Positions 1-64,000 of a stretch of DNA of 64,000 bases are shown piece after piece (within the stretch, counting starts at the first letter, position 1; each line of letters begins with the position of its first letter). The notes under the pieces are model-generated. The model saw nothing but the letters and a program-made list of their open reading frames with translations. It made no database searches and was not told the origin of the DNA. The translations under genes and the position numbers were made by a program. The DNA comes from Antedon mediterranea. Taxonomy: Eukaryota > Echinodermata > Crinoidea > Comatulida > Antedonidae. The stretch lies in assembly GCF_964355755.1 (NCBI RefSeq), contig NC_092680.1, positions 12,873,001-12,937,000 on the forward strand, written 5' to 3'.

Positions 1-480
1 GTCCTCTGCCAGGAAATCCAAAAGAAAATTTCCACAGTTTGCAGAAGAACAAAGTGAAACACTAGAAAACAAACAAGTAATGATACTTTATATTTTTAAC
101 TTAAACATGATACTTTGTGTTCAAGACTCGACATCTTATTCTGAATAATGGTATTTCATGTGTTTTTTTTAAATATTTTCCAGGTTCCTCCAAGGTCTTC
201 TGCCAGGAAGTCAAAACGCAAAGCACAGATTGAAGAAGAAGAAGAAAGTGAAACACCAGAAAACAAACAAGTAATGATATTTACTTTGTTTGTTTAACTT
301 AAATAAACATGATACTTTTTGTGTTCAAGACTCAACATCTTATTCTGAATAATGGTATTTCATGTTTTTTTTTTATATATTTTTTAGGTTCCTCCAAGGT
401 CTTCTGCCAGGAAGTCAAAACGAAAAGCACAGATTGAAGAAGAAGAAGAAAGTGAAACACCAGAAAAAAAACAAATAACG
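1..480 (+). repeat. tandem exon-plus-intron duplication in the MDC1-like gene
   Basis: Three coding exons (<1-76, 184-270, 388-480) are copies of one another. The introns between them (77-183 and 271-387) also share long near-identical stretches, such as GTGTTCAAGACTC and CATCTTATTCTGAATAATGG. The unit is about 195-205 bp and keeps phase 0 at both ends, so each copy adds a whole repeat of about 29-31 residues. The array probably extends left of the window. Confidence 0.85.
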
Positions 481-3114
481 GTATTTACTTTTTTGTATAT
501 ATAGAGTTTTGTATACAAAGTTTGGAAAACAATTTTTTCCAGCTTTGATGTACAGTTTATTGAAAATGACCAAGAGAAGGTTGAATCTAAATTATCATAC
601 TTTTTTTTATTAATGATGACATGTTCATATTTTTTTAATTTTTGATAATACAGGTTTCTTTTTTTATATTTCAAAGACCCCAAAGAAATCTAGAAGTACA
701 GTACCTGATGAGATGCCCTACACTCCATCATTACGCCGCAACAGAACCAGCGTTTGTCCACCAAAGATCATGTTTACGGGTGTGGTTGATGAGGCCTGGG
801 AAAAAGTAAATTGCTATTCATTTCTTAGTTTGCTTTTTCAGCTTTGTTGGTTTTACTGAATAAGAAACACTGTACATGTATAGAGTAATCTACATTTGTA
901 CTTCATCTATACTATACTTACTACTTACTTTATTGCCGGTCCGCCAGATAGTCTGATGACTTTCCCACCTTGGCTGCTTTGCTTATATCTCGGATTGCTT
1001 TTCTCCAGTCCTGTCTGTTTTCTGCTATTCTCTGAATCGTTTCTATACTATAATGCCCAGTTATGAAAAAATAGTAACTATGCATATATTGTTCTATTGT
1101 AACCTGCTTTATTTTAGTTATTTGTTTATTTATACCAACATTTTAAAATGAGTATGACATTTGTTTTTTAGATTGTAAAGGATGTAGGCGGTGTTAGTGC
1201 CACCTCAATTGAAGACTGTACGCACCTAATAACAGACAAGGTAATTTAAAAAAATATAAACATGCATTTCTAATGAATTAAAACATTATAAAAATAGATT
1301 TGGTAAAAACTGATTAACTGGAAACATGATGCAAATTCTGCTTATCAGTTAACAGTGTGTATGTGTTGAGCATTATTGTAAAGCTTTGTCTACACTATCA
1401 AACCTTATGTGACAAAACAATGTTATGTGCCTATATTTGGACACAATGTCATATCACTACCATATTTGGGCAGTTTGATAGTGTAGAGATTAATACAAAG
1501 AATACACACATTATAGAATGAAAACATGCATAGTCTTGGTCAATCCGGTTCTCAAACTGAATCCATACATTTTGTGTACACATTGACAGTTAGATAATCT
1601 GTGGGGCTTTCTAGCACAATTCTCGTAGTCTGTATATCTGAGATTGTTTGATTGTTGGTGCAATTTTGATATATTATTTTGAATATTTCTAGATGCGTCG
1701 TACTGTTAAGTTTTTGTGTGGCCTTGCCAAGGGTGCGTACATCCTTAGCCCAAACTGGCTTGAGGAGTCAAAACGAATGAAAAACTTTGTCAGTAAGTAT
1801 CTATATATTGTTTTATTTCAACAATGATTGGCTTGGTGGTTATGATGCTTGGCTACCAATTCAAGGGTACTGGGTTCAAGTCCTGTCAGTGTCATATTTT
1901 TTGTTAATGACAAATTACAACTCCACTCCCAAAGACTTTTAATAAGACTTTTTTTTATGTAGAGCATCTTGTGTATATGTTTGTCTTGTGAACGGGATTG
2001 CCACCTTTAAAAAGGATAGTGAATCCTTGGCAATTTTCCAAAATATACAACAACAAAAACAAAACAAAATTATCATAATTAAATTTAATCTACAACAGAT
2101 CCTGACCGTTTCATAGTAAAAGATGATACATCTGAAAAAAGATACGGTTTTAACTTGAAAGAATCCATGAAAAAGGCATTAAATAAAAGGCTGTTTGATG
2201 AGTTAAAGATCTACGTAACGCCAAACGTTAAACCTGACAAGATGCAGATGAAAGACATCATCAAATGTGCTGGTGGCCAGGTATGATTACCATTAACACA
2301 ATTGTTATATTCATATGGCAGTATAGTTTTTCCATTGAGTACTTATTTAACAGTTGAGCGTCGGAATTGTTCTTCACGAAAAAGCTTGCGTTGTCAATGT
2401 TTTCTATTCAAATAACTTTCTGCTGAGCACAATCCGTTTAAAATTGACCATTTGGACATAAAAAAATAAAATATACAAGGAAACTTTGTTGACAACGAAA
2501 CTTCCCAATCGAATACGACAAATATAGTTATTTATTTAGCAGTTGCATGGATCTTACCCAACCCCCCCCCCCCCCCCCCCCCCAAAAAGACCCTTTGCAA
2601 AAAATGTCAAAAGTGGAAGATGCACAAACCTAAAAAAAACTTTTATTGATTACTAGCTAGCATTATGGGAGTATGTTTCCATTCGTGTTTGATCCAAAAA
2701 AATGACCGGGGTAATAATGCTATGTAAAGCGCCTTTGAGCATGATTACTCATGAAAAGGGCGCTATATAAATATGATATTATTATTATTATTACATTGTA
2801 TTTTAATAACGTGAGGCTAAATACATTGGCCATTGTCCCACCTCATTGCATGGAATTTAGTTAGTGACACAACAGTAAATCCTATATGTTGGTTGACATC
2901 CTTTGCCATTTTCATAAAGTTTGCATCAAGAATGCCAGCGAAATATGATGAAAAAGTAGTTGTTGTAGCCTGCGAGGAAGACGAAACAAAGTGCAGTAGC
3001 GCCCTCAAGGCTGGAATTCCTGTCGTTGAGGCGGAGTTCATACTCACTGGCGTCTTACGGCAGGAAGTTGACATTGAACAGTATCCTTTTATATTATGTG
3101 ACAAAATAATGTGA
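1..3114 (+). CDS. MDC1: MDC1-like DNA-damage checkpoint mediator, C-terminal part with tandem BRCT domains (partial)
   Basis: Coding exons: <1-76, 184-270, 388-480, 677-805, 1172-1240, 1693-1792, 2099-2280, 2920-3114. All junctions are GT-AG and the phases agree. The first three exons encode near-identical basic/acidic repeats (SSARKSKRK followed by a Glu-rich stretch). Exons 4-6 form BRCT1 (FTGVVDEAWEK, VGGVSATSIEDCTHLITDK, RRTVKFLCGLAKG, ILSPNWLEES). Exons 7-8 form the linker and BRCT2 (GFNLKESM, IYVTPNVKP, AEFILTGVLRQE). The TG of FTGVVD and the R/K of RRTVKF are the residues that in human MDC1 hold the phosphoserine of gamma-H2AX, so the pocket looks intact. In the family this domain anchors the protein to damaged chromatin. 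The N-terminus lies left of the window. PTIP has a related C-terminal BRCT pair, but FTGVVD, RRTVKFLC and YVTP fit MDC1 better. The last residues and the TGA fall in a MITE. Confidence 0.8.
1379..1492. mobile_element. MITE family 1, copy 1
   Basis: This palindromic element has ends close to AAAGCTCTGTCTACACTATC and its reverse complement. The core carries tandem TATCACTACCATATTTGGGCA-type blocks. Better preserved copies are flanked by TA. This copy has a shortened right arm. It lies in an intron of the MDC1-like gene. Confidence 0.8.
1826..2060 (+). repeat. tRNA-derived SINE, family A
   Basis: A tRNA-like head has a box-A-like GGCTTGGTGGTTATGATG and a box-B-like GGGTTCAAGTCC. It is followed by a body ending in GATAGTGAATCCTTGGCAAT. 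The same head and body occur on the minus strand near 30055-30295, which shows that it is a dispersed repeat. It lies in an MDC1-like intron. Confidence 0.65.
2562..2583. repeat. poly-C tract
   Basis: An uninterrupted run of about 22 C, followed by a short A run, in the last intron of the MDC1-like gene. Confidence 0.9.
2645..2795 (+). repeat. SINE 3' body, family B, partial
   Basis: GCATTATGGGAGTATGTTTC and GGGGTAATAATG are shared with the longer copy at 28505-28770. The end, GCGCTATATAAAT followed by ATT repeats, is a typical SINE tail. Confidence 0.6.
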
Positions 3115-3274
3115 TGTGCCCATATATGGACATGATGATGTCATATCACTACCATATTTGGGCATATCACTACCATATTTGGGCACATCACTACCATATT
3201 TATTTTTATTTATTTTATTTGGGCACATCACACTTTTTTTGTCAAACTAGTTTGATAGTGTAGACAGAGCTTTA
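3092..3274. mobile_element. MITE family 1, copy 2, left end missing
   Basis: The element enters at TTATGTGACAAAATAATGTG without the outer left arm. The right arm (GTTTGATAGTGTAGACAGAGC) is complete. The reading frame of the MDC1-like gene runs into it and stops at its TGA (3112-3114). The core includes an extra T-rich expansion near 3200-3215. Confidence 0.8.
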
Positions 3275-3303
3275 AGTTTATAGTTTATCTATGCCTGTGA
3301 ATT

Positions 3304-3309
3304 AATAAA
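3304..3309 (+). terminator. candidate polyadenylation signal of the MDC1-like gene
   Basis: AATAAA about 190 bases after the stop codon, just beyond the MITE that carries the stop. Confidence 0.4.
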
Positions 3310-3601
3310 TGATACAAAAATGATGAAAAATTAATAACAATTAGTGTAAAAAGCTAGTGATTAAGTGCAAATGCGTCGAACCTTCTTTAACCTATCAATC
3401 AGATATCGTTTATTTACAAGTACATCACATAACAAGCCAACGACTAGTAAGAAAAGGAAATAGTTAAGATAAGATAAATAGAACCAATGCACAAAACACT
3501 GATGAAACATACAGTATTTGTATAGAAATGTATAGAAAGGTGTAAGATATATGTATAATATATGTGCCTGTGATGTTTATATATATATATATACAATAAA
3601 A

Positions 3602-3673
3602 GCCCCAGTGGTCTAATGGTTAGGACATCTGCATATCAAGCAGGAGGTTCTGGGTTCGAATCTTGGTTGGGGA
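3602..3673 (+). tRNA. tRNA-like sequence, probably a pseudogene or SINE head (anticodon-like ATC)
   Basis: A 72-base cloverleaf can be drawn: acceptor GCCCCAG pairing with TTGGGGA at six of seven positions, a D arm with TAATGGTTAGG, an anticodon stem CTGC/GCAG with loop ATATCAA, and a T arm CTGGG-TTCGAAT-CTTGG with several wobble pairs. The anticodon position reads ATC. An Asp tRNA would normally read GTC in animals, so a functional tRNA is doubtful. The box-B-like GGTTCGAAT is intact, so pol III transcription is possible. The downstream sequence has no T run right after the 3' end. Confidence 0.4.
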
Positions 3674-5394
3674 AACTTTTTCTCATTTTCACAGACTTCG
3701 TCATCTTTATCATTTTAAATTAATTAATTAAATTTCAGTATATCACCGGGTGGTTTAAAATTCATGTTCTGTGCCTGATTTTTATATATATATATATATA
3801 AAAACAAGATCAAATAAGTTAAAACTGCCTCAATATAGATTTATTTTAACGACATGTTTCGGGCATAGCCCATCATCAGGTGAAAAGAATTGTAACAAAG
3901 GATAACATATATAAGTCACAAAATTACATAATAAAACAAATCAACATGCGTTTTTAAACTAATAGAAAAATCTAGAAAACTTTCTATACTGGCGGTGTTA
4001 ATGGAATGTTGACTCGACGTCTATAGTAGTAGGAAACCTTGCAATACGTTTGTACCTCAAGTAGAAGAACTCCATGAAACTATGTAAAAATAAGATAAAA
4101 ATTTACAGTGAAGTTTAAATACAGCTGGACAAGTTAGTTGAAACGGGGTGAATCCAGGTTTTTTAACTCTAACATTATACTGTAATGTGAATATTCTGTA
4201 AAAAAAGAGTTCATAATTTCAGTTTTGTCAAATGGGGCCAGGAGCACACCCCCAAATGCTTCCCCCCTGCTGAAATTAAGTTGGTTTGCAAAGAACTTTA
4301 AAGTTCTTTTCAACTACAGTAGTTGTATGGTACACACAGCCCTTTAGAACAAGTCAGACAGCTAATGACAATCACAACCTATTGTTTTAGATTCTTATAA
4401 TATTTAAAATCCATCTAAAAATGTGCATTACACGACGGCAACATTATTACCTTTTAAACTGATTCACAATGTTTTGTAAAGTGATTTTATATTAAATATA
4501 AATATACAATAACATTTATTACTTATCTTGTTTACATTATTGTTATGTTTTTTGCAACCTTGATTCTGTTCATGGAACCAAACTCAACCAAGACCATTGT
4601 TGTCATTTTAATTGTCCTTTATTTACTTCATTTTAAAGAGGCACTTTTATGTGATTGATCGATTTATTTAACAATTGGTGATAGTCACTTTGTCACTTAG
4701 ATCCGTGTTATCAGTATGTCAACGAAGTCGTCTAAGTCTATATGCATTGTGTCTGGTGGTATCTGCTAAAATGCGAAACTTTAAACTTCATAATTAGGCA
4801 TACATTATTTTTACACCGTTTCGTTTTGATAGTCAGAGCATGGACATATAAATTAGTTATAGGTCCATGGTCGGAGTAGTATTTGTTTTGACGAATACGT
4901 TATACTATAAATACATTGTCATTTAAAAATCTTTGGTCAGAAAAAAAATCGTTTAGATCTGCAAAAGAAATGTACATATCAAAATTAATTTTATTTTTGC
5001 CTATAGCACATAATAGGATTTGTTTTTTCTTATGTTGTACAACACACAAATATGCGTTCTAAAATCATTTAAATTGAACCGTAATCGCTGGACCGTATCG
5101 ACTCTTAGTCAGTGCTGTATGTAAACACTAAGCAATTAATCTCTGTATACTTTAACATATTACCATCACAATGGAATGGAACCTGAATGATGGATACGGT
5201 ATACAGACAGCTTGACAATTGAAAGCATAAAGCGAACAAAAGAACTACCTAGTGTGGGGGATGTGCACTGGACCATTTTCAAACCACATCATCGAAATAG
5301 TTTTTGAATCAACATTATCTGTGGATCTTGGAATAATTTGAGAACCATGCCATTTAGTTGCCATTTAGTTGTAATATAGTTGATTGTAAGTACC

Positions 5395-5454
5395 ATGGAT
5401 GAATACCCCCATGGATGGCTCGGAAGATCTGGCGTCTTTGCCAGCTGGAGTTAA
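5395..5454 (+). promoter_or_regulatory. upstream ORF overlapping the start of the intronless gene
   Basis: An ATG in strong context (ACCATGG) opens a 19-codon frame four bases before the main ATG, in another frame, and ends at TAA 5452-5454 inside the main ORF. The main start (GGATGAA) has weaker context. A second in-frame Met at 5411 has CCCATGG. Leaky scanning or use of the second Met would be needed to make the main protein. Confidence 0.5.
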
Positions 5455-6619
5455 CCAGACTCGAAATGCATCAAATGTTGAACATCCGAAAATAAGGAAG
5501 AAGAAGGTTTCGTTTGATTTGGATATCCAAGTTCGGACAATACCTAATAGAATACCCGTATATGAACGTCAACCGGCCGTGTATGTGACGAGAACCGGTC
5601 ACCATCCGCTAGCGTTCGTGCCAAGACCGCTACAGTTCCACAGTAAACACAGACAATTCTTAGGGAATGCTACGTCGAAACATATCGTAGGCTTATTCAC
5701 GAACAGTTCGTTCTCTACGCCAGTATTCCAATCTGGTACTGGAGCTAGAGGGAATTTTATTCGGCCACACAACAAATCTATGCCGCAATATTTTAACTAT
5801 GCTGCTAAGAATATGTACTCGTTATCCAGCTTACGGCAGTCGGGGAAGAGGAGTCGTGCTGCGGCTAATTTTAAACAGATTACTGCAGCATTAGGAGACA
5901 AGATTGATGAAAATGCTGAAAAACAACATAAAGATGGACGAGCTCGTCGGATACGCAGTGCGGATTCACTTCCAAAAGTTTCGACAACCCATAATAATGG
6001 CGATTCGAGTGCTGATGTTTCAAACAGTCATGCAAGAAGCAGCACAAGACTGTCTCATTCTGCTCCGACTTCACAGTACCAGCAACGGTCACCCAGTAGT
6101 CAACTGAAGTCATCAAACACACAGAGGAATCCAGCATCTGATGCAAAAGGAACATGCCATACAAAAGAACACAATCAATCCATACTTAAGATGAGAACGA
6201 TTAGTTTAAATGATTCAACTAATTTCAATCAACATTCTGAACTTGTTCCTAACCCTCCTAAGCCAAAACTGGATTATACACGTAAAGTATTTCGACAACA
6301 AATGAACCCACCTGTGTCATATCGTGTAAGTCGCTCTGTTTTAAAAGAACATGCTGAAAATTTGTCATCATCCCAAGGTGCGCCAATTGAAACGTACGTT
6401 ATTCCGGACACTGTTTGTAAGAATAATATTAATACTAAAAACAGGTTACTTATTAATCCAAATGAACGACCTGCAATAGCCTGGGCTACGTCAGCTGATA
6501 TCCATGTGCAAGCACCCGTTTTAGATGTATCGGTGTTGCGTTCGAGTCCTGTTGGACATTCCGGAGTAAACTATGTGCAAATGCGTAACCGACCAACTAC
6601 GTTCTCTTCTAAAACATAA
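5399..6619 (+). CDS. intronless hypothetical protein with RVxF-type PP1-docking motif (406 aa)
   Basis: A single open frame of 406 codons with no introns, unlike every neighbour. I do not recognise the family. Residues about 33-43 read RKKKVSFDLDI. KVSF fits the RVxF consensus by which many regulators bind the groove of protein phosphatase 1, and the basic run before and acidic residues after it are typical of real docking sites. A conserved-looking Pro/Arg/His segment follows (about 45-90). The rest is rich in Ser, Asn, Gln and basic residues, with no signal peptide or membrane segment, so it is probably largely disordered. A polyadenylation signal lies at 6766-6771. It could be a PP1 regulatory subunit or an intronless retrocopy. 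The function is inferred from the motif only. Confidence 0.65.
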   Translation: MNTPMDGSEDLASLPAGVNQTRNASNVEHPKIRKKKVSFDLDIQVRTIPNRIPVYERQPAVYVTRTGHHPLAFVPRPLQFHSKHRQFLGNATSKHIVGLFTNSSFSTPVFQSGTGARGNFIRPHNKSMPQYFNYAAKNMYSLSSLRQSGKRSRAAANFKQITAALGDKIDENAEKQHKDGRARRIRSADSLPKVSTTHNNGDSSADVSNSHARSSTRLSHSAPTSQYQQRSPSSQLKSSNTQRNPASDAKGTCHTKEHNQSILKMRTISLNDSTNFNQHSELVPNPPKPKLDYTRKVFRQQMNPPVSYRVSRSVLKEHAENLSSSQGAPIETYVIPDTVCKNNINTKNRLLINPNERPAIAWATSADIHVQAPVLDVSVLRSSPVGHSGVNYVQMRNRPTTFSSKT

Positions 6620-6765
6620 CATTCATGTGCCATAATGTGACATAACGCAACATATTTAAGCAATAGTGCATAAAGCAATACGTTTTTATCAATCTTAATA
6701 TTGTCATTGTTGCTTACTTTGACCGAAGTAACTGTGTTTATTTATGAATTATTCTCTCCTAATTT

Positions 6766-6771
6766 AATAAA
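6766..6771 (+). terminator. polyadenylation signal of the intronless gene
   Basis: AATAAA about 147 bases after the stop codon. A second AATAAA follows at about 6822. Confidence 0.55.
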
Positions 6772-7061
6772 CACCGTGCAATTTTGTATGAATTATCAGA
6801 AACGTGTTCACTCCAGTTAAAAATAAATACAGTTTCTCATTTGTATAAAACGGGATTATTTGAATCCGTGTTCATCTGATGCATACAATGTGCAATATGT
6901 ATTTTGGCGACATTAACAATTACATTTTGAAATTACGTATTTTATGTAGGACAGTTAGCCTACTCTTTTTCAAATTTTCCTCCACGAGGTCTACTCTTAC
7001 TAGGCCCATTACATAGGGTTTGAGAAACCGTCTTCCAAATAAGCTTGAATCTCTCACTCAG

Positions 7062-7177
7062 TAAAGCTTGGTTCCCACTAGAGAGATGCAACGCAATGAC
7101 AAGCCTGATCACTGTTCGAATAATCCATCGCTTGCGTTACGTCCTTGCGTTACGTCGCTAGTGGGAACCAAGCTTTA
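7062..7177. mobile_element. MITE family 2, copy 1
   Basis: Inverted termini TAAAGCTTGGTTCCCACTAG and CTAGTGGGAACCAAGCTTTA with TA flanks. The interior has repeated GCGTTACGTCCTTGCGTTAC words. This is one of the best preserved of seven copies between 7 and 19 kb. Confidence 0.85.
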
Positions 7178-8647
7178 GTAGACTCTAATATCAACTGCGT
7201 CTACGGTAACTAATTAAAATGTAGATAATAACATAGCAGCAACACCTATCCGAATTCCAATGACAACCAACAGTGATTGGTTTTCTTATTTCTTTAATAG
7301 GCCTAATATCCCTATGGTATCAACCATAATAATTATTATAGAATTGATAATTATAATTACTTAAAAGTAGGCATGATATCTCACTATTCATCATTCGAAT
7401 TTTACTGTTTTTTTTTGTAAATAACTTTTTATACAAATAGTATATAAATATATTGTATTAAAAATGATCTGTGTATTCTTTTGTTTTGCCGTAAGTGATC
7501 ACCGCGGCGGCGGCGCGTCGATGCGACTATTTTAACGGCGTTCAGAATTCGAACATAGTACCATGAGGAAAAAAGTTATTTTTCCTCCATTTAATGGCAA
7601 TACCGAGAATCGGATGGCATTATTACGAGTTTTCTCATAAAAATGTTGTTAACTAAAAAAGGAAATGAACTAATGTCTCATTTTGGCCTACTACGTTTTA
7701 GTGTTTATGTTATATATATATTGTAATAGTCCAGTGGTTTTAGTTCATGTGCTAAACACAGTTGTTCTGCTTGAGGCCACTCAAAATGCCAATGTGTCTA
7801 TTTACATATGTTAACTTACACAGAATGACGCTTTAATTACTTGGATCTAAACAAAACATGCCAGCAGTATTTAAGGTAAATAACAAGTGCATTATTGATC
7901 AGCAGTTCACAATGACATTGTGTTGACTGGAGGTCATTTAGTCCAAGACATTGTTGACCATACATTTACATTACAATTTAGAAGATAAACCAGTCTATCA
8001 TTGGCATATGATCTAACAATTACAGCATCAACCATGGTCTACGAACAAAAATATTTCCGAAAACTAAATGTATGCCTAACTTTAATTGAGGTATTGTATA
8101 AAACTAACTAACTATTTTAACCATAACTATGATATTTATTCCAAATTCAAATGAAATTATTGAGAGAGGATTTTAGAGGGTAATTCGTTTATAAGTTGAA
8201 AATACATTAGCCACTATTTCTCATCAGAGATCAAAGGATTAAAATTTTGTTTAAAAACAAAACAAGGCGCTGACGCCCTAATAGTCTGTTTAAATTATGC
8301 GCAACGCATTGTTAAAACGATCAGCAGAAATAGAACACATATTATAATGTGCCTTGAAAACGAAATGCATCTTTAAGAAAACATTCAAAGTTGTTATATC
8401 TCTATTATCAATTAAGTGTACAATATTGGATTGTGTCAATGAAGAAAGTGCAATATAAAGTGTTCAGTAATTGATGGAGTAAGGTTAAGCAAAATGACAT
8501 CACACAATATACATAGCAAATTCTCCAACGAATCGAATCTTTATTGATCGATAGGCCTACAAAGAACATAGAAATTACACAACTTGACTACCTTGACATG
8601 GGACTATTCAATGGAACGGGAGACATACTAGACAATGTTTAACTTCT

Positions 8648-8806
8648 CAAGATCTGTCCACACTATCAAACCTTATGTGACAAAATAATGTGATGTGACT
8701 AATGGCCATATCACTACCATATTTAAACATAATTATCTCTAGGCCTACCATATTATTTGGGCACACTTTTTTGTCGAACTAGTTTGATAGTGTATACAAA
8801 GCCTTA
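8648..8806. mobile_element. MITE family 1, copy 3
   Basis: The left arm GATCTGTCCACACTATCAAA and right arm AGTTTGATAGTGTATACAAA both differ slightly from consensus. The core is partly eroded. Confidence 0.75.
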
Positions 8807-9040
8807 GACTTTAAATTATCAGAATCTTGTACAAAAATGTAAACATTGTATTGGTTAACACCATAGAGATATTATAATATCTCTATGTTAACACACACAA
8901 ATAATTTAGTGACAACGAGCACAAAGTGGTACTCGTATTTACAGGACACAAAGTTGAACGTGCACGCATTTCCAAAGATGTATCATCCTTTTTTCCAACA
9001 GCCAAATTTAAACATTTTTAGTAAAGTATCCATTAATTAT

Positions 9041-9184
9041 GTAAAGCTCCATCTACACTATCAAACTATATTTGACAACAAAATGTGATGTACCCATATA
9101 TGGACATGATGATGTCATATCACTACCATATTTGGGCATATCACTACCATATTTTGTTGTCAAACTAGTTTGATAGTGTAGACT
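9041..9184. mobile_element. MITE family 1, copy 4
   Basis: It sits directly downstream of the GABA-B-like gene, so the transcript's 3' UTR probably runs through it. Its right arm is truncated after GATAGTGTAGAC. Confidence 0.8.
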
Positions 9185-9191
9185 ATTTTGG

Positions 9192-9197
9192 TTTATT
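9192..9197 (-). terminator. AATAAA immediately after the GABA-B-like stop codon
   Basis: On the minus strand the TAG is followed within two bases by AATAAA. Use of this signal would give a 3' UTR of only about 20-30 bases, ending at or in the adjacent MITE. Confidence 0.3.
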
Positions 9198-9198
9198 T

Positions 9199-12100
9199 CT
9201 ACAGTCGTGTTGTATTATTTCGTTCGTTGATAATTTTGCCAATGTCATGCTCTGTTTCGCAAAAACTAACAGACGTGGTTGTTGTTTCCACGGCTGAAAT
9301 ACTCGCCAATCCTTCGTTTTGTACATGATGCACGCAACCATTCATTTTTCCATTCAATGTTACTCTTTGTTGTACATTACTTGAATGTTCGTCATATACA
9401 TACGCGTCGTTCGCTTGTCCAATAGAATCGTGTCCGGCTGTGACGATTTCGGTTCCCGTATGTCGTCCACAAGTTGGAATTAACGTACATCCGACATGAT
9501 GTCCACAACACCACACACTGCACGCACCGGGTGTTGTTGCATATTTCTTGAATTCGATGTTTCTTGAAATTTGCTTTCTCACTTTCTCGATTGCCATGTC
9601 CACCTTTGGAGAAAAAATACAGAAATTGAATTTACTAGGAATTTGGATGAATATGTGATACCGTGTAGTGCTCTTATTCGAGGTTCGCGTAAAGGCCAAT
9701 TTACACAGACGAGCAGTAACGCTTGGTTCCCACTAGGACCCAACGCAAGGACGTAAACGCAACGCAAGCGGGTTGACCAATGACAATTAGCTAGCGACAG
9801 GTCGAATCGCTTGTGATTGGTCAACTCACGTTGCGTTACGTCCTTGTGTTGCGCCTCTAGTGGGAACAAAGCATTACGGTAATAAAAATATAGAATCTAG
9901 GCCTACTGTATGTTATTCCTTAAGCGTGTTTCCCACTAGAACGCAACGCAGCGACGTATTGACGCAAAGCGTTGTATTGCGTAATCACAAGTGGGAACCG
10001 ACGACGCAATATAGCAATATAGTGCTGTAAACATCACAGATTTGATTTCACGCAGGTGGGGGAAAACACGATTATTGGAAGAGCATTTGCTTACGTTGCG
10101 TAGATTGCGTTACGTGCGTCGCTAGTGGGAACCAAGCTTTATTACTATTTACACACAACGCTCTGGAGCGGACAAGCGGTTTCCGCTCATGATAGATACA
10201 GACTATTCGTGGGACAAGCTACGCGGTTTTCCGCTTACCGTTACCGCTTTTCTGTGTAAATTGGACTTAACTTCTCTTTCTTATTTTATTTGTCGGTGAT
10301 GATATAGAGATGATAGAAGATAACAAAGTTAGTTCGGAGGAGGATCACACCATTCGTGGTGATAGTGGTTTCTCCTCTTGTTTATATGTTATGCTAAGTA
10401 AAGTCCTTTTAAATGAATAAAACTTACGTCAGCAATTCTGTATCGCAGTTTTGTCTCCGTGTCAGCCTCTTCTTCAAAAACCTCTTCGTCCGATTTTGTT
10501 TGAATTAAAAATCGTATATTAAATGTACCACGTAAAGATAGGACCTGGTGGAAGACAAATAGTATATAAGACTTGAGTTTGGGGTAACATGAATGCAGAC
10601 ATTGATTTCTAGTTAGTATTGTTCTACGCTATGTTGAAATCAGTACTAACATATATTAATGTATTTTATTAATTGAATGTTATTCTTTAACTTTGTATAC
10701 AACCCCCCTCCCCCCCGCCTTTTTTTTTAAATATAGTTTTTTGTTAATGAATAACATTTATTAAATTTATTTCGTATATGTAAGTATATATTTTTTTTTT
10801 GCTGATTAGTATTTAGAAAATATTTAACTACCTTGGGAACAAATATGACAAGTATTGTTGCTGTGGTTGCTAACCATGTAAGTGACGCAATGATGACGTA
10901 AGCAAGCTCTGGTTCTTGCTCCAGTATGAACGATAGTGGTGCGCAGACGATACTCAGGGTTAATATGATGTATATTGAGATTCCATTCATAAAAGTATCA
11001 TTCAAATTCCGAATTTTCAAATGACGTGTTTCGTATGATAAAAATGCACCTTAAAAAAAAATAAGTACACGGTTGTTAGGCGAACATTAATGTGAAGAAC
11101 ATTGGGAAATACGAAATATTTACGAAATACTTACAACCACTTCCACCACACACAACCACTGCAACCAACCAATTACGAACCGTGCCACAACCATTCGCGG
11201 TCGTCAACACCATCACAACTTACGACCACTGTCCAGTGGTCACAACCACTCACGAACAGGATCACAGCCACTCACGACCACCAGTTGCGACCACTGCAAC
11301 CAACCAATCATGAAAAGTGACACAACCGATCACTCTCACCACCACTAACATTGATTTATACCAACTAATACATTTTAAACATACCCAATAGAAGTAATAG
11401 GCCGTTAAACACGTAGAAGATTGCAACAAAATAAGACGAGGTTCCTTTTGCACAGAACGCCACCTCACTTATCGTCCGTGTATTCGTCTGTGTGTCCAGC
11501 TAATTATTTTTAAAAAAGGTATTGTCAATTGTAATAATTTACAGTATAATTAGATCAGAAAGTTAGCTTTATTTTAATTGGCTATTGATTAAAATGCGTA
11601 CGTTGATTACGTGGTTACGTTCTCAGGACGCAACACAAGGACCAATCTCAAGCGACACTTCGAATAATCCATAGCGTTTGATTGCGTTGCGGCTTAAGCC
11701 CTTGCGTTGCGGCTTACCCCTTGCGTTGCGGCTTAAGCCCTTTCGTTGCGCAATGGGAACCAAGCTTTAAATGTATTATTCATATAAAGATAAATTGTAT
11801 GTTAAACTCACGTAAGAATCCGTCTCTTCAATTACGACTTCTAGCGGAAATTGGACCATCCAGATTATTAACACGATGACGTCAAACGCTAAGCAAAACA
11901 ACACTGTTTTGATCATGTGACCACAATGTGATCCCTGATTAAATAACAAATATAAATTAATATTAATTAACATTTCGTTTTCAGAAGCTTATTGCTAATG
12001 AATATATTAAAGGAGTTGAACAAGTTAGATCAAATATATCAACAAAAGATCACTAAACCAAGTGGCATGTCAAAATGACTTTTAATTTTATAAATAAAGA

Positions 12101-15100
12101 GGCGTAGAATATTCGGTATTGTAGTTTGTCATACCAAGGCAATCTAACAACATGACACTGAGCCGCCTTGCCAAGATAGGAACTCGTAACAGTCTTTTAA
12201 TCTTTTGCCTGGCTGTGGCTGCGACAAATACCATATGTAGATATTCTCTGTTAAGGGGCGTGTAACTGATCGTGTCGCAGCCACAGATAAACCCTTTGAT
12301 CTCCGGAACTCGGCATCCTGTTGTTAGATTGTGCCTTGTTCATACTTACAGGTATCCATGGGTTGAGTTTTGACGTGTAAACTGAATGAGCTCTATATAT
12401 TTTACTAAACAACACTCCATATGCGCACGAGAAGCCTATAACAAATACCCACGCTCGTATCTATAAGGAAAATACAACAACATTCAAGTATGAACCAAAC
12501 AGACGTAAACCGTTATAGTGTTATGTATATGTATATGTATTTATTTTCGAATAATCCAATCAATATTTTTCCCACTTGTACGCACGCACGCAAGCAAGGA
12601 CGGATCCTCCGAACTGTCGTTTGTCCGCTATAGGACGCAATGATATTAAAGACGAATTCAAGCTTGGTTCTCAATATAGGACGCAACGCGTGGACGTAAG
12701 CGCAACGCAAGCGAGTTGACCAATCACAAACGACAAGTCGAATAATCCATCACCTGTGATTGGTCAAATTATAACGTCGCGCTTAAGTTCTTGCTTTGCA
12801 ACCTGTAGGAACCAAGAGGTAAGCGCCCAATTATTTACGTTTGTCGGCCATCTACGTACATCAGTTAAAAACTTACCGTACACCAAGTTGCGAGTGTGTC
12901 GTCATCATCAACGTGTCCTCTATCAATACTTAATGTTACAATAGTTATGTAAATGAAGGTACATCCAAGTAGAAAGAGAAACTGGAATACTGGTGTACTC
13001 TTCTGTATCAATCTGTGGAGTTTTAACGAGTTAAAAAAAAAATTTATTTAAGGTTAATCACGTGTTTTTGTTGTTTTTTTTTGTGTGTTTTAGCCTAATG
13101 CTACTTACATAAAATTGAAATTTATTAGTTGTTTTTAATTAGTTCTAGTTTTCTCCCTCTCGCTCTAACTCCAGGGAACAACTTTGTGCAAACGCGACTC
13201 TACAGCTCACTATATCGGTCTGTTTGTTGGTCGATAAACACTAACTCAAATTTGAGCACGCGACTGCAGCCATGTATATGGCCGGCTGTTTAATTTAAGT
13301 TGTCATGGTTTTCAGATTATTGGTTTTTTAGACTTAACAGTGATGTCTGATTAAGAAATATTTTATACCAAATTAAGGCGTATTTGGCTGGGCTGTTTTG
13401 AACAGACAATCGACAGAAAGCTCCTTTAATTTCTCGCTGTTTATATGCGAGCAATGGCAGAAGCTCACTGTGAGTTGTTTGCGAGTGACCAGGCGTCGAA
13501 TCCGCATATTATTATTAGTGTCTTATAAAGTCAGGGGAAAGTGGCAAAAGGTTTCCTCCTCCGATTTTTATCAGATAATCTATATTGTTTTGACTACTCT
13601 TGTAACAAGACCACAGTGCTGATTTTGACATTTTCCTCTTAACTGTATATTCTATGACTTAATTATTTCTTACTTTCCATTTTTTGTTGTTTTTAAATGA
13701 TGAAATTGAAAACTAATTGTATTTCTTACTCTCGTTTCCAATAGTAGGCAACGAACCCTGCAAAGACGGCAACCATCACAAGACCACAGCATGACAGAGC
13801 ACCGAAGATATAATGGAAAGTTAGAGATATATGCTTCGGTGAGTACACGTTTAATGTGCTGTCTTTTGGTGGCCCATCTCCTGTAAAAACAACTGATTTA
13901 AATGTCTACAATTCACGCAATTTTCTAGTATCTCTGTACTGAGACTCAACTAATTGAGTAGGTTCCTACGTTTTTATTAGCTAGATCCATCATCAATAAT
14001 TTAGAAAAGTAATAATTTTGATTCGTGGATGGATGACATCAAAGAGTAGACTGGACTGGGAACCTACGCTGACGTCAAAAGGATGGCAGAGGACAGGGAC
14101 GATTGGAAGGTCATGATTGCCAACCTTTGGACCGAAGGTTAAGACGGCACATGAATGAATGAATGAATGCAAAATGTGAGTGGTAAGAATACCAAGGGAT
14201 AGATAATGAGCATGAAATAATGACAATGGTTGATGATTAGTCTGATTATTAAAAGAAAGTTGATAGGATCATGTAAATAATTCTTTTCTGTTTAAAACTG
14301 CTAAAATAAATGTGTCTGACGAGGTTGATTATACAGGTTTAATACACGGCAGCATAGCTCTGCAATTAGTTCACAGCACTAATGGCGATTATAAATTACT
14401 GAGTTTAGAGAAGTCTCTAATTTGAAATTGAAAAACCTTAATTGAAAAACTATGTTTGCCTTCAAATGGATATAAGTCAAACATTAAGAAATGTTATGAA
14501 AATTAGGCCCTAAAAACATGCTTGCGGTACCTTTCCATATAATAGGTGCGTAACCTTCTAACGTAAGTTTTCCAGATTGTGGCTCGAATCTTCCAATTGC
14601 GACATTCTCACCTCCTAATGATTAAAAAAATAATACATGCAAATCATAATATAAAACATAATGTATGAGTTACTATAATAATAGAACAGTAAATAATAAC
14701 AATAGGCTACAGTAAACAAAAACTTGTATAGCGCCGGTATCCCCCACCCATGTGAAGCTAGCTCATGGCGCTTAATCCAAGTACGTCGGCAGCGAATAGC
14801 GACGTCTTCAGGTTGGTCTTGAAATTGTTCAGATTAGTTGTATCTTAAGGGGCGTGGAACTATCGTGTCGCAGGCACAGGTAAACCCTATGATCTCCGGA
14901 GCTCAGCATTCTGGTGTTAGATTACCTTGGTAAAACACCAAGTCTGGTGGGTACACATTCCCTGGTAATTATGTAGGTGCTGGTCTCTTGGTGTAATGTC
15001 AGTTGGTACAGACAGCAGCTCGATTATCCGGTCTCTTATTTCTGTGGTGCCTTCTTCTTCTTGGATCCATACTATAAATCCATAATTTATACAGAAATAT

Positions 15101-18100
15101 ATTATTTTTAAAATAGTAAAGTAACCATACCTTGCATCTGGCGTAATCCAATCAAACCTTCTCTATCACCCGAGCTTGTGAAGCTTACAGGACCCTAAAT
15201 TTCAAACGGAGAAAAGTTTAAATTATATTATGTATAATATTACAGTCATTACCTCTCAACACATGTTCATTTGCGTTAATCTCTGTCTACACTATGAAAC
15301 TGTATGTGACAAAAAAATGATGTGCCCATATATAAACACAATGATGTCATATCACTACCATATTTGGGCATATCACTACCATATTTGGGCACTTGTTTGT
15401 CAAACTAGTTCGATAGGACATGGTACCTTGTGTATCTTATAGCGTGATGAATAACTGGGGGTACTTTAAAAGAATGGATATAAAGCTCTGTCTACACCAT
15501 CAAACTTTATGTGACAACAAAATGTGATGAACTAGTTTAATAGTGTAGACAAAGATTTAGATGTGAATTATTAACCTACTGATATTCCATCAAACTCGAT
15601 ACTTTCCATGGTTGTCATAAACACATTCCTCATGTCGGTACTTGAGTACGTGAAATCACTTAACTTTATGTGAGGCGATTCTAATCATAAATTAAAAAGG
15701 TAAGCGAATGAAATGAGTGTTAATTGATAAATTCATATTTAATGAAAATTAAATCAGTATAGCTTTATTAAATTAGTGGCGTTTAGGTGATGATTTAAAT
15801 GATATATACCTTCCACTATACACATTTAATGATTAGGCCATTAACAAGACATTCTATTTATGGATGATAGAGTAGGCCTATTAATATAAATAATAATTGT
15901 CTTTTGTATATAGCGCTTAACCAAAATAAATTTTCTCTAAAGCGCTACGACCACAATGCTCGAAACTAGGTAGAAATTACGTCAATTCATATTCAATACG
16001 AAAGAGATGGGTTACTATTATTATATGCAGTAGCGTAACGGATAAGAACTCTCACTGGCTAAACCCAGAGGCCCCGGAGCTTATGTGGCCCCTGAGCAGT
16101 GCCCAGAGGAGGAGGACCACTTAGGGTTCTTAAACAAGGGGCCTCATGTCTTTACGTTACGCCACTGATTGCTTGTATTTACCTTTTTGCAGAAATTGTA
16201 TGCTTTCATTAAGTACAAGCGCAATGCTCCATATGGCGTCGTACGCGTATGACGCCAGGTCATTTATATCATCAGAACCTTCTTGTGCTGAGTAAGTCAT
16301 GTACGATTCTTCAAATTCGTTAGGTGTCTAGCAAAAAAGGGGAGAAAAAAGGCCAAGTATATCGAATTGATGCTTAATTATTTGTAAAAGCTTGGGTGAA
16401 ACCTCTTGACGTAATAATATAATTACGAAGGACCGATTTCACTCCGAGTAGGCCTTAAGCTTGGTTCCCACTAGCGACGCAACACAAGGACGTAACGCAA
16501 CGTAAGTGATTTGACTAATCACAAGGGATGGATTATTCGAATAGTGGATTGTCATTGGTCAACTGTTGCGTGTACGTCCTTGCGTTGCGTATCTATAGTG
16601 GAAACCACGCTTTAAAAATGCCGGGATTCCAATAATGCTGTCGTCTGAAATGGCAGATCTATAAGCGGCTATCTCTATCGCACCAGCCCTACTGAATACG
16701 GAATACAAACAGCACATCGCACACAATTTGTTATTTGTACACTTACTAATGCGCTACCATCTTCTTCCTAGATTTAAACATCTACATTTTTACTTATAGA
16801 TATGGTGTTTGATACTCACCAGTCCAGAGATGGTAACTTGATCCGTATCTATACTCAACGGCAGATCTTCTGTTGAAAAGTATCCTTCGACAGCTTGGTA
16901 CAGCTGCTCAGGGGTGCAGTCTATTGCGTGATCTGGCTCCTCCCACCAACGAGGTTTGTACCAGCCTAGTAAAAACCAGGCGTAATTTCTACCGTAAAGG
17001 CCTTCTTTGTAAACCTAATTAAGAAACCACATTAGTTTTACAAAATGTTTTTAATTGTTTGTAACTATAACTGTGGTGTAGCTTTGCGTAAAATGTAGAG
17101 TAATTGCTCAGAAGTTTGCCCTACTCTTACGTAATGTGTCCTTTATACTAAGTACATTGAGAATACTTGTGAAAAAAAAGTCTTAAGGCTAAACTCAGAC
17201 AGCGTCGTACGATGAGGCCCGACGATTCATCACTTCGGGAGAAAATTAAACATGATTTAAGTTCTCGCGACGACTTAAAAAATACGCCCGGCGCTATATC
17301 AAGACGACTCGTCTCGTCGGAATTCAACTCAGACAGCACCAACGTATCAAGACGACTTGTCGCGGGCCTCGTCGTACGACACTGTCTGAGTTGGTCTTTA
17401 CTACTAAAATATAATAACATATTATTCTTATTAATAACGTATCTAAACGGGAGTATCATTCACTTACCTCACAGAATACTCTTCTTGCCATATTTTCATA
17501 AAAGTTTCCGAAAATAATCCATGCTCCTTTCTCCTAAAAAAAAAATTAAATGTTATATAGGCAGGTGTTTTGCTGGTGGTTTACGCCACATTAAGAGAGA
17601 GAGAGAAAAAAATATCATTCGAATATCAAAATACCTTTAGATTACGTATTTGTTCGGCCGGATCGATTGCGAAGCTTTCTGACGTAATAAGTGTAACGTT
17701 CTCTTCTGTGAGTAGCGACCCGAATCGGTTGATCGACTTTGTAAAAAAAAACAAAGAGAGAAAAAATTAATAAAACGTGTTGTATCGAGATTTAGTTACA
17801 GGCCTATAATTAATATTTGACTAGTTGTATTTGACCGTAAAAACAGTAGTCGACAACCTATTTGACATCGAATGTTGGCAATATTCTAAAGAACCAGCAA
17901 CGAAATATCGATGACAATTCGTTAGTAACAACCTACACCTTCAACTGGTGCGCTTAGGCCTATGTATAGAGCCTGGGAATGTTAATCATCATTCTCTATC
18001 CAACACCATTTCTCGGACCAAAGTATAGTTGATTGAAACATCTATATCTATCAATAAGCAGACAATAAAATATACACATACAGTTGAAAATAATTCTTGG

Positions 18101-21100
18101 TTCTCGTGTATCGTTGCCACTCTAGTCCATTTAAACAACTTGATCATAGCTAGACGTGCGTAGTTGAAGATCGTATCAGACGCGCATGTCCGGTAAAACG
18201 ATTTATATTTGTTGCGATCACTCAAAGCCGGGTTTGATGCCGCGTATGACATCTATATAAATAAAATAAAATGTAATAGGCATGGTTAAAGTTTATAAAT
18301 TGTGCAGGCCTACTGAATGTATTTGAATGTTCAAGGAGGCGATACGACCCGCCAGCCTATTACGCCACTTCATTTAAGCTTGAGGCAACGCAAGGACGTA
18401 AGCGCAACGCTAAGCGTTGACCAATGACAAGCGATAATTTGAATATTCCATCGCTTTGTGATTGGTCAAATTACTTGCATTGCTCTTGCGTTGCGTCCAG
18501 TGGGAACCAAGCTTTAATTTTAAGGTGGCGCAACGGTTAGTAACGGTGACTTTTAGTTCCAATGAAAAGGTTAAGTCTCTCCGTCATATAGGCTAATGTT
18601 GAAGGCATGTTCACTCCATAACCTATTTGGGATGCAGAGGCGTGTATATCGCATTATTAGAGCAAATTGATTTTATTTTCCAGTATTCGAATTTAAGTCC
18701 CTCTGTCATTTAACTCTGGCATAGGTTCGCATCATTACCTTTTTTAGGATGCAGAATTTTGTCGAAAATTTTATGTGTTGTCTCGTGGTTGTCTCCTGAT
18801 TATTAAAAACAATATAGGCGCACATTATACGGCAGATTGAATATTGATCTTAGACACTATTATGAACTGATCCACTTTATATTAATTTCATTTTTATTAC
18901 CTGTACAATATTCCATAGATCCGCTGCCATGGAAACCGGTTCAGCGACAACAGAGCAGCCTGTACCCAGGAGCATAATGTACGTTCTGGTTGAGTTGATG
19001 AATGTAAAGAGTGATTTGGTACCAAGACCTGCAGTGCACTATGACGTAAGAACAAGTTGACATTATAATCACTAGCATCATCTTAGTTAAATTCACAACA
19101 ATTCAAAAATACCAAATTCACAAATAAAATGGGAAATAGAACTAGGTAAGGTAGACATTGATTGGAGTAATGTTTGGTACTATAAAGTTTATAGACTAAA
19201 ACATATACCCAAAGTTGCTCATTTTAGTTTTAAACTTCTGCATAGAAATACTACTACCATGTAAAAAATGATTGAAAATCTGGAACTTAGCAGGTAATGA
19301 TTTATGTGATGAATGTATAAACAAGGTTGAAACTGAAAAACACATTTTATATAAATGCAGTGTAATTCAATGGATATGGCTTAAATTTAAAAATGTCATA
19401 GCTAAGAGCTTTTCAAACGAAGACCCAATAACCTGGTCTACAATGATTACTGGATCAAATAACATAATTGTAAATGAATTGATTTTATTATTTATATTCT
19501 CTATATATAAGTTGCATAGGCCTATATTAACAAAACCTGAAAAAAAAGGAAACAACTATAAAAAAAAAGATCTGGAATCTTTTTATTACTGAAGTAAAGC
19601 ATTTAATTGAAAAGGAGTGCTACTACTTTAAAGCTCAATGTAAATGGGGAGATATAAAGCAAAACCTCCTTAAATTAATGAAATAAAAAAATGCTATTTG
19701 TATCTCTTAAATACATTGTATATAGGCCTAGGCCTAGTAACTATATTACTTTTAAGATATGTCATCCGGGTATGAAGCGTCTCACATACACACAGAGCCA
19801 AAATATTACCTTGGACTTGCACTTTGTATGGACTCTAACCTTACGGTTTTCATTATATATTCCATCCTATCCATTCTAAACACCCTTTTTTTCAAGCTTT
19901 TGCATTCTTCGTTTTCATCTCATCCATTTTTTTCTTGGTATATTCTTCCCCTGAGTTTATAGCCTCTCTACCCACCCACGGACACGAACAGAATAAAACA
20001 ACAATAATCACTTTTTCATAAGTACGTTTTTTTTAAATCAATTTTTATCGTCATTTTATTGCCATCGACATATTTTAACTAATTGTATTTTTAAAAATGT
20101 ATATGAATGTAAATGTGGTTTCTTTTTAACATCAAAATAATCTTAGCCTATGTATATACTGTTCAAAAGATATGTATTTTTTTAACAATGTACCTTATAA
20201 ATAAGAGAAATACATAAATGTGCATATATTATTATATTTATAACAGAGAACTATAATAAAAGTGGGACGAACCCACACAAGACAAAAAAAAATTCACAAC
20301 ATATGACGACGGTAAAAGCCAATTTACAGACGAGAGGTAACGGTAAGCGGAAAACCGCGTAGCTTGTCTCACGTAGAATCCGTATCTATCCTCTGCGGCG
20401 GAAAACCGTCCGTCCGCTCCGCGTTGTGTGTAAATGGTCATAAGGAATAACATAGATTATTATTATTATCTTCAGCGCATTACAGGCGTTATGCAATAGA
20501 TGAACATTATCATTATCCTAATAATTATGATCATTTAATTGTCATCAATATGTTCATCATCGGTAATGATTTCATCACTATAAGTGCCGTTATTCGCACC
20601 ATTTCACAACAATAGGCCTATCATAGGCCTACTAATTGACCACTAATTGGGGACTAACTGCCATTATGATGTATTGTCATTATCTATGTACGTACCATAT
20701 TTGTAAGACAAATATATTACGAATGGTCATTTACTAATAGTCATTTACGAATCCATTTATTAATTTAAATAATAGTCTTGAGTCTTAATCAATAATAAAA
20801 TTGCTAAACTCAAATTAGGTGCTTATCATAATTAGCCAATAGTGCTAGCTATCATAATCCATGACGCTTTTAGTAATTGAAATAATTTGATGAGTCAGAG
20901 GGAGACATAATTGTTATAAAAAAACATGCTGTCTAGATTCATCATGCAATAAAAAAGGGAGTAATAATAAAGAAAATTCGAAAGTACTATACGTAGCCTA
21001 CGTCTAAATTAAGAGGTTTTCTTTTATAAGCATATGTGTTTTTATACTTATGTTAAGAAGTAAATGTTCGCTAGTTTTTAGTCGCGTGCAACGCGACTCT

Positions 21101-21600
21101 ACAGCTCACTATGGCCGTCGGTCAGTCTGTTGGTGGTCGGTAAAAACTAACTTGAACACGCGACTGCAGCCATGTATATGGTTTATTTAGTTTATTGAGG
21201 ATAAGAATATATAGAATAAAACAACATAAAATAATATTAATACCTGTGTATCGCGCCAGTCAAGTGTGAGCCTGTACCCACCAAGCACGTCTGCACGCGC
21301 ATTGACGTCACGTAGCGCCATATCGGCCGCAATGTAATAACTCTTTCCTCTCGAAAAGCTCTCACCAGTTACTGGAAAAAAGCCCATGATGTTCAAATCA
21401 ACAACTTCTTCATCCGTTATATTATGTTTTACAGATAGGCCTACATCTGTCGGGGATTCTGTGCTTACATTGACTGGCAGCGTAGCTGGGGATACCATGT
21501 ACGTGATTTCTTCTATGGTGTAGTTTTCGCCGCCGACAATTGGTGAAATTCGTAATAAAATTGATAACAACACAAAGTTACGTAGTGCATTCAATTCCAT
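9199..21600 (-). CDS. GABA-B-receptor-like class C GPCR (18 coding exons, 932 aa)
   Basis: Exons in transcript order: 21244-21600, 18901-19038, 18082-18252, 17635-17736, 17468-17533, 16820-17014, 16183-16327, 15580-15680, 15131-15194, 14531-14614, 13730-13880, 12877-13012, 12350-12460, 11812-11934, 11385-11499, 10832-11049, 10428-10544, 9199-9603. They sum to 2,799 nt (933 codons with stop), all phases agree and all sites are GT-AG. Residues 1-24 are a signal peptide. About 70-460 are a Venus-flytrap domain with GABBR1-like words (NPALSDRNKYKSFYRT, FYENMARRVFCE, YAWFLLGWY, YAYDAIWSIA). Seven membrane segments follow (exons 11-16), ending IFVPK. Exons 17-18 give a predicted coiled coil (KLRYRIADVDMAIEKVRKQI), the region by which GABA-B subunits pair, then a Cys/Thr-rich tail. 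GABBR1 agonist residues Ser246, Ser269, Tyr366 and Asp471 appear kept (Ser167, Ser190, Tyr268, Asp373), but the Glu465 position is Leu367. It is therefore GABBR1-like, but possibly a divergent paralogue. Confidence 0.88.
9718..9877. mobile_element. MITE family 2, copy 2 (nested)
   Basis: Termini GCTTGGTTCCCACTAG and CTAGTGGGAACAAAGC, inserted in a family 3 element. Confidence 0.75.
9921..10142. mobile_element. MITE family 2, copy 3 (nested)
   Basis: Termini TAAGCGTGTTTCCCACTAG and CTAGTGGGAACCAAGCTTTA, longer than the other copies because of an interior AT-rich segment. Inserted in the same family 3 element as copy 2. Confidence 0.75.
11130..11320. repeat. degenerate ACAACCAC-rich low-complexity tract
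   Basis: Imperfect repeats of CACAACCACT and GCAACCAACCAAT words in an intron of the GABA-B-like gene. Short open frames here are only a by-product of the base composition. Confidence 0.6.
11620..11769. mobile_element. MITE family 2, copy 4, left end eroded
   Basis: The right terminus GGGAACCAAGCTTTA is clear. The interior has tandem TTGCGTTGCGGCTTA words. The left arm is no longer recognisable. Confidence 0.65.
12134..12343. mobile_element. foldback element next to a splice donor
   Basis: The left arm (AAGGCAATCTAACAACATGA) and right arm (TGTTGTTAGATTGTGCCTT) are inverted copies, and CTGTGGCTGCGACA/TGTCGCAGCCACAG pairs further in. The right end lies six bases from the donor of exon 13 of the GABA-B-like gene (12350). 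A related right half lies at about 14850-14940. Confidence 0.65.
12659..12820. mobile_element. MITE family 2, copy 5
   Basis: Left terminus AAGCTTGGTTCTCAATAT and right terminus TGTAGGAACCAAG. Both are mutated relative to the family, and the interior is typical. Confidence 0.65.
13180..13292. repeat. repeat family 4, copy 1
   Basis: Begins ACGCGACTCTACAGCTCACT and ends ACGCGACTGCAGCCATGTAT. It shares both ends and length with 21085-21183. The ends are direct rather than inverted. In an intron of the GABA-B-like gene. Confidence 0.6.
14850..14945. repeat. half copy of the 12134-12343 foldback element
   Basis: AAGGGGCGTGGAAC, ATCGTGTCGCAG, GATCTCCGGAGCTCAGCAT and GTGTTAGATTACCTTGG match the right half of the element at 12134-12343. 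Confidence 0.55.
15279..15417. mobile_element. MITE family 1, copy 5, right end truncated
   Basis: Left arm CTCTGTCTACACTATGAAAC. The right arm stops after CAAACTAGTTCGATAG. In a GABA-B-like intron. Confidence 0.75.
15481..15559. mobile_element. MITE family 1, copy 6, core deleted
   Basis: Only 79 bases: TAAAGCTCTGTCTACACCAT through AATAGTGTAGACAAAGATTTA, with both termini kept and the CCATATTTGGGCA core lost. Confidence 0.75.
16027..16170. mobile_element. foldback MITE with CAGTAGCGTAACG ends
   Basis: Ends GCAGTAGCGTAACG and CGTTACGCCACTG are inverted copies about 140 bases apart. It sits just downstream of exon 7 of the GABA-B-like gene. CAGTGGCGTAACG-type termini are common in DNA transposon MITEs. 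Confidence 0.6.
16455..16615. mobile_element. MITE family 2, copy 6
   Basis: Termini TTAAGCTTGGTTCCCACTAG and TAGTGGAAACCACGCTTTAA, interior typical of the family. Confidence 0.8.
17194..17391. mobile_element. foldback MITE with AACTCAGACAG ends
   Basis: AACTCAGACAGCGTCGTACG at the left pairs with CGTACGACACTGTCTGAGTT at the right, and AGGCCCG/CGGGCCT pairs inside. An internal second AACTCAGACAGC near 17327 suggests a nested or duplicated arm. It lies between exons 5 and 6 of the GABA-B-like gene. Confidence 0.7.
18374..18516. mobile_element. MITE family 2, copy 7
   Basis: Left end TTTAAGCTTGAGGCAACGC lacks the GGTTCCCACT block. Right end CCAGTGGGAACCAAGCTTTA is complete. Confidence 0.7.
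19120..19690 (+). pseudogene. LINE reverse-transcriptase C-terminal remnant
   Basis: The frame around 19272-19592, with an interrupted upstream part from 19120, encodes LCDECINKVETEKHILYKC followed by an aromatic WIW. This CxxC...H...C pattern is typical of the zinc-knuckle-like region after the reverse transcriptase of non-LTR retrotransposons. A stop interrupts it near 19263 and no RT catalytic core is seen. It is antisense in intron 1 of the GABA-B-like gene, so it is a dead 3' fragment. Confidence 0.6.
20313..20455. mobile_element. MITE family 3, copy 2
   Basis: AAGCCAATTTACAGACGAG, then GGTAACGGTAAGCGGAAAAC and GCGTAGCTTGTCTCACG, ending GTGTGTAAATGGTCATAAGG. This is the same order as the copy at 53565-53727 read in reverse. 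It is not interrupted and so serves as a guide to the split copy at 9690. Confidence 0.65.
21085..21183. repeat. repeat family 4, copy 2
   Basis: ACGCGACTCTACAGCTCACT at the left and ACGCGACTGCAGCCATGTAT at the right, as at 13180-13292. In intron 1 of the GABA-B-like gene, just downstream of its first coding exon. Confidence 0.6.
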
Positions 21601-22686
21601 CTGTAATAAATATTAGTCAATTGAAGAGTAAAAGTAAGTTTACATGCGAATACTAAAAATAAGCTCTAGAAAATCTGTAGGCCTAACTATTATTCTTTTT
21701 CAGAGACGAATATGGCGTAGGCCTACCGTTGATAACAGGCGTGTAATTCTGATTTCACAGCCAAACGTTAATTATCCGTTGATACTACTATACGAACATG
21801 CTGGTTATCAATTTCCTAATTACAATTGTAATACTTATTCATAATCTTAAAATGTTTACGATTTATTTTTTTCGACTAAATAATTGTTTGGTTAACGTGA
21901 GTAACTATTATGTGACAATAAAATGACACATTAAAAAAAAAAAAAAAAAATTCAAGGGGACAATATATCTTTAAAACTGTTACGTCAACAAGCGAGCGGC
22001 GTTTTTTGTAAGAAATATTTCTTTATTTTAAAAATTGTTGAACGTTGGCAAATTTAAGATACTGTAACCCTGATTTTAAAAACGTCGTTGTATCACGGTA
22101 CGGCTATGTTTTAGAAGAAAAATATAATATGTATATTTTTGATAGAAATTAAAACAGTTACAATAGATCAATCAATTAATTCAACTATTTTTATAATAAT
22201 AATAATAATCAAATATGTATATTTGTGACAGAAAAACAGTTACAATAGATCAATAGATTATTTAATTAAAATATTAGTATGATAATCAAATAATGCGAGA
22301 TCTCATTATATCTGTCTAAATATTATATTCATTACCATTATTTGATATGTTTCGCATCTATCAGGCAATCTATTGTTAGATACCTTGATCATCTGTTAGA
22401 TGAATGAAACTATTTCCAAAACTGTAATTTGCATCACATAGGGCTGCGCAGCCATATACATCTATATATTATGATACTTTACACTGAAGATATGATAATA
22501 TTATCAGCTTTCCACATAGAAATAACTAATTTCATATTTCTATTTATTATAGGTCTATTCTTTACGTATTATATCGCCTACTAGTTTTGTAATTTTCAGA
22601 AGAACAAAATATTCATGGAGTCAACTCTAACAAAAATAAATAAAAACTGCTTGCCAGAAAGTATGGAGATAAATAGAATAACTTAC

Positions 22687-22780
22687 CTTTATAATAGTAG
22701 ACCTATTGCTATAATGTGAACATGTTTATTCTGCAATCAGTAACTCTATGATTTGGATCAAAGTGAAGCGTGCAACAACA
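22687..22780 (-). other. candidate 5' UTR exon of the GABA-B-like gene
   Basis: The first coding exon has an acceptor directly before its ATG (TATTACAG then ATGGAA), so an upstream non-coding exon must exist. A good donor (GTAAGT on the minus strand, 22681-22686) fits. The far end of this exon is not defined. Confidence 0.4.
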
Positions 22781-22789
22781 CGAGTAATC

Positions 22790-24410
22790 ATCATACGTCA
22801 TCGAGCTGCGTATCTACTGTCACCATGGTGACCAAATAATTGGAACTACATCTTAACATTCTCATTTGCCTTAAAAGCAAAATTACATTTTATTATTCAA
22901 TTCCTGAAAGAATCAAACCAGCGTGAAAGCTCCGCTCATTAACAGACCTCATAATACAATAAGTTTCACAGCTTTTTTTTTGGCAATTAAGAAATTATAT
23001 GGAAAAGCTTCTAATGATCATACTAGTTGGTTGTTAAAACGTTTCTATGAGTATACGTCATAATTATAATTCATTGTGTCCAGAAAAATAATTGTGCTGA
23101 TTCATGCTTACTTGTATTCTAGGGGCCCTCATGAGACAAGCTATTGCTTCTAGTGAGGGCCCCAGTTGCTGTTGTCATATATAATAACTGAATAAATGTG
23201 TATATGAATGAATGGCCATGCTAATTGAACCTATATATATGTACGAAAACAATTAATTTTCGGAAAAAAATCCCTGTACTAATAGTAGGCCTACAGGGAT
23301 TTTTTATCGAAAAATGCCCAAATATCGATTTCTTTTAAAAATTCAATTAGTATGCGATAATATGCGATATATTGCTTTTTATCATCTTATAGAGCCATAA
23401 TGATCAGTTTTGTCGAAAAATAAAAGGGTCGAAATTTTGCCATTTTTGGAAAAAACATGAATTTTTTCGAAAAATGCCCAAAATATCTACTTTTTAAAAT
23501 TCAATAATTATGCGATAACATTACCATATATGCGCATATATTGCCTTATCAAGTGTTTGTAACCAGTTATGTCGAAAAAGAAAAGGGTCGAAATTTAGCC
23601 TTTTTTTTCAAAAAAAATAATATATTTAAAATTCAATTATTATGCGATAATATTGCTATATATGCGCATATATTGTGTTATCATCATCTTATAGAGCCAA
23701 AGAAACTAGGTAATGTCAAAAAATAAAAGGATCGAAATTTGGCAATTTTTCGAAAGTTTCCCTGTACTGTCAAAAATAAAAGGGTCTAAATGTACTATAG
23801 TTCGAAAAATGGCCAAAATATATATTTTTAAAAAGAATGTTGAGATAGCCTGCAACAGTGTAATAGTTGGTCGTTTTTCATGCGCGAATAAAACAATAAA
23901 ACGTTGTGCAAAGTGACAGTTATCACATACTTTCATTTTCTTCACGTCGTCATTATAGTAATTGAAAGCCTTGAAGTCATGAAAACATTGGCTTAATAAT
24001 CACTCTAGCGATATTTAAATCATAATTGGTATTGCGTTGTCATGGTAACAGTAACTTACAACATAGATTATTGGTAATTATGAAATACTATTATCATGAT
24101 GGAGAATTTTTTTTTTCAAGAACATTTATTAGTTTCAATAATGGTATAGAATAGGTAGACTTGGTGTGCTAAAAAATCAAGGCAAGTTGTTATGTTGTGG
24201 CTCAACTAAATGCATTTTCCGCATAAATCATAAACATTTTAAAAAAGAATTAAAAAAAAACGAACTCAAACTATTCACCCAAGTCTTCATAAATCAACCA
24301 AATAATTTTAATACAACTACAAAAATAAGTAAGATTTGACATTTTTATTGAAAACTATAAATTTACACAATACGTAAAGGCAAGCACAATTTTACAAAGC
24401 TATACATTAG
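22790..24410. other. intergenic region upstream of the GABA-B-like gene
   Basis: AT-rich. The only structure I see is the set of imperfect long repeats at 23260-23830. No supported coding sequence. Confidence 0.5.
23260..23830. repeat. three to four degenerate tandem repeats of about 150-190 bp
   Basis: The words TCGAAAAATGCCCAAA, AATTCAAT, TATGCGATAA, GCGCATATATTG, TTATAGAGCCA and AAAAGGGTCGAAATTT recur in the same order, starting near 23315, 23465, 23605 and 23750. The left edge has a small hairpin, CCCTGTACTAATAGTAGG and CTACAGGG. Confidence 0.6.
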
Positions 24411-24413
24411 CCT

Positions 24414-24563
24414 TAAGCATTGTATACACTATCAAACTAGTTTGACAAAAAAGTGTGACGTGCCAAATATGGTAGTGATATACCCAAATATGGTAGTGAT
24501 ATGACATCATCAGGTCCATATATGGGCACATCACATTTTTTTGTCACATGAAGTTTGATATCT
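24414..24563. mobile_element. MITE family 1, copy 7
   Basis: Left arm TAAGCATTGTATACACTATC. The right arm breaks off at GTTTGATATC, directly against copy 8. Confidence 0.75.
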
Positions 24564-24715
24564 TAATCTCTGTATACACTATCAAATTAGTTTAACAAAA
24601 AAAGTGTGATGTGCCAAAATATGGTAGAGATATACCCAAATTTGGTAGTTGTATGACATCATAATGTCCATATATGGGCAAATCACATAAAGTTTGATAC
24701 TGTAGACATAGCTTT
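24564..24715. mobile_element. MITE family 1, copy 8 (tandem with copy 7)
   Basis: Left arm CTCTGTATACACTATCAAAT and right arm TTTGATACTGTAGACATAGC. The two adjacent copies in the same orientation look like a local duplication rather than two insertions. Confidence 0.75.
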
Positions 24716-24810
24716 ACTTCTAATATAGATAGTGTTACATAGACACCATAGTGTGACGGCACCAATCAATGCAATTCACAATCTAAGATTCTTAACATCT
24801 TGTTCAAAGA

Positions 24811-24930
24811 TAAAGCTCTGTCTACACTATCAAACTATATGTGACAAAAAATGTGATGTGCCCATATATGGACATGATGATGATGTCATATCACTAGCAT
24901 ATTTGTTTGATATTGTAGACAGAGCTTTAG
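24811..24930. mobile_element. MITE family 1, copy 9
   Basis: Clean TA-flanked termini TAAAGCTCTGTCTACAC and GTAGACAGAGCTTTA, with a short core. Confidence 0.8.
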
Positions 24931-25092
24931 ACTGCATTTAATACTAATGTATATTGATATAGTTTTCTCAAGAGACTCTATGCTAACACATTTCACATTT
25001 TAATATACAGTATACACAAACACACACAAGTATATCTTAAACTTGACATTCAGTTTTAATGGAAGTAAGTCACTCTTTTAAGTATTTTTCAT

Positions 25093-25262
25093 CAGGGGGC
25101 AGATCCAGGATTTTTTTAGTGGGGGAACGCTAACGTATAGTATTAATAGTCGGTCAAAAATAGGTACCAAAATATATTTTTTTTAATTTGTTCATAACGT
25201 CATTTTAGCTGACAAAGGGGGAGTGTGTGACCCAAGCGCTAACCCCCTGGATCCGCTCCTGT
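25093..25262. mobile_element. hAT-type MITE
   Basis: The left end CAGGGGGCAGATCCAGGA and right end CTGGATCCGCTCCTG are inverted. CAGGGGCGGATCCAG is a familiar terminus of hAT-family MITEs. About 170 bases, non-coding. Confidence 0.65.
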
Positions 25263-25289
25263 TCATCTTATCAACGCTAACACATTCCT

Positions 25290-25430
25290 TAAGCTCTGTC
25301 TACACTAACAATTGTGATGTGCCCAAATATGGTAATGGTCCAAATATAACAGTGATATGACATCATTATGTACATATATGGGCACATCAAATTTCTAAAA
25401 TAAAATTTGATAGTGTAGACAGAGCTTTAC
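25290..25430. mobile_element. MITE family 1, copy 10
   Basis: TTAAGCTCTGTCTACACTAA to GATAGTGTAGACAGAGCTTTA. The inner left arm (TCAAACT) is deleted. Confidence 0.8.
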
Positions 25431-25794
25431 ATATGAATCTTATAACATATGCCAACTTTTCAAACAGGTTTTGTGGGTAACAGTGTTAAATGGACAATTT
25501 GACAATATTTAAGTTTTCTTATAATTTACTCATAGTAAAAAACAGAAATAGAGAATTTAATATTCACAAATAAATAGCCAAAAATACTAAATACTTTAAA
25601 AAAAGTAAATTTTCTTTACAAGCTATACTGCGAGAATAAAATTGATGTAAAGTGAACAGATACGGAATTCTGTATACATCTATGAAAGAAAAGCATTGTT
25701 AGATTTGATTTGACAGAACTTAGATCTGCAGTATAGTGTTGTTCACACCATTCAAAGAAACAAATAGAGCAAGTAAGCACTCCATGAAATCAGC

Positions 25795-25880
25795 CCAGGC
25801 TATTCAATCAATCATCGATCAATTATCAATCATCAATCGATCAATTATCAATCAATTAACAATCAATCATCAATCAAGTT
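25795..25880. repeat. AATCAATC simple repeat
   Basis: Imperfect ATCAATC/ATCGATC/ATTATCA words, downstream of the NF-YC gene. Confidence 0.7.
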
Positions 25881-26045
25881 ACTGCATCTTTGGGGAATAT
25901 TGAATTGGTTTGAAACCATTTTCACTATTGAAGGCAATATTAACGAGAGCTAATGCTGAGAACTGAGTGATAGTAAATATAATACCATTTCATTGTCAGG
26001 CAATATGTTAAAAGCTCAAACTGATCGATTACAAATGTAGTACCA

Positions 26046-26155
26046 GTTGTCCACACCTTATGGTGATCACTGTGTTACCTGGACAGTCTCTGTGCCGAGT
26101 TGTGTGCACCTTAGGGTTATCACTGCGTTACCTGGACAGTCTCTGCGCTGTTATC
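26046..26155. repeat. duplication of the NF-YC stop-codon region
   Basis: Two copies of about 50 bases contain GTTACCTGGACAGTCTCTG preceded by ATCACTG. The right copy (26105-26155) contains the coding end and TGA of NF-YC. The left copy lies in the 3' UTR. Confidence 0.65.
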
Positions 26156-29100
26156 GGTTGTTGTAGGTTGCAGAAACACCTGTTGCGTCGTACCAGCTTG
26201 TGTTTGTATTGGTAGTTGTTGTATTTGAAATACAGGCTGTGAGATAAAAAAAAACAAATATAATTATATATACATTTGTATAAATTATAGATTCATTTGA
26301 AATTGCCAACTGGAAACAATTAAAAACAGTTACTGTGCTATATGCTCGTCAGATCACAAGCTGGGCCCTGATAGTCACTTGTATCATTTGTATTTATTTA
26401 TATAGTTATCACATCGTATTATTTATTCTACTCAGGTACAAAACATATCTCGAAATTGTTAACAATTTTGACAATAAAGTTATCTTGTATCTTGTATCTT
26501 GTAAATTTCTGGGAGTTTCTAGAGTTGTATAGACAGCAAGTGATATGGAATAATGGTAAGGGGCCTGACTAGCATGCGAGAATCATTGGTTCAAGCTTGT
26601 CTGTGCCACAAGATGCTTTATTTTCGTTTCGATAAGACTGGCTGCCTTAGAGTGTCCAATCAGAATTTTCTCAGTTTCCAGTTATGCATGAGGACGACTA
26701 TAATTTCATACAATACATGTTTATAAGGCACACTTATATACCTGTGATCCTGATATCTCATACAATACATGTTTATAAGGCACACTTATATACCTGTGAT
26801 CCTGATATCTCATACAATACATGTTTATAAGGCACACTTATATACCTGTGATCCTGATATTTCATACAATACATGTTTATAAGGCACACTTATATACCTG
26901 TGATCCTGATATCTCATACAATACATGTTTATAAGGCACACTTATATACCTGTGATCCTGATATCTCATACAATACATGTTTATAAGGCACACTTATATA
27001 CCTGTGATCCTGATATTTCATACAATACATGTTTATAAGGCACACTTATATACCTGTGATCCTGATATCTCATACATTACATGTTTATAAGGCACACTTA
27101 TATACCTGTGATCCTGATATTTCATACAATACATGTTTATAAGGCACACTTATATACCTGTGATCCTGATATCTCATACAATACATGTTTATAAGGCACA
27201 CTTATATACCTGTGATCCTGATATCTCATACAATACATGTTTATAAGGCACACTTATATACCTGTGATCCTGATATATCATACAATACATGTTTATAAGG
27301 CACACTTATATACCTGTGATCCTGATATCTCAGCAGTAACAAACTGTTGGCCTGCCTGTCTAAGGTACTGGATTGGTTGAGTCCCAAACACCTAAAGTTG
27401 TACAAAAAAAACAACATGTTAGCAAGTAATAGAGAAGTAATGCTACTAGGATTAGAAATTAATGAATTTGATGTCAGTGAATGTGGTAAAAATGATAGAA
27501 ACACAATGACAACGATAATAACTTGACAATTAGAAATATGATAGATGAACATGATAATGATACTGTGTATGTTTAAGCATGTATGTGGTTGTACTATGTA
27601 ATCAGTAATGTTGGAATGGTTTCACTGTAACTATACAGTGACAATGTTGATGACGAAACTGAAACTATGACAATAATGGTGATAATAAAGTGAAAAATAT
27701 GACAATATATTTTAAATACAACCATTTACAAAAACAGTAAAATTACACTTGGAAGAACAGAATTGCAAAGTAAATATCATAAACAATTCACAAATTTAAC
27801 TCACACAAAAACAATCTATTTAAAATGGTTAATTAATTAGGTTAAAAAGGGAAAATATACCATAATTTATATAACAAAGTTATGAAGAATATGAAGTGGT
27901 CATGAATGTGATAGTGCTTACACAGCAAACAAAGAAAAGTTACAGGTGGCAATACTATGCAAATGAGCACAAATGCTTCATTTACATATGTCATCAGCCA
28001 CCTGTCTTTACCAGTTATCTGTGAACCCACACCTGCACATCCCCGGAATTGCTTACAATCTGTGCGGCATTTTGCGATCCGTCCGGCTGTTGTAACTGGA
28101 TGGTCTGACCAGCAGCTGTTTGTACTAGCTGTGCTGGCTGTCCGTCAGCTGTCTGTATTAATTGTGTTGTTGTACCGTCTGCTTGTACCAGTTGAGTTGT
28201 CTGATTATCACCACCAGCCTATAAATAAAATATACAGTTATATTACATAGCCTATGTAAAAACGTGAACGCGATTGGTTGAAACTGCATCACATGACTAC
28301 CGCTGCGAGGATCGTAAATTGTATATATCCTCGAGTACGATGATATTGACTGAGTAATTTTCGTATGATTATCGTGTCCCTGTCATTAAACACTTCGGGA
28401 AATATATTCCCTCGAGCAAAATATCATTCCCTCAGGGATGTCAAATCTTATATTTCACCTCTAAGCAGGCAATATCTGTATAATAGTTGCAGCACCAAAG
28501 TTGTTTTTTATTTATGAGATTGTGGTTCGATTCCAACGCTCGCCACATTGGTTGTATCCTTACGCAAGGCACTTTACTTACATTTGCCTCTCTCCGCCCA
28601 GGTGTATAAAGGGTACCCAGTTAGCTCAAGACACAACTCAAACACTAGCTGCATTATGGGAGTATGTTTCCATACATGTTTGATTAAAAAAAAATCTGGG
28701 GTAATAATGTGCAGTTGATTGAGAGCTTATATGCACTATATAAGAATGAACTATTTATTATTACTAAAGTTTATCTCTGTTAGAACAAAGTAAAATTATA
28801 TTTAAAAACCTGTTGTTGCTGTTGAGCCTGTGATTGGTTCACTATTTGCTGTAGTTGCTGGGCAGCACCTGACGGTATGCTAATGAACTGAAATTTAAAT
28901 AAATAAATACATTATACAAATTAACCATAAGAAAACAATACATGAATATCACTGCCCAATTATACAGTAGTACCAAAGAACTAGAAATTGAAACTTTGAT
29001 ACAAAGAAAAACTATAATTAAACAATACTACTATCTTTACAAATACTTGATAATGCAGTTAGTTATATAGTTTTATATAACACCTAAATAAATTCCTGTC

Positions 29101-32100
29101 ATTTGATTGGACGAATGTGGGTCACATGGCGTGCAATAGTACGTACTATTAAACGATCGTTTAATAGTACTTTTTTAAACATTTTGTGTACGAAAAAAAA
29201 AACGTTTCGCGGATGAAAAAAAATTTAGAATACAAAAATTACTGTAAAATACAACAGCGCCAGCTGTCGTCCTGCCTCTGTTGTTTGTAAACACCACCGC
29301 AAGATATGCAACAGCAGCAGATTTTTGTGTACGATTTGGAGATATATATGTACTAATTTCATTCAAAAAAGCATTTAAATTAGCTTTAGATCGTTTTTAG
29401 GATTTTGATTAATTAATGGGGACATCCCTACAAGACGTGGAATTGTTGGAAAAACCATAATTAGCCAAGATAAGTTCCAATTGTCTGTCGAAGTTTTGCC
29501 TTTCAGCCTATCTAGTACTACTACTACTAGGCCTAGCCTAGCTAGGCCTGTTAGTATTAGGCTAGGCCTGGCCTAGGCGTTTTTAGCCTTGCTAGGCCTA
29601 TGATTGTTTGGTCGTTTGTTGACATAATTAACACTAAAGTAGGTGTGTTTAGAAAATCCATATAATTATAACATTTAATATAAAATTAAATGTTACGGTT
29701 TTAATCAATCTGAATGAAATATAGGCCTCTTGGCTAGGGCCACCTTATATTTGATTCAAATGACAGGAATCTATTTAGATGTTATATAAAACAAATAATG
29801 AATGTTTTGTATTCGTGTAATGGTACAAATAATGGCACTTGGTGAATGATGAAAGGTTATATCAACTCGGCTTTGCCTCGTTGATATAACCTTTCATCAT
29901 TCACCTCGTGCCATTATTTGTACCATTACACTCATAAACATTCATTATTTGTATAATATCAAATATTTATTTATTTTCATTATATTTAGGTGCTTGGTTT
30001 ACTTGCAACCTGTCAACCTTACTTCTTGTGTCTACATTGTTTACTTGTTGTTTTTTTTAATATTTAGGCACATTGCCAAGGATAACCATAAGTGAATTCA
30101 TTCACTATCCTTCTTAAAGGTGGCAATCCTGTTCACAAGACAAACATACACAAGATGCTCTACATAAACAAAAAAGACTTATTTCTAGTCTAGTTGAAAA
30201 TTGGCATTAGAAAAAATCTTGACATATGGCAGGACTTGAGCCTAGGACCCTTGGATTGGCCATCATAACCACCAAGCCACAGCTCCATTTCCATTGAATG
30301 ATTTGAAAGCCATTGGATACTAAAAGACAATACTTGGTATACTGTACCTGTTGGCCTTGTGTTACATTAGCAACCTGTATCGTCTGTGCCGTTGTTTGTT
30401 GTTGTTGCTGTGTCTGTTGCTGAGCACCCTGTCTAAGTTGTTGTTGAACGGCTTGGTTCTGAGCAAGTTGGAAGTAATATTGCACCTGGTCCGGACACAT
30501 TCCTGTCTGTTGAACATGTGTTTCCTAAAACAAGGTTTTAATTTTATTTCAACTTATCTATAGAGGGTGACCCTAAACAGCGTATGCTGACAATCAAGGG
30601 GCCCCTTGAAGAGTTATGATAAGTGTCTGTGTGTGACAGTGGCTGTGTGTATACTACACCGGCGTAACTATACTACTCGTCTCGTTTTTTTACTATTTTA
30701 TATTTCAGGTATTCATTTATTGTGCTTGTTTATTTTTTCATTTTTCTTTAATCAATGTCTCTTTCTAGAAGAAATAAATTAAATGGAAATAGTAGATGGT
30801 AGTTGTTACTGGCACCCTACCTGTCTCTTTGTTGGCTTTAGTTCATCTCTCGGCACTATGTCTATTAGAAAATCAAACTGGTCATATTTTGAGATCGCCA
30901 TTGCAATATCATTTCTCTGAAATTATACAGTATCATATTTTATTTATTGCCACGCAAAGAAATAGCACTATTTGTGGTGCATTTATCACTATTGAAATGA
31001 TCAATTAAGTAGTTTACTTAAGTACTTATCCAAAACTTACTTGTAAAGTCCTTCGTTTATTTTCCTCCGTGTGCAACCATGCACGAAGTGACAACTCACT
31101 TATGAATATCTCGGCCGCTTTTGAGAAGAGTACAGGAGCCTCAGCACTGATCATCTACAGTAGTAAATTAAATTATGATATTTGATGTAAAGTACTCTCT
31201 CAATTTATTCATTACATAATCAGGCCTTGTGTTTTAAAAATTATAGGTGTGCTACAAATTGCACTCCTCAATACATTCAGGGATGCTGTAGGTGTGCTGT
31301 TTGTATTTTGGTGTGTAGAAGTTTACTAAATTTAAGCTCAAGAGTATTTTAGGAGTGTTAGGTGAGTGATCACACTCGCCTTAAAAGACAAGGCCTGCAT
31401 GTTTTTTTTTGTTAAACTTGACAATTACAAATGGAAAATCCAAACAAGGTTTAGGTAGAAGGCGCTGTATTGGCGGCCGTCAGAAAAATTAGTGAGCACT
31501 AAGCCAAATAAAACCAAATGAAAATATTACAAACCTTCACATCTTCATCTAGTTTCATAATTTTCTTTATTCTTGCCAAAGGCAGTTCCTGTGTTTTGAA
31601 ATGAGACTAAAAAAAAAAAAAAAAAAACTTGACTTCAATATTAAAATATACCGTATATTTCGGTGTATAAGTCGCACTTTTGACACGCAAATTTGACCTC
31701 TAAATTAAGGGTGCGTCTTATACACCGAACATAAATGCCTCACCACAAAGATTGTACATATCGTCACCTCGTTCGCTAGGCCTGAGTAGGCTAGGCCTAG
31801 CTACAGTATACTAACGTAACAGCAACCTGCTTCTGCCTAGTTTTCAAGGCATTTTAGCATGATGTTATACTAAATTATGATGAAAAGATTTGTTCATTAT
31901 GGAGCTGCTGTTTTAGGCGCTCCGATAAAATTTCATTTGTAAACGTTTACGATTGGAATAGGCTAGTATTTATTTATAGTTATACGCACGATCGCCGACC
32001 GCCGTACCCCCAGCGCAAGCCCTTCTCCAGGTGATTATAGCATGGACCTAGCGTACACACTTCTCGGATACATGGATACTAATCGAATACGATTGTCCGT

Positions 32101-32953
32101 GAAAACGTTCGCCCTCTCGAAGTGATCGATCGAGGCTAGCCCACACACACGTACGTGTTACACACACGGTCATGCACTCGATGTTGCGGGTGCGAAACTC
32201 ATGAATAACAAGTTAGAAAGAACTCGTTGAGGCTGGGCGCGGCCGAGCCTAGGCCTAGGTAAGAAAAAACCTAAATAAAGGACGCCGTTGTAGATATAAC
32301 AAAATTATTATTACAATAATATTGATTACAATTTAAGAAAAAATTGTTTTTATGAAATATAAGGTGCGTCTTATACATCGACGATATAAAAAATACCGAT
32401 ATTTTACTCTCAGTTAGGGGGTGCGTCTTATACACAGGTGCGACTTATACACCGAAATATACGGTACACAAATTTTGACATTAATATGTACACAGAAATA
32501 ATTAATATCAGGATGTACAAAACAACTATGAAACATAATTTGAATGATGTATTCATTTATTAAATTTACAAGCAATGGCAGATGTTTGGAGGTTTGACGG
32601 TTGTTCTGCTACAACACTACTTGCATGCTTAAAGGGCTAAAGCTCTGATTACACTATCAAACTTTATACAGTATGACAAAAAAGTGTAATGTGGCCATAT
32701 GTAGACACAATGTCATATCACTACCTTATTTGGGCATATCGCTACCATATTTGGGCACATCACATTTTTTGTCACATAAAGTTTGATAGTGTAAACAGAG
32801 CTTAACAACATGTTATGAACTGTCAAGTATTACCATTTCAATGTTATTGATGCTAGCAGCTTTGTTTGTCCAGAAGTTAGTCAGTTTACCCTGCGATTCT
32901 GATGCAACATCTTCTGCAGACGTTGCCACCGCTTGTGAATTGTTTGTGTTCAT
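26120..32953 (-). CDS. NFYC: nuclear transcription factor Y subunit gamma (9 coding exons, 345 aa)
   Basis: Exons in transcript order: 32834-32953, 31535-31606, 31041-31154, 30821-30916, 30348-30524, 28810-28887, 28033-28218, 27314-27391, 26120-26236. They total 1,038 nt and every junction is phase 0. NF-YC is the histone-fold subunit that pairs with NF-YB and, with NF-YA, binds CCAAT promoter boxes in the nucleus. Residues about 27-134 are the conserved core: [69 protein letters not shown] and VPRDELKP. The exon 5 start, [11 protein letters not shown], matches the family. The rest is the Gln-rich activation region (QQQTQQQQQ and repeated QLVQ/TQLIQ/TIQLQQ). The length is close to vertebrate NF-YC (about 335). 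Exon 8 ends in a 52-bp tandem array that repeats its splice donor. A non-coding first exon probably lies at about 33983-34080. Confidence 0.93.
26535..26610 (+). repeat. tRNA-like SINE fragment
   Basis: AATGGTAAGGGGCCTGACTAGCATGCGAGAATC followed by GGTTCAAGCTTGTC looks like a decayed tRNA-derived head with a box-B-like motif. It lies in the last intron of NF-YC on the opposite strand. Confidence 0.35.
26703..27332. repeat. 52-bp tandem array containing the NF-YC exon 8 splice donor (12 units)
   Basis: Twelve nearly identical 52-base units. On the minus strand each reads GAGATATCAGGATCACAG|GTATATAAG. The 18 bases before the bar are the last six codons (EISGSQ) of coding exon 8 and the bar is its donor. 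The exon-proximal unit is the real exon end; the other eleven donors lie in the intron. Units differ by single bases (ATCTC/ATTTC, ACAATAC/ACATTAC), so the array is young or homogenised. Confidence 0.95.
28505..28770 (+). repeat. SINE, family B
   Basis: Starts with a box-B-like GTGGTTCGATTCC. The body has CTCTCCGCCCAGGTGTATAA and GCATTATGGGAGTATGTTTC, and the end is TGCACTATATAAGAA with ATT repeats. The tail matches 2645-2795. In an NF-YC intron, antisense. Confidence 0.65.
29068..29791. mobile_element. inverted-repeat element of about 720 bp
   Basis: GTTTTATATAACACCTAAAT and AATTCCTGTCATTTGATTGG at the left are matched in reverse by CAAATGACAGGAATC and TAGATGTTATATAAAAC at 29755-29791. The interior holds a perfect palindrome at 29141-29170 and GGCCTA-rich sequence. 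In an NF-YC intron. Confidence 0.55.
29141..29170. repeat. perfect palindrome
   Basis: AGTACTATTAAACGA and its exact reverse complement abut with no spacer (centre CGATCG). Confidence 0.85.
29782..29965. repeat. long hairpin (foldback) of about 80-bp arms
   Basis: CAAATAATGAATGTTTTGTA and GGTGAATGATGAAAGGTTAT on the left are followed, after a loop of about 13 bases (TCGGCTTTGCCTC), by their reverse complements on the right. The arms are almost perfect near the loop and more diverged outside. Confidence 0.8.
30055..30295 (-). repeat. tRNA-derived SINE, family A, reverse copy
   Basis: Read on the minus strand it has GGCTTGGTGGTTATGATG, then a box-B-like GGCTCAAGTCC and the body with GGATTGCCACCTTTAA and ATTCACTTATGGTTATCC. 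Compare 1826-2060. In an NF-YC intron, same strand as the gene. Confidence 0.65.
31650..32465. mobile_element. non-autonomous DNA transposon with TACCGTATATTTCGG ends (about 815 bp)
   Basis: TACCGTATATTTCGGTGTAT with AAGTCGCAC at the left is matched by GTGCGACTTATACACCGAAA and TATACGGTA at the right. Inner copies of GGTGCGTCTTATACA form further inverted repeats near 31708 and 32363. The interior shows no transposase. It fills the first coding intron of NF-YC. Confidence 0.75.
32639..32804. mobile_element. MITE family 1, copy 11
   Basis: TAAAGCTCTGATTACACTAT to GATAGTGTAAACAGAGCTTA. It ends about 30 bases from the donor of the NF-YC ATG exon. Confidence 0.8.
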
Positions 32954-33982
32954 TCTAGACAATAATATGAAAATAATCTATTCAAATAAACATTTTAGTC
33001 ACTCTAGTATAAACATATACAACTGAGATTGACTTTTTCATCAGTACTTCTATGAATGGATGATTCGTTGGGAACATGAACGCTAGTTGATCATACCCAG
33101 TACCGTATTGATCGTAGGATCATTCGGGAAAACACCTCACAACAATAATATGATAATAAGCGATTATTCAATAAATTTAATATTTTAGTAACTCTATAAA
33201 TATAAAACTGAGTTGTTATTGCTGCAGCTTTGATGGGTATGAGGATTTTATTACCTTGCAATCCATTATTATTAAGCTTACTCCTAAGAACAGTTTTTGT
33301 TGGTAAGATATTACAGGATTGAACCCCGGACCTTGGTTGGTATTGGAAGGCAAGCTGAGCAAATTAGGCCTGCTCCACTATTATCCATCCATTTTACATT
33401 GATTACATTGTTATAAGAATACAATAAATAACTAGCATCATTCCATCACTCCGTTGAGTTCGAGTAACATTTGTTCAATTTAGCTAGTCAACAGAACAGA
33501 TGAACCTTCAGTTCACTGTACTGAGCACGAACTTACTGTATGTATAGGCTATAATTTATGTCAACTAACCAGCGCGCACGAGGCGAGGGCCTAGTGAAAG
33601 AGAGAGGGGTGAATTTTAAATCAAAATAGTATCAATTATTGATGAGAGAATAAGTCTAAATTTTGTATTACATGTCAGGATATCTGGTCCTGGAAAGCTT
33701 TGATAAATGATGGATCCGATTTGCTAGAAGTTCGACCAACCAAGCTTTGTACAAATGTTTTTCCACAATACCGATGGACCAATGGCTAAGGAACATACAC
33801 CGTCCAATCAGCACATAAAATGGCCGACCAATCGCGTCAGAGCGGGTAAACATTCATACGATATCCACCTCTTGTGGCATATGAGAACCTTTAAATTAAC
33901 TGATTACAGTATATACTTTTAAAGTATTATTTCTAAACAACATCAGAATTAATTTGAATCTATAAAATCTACAAATACTTAC

Positions 33983-34080
33983 TTAAATACCAAAATTGAA
34001 ACACTCTTTGTCTCCAAATCTGAGATGAAAGCGAGCGAAATGGCTGAATTGACAATCGTGAAGGACGAGTTTATTATTTA
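33983..34080 (-). other. candidate 5' UTR exon and promoter side of NF-YC
   Basis: The ATG exon has an acceptor one base before the start codon (TCTAG then AATG). A minus-strand donor GTAAGT at 33977-33982 gives a plausible non-coding exon. The transcription start is not defined. Confidence 0.35.
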
Positions 34081-35338
34081 AGAGGGGAGAAACAAAATTA
34101 ATTTTCATTGTTTTTTAGATCAAACACTGAAACAAATGTCAATGTCTAACGTGCAGTATATTTCAAATGTACATATTCTATATAACTATTAAATCTTTGC
34201 AATATAACTAGCGATAATAATATCACATATTTACATGGGAGGGTGGACAGCTCCTACTACAGTATCTTATTTGGAATGCAATATATTGGACGATACCATT
34301 ATCTTAAAAGGAGTGTAAACGGGAATTTCCACACCTCGTTTCCTTTTGCGATATAAGAATTAATTGGAAAGGGAGTGTTTTTACATTTTTTATTCACATT
34401 TTTTTAATGACAAATGTCTAGAAATATGGTGTTTGTTAATTAATTAAATTTCGCTAAAAAATACATTTTCAATTTAAAATTAATAATTGCGAGTCATTTA
34501 TTGAGGCGTAATTATAAATAAAATCGCACTATATGTTTTAATTTCATCATTTTGTTATATTGACTTATAAAATATAATAAATAGTGAAGTAGTAGGCCTA
34601 AATAGATAGTGATTATGTATGCATCGATAGCTTACCCATTTCCTATATTTTCCTTTTGGAAATCCGTATAAATATAACACACTTTCCCACCAGTATACCG
34701 TCCCAACAGCATTTCTGACATCAACATGCTCAGCGATAGACCACAATTTAACTCCGATAAAGGAAACAACGTAACAGACTTCACTCTTATGTATGGTAAA
34801 ACAATAGTGACAAAAAACACTATGCAATTAGAAAATAAATTATTGTTATATATATTTATTAGGTCATTATTAATTATTGTTAATGTTTATAAGCAAAGAT
34901 GACAACATTTACATAAATCATATGCAGGATATGTCAAACCAAAGTCAAAATAAACATTATTTATGTAATAAAATATTGTACAACAGTATCTGCTACACAG
35001 GCAAATGAAAGCCAACATAAAACAATTACATTATCTAGTGGCTGGAAAGGAGGCCAAACGGCGTCATAACGCATAGCATTCAACTGAAGAATTCAAGCTG
35101 ATAGCTAGACGAAACTGTCTTGAAAGGTATAATATAAGTTAATAAAATTATACTTAAAAAAGCATTATTACTATTGTACCTAATTACTAATAATATAATC
35201 TTTGTTCGACTTCAATTCATCACTAAAGATCAAGGAAAATACATATGTGTGTTGGGACACAACACGATGCTTTATTTAAGAACGTGAGAGAGAGATTGAG
35301 AGGTTAACACTATCTTAGAGCAATCAATATCAATGTAA

Positions 35339-36541
35339 AACTAGATTTGAACTCGTCACTTCGGACGAGTTAGGTTATCCGCAGCGCAAAGGCCACGCGC
35401 ACGTCATACGTTAGAATATTGCGCGCAGAAAAACGATTATGCCATTGAAAAAATGTTAGTGCGCTCTCTATTTTGCGTCACGTCAAAGTATATACGGTAT
35501 ATACACTATATTCTGTATACGTACTACATACAGTGCAGAATAGGTGAAAATAAGGGACCCAAGTTATTGACGCTTTTGGACATGATGATGTCATCACAAT
35601 TTAAAAAATGGTAGATTATGCGAAAGATAATTGATTGGCCTAGACAATATATCAAAATGGGGGGAAATGGAATACGGATAAGTGGAGATGCGCTCTATTA
35701 AATGTGATGAGCTATGCGAAAGAGACAAAAATCCTATATTTTATATTCGAGTGGCCATACGATGACGTCATAATATTCGGTTAGCCATATCAATGCAAGA
35801 TTCGATAAATACAACCCATCTACTTCCAGAATATGTAATTTTAAAAAAGTTCACCACGTAGTTTAGAATTTACGACCGTTTTAAGAAAGGCATAATTTTC
35901 ACAAATTTTTGAACTTTTTCATAAAAAACGCACGCAAATTGTCCAATTCTACGTGCTCGTATGACGTGATTTTAAGGCAAAATTGATTGAAAATTTGTAA
36001 ATTTACTATAAAAGGCTGAAAAAACAAAAATCAAGCAAAAAAATGATGTTTTTGTGCTACGTGCACACGTGCGCGTAAAAAAATTGCGCACGCCTGGGAA
36101 TTTTTTTAATGCTCAAAATGACATGAAACGCGTAGAAAGTTGATTAGAAATTGATTTTTCGCATTTTGAAATTTTAAACGCGCGTGTGTGCGTAATTTTT
36201 TTGAAACATGCCATTTTTAATCCATAGAAAGTTTGCCCTTGATATAACTTAAATTTTCACTAAGTGTCAATACAAAATGACTTTTAGTTTTTAATCTATG
36301 ATCAATCATTGAAATTCATAAAATCGCGCGTAACTTACGCTGCGCAACTCGGACGTGACCGAAAACCTTATTACGACATCTTCAGATAGAGGTCAATCTT
36401 CTGCTAAAGTTATACAATGTTATGTTGAGAAGATTTAGAGATACACTAGCAACAAAATTCTGGGAAAGAAAGAAGAACATAGAAAAAAAAAAAAGATCCT
36501 GACAATAACAAGGGGTTATCCGCCAAGTGCGGATAACCAAT
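35339..36541 (+). mobile_element. hairpin-ended element, copy A (about 1.2 kb)
   Basis: Left end AACTAGATTTG, then hairpin AACTCGTC-(6)-GACGAGTT and GGTTATCCGC. Right end is the hairpin GGTTATCCGC-CAAGT-GCGGATAACC. The interior has CG-containing words (CACACGTGCGCGTA, CGCGCGTAACTTACG) and GGGAAAGAAAGAAGAA near the right end, both also found in copy B on the other strand. No open frame of note. Confidence 0.75.
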
Positions 36542-36814
36542 AAAATTATATACTTTGAATAAAAAGTATGGAGAATTGTTAAAGATTTATTTATTAGGCC
36601 GTTTCTTACTGCAGTTTACACACACACCACGACGCATACTATACAATACACCCATGTTGACATATTGGTGTGTGTAAACTCCGGAACTTTGCCAGGAGAT
36701 GTGAAAGCAGTAATGACTAATTTCTTCTCATCAATGATCTAGTGTAGATAGTATTAGTATATGAATTAAAATATAATTTAAAGATGAAAATCAAGAGATG
36801 GGAATGTAAAACAA

Positions 36815-37020
36815 TATTATGCTATAAAGCACCTAACTCAATACTATTTATCAGCTTTATATTATGCCATAAAGGATGTAACTCAATACTGTTTATCAGC
36901 TTTATATTATGCCATAAAGGACCTAAAATCACCACCTAACTCAGATACAAGTAAACAGCTTAATATTATGCCATAAAGCATTTAAAGTCACCACCCAACT
37001 CAAATACTAACAGCTTTAAA
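36815..37020. repeat. three imperfect 60-bp repeats
   Basis: ATATTATGCCATAAAGGA and CTAACTCAATACT and TTATCAGCTTTATATTATGC recur at intervals of about 60 bases. The last unit is diverged. Confidence 0.65.
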
Positions 37021-37401
37021 AATATAGTACTCAAGCTGATTCAATGTACATTACAATTCATGTGTTCACATTGACACAGATCTGTGCTTTACTATTGCCA
37101 ATATTATACTTATTAATGTTGAAAATGTGTTCCAATCCATGATTATTATATTTATACTTAACAATAATCATCTTTAAAAAAACATTTTAAAAGTTTAAAC
37201 TATTACAATTTGATTTTCATTTAATTTTAGCACGAGAATTTGTTTGTGCTCGTCAATATCTCCCAAAAGATAAGTTGAACATTGAACATAATGGGGGTGT
37301 ATCAATTGCTAAATAAGATAATTTTTATCAATAAATGGATTTTATTTTCCACTAATCTATGTAGATATGATACTATTGAGTGTGCTGTTGAAGCTGTTCC
37401 A

Positions 37402-40400
37402 CTAGGGTTCATATGCTGGTGGCTTCTCCCATTTTTCCATTTCTACAACCTCTTCATAGGCAGGTGGCTTTGGAATCAGTGCCTAGAATAAGACAAAATA
37501 CTTATGTTAGAATGAGACAAAATACTTAAAATGAGACAAAATATTTAAGTCAAACTGAGACAAAATATTTGAGTTACAGTAATATAACACAACGTTCTTG
37601 ATACATAAGAGAACAGAAGTCAAAAACGGTTACCAAATATGATTACATAACGTAGCCATTTTACAACTGAAATTGCAATAATACCATAAGTATGGAATAA
37701 AAAACCGATAAATTGTCCTTAAATTAATTATAAGTACACAGACTAAATGAATATATCATCAAACAGAGCCCATTTATAGTTGTAAAATAAACCCAAGAAC
37801 TTTTACGCTGATTTGTTAAAATAATTTACCTCCATGTCATCTGTAACATAACCTCCTGTAGGTGAGAATTCTACAGCTGCAATGTATTTATAACAAGCCC
37901 ACACACAAGATATGCAGTATCCCTGTGAACACAAAACAACTATTATAAGTAGAAAGACAGCACAAGAAAGTAAACTAAATGATTTTTGTCACACAAATGA
38001 TGATCTTTGACCTCTCTGCGACCTTAATTTGTGCCGTGTACAAGAAATTGGCTTAAAAATATATGTTATAAAAATATTATATTATATAATACAATTGTAG
38101 TTTATGGGCAGTTATCTGTCCCTTTTAGGAGCTTTAAGGCTTTTAAGACAAGAAATAACCTGGTTTAAAGTTATTTATATGCATTATATTTACAAAACGT
38201 CAACATTTGCAGGTCTAGTGTCTTTAAAATCTACAGTAAGGTAGAAATAGGAAGTCAACCATTCGATCTCTTAAAACTAATATTCTATTAAAACATCCCT
38301 TTAACAGTTTCAACACAATAGCACAATGCACCAACTAGACAATGTGTAACTATTGAGTCTAACAATTGATGTGTTTATAGGATGGGTAGCAAGCCTGTAT
38401 TGTGTAAGGCACTATCTACACTATCAAACTTTATGTGACAAAAAAATGTGATGTGCCCATGATGATGTCATATCACCAGCATATTTTTAAGCATATCAAT
38501 GCTATATTTATGCACATAACACTTTTTTTTGTCAAACTTGATAGTGTAGACAGAGCCTAATGGCTTGTGATAAGTTCGCAACAAATAGCATCGCAACAAA
38601 ACACAAACCTTAAAGACCATGATAATCATGAAGACAATAACAGCAATAGCCATGAATCCTGGACCATCTAGGTCATAGTTTGACACTGGTAACTGTTCTT
38701 TCCAATGCATAAATTCCTGGTTGTATGGAAATTGTGCCTAGATTAACAAAAGATATAAGAAATGAAGAATGTGTAACATGTATGCACACAGGGATATCAT
38801 TATTAGAAATTTCTAAAGCTCTGTCTACACTATCAAATTTATGTGACAAAAAAACGTGATGTGCCCATATATACACATGATTGAAAATGTTCATCTGGTT
38901 TGTAGTAACAAGTTATTTGAAATGTTCTTTTTTTCAAACCAACAATTAGTAAACTAACCTAATGACAGTTTCGCTGTCCTTATCTGAAACTGTCAAGGTT
39001 AGTTTACTAATTGTTGGTTTGAAAAAAGAACATTTAAAATAAATGATGATGTCATATCACTACCATATTTAGGCACATCAAACTTTTTTGTCAAACCAGT
39101 TTGATATTGTAGACAGAGCTTAAGATGTCTAAATGTCCAAGACAATGCCATGATTTTAATTGCGTGGAAAGCTAACCTAAAGCTTTCACCTAGAATGTTT
39201 TTAAAACTTATCTCAGACCCAATTGAATGTAAATGATTGATATCAAAAGTTACAAAATACCGCTTCTATTGGTGCAAATTTGTATCAATAAATGTTATGT
39301 ACTACTACAATTTTAACCCAAAAAAAAGAGTATATATACTGCACTACTGAACAACTGTTTTTTGTGCAGTTAATATAGTACTGTAGAATACAGTTAACAG
39401 TACTTACACGGTCTTTGTATCTGGATAGTAGGAAAGGACACCAACCGCAGTTAAACACGAGACAAAGAACAATACTTACACTGTCTTTATAATCAGTATC
39501 TGGATAGTAGGAAAGGACACCAATCGCAGTTAAACACGAGACAAAGAACAATACTTACACTGTCTTTATAATCAGTATCTGGATAGTAGGAAAGGACACC
39601 AATCGCAGTTAAACACGAGACAAAGAACAATACTTACACTGTCTTTATAATCAGTATCTGGATAGTAGGAAAGGACACCAATCGCAGTTAAACACGAGAC
39701 AAAGAACAATACTTACACTGTCTTTATAATCAGTATCTGGATAGTAGGAAAGGACACCAATCGCAGTTAAACACGAGACAAAGAACAATACTTACACTGT
39801 CTTTATAATCAGTATCTGGATAGTAGGAAAGGACACCAATCGCAGTTAAACACGAGACAAAGAACAATACTTACACTGTCTTTATAATCAGTATCTGGAT
39901 AGTAGGAAAGGACACCAATCGCAGTTAAACACGAGACAAAGAAGTCAAATTGCATCAAACAGAAGAAAGGCAGCAAGTAACTGGAACGGTACTGAAAACA
40001 AAGGATAACAAGTAGAAATTATTGTATTATAATTATATTTCATTTTGTAATTTATTTATGCTTACTCTATGTTCCATTTTAATTTCATAAATAATATTGA
40101 TTTACTTTTGTTAATGCTCTGTCTACACTATCAAAATGTGATGTGGCCAAATATGGTCATGATGATGTCATATAACTACCATATATGGGCACAATTTTTT
40201 ATCACATGAAGTTTGATAGTTTAGACAGAACTTAAGACAATTCCTACTTTATTATTTAATGTAAATACCTAGTCCAAAATAAATGTGTTCAGACGTAAGA
40301 TTATACATGAAATTTTTAGCACAAATCAAAATGTGATCTATGAATGACTACAATGAATTTAAGTAGAAATAACCTTTTTAAGTAATTACTCAACATTATT

Positions 40401-43400
40401 ACATTATTGAGACAGTCATGCATATTAGTATTATTTATGATAAAAAATGCATGAAATAAAACATGCACAGATGGTACAAATGCATGAATGAATGAACTAT
40501 TCAACTAAATAGGGTCAGGGGTCAGAGTGCGAGGGGAGAGCAGGTCAAATGCGCAACTACAATTAATCATGCTTAACACTACTGTATCACTTTCTTTTTT
40601 CTCAAATGAATAAAATTGGTGTTGTCATTTTATCCAATCCATCTTTTAATCATTTATGTATCCATCAGTTGTTTGAATATAACAGTTGGGGAACCATATA
40701 CATTTAGACCAGTACTACCGAATACTACTAATATTATTAACAGTTAATTTTCAAATTTTGATCTTTAATATCCAATTATGAAATTTCACATATGTACACT
40801 ATACATTACAGTAATTTTTTTATTAAATTATGAAATTTGTAAATGTGTACGTTATAATAGTACATTAATTATAACTTACTGAATGTCCTCAAACAAACAA
40901 TTTAAGAACATTGTCACAATGCTTTATGTAGCAACAAAAACTCTTCCACACATTATACTAAACTATAGTTTATTGTTAGTTTATGCTACTGTATAGAAGC
41001 TGTTCCAATGTTAACGTGATGCAAATTAAACAAAGTATAAAATACCTTGACAACACCCCAAATCATAAGTATTGACAGATAAGCTGCTGTAGTGACGATA
41101 CACATGGCTACAACATACTCAGCTAAGATGATTGAACATAAAGATATTAAGCACACAATTTAGCAAAGGCAAGTATACTTGAGAACCTTCCAAATATGGA
41201 AACAGCATACCAAAAAAGAATAGAAGTACAGCAGGCTGTTCTATTGTTGTTTTTTAGGGTATTAGTAGTAGACTTTTTCAAGGATGACCTATGGAACTAA
41301 ATATTTGTTAACATTGGTTTTACCAAAAAAAAGTTTTTGGGTTTTTTTGTGGACGAACCAAAGCTGGTGTGCATATTTTTTAAATAAACGATAAATCAAG
41401 AACATTTCAAATTGATTGCATAAGCTTTTGAAAGTAAAACTGTTTAGTTTATATCACTATTGTTTATAGTAACTATGCCTCTCATTATGAATTTTTTTAG
41501 GCAAAGTTTAAAATGTAAAAAGTACATTGTTCATAATAATAATAATGCAAAAGGATGTGAGCAAACTACTAACACAAAGCAATAATTAAAAGATATTGTA
41601 TATTAAATATCAATAAAGCAAGAACTGAAGCAAACCAACAAAGAAACACTGTGTATTTAGTGGTAATGATTAAGCTCCGTCAACAATGGTAAAAAGAAGT
41701 TATTTTAAGTTAGTTAACTCTCAGAAGTAAAAAAAACATTTTCCTTATGGCGTTAAATCCTGTTCACTTTCCTATTTATACTGTAGGTGGCACTCCTGTC
41801 CACAGATAAACATGTACACACATTATGTTACACTTTCAAACACTATCAGTATTATAAAATAAAAGACTTTTTAATTTTGATTGGATTTTAAAATGCAGTA
41901 TTTCTATATTTACTATTTCCTATTTAACTATCACTTTATAATAAATAATAAAACCTAAATTGTGAAACTTTTGAAATGGAAAAGATATCTGTACAGTATG
42001 TACTGGTATCAACTTATGAAACACAACACAATCATTATTTCACAAACATCAATTTAAAAATAACACTGCAATGTATGTGAATATTACAACAACAAAAGTA
42101 CAAGCAAGAAATAAAAATGAAATTAAAGTTTTTTTGGGGTACATAAAACACTTTGCAATGAAGCGCAGCAGAAAAATAGTGGTTGTTGTTTAATAAAATG
42201 CTTGTTCAGGGCCCATACAAACCTTGAGTGTTCCATGTAACATCATAATTGTTATCATACAGTATACTACAAGGATGACCAAGCCAACACAATAATCAGC
42301 TAGTGAAAGTGAACACAAGAGAGAAAAAAATATAACGTTACTTTCTATGATTAATATAAGAAAGCTTTAACAATTTGATAACAAAAATAAGTACACAAAA
42401 ATGTATACTGTTTAAAAACAACCGAGTACAGTTAGTACTAGTTAGTGCTACAACTCTCAGGTAGGAATCATGTTATGGTTAAACATATGCAACATAATAA
42501 TACAGGAGAACCTCTGTCAAACTGACACCTTAGGGAGCAACAAAGCTACCCCTTAATGGGGTGCCTCCCCCCCCCCAATGAATATGGGTTGGCTGTAGTG
42601 TTAAAAAACTACTATTTCCCCCTAATTGGTTTCAGCACCCCTTTATTAGGGGGTGTCTGTCCTAAAGAAGGTTTCTACTGTGTGTGTGTTTTTATACAAA
42701 AATACATTGTTGAGCTTTAGTGTGCAGTATATAGTGTATGTATTAAAAAAACACAATTGAACTGTTAAAATGCAGTCCAGCATAAAAAGATTCTACTGTA
42801 AGCATAAAAAACTGAATACAACAAAAAATATTGTTAAATTTTAACACCAGCTTTGGTTTCTAGTTACGTGGGATGTAATTGGCAAAAGATTGTATTAAGA
42901 ACTTTAAACTGTATGAAAGCACTACCAGCATGGCATAAAAGGATGTAAACATGATGCCATAAAGTAGTATCAATTCAATATATTCATCTTGAAAACAAGA
43001 TAATTATAGTCAGTCCCAAAATATAATAATTCTCAAATTTAAAAATGGAATGAAAATGATGGGACGGTGTGTTATGAGAAAGAATTAAATGAATAATATA
43101 TTTTAAATATTCAAAATTGTTCCAATCTGAAAAGAAAACTATAAAACAATGAAATATAATGAATCAATTACAATGTAATACTAACTGTACATATTTGGTT
43201 CATCTTTAAATAACTTTTATACATATTTTATGTGATGTAATACATACAATATTAGTATATTTATTTGTAAAGTAAAGTTAATAATATTTTACTAAAATTT
43301 ATTTTTCACAATTAAAATATTAAAGAGTGATTAAATTAAGAATCAGGTAAATCTACATATTAAAAAACATTTAATTGAAATAGTAAGGTGGACTTAAAAA

Positions 43401-45052
43401 TAGGAATATTTTTGATAATAACTTACATGAATCGTGGGCATTCTCAATTGATTTCAGCTCTGGTTGCCTATCTTCGTAGCTTCCAAATGTTATAATCACC
43501 AACAACAGACCAATTCCCACGATTTGACCAATCTGAAACCATTTAGAAAAAAAAGGTTAGACTTAGTCTAGGCCTAGCTAGACGATAAAATGATGTTTAT
43601 ACGATCTAGATTATTTTTACTTTGTTCGATGAATATTTATTATTATTATTAATATTAGGCCTATATTAATAATTGATTTTTCACGCTGCTGCTCTAGCCC
43701 GCTACGTCCCATTAGGACTACTCAATCAGAAGCTAAAGCAAGCAGCAGTTATAGTTCTAAGGACGACAGTTTAGCGAAAATGGAAACTCCACTATAATTT
43801 ATTGATTCCAGCTGCTACAGTAGACCCAAAAAACGTCTGAGAAAAGAGTCTATTAGAACATGTTAAAATTACAAATCCCAAAGCATTTCTGGTATATTCA
43901 CTGTCATTCATTGAATTATTATGCACTTGTCAATTGTATGACCCACTATACGACCCCCGGGAGAGGTGCGTCATGGGTGCGTCATTTACAAATAATTACT
44001 GACGCAGGGGTGCGTCAAAAAACCTAGATGGTACGTCACATCAATGAACAAGGTGTGTCAATGTCCGTCACTTTACCACCCACCATATCATAAACAACAT
44101 GGTCACAGTGCGTCAAAATGGGTGCGTCATGGTCACCTAAAGGTAATTCACCTTTTTGACACACGGGTGCGTCATGGTATTCAAAAGTATGACGCACATC
44201 GGACAAATGGCGCACCTCTCCCGGGGGTCGTATAGTGGGTCATACAATTGACAAGTGCATTATCGAAACAGTCCATTAAAGTTTGTGTTTGTAGTAGGAT
44301 ACTTCACACTCGAAATATCTACAGTAGGGTGATGAAGTGACCCCAAGACTTGACCTTAGCAATAAAATTAACTAAAGTGACAGAAATTGAGTATTCAAAC
44401 GCAACCGATATGATTAAAATAGCGTACTACTAGAGGCGGCACTTCATTTAGTCATACCGAAATAAAACCGTGGGCGACTTTACGATGGGGCGACTTTGTA
44501 ATGTGGCAACTGTGCCGCGGCGACTTTGTTTTGGGGCGACTTTGCGATGGGGCGACTTGACTGGATCCCCATAATAATTAGGCCTATTATTTAGGCCTAT
44601 ATAATAATATAATAAAGTATTGTAGCCTCCTAACTAAATATTATTATCCTAGGCCCAGCCTATAATATATACATTTAATACATATAGGCCTAGCCTAGAT
44701 TAAGAATAGCTAGGCCTAGCCTCAATCAAGTCAAGGCCTACTACTACAGTAGTAGGCAGCTAATAATTTGCCTAGTAGGCCTAGGCCTAAATAAATAAAT
44801 GTTATGATTCGATTATTCGTGGTGTTGGTCGTCTCAGAACCGTTTAGCATAGTGTTTGGCCTAGACTAGAAGTGTAGGGATGTAGGCCTAGTAGGCATAA
44901 AAATAGGTCTATCTAGGCCTAGGCCTAGTCCTCGAGGATGACAAGGAATCGGAATTCCGTTTGCTTACCAAATTCCAGACACCAATCAGCCCCGCACCAA
45001 CCCTCACCGATACTGTATCACAGCAGCATTTTGGCTCGTTTGAGTAGGCCAT
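37402..45052 (-). CDS. LAPTM4: lysosomal-associated transmembrane protein 4 (LAPTM4-like; 7 exons used, 228 aa)
   Basis: Exons: 44969-45052, 43427-43532, then either 42223-42299 or 41046-41122, then 39875-39991, 38609-38737, 37830-37922, 37402-37482. With one of the two alternative exons the total is 687 nt (228 aa plus stop), close to human LAPTM4A (233). The family are four-pass proteins of late endosomes and lysosomes that influence cargo transport and sorting. TM1 is in exon 2 (IGQIVGIGLLLVIITFG), TM2 in the alternative exon, TM3 in exon 4 (LLPFFCLMQFDFFVSCL) and TM4 in exon 5 (GFMAIAVIVFMIIMVFK). The tail has two PPAY motifs (residues 208-211 and 223-226) of the kind bound by WW domains of NEDD4-type ligases, as in known family members. 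The ATG was chosen for its fit to the family's short Cys-rich N-terminus (EPKCCCD). Confidence 0.92.
38405..38560. mobile_element. MITE family 1, copy 12
   Basis: AAGGCACTATCTACACTATC to CTTGATAGTGTAGACAGAGCC, in a LAPTM4 intron about 50 bases from the donor of exon 5. Confidence 0.75.
38814..39122. mobile_element. MITE family 1, copy 13, split by another foldback element
   Basis: The left half (TAAAGCTCTGTCTACACTAT to about 38880) and right half (ATGATGATGTCATATCACTA, from about 39043, to GTAGACAGAGCTTA) together make one family 1 element. About 160 bases between them are foreign. Confidence 0.8.
38920..39035. mobile_element. nested palindromic element inside MITE copy 13
   Basis: AAATGTTCTTTTTTTCAAAC with CAACAATTAGTAAACTAACC and ACAGTTTC on the left are followed after about 12 bases by their reverse complements. 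The arms of about 52 bases are nearly perfect, which points to a recent insertion. Confidence 0.8.
39402..39955. repeat. 79-bp tandem array containing the end of LAPTM4 exon 4 and its splice donor (7 units)
   Basis: On the minus strand each unit contains the last part of coding exon 4 (from TTGTCTCGTGTTTAACTGCG to AAAGACAGT) followed by GTAAGTATTG. The rightmost unit, at 39875-39953, is the true exon end. Six further copies, the last diverged and shortened, lie in the intron. The units are nearly identical. 79 is not a multiple of three. Confidence 0.95.
40111..40235. mobile_element. MITE family 1, copy 14
   Basis: TTAATGCTCTGTCTACACTA to GATAGTTTAGACAGAACTTAA, with a short left arm. LAPTM4 intron. 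Confidence 0.75.
41046..41122 (-). other. LAPTM4: LAPTM4 mutually exclusive exon 3, proximal version
   Basis: 77 nt, acceptor ATCTTAG, donor AAG|GTATTT. Encodes EYVVAMCIVTTAAYLSIL and then MIWGVVK. It differs from the other version at most residues but keeps the hydrophobic span and the final Lys. Including both exons, or neither, would shift the frame. Confidence 0.85.
41750..41875 (-). repeat. SINE family A body fragment
   Basis: GTAGGTGGCACTCCTGTCCA and ACAGATAAACATGTACACAC match the body of the copy at 30055-30295, in the same orientation. The tRNA-like head is not evident. Confidence 0.45.
42223..42299 (-). other. LAPTM4: LAPTM4 mutually exclusive exon 3, distal version
   Basis: 77 nt, enters at phase 1 and leaves at phase 0, acceptor TCACTAG, donor AAG|GTTTGT. 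Encodes DYCVGLVILVVYCMITIM and then MLHGTLK, a TM2 segment. Same length, phases and opening pattern (CT GA- TAT) as the exon at 41046-41122. Confidence 0.85.
43921..44260. mobile_element. foldback MITE with 48-bp inverted termini and GTGCGTCA repeats
   Basis: ATGCACTTGTCAATTGTATG, then ACCCACTATACGACCCCCGG and GAGAGGTGCG, is repeated in exact or nearly exact inverted form at 44213-44260. The interior carries GGTGCGTCA/TGACGCAC in both orientations. In the first intron of LAPTM4. Confidence 0.85.
44455..44565. repeat. GGCGACTTTG short tandem repeats
   Basis: Five to six imperfect copies of TGGGGCGACTTTGCGA in the first intron of LAPTM4. Confidence 0.65.
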
Positions 45053-45568
45053 GATAAAACCTATTTTACGACCGTTATGCTGCTACAAAATTAACTACCA
45101 CTAGAAGAAAAATCTAAATTTTATGTTAAGTGTATTTGCCAACAAAACATTTAACCAACAGAGAAAAGTTTCACACTTTTCCTGTTGTATTTTCCCAACT
45201 TGTCTTCGTTTCGTCGTATTCTCTCTTCCTCAGCTCTCTCATCATTCAGCCTCTCAAAGAAAAAAAAACACACAAAGCCTCTTTACATTGTTATTCTTCC
45301 GCGTAGTACTAAACAAACTGCAAAACATTTCTTCATTTTAAACATTCGTAAAATTTAAGTTAAATTATTCAGTTATGATATATAATGTAATGTCTAAAGA
45401 CGTAATTTAGTAAAATAATTAGTATTCTATCATTATAAAAAAAATAATGTAGAAAAATAGTCCCTTAAATGTTGGTGGCGCTTTTCAAATTGATAAAGGT
45501 GGCGCTATTATCAAAACAAAAATGGCAGCGCCCATGTGTTAACTTTTTCTTTTTGCAGTCGGAACAAA
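45053..45568. promoter_or_regulatory. bidirectional promoter region of LAPTM4 and NME6
   Basis: The two start codons lie 516 bases apart and point away from each other, so both promoters must lie here unless upstream non-coding exons exist. TTTTTGCAG at 45551-45558 could be an acceptor of a non-coding NME6 exon. I see no clear TATA box or CpG-rich core. Confidence 0.5.
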
Positions 45569-46908
45569 ATGAGAAGGTATTTCTCTTCAGTGAATAAAAA
45601 ACTTGAATTGACTTTGGCTATGATTAAGCCAGACATAGTTTCTCATCCTCAAAGACACGCAGTAAGTAATTCAGTGGTAATATAGATTATTCATTAGCTA
45701 GGCCTGGGCCTATTATAGCCGGTTATAGCCTATTATAGGCCAACGCCTCACTTAACGGTAATTTCATATTAATACTCCTTTTGATTGAGGTAGGCTAGGT
45801 GTGATGAAAAGTACGTGGTTGTGGGGGTTTAATAATAGAAGACCGAGGGTCGCTCTAAACATGGAAGTAACATAGGGAAGGCAGGCTTATATATGTAATT
45901 ACTATTTTAATATTTTAACTTTCTAAATATAAACTAATTTTTAATTGTACAGGAAATAAAAAACATAATCCTTTTAAACCAATTTTTCATCATTCAATCT
46001 AAAGTATTAAAATGGGACAGAGAAAAGGCTGAAGAGTTTTATAAAGAACACAAAGGTAGGAGCCTAAGTCTTAGCTAAGTATATTTATTAATATTTATAC
46101 TACAGTATGTTTTTATTAGTTCTTCTCTACTACTATGTTTAGTATTTATTACTGTATATAATTTTATAATCATACCAATTAAGTGTTAAATTGATGTATA
46201 TTTTCTTTTGTTTTTAGGAAAGTTTTTTTACAATCGACTTGTCGGTTTTATGTCGAGTGGACCAATGAGTGCACACATTCTAGCAAGGGATAGTGCTATT
46301 GAACACTGGAGAACGTTGATGGGCCCAACCAAAACGTTTAAGTTCGTATCAGTTTTTGTTCTAAATTTATAGTAAAATTATTTTATTTTTTATTTATATT
46401 ATATGAAAATTGAAAATGCCCTCTTTTAAAACCAACCAAAGTTTGTAATAACAGGGTGTAGCATGTCATTATATTAAAAACTACAAATATAGAATACAGC
46501 TGAGCATTACATTTTTTTTTAAACTTTGTCAGAGCCAGACATGAAAATGCAGATACGATACGAGGAATGTTTGGGCTTACAGATACACGCAATGCTACGC
46601 ATGGATCAGGTAGGAACTTATTTTTTCCATTCGGCCATTCATTGTATTAATGAAATATTATACAATAAATTTAAGTAATACTGTAATTTATTTGTTTTTT
46701 AGATTCTGCAGAATCAGCATGTAAGGAAATAGCATTCTTTTATCCAGAGTTTGATGTCGATAACTGGTATACAACACAAGAACATTTATTTAGGACTGGG
46801 AAAGTGTTATACTGTGAAGAAACTGGAATACATAGGCCAACAACAAATTTAGATTCCACTAATAATAATGATAATAAAAATAATAATAATAATAATATAC
46901 ATAATTAA
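45569..46908 (+). CDS. NME6: nucleoside diphosphate kinase 6 (5 exons, 200 aa)
   Basis: Exons 45569-45661, 45953-46055, 46218-46341, 46533-46609, 46703-46908. They sum to 603 nt with agreeing phases. NDP kinases move the gamma phosphate between nucleoside triphosphates and diphosphates through a phospho-histidine. NME6 is the divergent group II member, reported in mitochondria. The kinase lysine motif is LAMIKPD, and the stretch YNRLVGFMSSGPMSAHILA followed by HWRTLMGPTK fits the family. The active-site His is in NATHGS (His130). The exon 5 region KEIAFFYPEF matches the NME6 C-terminal part. The last 20 residues are an Asn-rich tail (NNNDNKNNNNNN) from an AAT microsatellite just before the stop. 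That tail is unlike vertebrate NME6 and is probably disordered. Confidence 0.93.
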
Positions 46909-47072
46909 TTACCAGTACAAATAAAAACAAACAAGAAATATTTATTTGGAGCCAACTATTTAGTATACAAATTTTCTTTTTTAAATGAAAATCATTTTAT
47001 ATTTATATATTGTGCAAACAAATCAAAATAAATTAAACTTGGTAAAGTATAAATGTGTAGGTTTTTGTTTGT

Positions 47073-49110
47073 ATATGTAACCCGTTGACGCTTGTTTGTA
47101 TATGTAACCCGTTGACGCTTGTTTGTATATGTAACCCGTTGACGCTTGTTTGTATATGTACCTTGTTGACGCTTGTTTGTATATGTAACCCGTTGACGCT
47201 TGTTTGTATATGTACTCTGTTGACGCTTGTTTGTATATGTAACCTGTTGACGTTTGTTTGTATATGTAACCTGTTGACGCTTGTTTGTATATGTAACCCG
47301 TTGACGCTTGTTTGTATATGTAACCCGTTGACGCTTGTTTGTATATGTACTCTGTTGACGCTTGTTTGTATATGTAACCTGTTGACGTTTGTTTGTATAT
47401 GTAACCTGTTGACGCTTGTTTGTATATGTAACCCGTTGACGCTTGTTTGTATATGTAACCCGTTGACGCTTGTTTGTATATGTACCCGTTGACGCTTGTT
47501 TGTATATGTACCCTGTTGACACTTGTTTGTATATGTACTCTGTTGACGCTTGTTTGTATATGTACTCTGTTGACGCTTGTTTGTATATGTAACCCGTTGA
47601 CGCTTGTTTGTATATGTAACCCGTTGACGCTTGTTTGTATATGTACCCTGTTGACGCTTGTTTGTATATGTACCCCGTTGACACTTGTTTGTATATGTAC
47701 CCTGTTGACGCTTGTTTGTATATGTACCCGTTGACGCTTGTTTGTATATGTACCCCGTTGACGCTTGTTTGTATATGTAACCCGTTGACGCTTGTTTGTA
47801 TATGTACCCTGTTGACGCTTGTTTGTATATGTACCCTGTTGACGCTTGTTTGTATATGTAACCTGTTGACGCTTGTTTGTATATGTAACCCGTTGACGCT
47901 TGTTTGTATATGTAACCCGTTGACGCTTGTTTGTATATGTACCCTGTTGACGCTTGTTTGTATATGTAACCTGTTGACGCTTGTTTGTATATGTACCCTG
48001 TTGACGCTTGTTTGTATATGTAACCCGTTGACGCTTGTTTGTATATGTAACCCGTTGACGCTTGTTTGTATATGTACCCTGTTGACGCTTGTTTGTATAT
48101 GTAACCCGTTGACGCTTGTTTGTATATGTAACCCGTTGACGCTTGTTTGTATATGTACCCTGTTGACGCTTGTTTGTATATGTAACCTGTTGACGCTTGT
48201 TTGTATATGTACCCTGTTGACGCTTGTTTGTATATGTACCCTGTTGACGCTTGTTTGTATATGTAACCTGTTGACGCTTGTTTGTATATGTACCCTGTTG
48301 ACGCTTGTTTGTATATGTAACCTGTTCACACTTGTTTGTATATGTACCCTGTTCACACTTGTTTGTATATGTACCCTGTTGACGCTTGTTTGTATATGTA
48401 CCCCGTTGACGCTTGTTTGTATATGTACCCCGTTGACGCTTGTTTGTATATGTACTCTGTTGACGCTTGTTTGTATATGTAACCCGTTGACGCTTGTTTG
48501 TATATGTACCCTGTTGACGCTTGTTTGTATATGTACCCCGTTGACGCTTGTTTGTATATGTACCCCGTTGACGCTTGTTTGTATATGTACCCCGTTGACG
48601 CTTGTTTGTATATGTAACCTGTTGACGCTTGTTTGTATATGTACCCTGTTGACGCTTGTTTGTATATGTACCCTGTTGACGCTTGTTTGTATATGTACCC
48701 CGTTGACGCTTGTTTGTATATGTACCCTGTTGACGCTTGTTTGTATATGTACTCTGTTGACGCTTGTTTGTATATGTAACCCGTTGACACTTGTTTGTAT
48801 ATGTACCCTGTTGACGTTTGTTTGTATATGTAACCCGTTGACGCTTGTTTGTATATGTACCCTGTTGACGCTTGTTTGTATATGTACTCTGTTGACACTT
48901 GTTTGTATATGTAACCTCTTGACGCTTGTTTGTATATGTAACCCGTTGACGCTTGTTTGTATATGTAACCCGTTGACGCTTGTTTGTATATGTACCCTGT
49001 TGATGCTTGTTTGTATATGTAACCTGTTGACGCTTGTTTGTATATGTACCCTGTTGACGCTTGTTTGTATATGTAACCCGTTGACGCTTGTTTGTATATG
49101 TACCCTGTTG
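47073..49110. repeat. 27-bp minisatellite, about 75 units
   Basis: The unit is GACGCTTGTTTGTATATGTA followed by a variable ACCCGTT, ACCTGTT, CCCTGTT, CCCCGTT or CTCTGTT. A few units are 26 bases and shift the register. Because 27 is a multiple of three and the unit lacks stops, long open frames arise on both strands. They begin and end in unrelated flanking sequence and are not supported as genes. The array starts about 165 bases after the NME6 stop and lies between the convergent NME6 and TPR genes. Confidence 0.95.
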
Positions 49111-49220
49111 ACACATATCATATCATTTATTTCGCCAATATACAGAACAGTACAAAAAAAAAAAAAACAATACAAAAGTAAGTCAATGAGGCTTGTTTGT
49201 ATATGTACCCTGTTGACACA
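49111..49220. repeat. insertion separating the last minisatellite unit
   Basis: After TGTTGACACA the array is interrupted by about 75 bases (ATATCATTTATTTCGCCAAT and an A run). One more unit follows at about 49187-49220, also ending TGTTGACACA. This could be a small insertion with a TTGACACA target duplication. Confidence 0.5.
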
Positions 49221-49638
49221 GAATTCACATAAACTTTATTCAAGAAATACAATGTGTAATACAATGTGGTTTTATTGAACAAAAGAAATGAACATTATTA
49301 TGGGATAGTTCTTTCAATTTAGCATTTTAATGCAACATATGCCACTTATATACAACAATCATAGAAAAACAATGCAAAGAAACAGAGACACAAAACATTT
49401 ATTATTCTTTATAATTCTTATTTGTGCTATTTTATACACATATTGTGAGAAAAACACAAGTAACATAAGTAACTCTGAATGTGTGCATTGTGCCAGTAAT
49501 GAACAAAGCAGTATCATCTGTATGCAAATGAGATTGGTCACTTGTAATACTACAGTACAATCACATAGGTATCTTGTAGTTAACATATTAAGAATTGTTA
49601 AAACACTTTGCAAGACATATTTGATTTAAACATGATTG

Positions 49639-49644
49639 GTTTAT
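49639..49644 (-). terminator. candidate TPR polyadenylation signal
   Basis: AATAAA on the minus strand about 155 bases after the TPR stop codon. Another lies near 49238. Confidence 0.4.
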
Positions 49645-49797
49645 TAACACTGATGCATGGATACACAACCCTTAGTGTAGCATCCCTTATATCTTGATAC
49701 AAATTCTTCGTTTATCATTTTGCCATCAGTACACATAATTCCTATTGCACACTGCATTTACAAGTTTAGCAGTGATAGCTTATTGGTGGAATTTGGA

Positions 49798-52700
49798 TCA
49801 CATGTTGTTGCCTCCTCTTCCTCGCCCTTGGTGAAACCTCCCGCCTCGACCGCCTGTAAAGGATGTGAACAAAATAACAAATGAATAGTAATTGATATGG
49901 CTAAGGCTGCAGGCTTTTTAATTTGTAGTGATAGGGGTTACTGTAGTTTGTTACTGTATAGATATGGGATACAAGCTTTTTACTGTTTAGTAATAGGGGA
50001 TGCAGGCCTCTTAATGTGTAGTGATAGGGGCTGCAGGCTTTTTACTGTGTAGTAATATGGGCTGCAGGCTTTTTACTGTGTAGTAATATGGGCTGTATGC
50101 TTTGTACTGTGTAGTAACTGTAGGCTTTGTACTGTGTAGTAATATGGCTGCAGTCTTTTTAAGGTATAGTTATATTGGTTGCAGGCTTTTTACTCTGTAG
50201 TAATATGGGATGCAGGCATTTTACTGTGTAGTAATAGAGGCTGTAGGCTTTTACTGTGTAGTAATAGGGGCTGCAGGCTTTTTACTGTGTAGTAATAGGG
50301 GCTGCAGGCTTTTTACTGTGTAGTAATAGGGGCTGCAGGTTTTTTACTGTGTAGTAATAGAGGCTGTAGGCTATTACTGTGTAGTAATAGGGGCTGCAGG
50401 CTTTTTACTGTGTAGTAATAGGGGCTGCAGGCTTTTTACTGTGTAGTAATAGGGGCTGCAGGTTTTTTACTGTGTAGTAATAAGGGTTGCAGACTTTGTA
50501 ATGTATATTATACAGTATACTGAAGGCGATGCAGGCTTTAAAGCTCAGGTACAGGCATGAATTAAAACTATAATATCTGGTTAATTGTACATAAATCAAA
50601 TATTTGTAACAGAAATCAAGACGAAAAAACATGAATTTCCCTTAATATGGTCAAATACAAATTAATTGACAAAATTCTGCCATAAAAACCAGGAAGACTT
50701 TTTTTCAGTAGTTAGGTAGTTTAACCTAATGTAATAACATGTCTGGTGACTCCCTAGATGGTGAAAAAAGATGGTGGATATATGGTGGATAATTTTTGCT
50801 ATAGCATGAAAATAAAAATCTGAAGTTGAATAAAAATACCAGAAATGTAAAATTAAATTTATATTACCTATATTTAGTTATCTGATAACATTGCCTCTCT
50901 ATTTACAAAATTTGTGTACAAAAGAAGAGATTTTACTGTGTAATTTGAACTATTCCTCCACTGATAAGAAAGTGCTTATTTTCAACAAGCTTGTGTAACA
51001 TAAATAAAATCCCAAAAATTATGAAACATAGGGGAAACTATAGATCGATAATTATTGGAATGTATGATCAATAGAAATTTTTTGCCCGCACCTGGCCTTT
51101 AAGCTTTTTATTGTATATTTACCTCGTTGTGTTCTCTGTATTGGACGGCGGCCTCGTACTGCTGACTGTGGACGTTGTTGAGCTGGTCTAGATGCTACTG
51201 ATGCAGAGCTCTGTGTTGGATGCCGTGAGCTCTGTGCTGGGTTGCCAGTGTTCCATACAATTGGCTTAGGCTTGCTTTTGGCTTCACCTCCTTATCAAGA
51301 CAAAATATGTAGTCAACTTTTTCAAAAAAGATTTTGGATTGGGGGAATTGTATGAAAATAAACATAATCTTATTTTGAAGAGGTTTTAAGCTCTGTCTAA
51401 ACAATGAAACTAGTTTGACGAAAATGTGTGATGTGCCCAAATATGGCAGTGATATGACATCATTATGTCCATATATAGGCACATCACATTTTTTGTCAAA
51501 TAAAGTTTGATAGTGTAGACAAGGCTTGTGCCCAAATATGGTAGTGATATGACATCATGTCCATATATAGGCATATCACATTTTTGTCAAATAAAGTTTG
51601 ATAGTGTAGACAGAGCTTTAGACAAAAAAGATCCATATATTAATTCCAACATGATGTGTCATCACCATTAACGGCATACTATAGTATTATACTATACTAG
51701 AAAAAGGGCAAATGTAAACAATCTGAAATTGATAATCTTACCATGTTCGGTTGAGCTTTCAGCAGCTTGACCACTAGTTGATGGTGCTTCCTTAGCCTCT
51801 TTCTCACTGCCATTATTTGTTGAGCTGCTAGGCCCAGTATCGTCTTGTCTTGAAGCAGCTGTGGCCTCACCACTTCCACCAGATTCTACAATCTCTTGAG
51901 TGCTGGCTGGGCTTCTACAATAACAAAAGATCAGTATGCTTAACAAAATAGAAAACATAAAAATGGGGTATGCTTAGCATGGCATAGAACGATGCATTGT
52001 GTGCTATCTATTTTTCACCTTTCAAACTAGGTCTACAGGTAGTAGCCTAAATCATAAATGGATTTCATATCTAAACTCTGTCTACAAAAAAAGTGTGCCT
52101 AAATATGATATTAAAATACCCAAATATGATCATCAAGTTTGATAGTGTAGACAGAGTTTTAAATAATCAGGAGAAATCGCACTTTAGTGGTAACCTCCCA
52201 CGATTGTTGGGAGATTTAGGAGCTACTTTTTACTACTTTTTTGAAATAATAAGTACTGTATGTAAAAGAAACTCACTGGGAACTAGCTGCCTGTCGTGTC
52301 TCTACTGCCCCTTGTAACACCTGTACTACTTCACTAGGCTCAGTATCTGGTTCATCACTCCCTGCGGCCATTTGTGACGTTGAGACAACAGTAATAGGCA
52401 CAGATATCGACGGTACAACATCTGATGATTCAGACACAGAGTTGCTTGCTGCTATTGATACTAAATAAATGACGTAATTGTAATTAATTTTATAAATGAG
52501 TGAAAGCCAATCAGTGATATTATGTTGAAATAGATAATATGAGACAATACTTTTAAATTTGTTTTATCCATGGAAATAAAGCAAATTCTTCTGGCTGTTT
52601 TACTTTATTGTTTTGATTTAGCCTTTTCCTTATTTTTTTTGTATCTCCATTGAGATCCAGCCACTCATACCCACAGCATTGTCATTTTCTCAGTGCTTAT

Positions 52701-55700
52701 TTTATTTTATATCTCCATTGAGATCCAGCCACTCATACTCAGTAATTTACCTTTGTATTTATATGCATATACTTCATATTCTTACCTGGAGCATGCGGCA
52801 TTAAAGGTGTAGTAGGTACACTGCGACCTCCATCATCATCACCTAATAGTGGATTGATCCTAGTTTCATCCATACCAAGACCTAGAAATTGTTTTTTTTT
52901 AATGACAACAAATTATTTTATAAAATATATCAAGATTTTGTTTTTTATATTGTTACTGCGAGTGTTACTACTAGACTTGTGATAACTATAACTGATCTAA
53001 TTTTATTCGCTCGATTCTACAAATAAACTGTTAGTATTGTATACAAAGACAATGAGTTCTACAAATAAACTGTTAGTATTGTATACCAAGACAATGAGTT
53101 CAAACAAATTCAACTTACGTTCTTGTGTTTCAAGCTGCGCTAATCCTGGTCTAGTAGTCTCAGCTTCACCAGGAGGTCCAAAGTGGAACCGGGAGGACTG
53201 TAACAGTGGTGAGCTGAAATAATGTGGTCAAATAAATTAACTTAGGGGATGTTCATATCCATGAAGTTATACTTTTGTATCGCAAGCAGGGTCACATTAT
53301 CATCGATTAACAATTGCTTTTTAAAACTTGATGCATCGCATATCTGGCCGAACATCCAGTATGCAAGTGTAAATTTGATTTTTTACAGGTCAAAAAAGTT
53401 GGTTCATTTTTCGTATCATAGGCGTCATACACAAGTTGTGTACACTTAGCTGTCATAGCAAACAAAAAGATCAGTGTTGTAAGAGGTGGCTTCCACTAAT
53501 CTTAATCTTGTTCAGACCTACAGAATCATGTATGATGTGAAAGCATAAAGGCAAAAAAAAATTTTAAATAATAAAAATATAGAATCTATGTCATTCCTTA
53601 TGACCATTTACACAAAGCATGGAGCGAACGGGCGGTGTCCGCTCAGGATAGATACATATTCTATGTGTGGCAAGCTACGCAATTCTCTGCTTTACCGTTA
53701 CCGCTCGTCTGTGTAAATTGGCCTTAACTCTGTAGTTGTGAACAGGCCCTTAAACTATGAATATCTTATCTTGTAGCAGAGTAACAAACACACAGCTGAA
53801 CTTACTTAATAACTTCTGCAAAGCCCCCATCTGCTCTTGGGACAAAGAGTGTTGGAGTACTAGGAACCAGGCGGTCATCCCCAACATCCTCAAACGGAAC
53901 AGCTCCAGTAGCCTAAAGGTAGTACAAGTACAAGTTCAATCATTCACAAAATAAAAGCTTAATTATTATGAGTTACATGCATTTTCATTCTGAATTTTAA
54001 AGATGTATTGTCTCCCTGCAAAAATATTTTTTTTTTTTAAATTTTGTTGAAAGTGCGATTTTAATGTCACATAATAGTTATCCAATTTTACCAAAAAAAA
54101 ATGATTTACCTAAAAAAACTGTAATTTAGAGAAAGAAAATATAGCCAATGATTTTTGGTTCAATTTAACAATTATTTATTATGTCATTTTATGAGTGAAA
54201 TATTTTTTTCGTTTTTCTTTCTACAGAAGTGGTTAATTTGATTAAAAATACAAAATAACCTATTCAAAGTCTGATTTAATTAATTATCATTTTTCATGAT
54301 TTTGGGAGACAATATAACTTTAAACATAATGATATTTATATTAACATGGTACTCACATAAAATAGTGAAGGTCTGCCAATAGATGGCAGTCTTTCAGTTC
54401 TCTATAAAAATTAAAAATATTTTGATTAAAAAAAATGATTTCACAGTCAATGAATTCAGATTAGAACTTTGAAATCAATGCTGTAGTATAAACAATAGTG
54501 ATTAAAAAAAGGTTGTACTTACACGATGCATAGGTGGGGCATGCTGCTGGCTATGTTCTGGTGGTACTACACCTAACAGAGGGGGTGAGACACGTTGCTG
54601 GGAAGAGCTTCCAGATGCTTGCTGCGTTTCAATGACATCATCGTCATCATCATCTAAACAATTTAAAATTGTACGTTTGTACATGACATAAGTAAAATAC
54701 AACACCATAATATTCATTTCACACTTCACTGTGAAACCGCCATGTAACAAATTATGTTTTAACAAAACAGCCAACACACATTTAGGAGACAACATTACTA
54801 AGAGGGCAAACACTCTATTACTCTATACTGACTAATAATAGTAGTAGGGGTTCTACTATATTCCCATTGTATATGATATCATGTGTAATTACTCTCATTG
54901 GTTATCCGCCTCAAGCGGATAAGCATTTGTTATTGTAGTGTTACTTTTTTTTTTTTTTTATTATTCTTCTTTCTTTCTCAGATTTTGTGTACGCGTTTTC
55001 TCTTGAACGTGTTAACATAACATTTTGTAACTTGGTCAACATATAGACAATTAACTGACGATGTACTGCGAAGCTTTTTGACAATGTCAGATCCGCGTAG
55101 CGTAAGTTACGCGCGATTTTCTGAAAATCTTAAATCGGTCATAACTTCGAAACCGATAAATATTTTTTAACGAAATTTTCAGCCACGTTTTCTTCACATC
55201 AATGGCTAACTTTTTCGCTCTTCAGCAAATTTTTGAACACTAGAAAATCTGCGCGTAAACTGCGTTTGAAATTTTAAAATGCTCCTAATTTGTGCACGCT
55301 GTTTCTCTGTAACGCGTTAACATAACATTTTGTAACTTGTTCAACATATAGACATTTTACTGAAGTTGTCCAGCCAAGCTTTTTGACGATGTCAGAGCCG
55401 CGTAGCGTAAGTTACGCGTGATTTTCTGAAAATCTTAAATTGGTTATAACTTCGAAACAAATGAATATTTTTTAACGTCATTTTCAGCCACGTTTGCTTC
55501 ACATCAATAGTTAACTTTTTTAACGCTATCGCAATTTCTAACATTAGAAAGTGCGCGCGTAAATGGCGTTTGAAATTTTAAAATGCTTCAAATCAATTTC
55601 TGATTAAATTAGAGCACGATTCAGGTCATTTTAAGCGTTTAAAAAATTGCCACTGGTGCGCACATTTTTACGCGCGCACGGCGCAGGGAACAGGTATGAG

Positions 55701-58700
55701 CATTTCTTTTACACGATTTGTGTTTTTAAATCTTCGGTTAACAATTTTACGTTATTTTATTCACTTTTCAACTTGAAATGGCGTTCTACGAGCACGTTAA
55801 ACATGACAGGTTGCGCACGAAAACGTCAACAAATTGTGAAAATGTTCCAAAATATGTCTACTTTTAAAAATGAAACAGTTCATCAGAATGCAAGGTTACC
55901 CCCATTTTTTATTTTAATTTCTTGCAGTGTATGAATCATAGGTCTGATTTATTATAGTGTTGAATGCTAAAACGTGTTTGATGGCTACATTATTTGCATA
56001 TTAAATATAATTTTTGAAATATTTATCATCAAACAAACATAAACTTATTCAAAGAGCAAAACAATAAACATAACATTTATCTTTTTTCTTTACATGTTAA
56101 TATATAAAACTTGAAAGTATGTACTTTCATAAAATATCAGCGTTTAAAATTTTTGAAGATTTCATCATAGTAAAATTTATGATTTAAGTTTGATATGTAA
56201 TAATCAACTTGCATCGAGGGGGTTCACGACATACCGAATGAACGAGGACTCTTTCTTCGGATTTTCGTCAGCAGGTGGTCATATGGCTCGATGTGTAATG
56301 CAACCGACTTTGGTATCAGAGGTACCGGGTTCGAGTCCCGTCACGGGAAAACAATTAATTAAAAGGGTTTAGTTGGTTATTACACTGAGAGGGCAGTTTT
56401 AATTTTGAATAGCCTACTTTTTTTGGAAAAGTCATAACTTGGAAGTACTTGAATACGCAAGATACGCTTTGTTGCTGGCGGATAACCAAACTCGTCCTCA
56501 AGTGACGAGTTTAAGTTCTAGTTGTTATTGTTATTTTATATTGTGTATTATTTATGTGTACTATTTGTATTAAGATTCCATCTTGTGTATCATTATTTGT
56601 ATCCTAGCTGTGTATATCATTTTTGGTACAATAATTTTTTTGAAGACAATAAAAATAATGATAGTTCATTCTTATAAAGCGCATATAAGCAAGCTGTCAA
56701 TGTGCTGCACATAAATTAAAATAGACGAGAAGTTGCAATATAATATCGATGAAAAACTTGTTTGAAAAAGAAAGGGCTTCAACTGGGTCTTGAAAGAGTT
56801 TAGAGTAGCACACTGTCTGATTGAAATTGTTAAGGAATTCCACCGAGTTGGAGCTGCCACAGCAAAAGCTCTACCACTATCTGTAGATGTCCTAATAATA
56901 AATAATGTTATAAAATACATTACCAATGATCTCAACCACTTCATTGGAGTCATCTTCCATGGCATCATCATCGTCGTCTTCATCATCATCCTCTCTGTCT
57001 CCTTCCATTTGGTCTTCATCCTCTGCATCAATTCCTTCAATATCTCCTTCCTTTAAAATTAGTGAAGGAATATAAAAAACTTACAAAAATACATTTGAAC
57101 CTCCCTGCTGTGGAAACTCATCCATGACTGATATTTTCCATCTGATAATCACTGTTTTTAAAAAAAATAGAGATGAGAAGAAGAATGTAACCCTATTCAT
57201 CTTCCTCCATTGTGTCTGATACTTAAAGTCAAGTCTGAAATATTTCAAGTAACATATTTATGGTGATGATCATATGGGGGGGGGGGGGGGAGTCTTATTA
57301 CCTACCAATGTGTCATAATCATCATAGTCTTCCTCTTCGTCTTCATCATCATCACCTTGTTCTCCTTGGAAGACCTCTTCATCCTAATTAATCACAGAAT
57401 ACATGTGTTACTACATTGAGCATAGTACATTTATGGATACAAATAATAAATACATCTAGCAATATTTTTGTGTTATTAGTTGACAAGTTTAATTTAATGT
57501 AAAAGCAGGAAAAAAAGTAAATCAAATTACTTCATCACTTTCCAGAACGACAATGACATCATTATCATCTGTCTCTTCATCACCAAGAGCAATGCCAACA
57601 CCGCCATCATCAAGCGCTTCAATTCCAACAAACTGAATGTCATCATCATCGTCGTCCGCAATAATTTGCTCTTGTTGTTGATGACTTGACCCTTGTTGAG
57701 GTACTTGCCGTTGTTGATGGCTCGACCCTTGTTGAGGTACTTGCCGTTGCTGATGGCTTGACCCTTGCTGTGGTACTTGGCGTTGTTGATGGCTAGACAC
57801 TTGCTGTGGTACTTGCCGTTGTTGTGGTTCAGCCTGTTGTATAACACGTAATTTCTTGTCTATGCGCGACTCTGCACGAAGTTGAACAACCTCTTGTGGT
57901 AACGCCTGTGCTTCTTTGCTGTCTTCTGGGATAGGTTCTACCTTTGGTTGGTCACTTTGCTTGCTTGGTTCAGGCGATGCCTCTCCCTAATATTGAAAAA
58001 CATACAAATCTATAATTCCAAAGTACTTTCTCAAGAATTAACTTCCATGACCTTTCTAGGTCAAATTGCATGCTTTTTATATGACCTACAAAATAACTTG
58101 AAAAATACCTGTTTTTGAACTTTCTGCTTCTTCTCAAGTGGGGGCGTGCTTTCTCGTTCGGTTGGTACTGCTTCACTGCAATATAATTATATTAGTATTA
58201 TTATGTAACATTTCAAAATGGTTATAATTATGTATTTCCTACAAAAATAATATTCTATAAAACCGGAGATGAACAAAAAAGTGGCTTTAGAGATTAGTGG
58301 CTTTTTATTGTATACTTATTAGGTGAATAGCAATTAGAGCTTTAGTAGAGTGACACCAAGAAAATAATACCTCTCGTTTTCATCATCCTCTCTCTGCCTC
58401 TTCATTGTCGTAGCAGAGGGAGTAGGTTCAGTTGATGGTCTGACAGCGTTGGTACTGGTAGATGGTTCAATGGTAGCTACACTTGTGCTCTCTGCTTGAA
58501 TATGTGGTTCACGCCCACCAGATGTTTCTAGATATAATTAAATAAGAGGCGAAAGTTACTATAAATGATACTCGATTAGGTTATATCATTTTACTTAGTT
58601 ACAATATTTATAAATTTGTAATTTTGAGAGTAAAATAAAGTTATTTTACCAGGTTCATAACCTTGCGACGTTGATGGCTCCTCCACTAAAGACTGACTCT

Positions 58701-61700
58701 CCATCACAGGCTCAGCAATTGCAACGGGGGGAGCAAGTTGTGTTGGTGGCACTGCCCAAACAGGTGTAGCTGTCACAACATTTGTGACAGTAGGGGGCTC
58801 ACTTTCTGAAGATTCAGGTTGTGGAAGCATTTGAGATGGGGTGGAAGATGGTTCCTGGGTCTGAGGCATGACGGTGGCCATGGGGGTCGGAGTCACTGAT
58901 GGTGAGGAAACAGACGAAGCTGTCTTGGCAATTGGTCTAATGCTAGCAGTAGCTCTCAAGGTACTTGATGTCGGAGATGGCTTAGCTGCAGTGGGTGATG
59001 GAGTTGCCATGGGTTTAATGTTGGCTGTTGGTGGTGGTTCTTCTCTTGTGGTACTGTAGCAGGAATATTAAAACAATGTTGTAATTTGTTTACCTTGTAG
59101 TTATATATACAGTATCTTGAATAATACTGTATAAAAATATAGTTCACTGCAACAATGGTCATATTCGGAACATGATTTCATAATCACGTCGTGCATAGCT
59201 CAGGTTATTTTCTACTTATTTAACAGTGTGTATGTTATGCATACCGTAGTAGATAGTGACCTAAAGGTCATTGCTTGTCATAACAAGAGTTTGTGTCAGT
59301 TATGAGTAAAAGTATTTCTAGTTTATCAACATTAAAATAATCTTGTTCTCTTCCATTACTGTTAGAAAGAAGAATTGGCAAATAAATTTGTTCAGGCTAG
59401 GTTAATACTACACATTTCCCAAGACATAACTAAACTTTGGTGTTTACACAAACTGGGACGTTAACACCACGTTTTTTACGGTGCATGCACCAGAGTGTAA
59501 ACTCTAGGGTATACAAGAAGGTTAAAGGTTATAACTGCTCTCTACCTTGGTCTTTCTGATGTTGCCATAACTTGTTGCTGCTGTTGTTGGCTTTGTAGTT
59601 GTTTCTGCTGCTCACTGATAACACGCTGTTGTTCCTGGCACTATTTAATCAAATATAAAATCAATATCAAAATTCTAAAAACCTTACAATCGTACACATA
59701 CTTTTTGTAAACATAAAAATTCAACAATACCTTTTGCTGAAACTCTTCCAATTCCTTTTGCAATCTCTGTCTCTGTTGAACTAGCTCGTTTTTAAATTTA
59801 ATCTGTAAACAAAATAAGTGATATAATATATAATAACATGTAGGGGGTTACTGCCGATGTACTAGTACATCACAGCCACTGATCATACCTGGACCCGCTG
59901 GAAGACCAGTTTAACTGGAGAGGTCACCCAGTATAAATAAAATATTTCAATTGAAAAAGCAGAAAAAAATAAATATATAATTTGGCTCTGTATCGTTAAA
60001 ATAGAAGTCAGTATTTCAATCTCCATTCAACTAATAAACACTCATTGTATACTAGTAACATGCCAGATGTCATTATCATCACTATATCTACAGTAAGCTC
60101 TGTCCACACTATCAAACTAGTTTGACAAAAAAAGTGTGATGTGCTCAAATATGGTAGCGATATGACATCATCATGTCTATATACAGGCACATCACATTTT
60201 TTTGTCACATCAAGTTTGATAGTGTAGACAGAGCTTTAGAAAAAAAGAGTTTGTTTTGTGTTTTGTCTATTACACACATCCATATACAGTGTATCAAAAA
60301 CACCATAAATGTAGTGGAAAAGTTTTGATTTGAAAACCACCACAGAGTGCTAAGAACAGGGGTGGCCTAGCCTAGCTTACATGTTGTTCATTGGCATCTT
60401 TGAGCTGCTGTTCCAACTTCCTCTTCTGCATTTGATAGTCGTCCCTCACCCTGTTTGACTGTTTCTCCTGTTCTTTGGAAATGCCCTCAGAGGCTTGTAC
60501 TTGACCTTTTAACTCATCAATCTCATTCTTTAATTTCTCATTTTCATCTAAAAATAGATTCAATAATAAGAAATTAAACAAAAACAGTGAATATGAAACT
60601 TTCTTAGCATTTCTATATTATAGCACATTAATTATACTTACTGGTTAAATTTGCAATTTTCTTCTTGGAATTTGTCAATGCGCCCTTTGAATTTGTCAAT
60701 GCGCCCTTGTATTTCTCTTCCTTCTCGTCCTTTTCTGTCAACTGAGTCTGAAAATATGTTAATTAAAACATAAACACCAGCAAATATTAGAGATGACATA
60801 AATAGTAAAGATAGTACAGAATCCCACTAACAACAATATAAACATTGTAAATTCTTTAATGGAGTTAAAATTATATATATAATTACCAGGTTCAAATTTA
60901 AAATTAAATATTTAACATTTTTATTTTATCTAATTTATTTCTTTTTTTTCCTTCATATTTTAGACAATTCTCTCACCTTCATTTTCTGACTTTCTTGCTG
61001 AACTTGGGACATTTCCTGTTTATTATAAAAAAAAACGAATTATTAAAAAATATTAAGACTGCATTATATGCAACACTCTAATACATAATTGGGACATATT
61101 GATTTAAGTAGAAACATGATAGACAGTTGTATTTCTACAAACTACTTAAGTGAAATTTAAAGTGTTCATTTATTCATCTAAATAAAAGTTATATTTATTA
61201 TCCCTATCCTCATCTTAAGCTCTGTCTACACTATCAAACTTTATGTGACAAAAAAAATGTATATATATGGACATGATGTCGTCATACCACTACCATATGT
61301 GGTGGGAATATCACATCCATATTTGGGCACATCAAACTTTTTTGTCAAACTAGTTTGATAGTGTAGACAGATCTATACTATTATTCCCATAAAAAATACT
61401 GTTTATTGTTTCTGTAGAATTTTCAAAACAAGTTAATGTATACCTCTGTCAGTGTTTTGATCTGTTCCTCTGCGTTCTTTAATTTCTCCTCTATTTCTGG
61501 GTCAACTTGCGGCTTAGCTGCTGCATTTTGCTTTTCATTATCAACCTGTGCTTGTAATGCATCGAACTGCGCCTTCAGTTCATCAAATTGCGACTTGTAT
61601 TTGCGGCCAATCTTCCTCACCTAAAAATCAAATTTATCAAAATGAGCATGCTTGTAACTAATTACAAAGAGTAAAGTTCTGTCTACACTATCAAACTATA

Positions 61701-63604
61701 GTTTGACAAAAAAAGTGTGATGTTCCCAAATAGGGTAGTGATATTACATCATGTCCACATATGGGCACATCACATTTCTTTTCACAAAAAGTTTGATAGT
61801 GTAGACAGAGCTTTACATCAGACAACATTTTTCCTCCCTTTTTTCTTATTTCACTGGACAATATTTTGTTTTTATTTCTGCGAATAACAAAACAAACTAA
61901 ATAAAAGGCAAATAAAGACCAAACAACTAAGCTACTTGGTCAAGCTGGTCAAGCAAAACAACTTTTTGTTTTGTTTTGTGGTATACTACCATTTTTATTT
62001 ATACGTATTATAGATATTTGTTAATATTTCTCTTTCTATAATTACCCTTTTTTAAAATTATTTTCTTGAATTTACCCAAAACAACTTAAATACGATCTAC
62101 AATTACAAACTGCAGACATTAGACTAAAAAAAATTAAAATAAAAAAAAAAGTATTAAAATAATTATGTAGCTTCCCTTCAAGGAACAAATTTAAATTTAA
62201 ATCAGCAGGGAGGTTGTTCCTAATGCGAGAACCATGTGGAACATACAACTGAAATGATGAATCGTTCTTGCAACGAGAACATTTTAACCAAAGAAATTAA
62301 TGGTATTTAAAAAAAGAATTATTTACCTGATTAATAGTTTTCTTTTGTTCTTCTACTTCCTTCACTTTTTCTTCTGTCGCTTTGTTTGCTGCACTAACTG
62401 CCTCACTACATTCACAAAGAAAATATGTTAATACTTGCATTATCAACACAAATACAAAACATATTTTTACAAATACTTATCATAATTACATCACACACAA
62501 AAATAAAACAACAATAACCACTGAGCATTGTGTTAAGCTCTGTCTACACTATCAAACTAGTTTGACAGAAAAAGTGTGATGTGCCCATATATGGTAGTGA
62601 TATGACATCATCATGTCCATATACGGGCACATCACATTTTGTTGTCACATAAAGTTTGATAGTGTAGACAGAGCTTTAGCATTTCATATTTTAATCATAA
62701 ATTCTTGTAAAGAGTTAATAATGCAGTGACTGGATTATTGGAAAAGAATTTATTAAATTTAAAGAAAACAATTATAAATTACAAAATACTTACTTTACTT
62801 TTGTGAGTTCCAACTTGTGTTGCGATCTAAAAACAACACATCAAATTTGCATAATAATCATGTTGTTTAATTTCATTAAAGTTAATTTTAACAAACGAAT
62901 AAACAATGCCATATGGTTGTGTCAAAATACTAGCTCCAAGCAAAAATACAGTCATAAAACCAATGCTCAAATAAAGAAAGAAAGAAAGAGAGAAAACCAC
63001 ACAGCAATAATGCTAAGAAATAAAAACAACTTAGAATGTGTACTTTTATAAATGAATAGAACACACAGCAAGATCAGTTAAAAAGAAAGTATCATAAAAA
63101 ATACTTACTGAGACACATTAATGTTTAGGTTAAGTTTAGAATTATCAGATCTGAAATTTAAAATATTTAAACAAAATTAAAAGAGTTTCATGCTGTCCTA
63201 AAGCTCTGTCTACACTATCAAACTAGTTTGACAAAACAAGATGTGCCCAAATATGGTAGTGATGTGCCCAAATATTGTAGTGATGTGCCCAAATATAGTA
63301 GTGATATGGCATCATTATGTTCATACATGGGCACAACACATTTTTTTGTAACATACAGTGTAGACAGAGCTTAACAAATGCATTATTTACTGGTTTTGTT
63401 TTAGGGAGTTTTCGACAAAAGAACAAATTATAATGTCATGTTAATCAATTATTGATTGGAGGTCTAGACGAAGACACAACATAATATGTAAAAACTGAAA
63501 CCTAATCAGTGTATTTAATGTTTTATATATATAAAAGGAAAAGGTTGTTTGTACAAACTTACCGAGATGATGCCAACTGTGAATTTAAACGTGATATTTC
63601 AGCC
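49798..63604 (-). CDS. TPR: nucleoprotein TPR, C-terminal 1,064 residues (partial, 25 exons)
   Basis: Exons in transcript order: 63563-63604, 63109-63150, 62794-62826, 62327-62405, 61444-61620, 60977-61015, 60642-60747, 60381-60547, 59731-59802, 59546-59640, 58650-59053, 58371-58527, 58109-58175, 57531-57986, 57306-57383, 56924-57050, 54523-54653, 54357-54401, 53806-53912, 53119-53213, 52786-52881, 52277-52460, 51742-51914, 51123-51290, 49798-49853. All phases agree. TPR forms the nuclear basket of the pore complex. The first ten exons are the end of the coiled coil (RKIGRKYKSQFDELKAQ, KLEQQLKDANEQH). Then come the Pro/Thr-rich TANIKPMATPSPT, a bipartite basic signal (MKRQRE...EKKQKVQKQ), several acidic runs, and the family landmarks VPSTPTLFVPRADGGFAE, FHFGPPGE and RSVPTTPL. 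The tail is Arg/Gly-rich (RGRRPIQR, GGRGGRFHQGRGRGG). The N-terminal half is outside the window. Confidence 0.93.
49890..50530. repeat. 31-bp minisatellite in the last TPR intron (about 19 units)
   Basis: Unit GGCTGCAGGCTTTTTACTGT plus GTAGTAATAGG. Units at 50220-50470 are nearly identical; the outer ones are diverged or shortened. Confidence 0.85.
51387..51527. mobile_element. MITE family 1, copy 15
   Basis: TTAAGCTCTGTCTAAACAAT to GATAGTGTAGACAAGGCTT. TPR intron, adjacent to copy 16. Confidence 0.8.
51528..51614. mobile_element. MITE family 1, copy 16, left half missing
   Basis: Starts at GTGCCCAAATATGGTAGTGA and ends GTGTAGACAGAGCTTTA. It looks like a duplicated right half of copy 15. 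Confidence 0.75.
52073..52161. mobile_element. MITE family 1, copy 17, internally deleted
   Basis: TAAACTCTGTCTACA runs directly into AAAAAAAGTGTGCC. Right end GATAGTGTAGACAGAGTTTTA. Confidence 0.75.
52646..52739. repeat. direct duplication in a TPR intron
   Basis: ATCTCCATTGAGATCCAGCC plus ACTCATAC occurs twice, 66 bases apart. Confidence 0.8.
53017..53101. repeat. two 42-bp tandem units
   Basis: CTACAAATAAACTGTTAGTA and TTGTATAC(A/C)AAGACAATGAGTT are repeated back to back, about 18 bases from the donor of a TPR exon (53119). Confidence 0.85.
53565..53727. mobile_element. MITE family 3, copy 3
   Basis: AATAAAAATATAGAATCTA and CATTCCTTATGACCATTTAC at the left. GCTTTACCGTTACCGCTCGT and CTGTGTAAATTGGCCTTAA at the right. 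The reverse of the copy at 20313. TPR intron. Confidence 0.65.
54898..56523 (-). mobile_element. hairpin-ended element, copy B (about 1.6 kb)
   Basis: The inverted counterpart of copy A. The left end is GGTTATCCGC-CTCAA-GCGGATAAGC. The right end is GGCGGATAACC, then hairpin AACTCGTC-(7)-GACGAGTT and TTAAGTTCTAGTT. It contains a direct duplication of about 310 bases (55010-55310 and 55320-55610, sharing CGCGTAGCGTAAGTTACGCG) and a tRNA-like module at 56270-56350. It lies in a TPR intron. Confidence 0.75.
56270..56350 (+). repeat. tRNA-like module inside hairpin element copy B
   Basis: GGTGGTCATATGGCTCGATG resembles a box A region. CCGGGTTCGAGTCCCGTCACGGG is a clear T-arm/box B with paired stem CGGG/CCCG. 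The anticodon region is not convincing. Confidence 0.5.
57270..57291. repeat. poly-G tract
   Basis: A run of about 14 G in a TPR intron, 15 bases from the donor of the acidic exon at 57306-57383. Confidence 0.85.
57655..57835 (-). repeat. TPR: in-frame 36-bp coding repeat in TPR
   Basis: Four to five copies of a 12-residue unit (SHQQRQVPQQGS) in the exon at 57531-57986. Units differ by silent or single-residue changes. This Gln-rich block precedes an acidic segment (DDDDDIQFVGIEALDD). Confidence 0.9.
60093..60238. mobile_element. MITE family 1, copy 18
   Basis: AGTAAGCTCTGTCCACACTA to GATAGTGTAGACAGAGCTTTA, full-length. TPR intron. Confidence 0.8.
60660..60710 (-). repeat. TPR: in-frame 21-bp coding duplication in TPR
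   Basis: KGALTNS is encoded twice in tandem (KGALTNSKGALTNSKKK) in the exon at 60642-60747. The two DNA copies differ by a single base. Confidence 0.85.
61214..61376. mobile_element. MITE family 1, copy 19
   Basis: TTAAGCTCTGTCTACACTAT to GATAGTGTAGACAGATCTA, with an altered core (CCATATGTGGTGGGAATATC). TPR intron. Confidence 0.8.
61672..61815. mobile_element. MITE family 1, copy 20
   Basis: GTAAAGTTCTGTCTACACTA to GATAGTGTAGACAGAGCTTTA, TA at both ends. TPR intron. Confidence 0.8.
62533..62678. mobile_element. MITE family 1, copy 21
   Basis: TTAAGCTCTGTCTACACTAT to GATAGTGTAGACAGAGCTTTA. Close to the family consensus. TPR intron. Confidence 0.85.
63199..63374. mobile_element. MITE family 1, copy 22
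   Basis: TAAAGCTCTGTCTACACTAT to GTGTAGACAGAGCTTA. The right arm is shortened, and the core has three tandem GTGCCCAAATAT.GTAGTGAT blocks. Confidence 0.8.
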
Positions 63605-63632
63605 CTAAAATTAAAAGAAAAAAACAAATATT

Positions 63633-64000
63633 AACTAGATTTAATTCGTCACTATGACGAATTATAGGTTATATGCATTGATTTAAATAAGGATAATTGA
63701 TTTGTAAAAGATATATTGATTGATTGATTTTCTCATAATCTTTAATTATTTATAATATATGATAGGATCTTGCTAACGCAAATACAATAGCCGGTACCAC
63801 AATCCGATCAAAGATCCCTCTGCGTATAATGTCATAAACCACATTTGTTACATAATAATAAAGACATAAGTTACTTTTTATCTAGATTTCATTATAAATC
63901 ATGTGTATAATCTATACACTAAGAAATAAATTTGAACAAACAATACGGATAATAAAAATAAAAATATTATTTCGTTTCCCAAGGTGAGATTCGATCTCGG
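63633..64000 (+). mobile_element. hairpin-ended element, copy C (runs off the window)
   Basis: AACTAGATTT, then hairpin AATTCGTC-(5)-GACGAATT and AGGTTATATGC: the same left end as copy A with both hairpin arms changed together. At 63975-64000 a minus-strand box-B-like sequence (GAGATCGAATCTC) lies where copy B, in its own orientation, has its tRNA-like module. It begins about 28 bases from a TPR splice acceptor. Confidence 0.6.

Follow-up and report, generated by a model that had tools for sequence, protein, structure and literature searches.

Tandem repeats that span an exon-intron boundary have been described in amphioxus, where they were named 'mirages' in Adh3 and were also found in troponin C, in the globins BflGb6 and BflGb9 and in PGBD5 (PMC3087553, PMC3902484). 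Their units, of 10-160 bp, lie at 5' or 3' splice sites and many of them retain the AG or GT, and splicing was reported to be normal and undisturbed (PMC3087553, PMC3902484). The amphioxus arrays also differ in copy number between haplotypes (PMC3087553). In human genes, the minisatellite of G1P3/IFI6 (6-16) is described as having multiple splice donor sites in a report of 1995, as far as its citation conveys (Nucleic Acids Res 1995, cited in PMC2572611), and genes of segmental duplications carry variable internal tandem repeats at exon-intron boundaries that alter gene structure and for which intron gain has been proposed (PMC2812944).

The array described here, which lies in the gene of an essential transcription factor, NF-YC, belongs to this already known kind, the boundary-spanning minisatellite. 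Like those of the amphioxus mirages, its units take in the end of an exon and the adjoining intron (18 nt and 34 nt, in 12 units), and the splice signal CAG|GTATAT is kept in all 12 of them. The recurrence of such arrays in several genes of one genome (a Mtp/LAPTM4-like gene, two myosin loci and two kinesins) is another shared trait. Unlike the amphioxus cases, the array has a host that is, to judge by Hox cluster and chromosome number, probably a crinoid and not amphioxus, and several loci have 11-21 near-identical copies. In amphioxus, tests covered haplotype variation and normal splicing. For the NF-YC array, variation of copy number between individuals, as expected in the initial annotation, is plausible; the paralogous myosin genes of this genome do vary (1, 2, 3 and 8 copies), and amphioxus arrays do so between haplotypes (PMC3087553). 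New here are the probable crinoid host, the presence of several loci in the same genome and a copy-number series among paralogs. It was less expected that one non-amphioxus genome should have this many such loci, long acceptor arrays among them.

With regard to the host, a cluster of Hox genes on C2 (7.83-8.21 Mb) contains 12 genes with an ambulacrarian posterior set, in which two posterior genes face each other, and it includes Hox4- and Hox6-like members (assigned by position and homeodomain reading). A feather star with 12 Hox genes and face-to-face posterior genes, unlike hemichordates, has been described (PMC7351957). Eleven large contigs account for nearly all of the assembly, and Antedon has 2n=22; on these grounds a crinoid is likely and amphioxus unlikely. 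Searches for lancelet GFP and for the GFP family found neither, a weak negative as they had no positive control, and a COX1 search aimed at the mitochondrial sequence had no hit.

The window, that is, the whole stretch of 64,000 nt analysed, carries the NF-YC gene on its minus strand. The gene model has eight exons with GT-AG introns, every length being divisible by three. The upstream exons lie within 28033-31606 (31606-31535, 31154-31041, 30916-30821, 30524-30348, 28887-28810 and 28218-28033) and are followed by the array-bearing exon of 78 nt and 26 codons (27314-27391; acceptor TACAACTTTAG|GTG; phase 0 at both ends), the 3' end of which is array unit 1. The last coding exon (26120-26236) encodes 38 residues (PVFQIQQ...VQVTQ). 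An upstream first coding exon is likely to exist near 32.9 kb, and the array exon would then be number 8, as it was numbered in the initial annotation. The identity of the gene, assigned initially from the letters of the window, was borne out by its histone fold, which matches the human NF-YC crystal chains (4awl_C, E-value 4e-43) and the Pfam family CBFD_NFYB_HMF, and a protein search of the genome detected NF-YC at one locus only. The last exon (...VQVTQ*) showed a weak resemblance (E-value 0.18) to the human NF-YC C-terminus, QLYQIQQVTMPAG.

Tandem Repeats Finder (TRF) placed the array at 26706-27332 (minus strand) with a period of 52, 12.1 copies, a 98% match and a score of 1219, and unit-by-unit reading resolved 12 full units as assembled, arranged head to tail from 27331 down to 26708. 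Each unit of 52 consists of 18 nt of exon end, GTATAT and 28 nt of intron, and unit 1 holds the terminal 18 nt of the 78-nt exon; both methods thus confirmed the anatomy proposed in the initial annotation, namely an exon end, its donor CAG|GTATAT and 28 intron bases repeated in 12 units. Eight of the 12 units are identical; in the remaining four, unit position 3 is A or T instead of G, and position 47 differs once (T/A). The nonamer is the same in all. The first, exon-side donor (27308-27316, donor G at 27313 in plus numbering) keeps the frame into the last exon. It is followed every 52 bp by eleven redundant donors (26736-27264), with their G at 27261, 27209, 27157, 27105, 27053, 27001, 26949, 26897, 26845, 26793 and 26741. 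Both the reading frame and the similarity to human NF-YC pick up again only past the first donor, and they point to it as the putative authentic site; the same choice made from the sequence at the outset is in this way sustained.

Such an array cannot have arisen by chance. It was found at a single site when the assembly (354 Mb) was searched, and the same search detected no second genomic copy that could represent an alternative allele. At unit position 3, units 3-5, units 8-10 and the last two units (11-12) together with the flank all read G-G-A, a repetition that suggests block duplication. The sequences TGAGAT, on the exon side, and TGAAAT, on the far flank, have TGA in common. Every unit also contains an AG without a preceding pyrimidine tract (AAACATGTATTGTATGAGATATCAG), so that the repeated splice sites are 5' sites only; a microexon or a recursive splice site in each unit was ruled out on this ground.

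Read-through from any of the eleven downstream donors gives VYKCAL followed by a stop, as all transcripts that skip the first donor meet the same TAA (27293-27295, minus strand), which ends 21 nt past that donor. The final 38 residues (PVFQIQQ...VQVTQ) would be lost as a result. The truncation predicted in the initial annotation is therefore correct as to the VYKCAL-stop from every later donor, but the loss is confined to the last 38 residues and does not extend to the whole Gln-rich region. Measured to the exon junction, the stop is 31 nt upstream when donor 2 is used and 83-551 nt upstream with donors 3-12; by the usual 50-55 nt rule, the product of donor 2 would escape nonsense-mediated decay (NMD) and those of donors 3-12 would not. 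Like the minisatellite of human G1P3/IFI6, within what the cited account of that gene conveys, the NF-YC array could supply several splice donors to one transcript. The IFI6 unit is 12 bp, the frame is kept and several donors are used. The NF-YC unit, unlike that of IFI6, is 52 bp (1 mod 3) and shifts the frame, with TAA after the first donor. It also differs from a poison exon in that its units have no acceptor of their own and so do not form a separate cassette exon.

Several simple reasons why the first donor would or would not be preferred were considered. Donors 2-5 would make exons of 130-286 nt, within the normal size range, and exon definition alone cannot rule them out. The U1 pairing of CAG|GTATAT is -7.2 kcal/mol and the other NF-YC donors range from -5.6 to -11.2, so that an explanation by weak donors was rejected, the site being mid-range for this gene. 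Masking or sequestration of the donors by hairpins was likewise rejected, since a unit, a double unit and the whole array folded no better than shuffled sequences (z 0.47, -0.30 and 0.44, respectively). In minigenes that offer several equally strong, identical sites, splicing often prefers the intron-proximal donor; on that rule the wrong site would be used here, which counts against the exon-side choice.

A second donor-spanning array of the window is located in the Mtp/LAPTM4-like gene (39417-39943, minus strand; 79 bp x 6.7 by TRF). Its unit comprises the terminal 69 nt of an exon (...SCLTAIGVLSYYPDTDYKDS), the donor AGT|GTAAGT and 10 nt, and six units are identical, with the strong donor GTAAGT in each. 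Outside the window, a myosin gene on C7 (L100 and L039, about 203960-205180) presents 21 donors ACG|GTTAGT at an exact spacing of 58 bp after the exon end HFAGAVCYQT. Among the myosin paralogs of C3, ten genes have a single copy of the donor ATGAATCAA|GTAAGT (or a point variant), L053 has two copies, L054 three and L060 eight, at a spacing of 82-83 bp. This series of 1, 2, 3 and 8 copies indicates that extra copies come and go. The expansion of a boundary minisatellite in recent paralogs, as in this family, resembles the repeats of human segmental duplications, from which it differs in that the duplicated boundary sits inside an existing intron (PMC2812944). The myosin-motor paralogs make up a large family (L051-L065) on one chromosome (C3, 19.6-25.1 Mb), and in many of them a 49-bp array is also present, roughly 1 kb upstream from the exon that was matched.

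Acceptors are repeated in two kinesin genes. In L073, 11 identical 50-bp units, each ending GTGTTACAG|CCTGC, precede a kinesin motor exon (L073 1615-2166, C7:436514-437065; acceptors TTATTGTGTTACAG|CCTGC). In L067, about 20 acceptors in 70-bp units precede another motor exon (L067 about 1390-2923, C5:31793989-31795522); the outermost copy, on the exon side, is diverged relative to the inner ones and encodes the conserved kinesin segment GSERQSKTGA. Boundary arrays thus recur across unrelated genes, at donors and at acceptors, and none of their unit lengths (52, 79, 58, 83/82, 50 and 70) is a multiple of three.

Further tandem repeats were observed in the window. On the plus strand, a 204-bp x 2.3 tandem duplication (43-496) encloses a whole short exon (VPPRSSARKSKRKAQIEEEEESETPENKQ) with its acceptor and donor and is an exon duplication, not a boundary array. 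On the minus strand, a 27-bp x 76 array (47065-49112) has one minus-strand frame open over long stretches as (RQQGTYTNK)n. The 21-bp motif CATATCACTACCATATTTGGG, in about 2-4 copies each time, occurs at 3142, 15348, 24463, 32714 and 63240 of the window and at many other loci, and it is probably part of an interspersed element.

The frequency of boundary arrays was estimated on a sample of 105 kinesin exons picked irrespective of repeats; the myosin and Mtp arrays, which had been met in passing, were left out. Two of these exons (1.9%, with a wide error) bear such an array, and a tentative extrapolation from this share of about 2% would give perhaps thousands of exons with boundary arrays in the genome. 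Placement was examined by permutation at the exon-dense kinesin loci, where no excess of boundary crossing was detected among 3-11 arrays (2 observed versus 3.6, 2.4 or 1.2 expected at three stringencies). Targeting of boundaries was unsupported in a permutation with only this many arrays, and the arrays seem to form irrespective of boundaries. Across four donor arrays, no change was present in 423 donor positions. Selection for keeping the redundant donors intact was nevertheless not significant (about 0.28, weighted by distinct variant sites, with 9 elsewhere), and the same absence of changes does not show free decay either.

We consider it probable that the NF-YC array is a neutral minisatellite across an exon-intron boundary, a 'mirage', tolerated since splicing picks the exon-side site. 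Its origin may have been the duplication of a short stretch over the 5' splice site, with slippage or template switching at the 3-bp TGA microhomology as the probable mechanism, after which the array would have grown by blocks of units through slippage or unequal exchange. A tandem duplication of the boundary would keep the exon and the original donor whole on the exon side, and this would make it tolerable. If the spliceosome takes the acceptor of the 78-nt exon and the donor nearest to it as the limits of that exon, a normal NF-YC mRNA would result, while the eleven surplus donors would sit within the intron and be mostly ignored. Any leakage would yield a C-terminally truncated NF-YC from donor 2 and, judging by the distances, transcripts from donors 3-12 that would probably be NMD targets. 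With a single NF-YC locus detected in the genome, normal NF-YC transcripts are presumably needed. A tolerated mutational by-product also fits the presence of like structures at both kinds of splice site in unrelated genes, with no constraint of frame or folding. The broader proposal that boundary-spanning minisatellites occur genome-wide in this animal and that splicing reliably takes the exon-side site, at donors and acceptors alike, is put forward tentatively, as somewhat less than an even chance.

Since the nonamer and the U1 pairing energy (-7.2 kcal/mol) are equal for all donors, it could be argued that the downstream ones are used to an appreciable and unregulated extent. Donor 2 would then produce a stable NF-YC that lacks the last 38 residues and ends in VYKCAL, and donors 3-12 would feed NMD, with longer alleles lowering NF-YC output, as the stop distances (31 nt versus 83-551 nt) would allow. 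However, NF-YC is apparently single-copy and strong leakage should be harmful, and the amphioxus counterparts were reported to be free of splicing disturbance (PMC3087553, PMC3902484); we therefore regard a leaky array as unlikely. Still less credit can be given to a selected device, that is, an array serving as a poison-exon-like rheostat for the level or the C-terminus of NF-YC. This kind of control had been suggested in the initial annotation, and the intact state of all 12 donors and the one and the same short stop-containing tail obtained from every downstream donor would agree with it. Against this, unrelated genes have arrays of like kind, at donor as well as acceptor sites and with no constraint of frame or fold, 10 of 13 myosin paralogs have no extra donor copies, a structural signal was absent when folds were compared with shuffles, and the placement in the kinesin sample was not above random expectation. 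Poison-exon-like control was in consequence left unsupported, and we hold a regulatory role to be very improbable.

Near-identical units are hard to count, and an array mis-assembled or wrong in length had to be weighed too. The variants that distinguish units follow a phased pattern across them, and comparable arrays occur at several unrelated loci, with graded copy numbers in paralogs, all of which makes an artefact highly improbable. An error in the copy number of the NF-YC array is possible, but its absence is not likely.

Beyond this gene, rows of identical splice sites offer a clean natural test of the way in which the spliceosome decides among equal sites: scanning and intron-proximal rules predict one site and exon definition another. 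With arrays in this genome that repeat donors 2 to 21 times and acceptors 11 and about 20 times, the rules of site choice would be testable at many loci with one long-read RNA data set, and the myosin paralog series (1, 2, 3 and 8 copies) shows how arrays grow. If boundary arrays are indeed genome-wide, this animal would naturally provide a set of identical splice sites with position as their only difference. These results suggest that 'mirages' are not restricted to cephalochordates.
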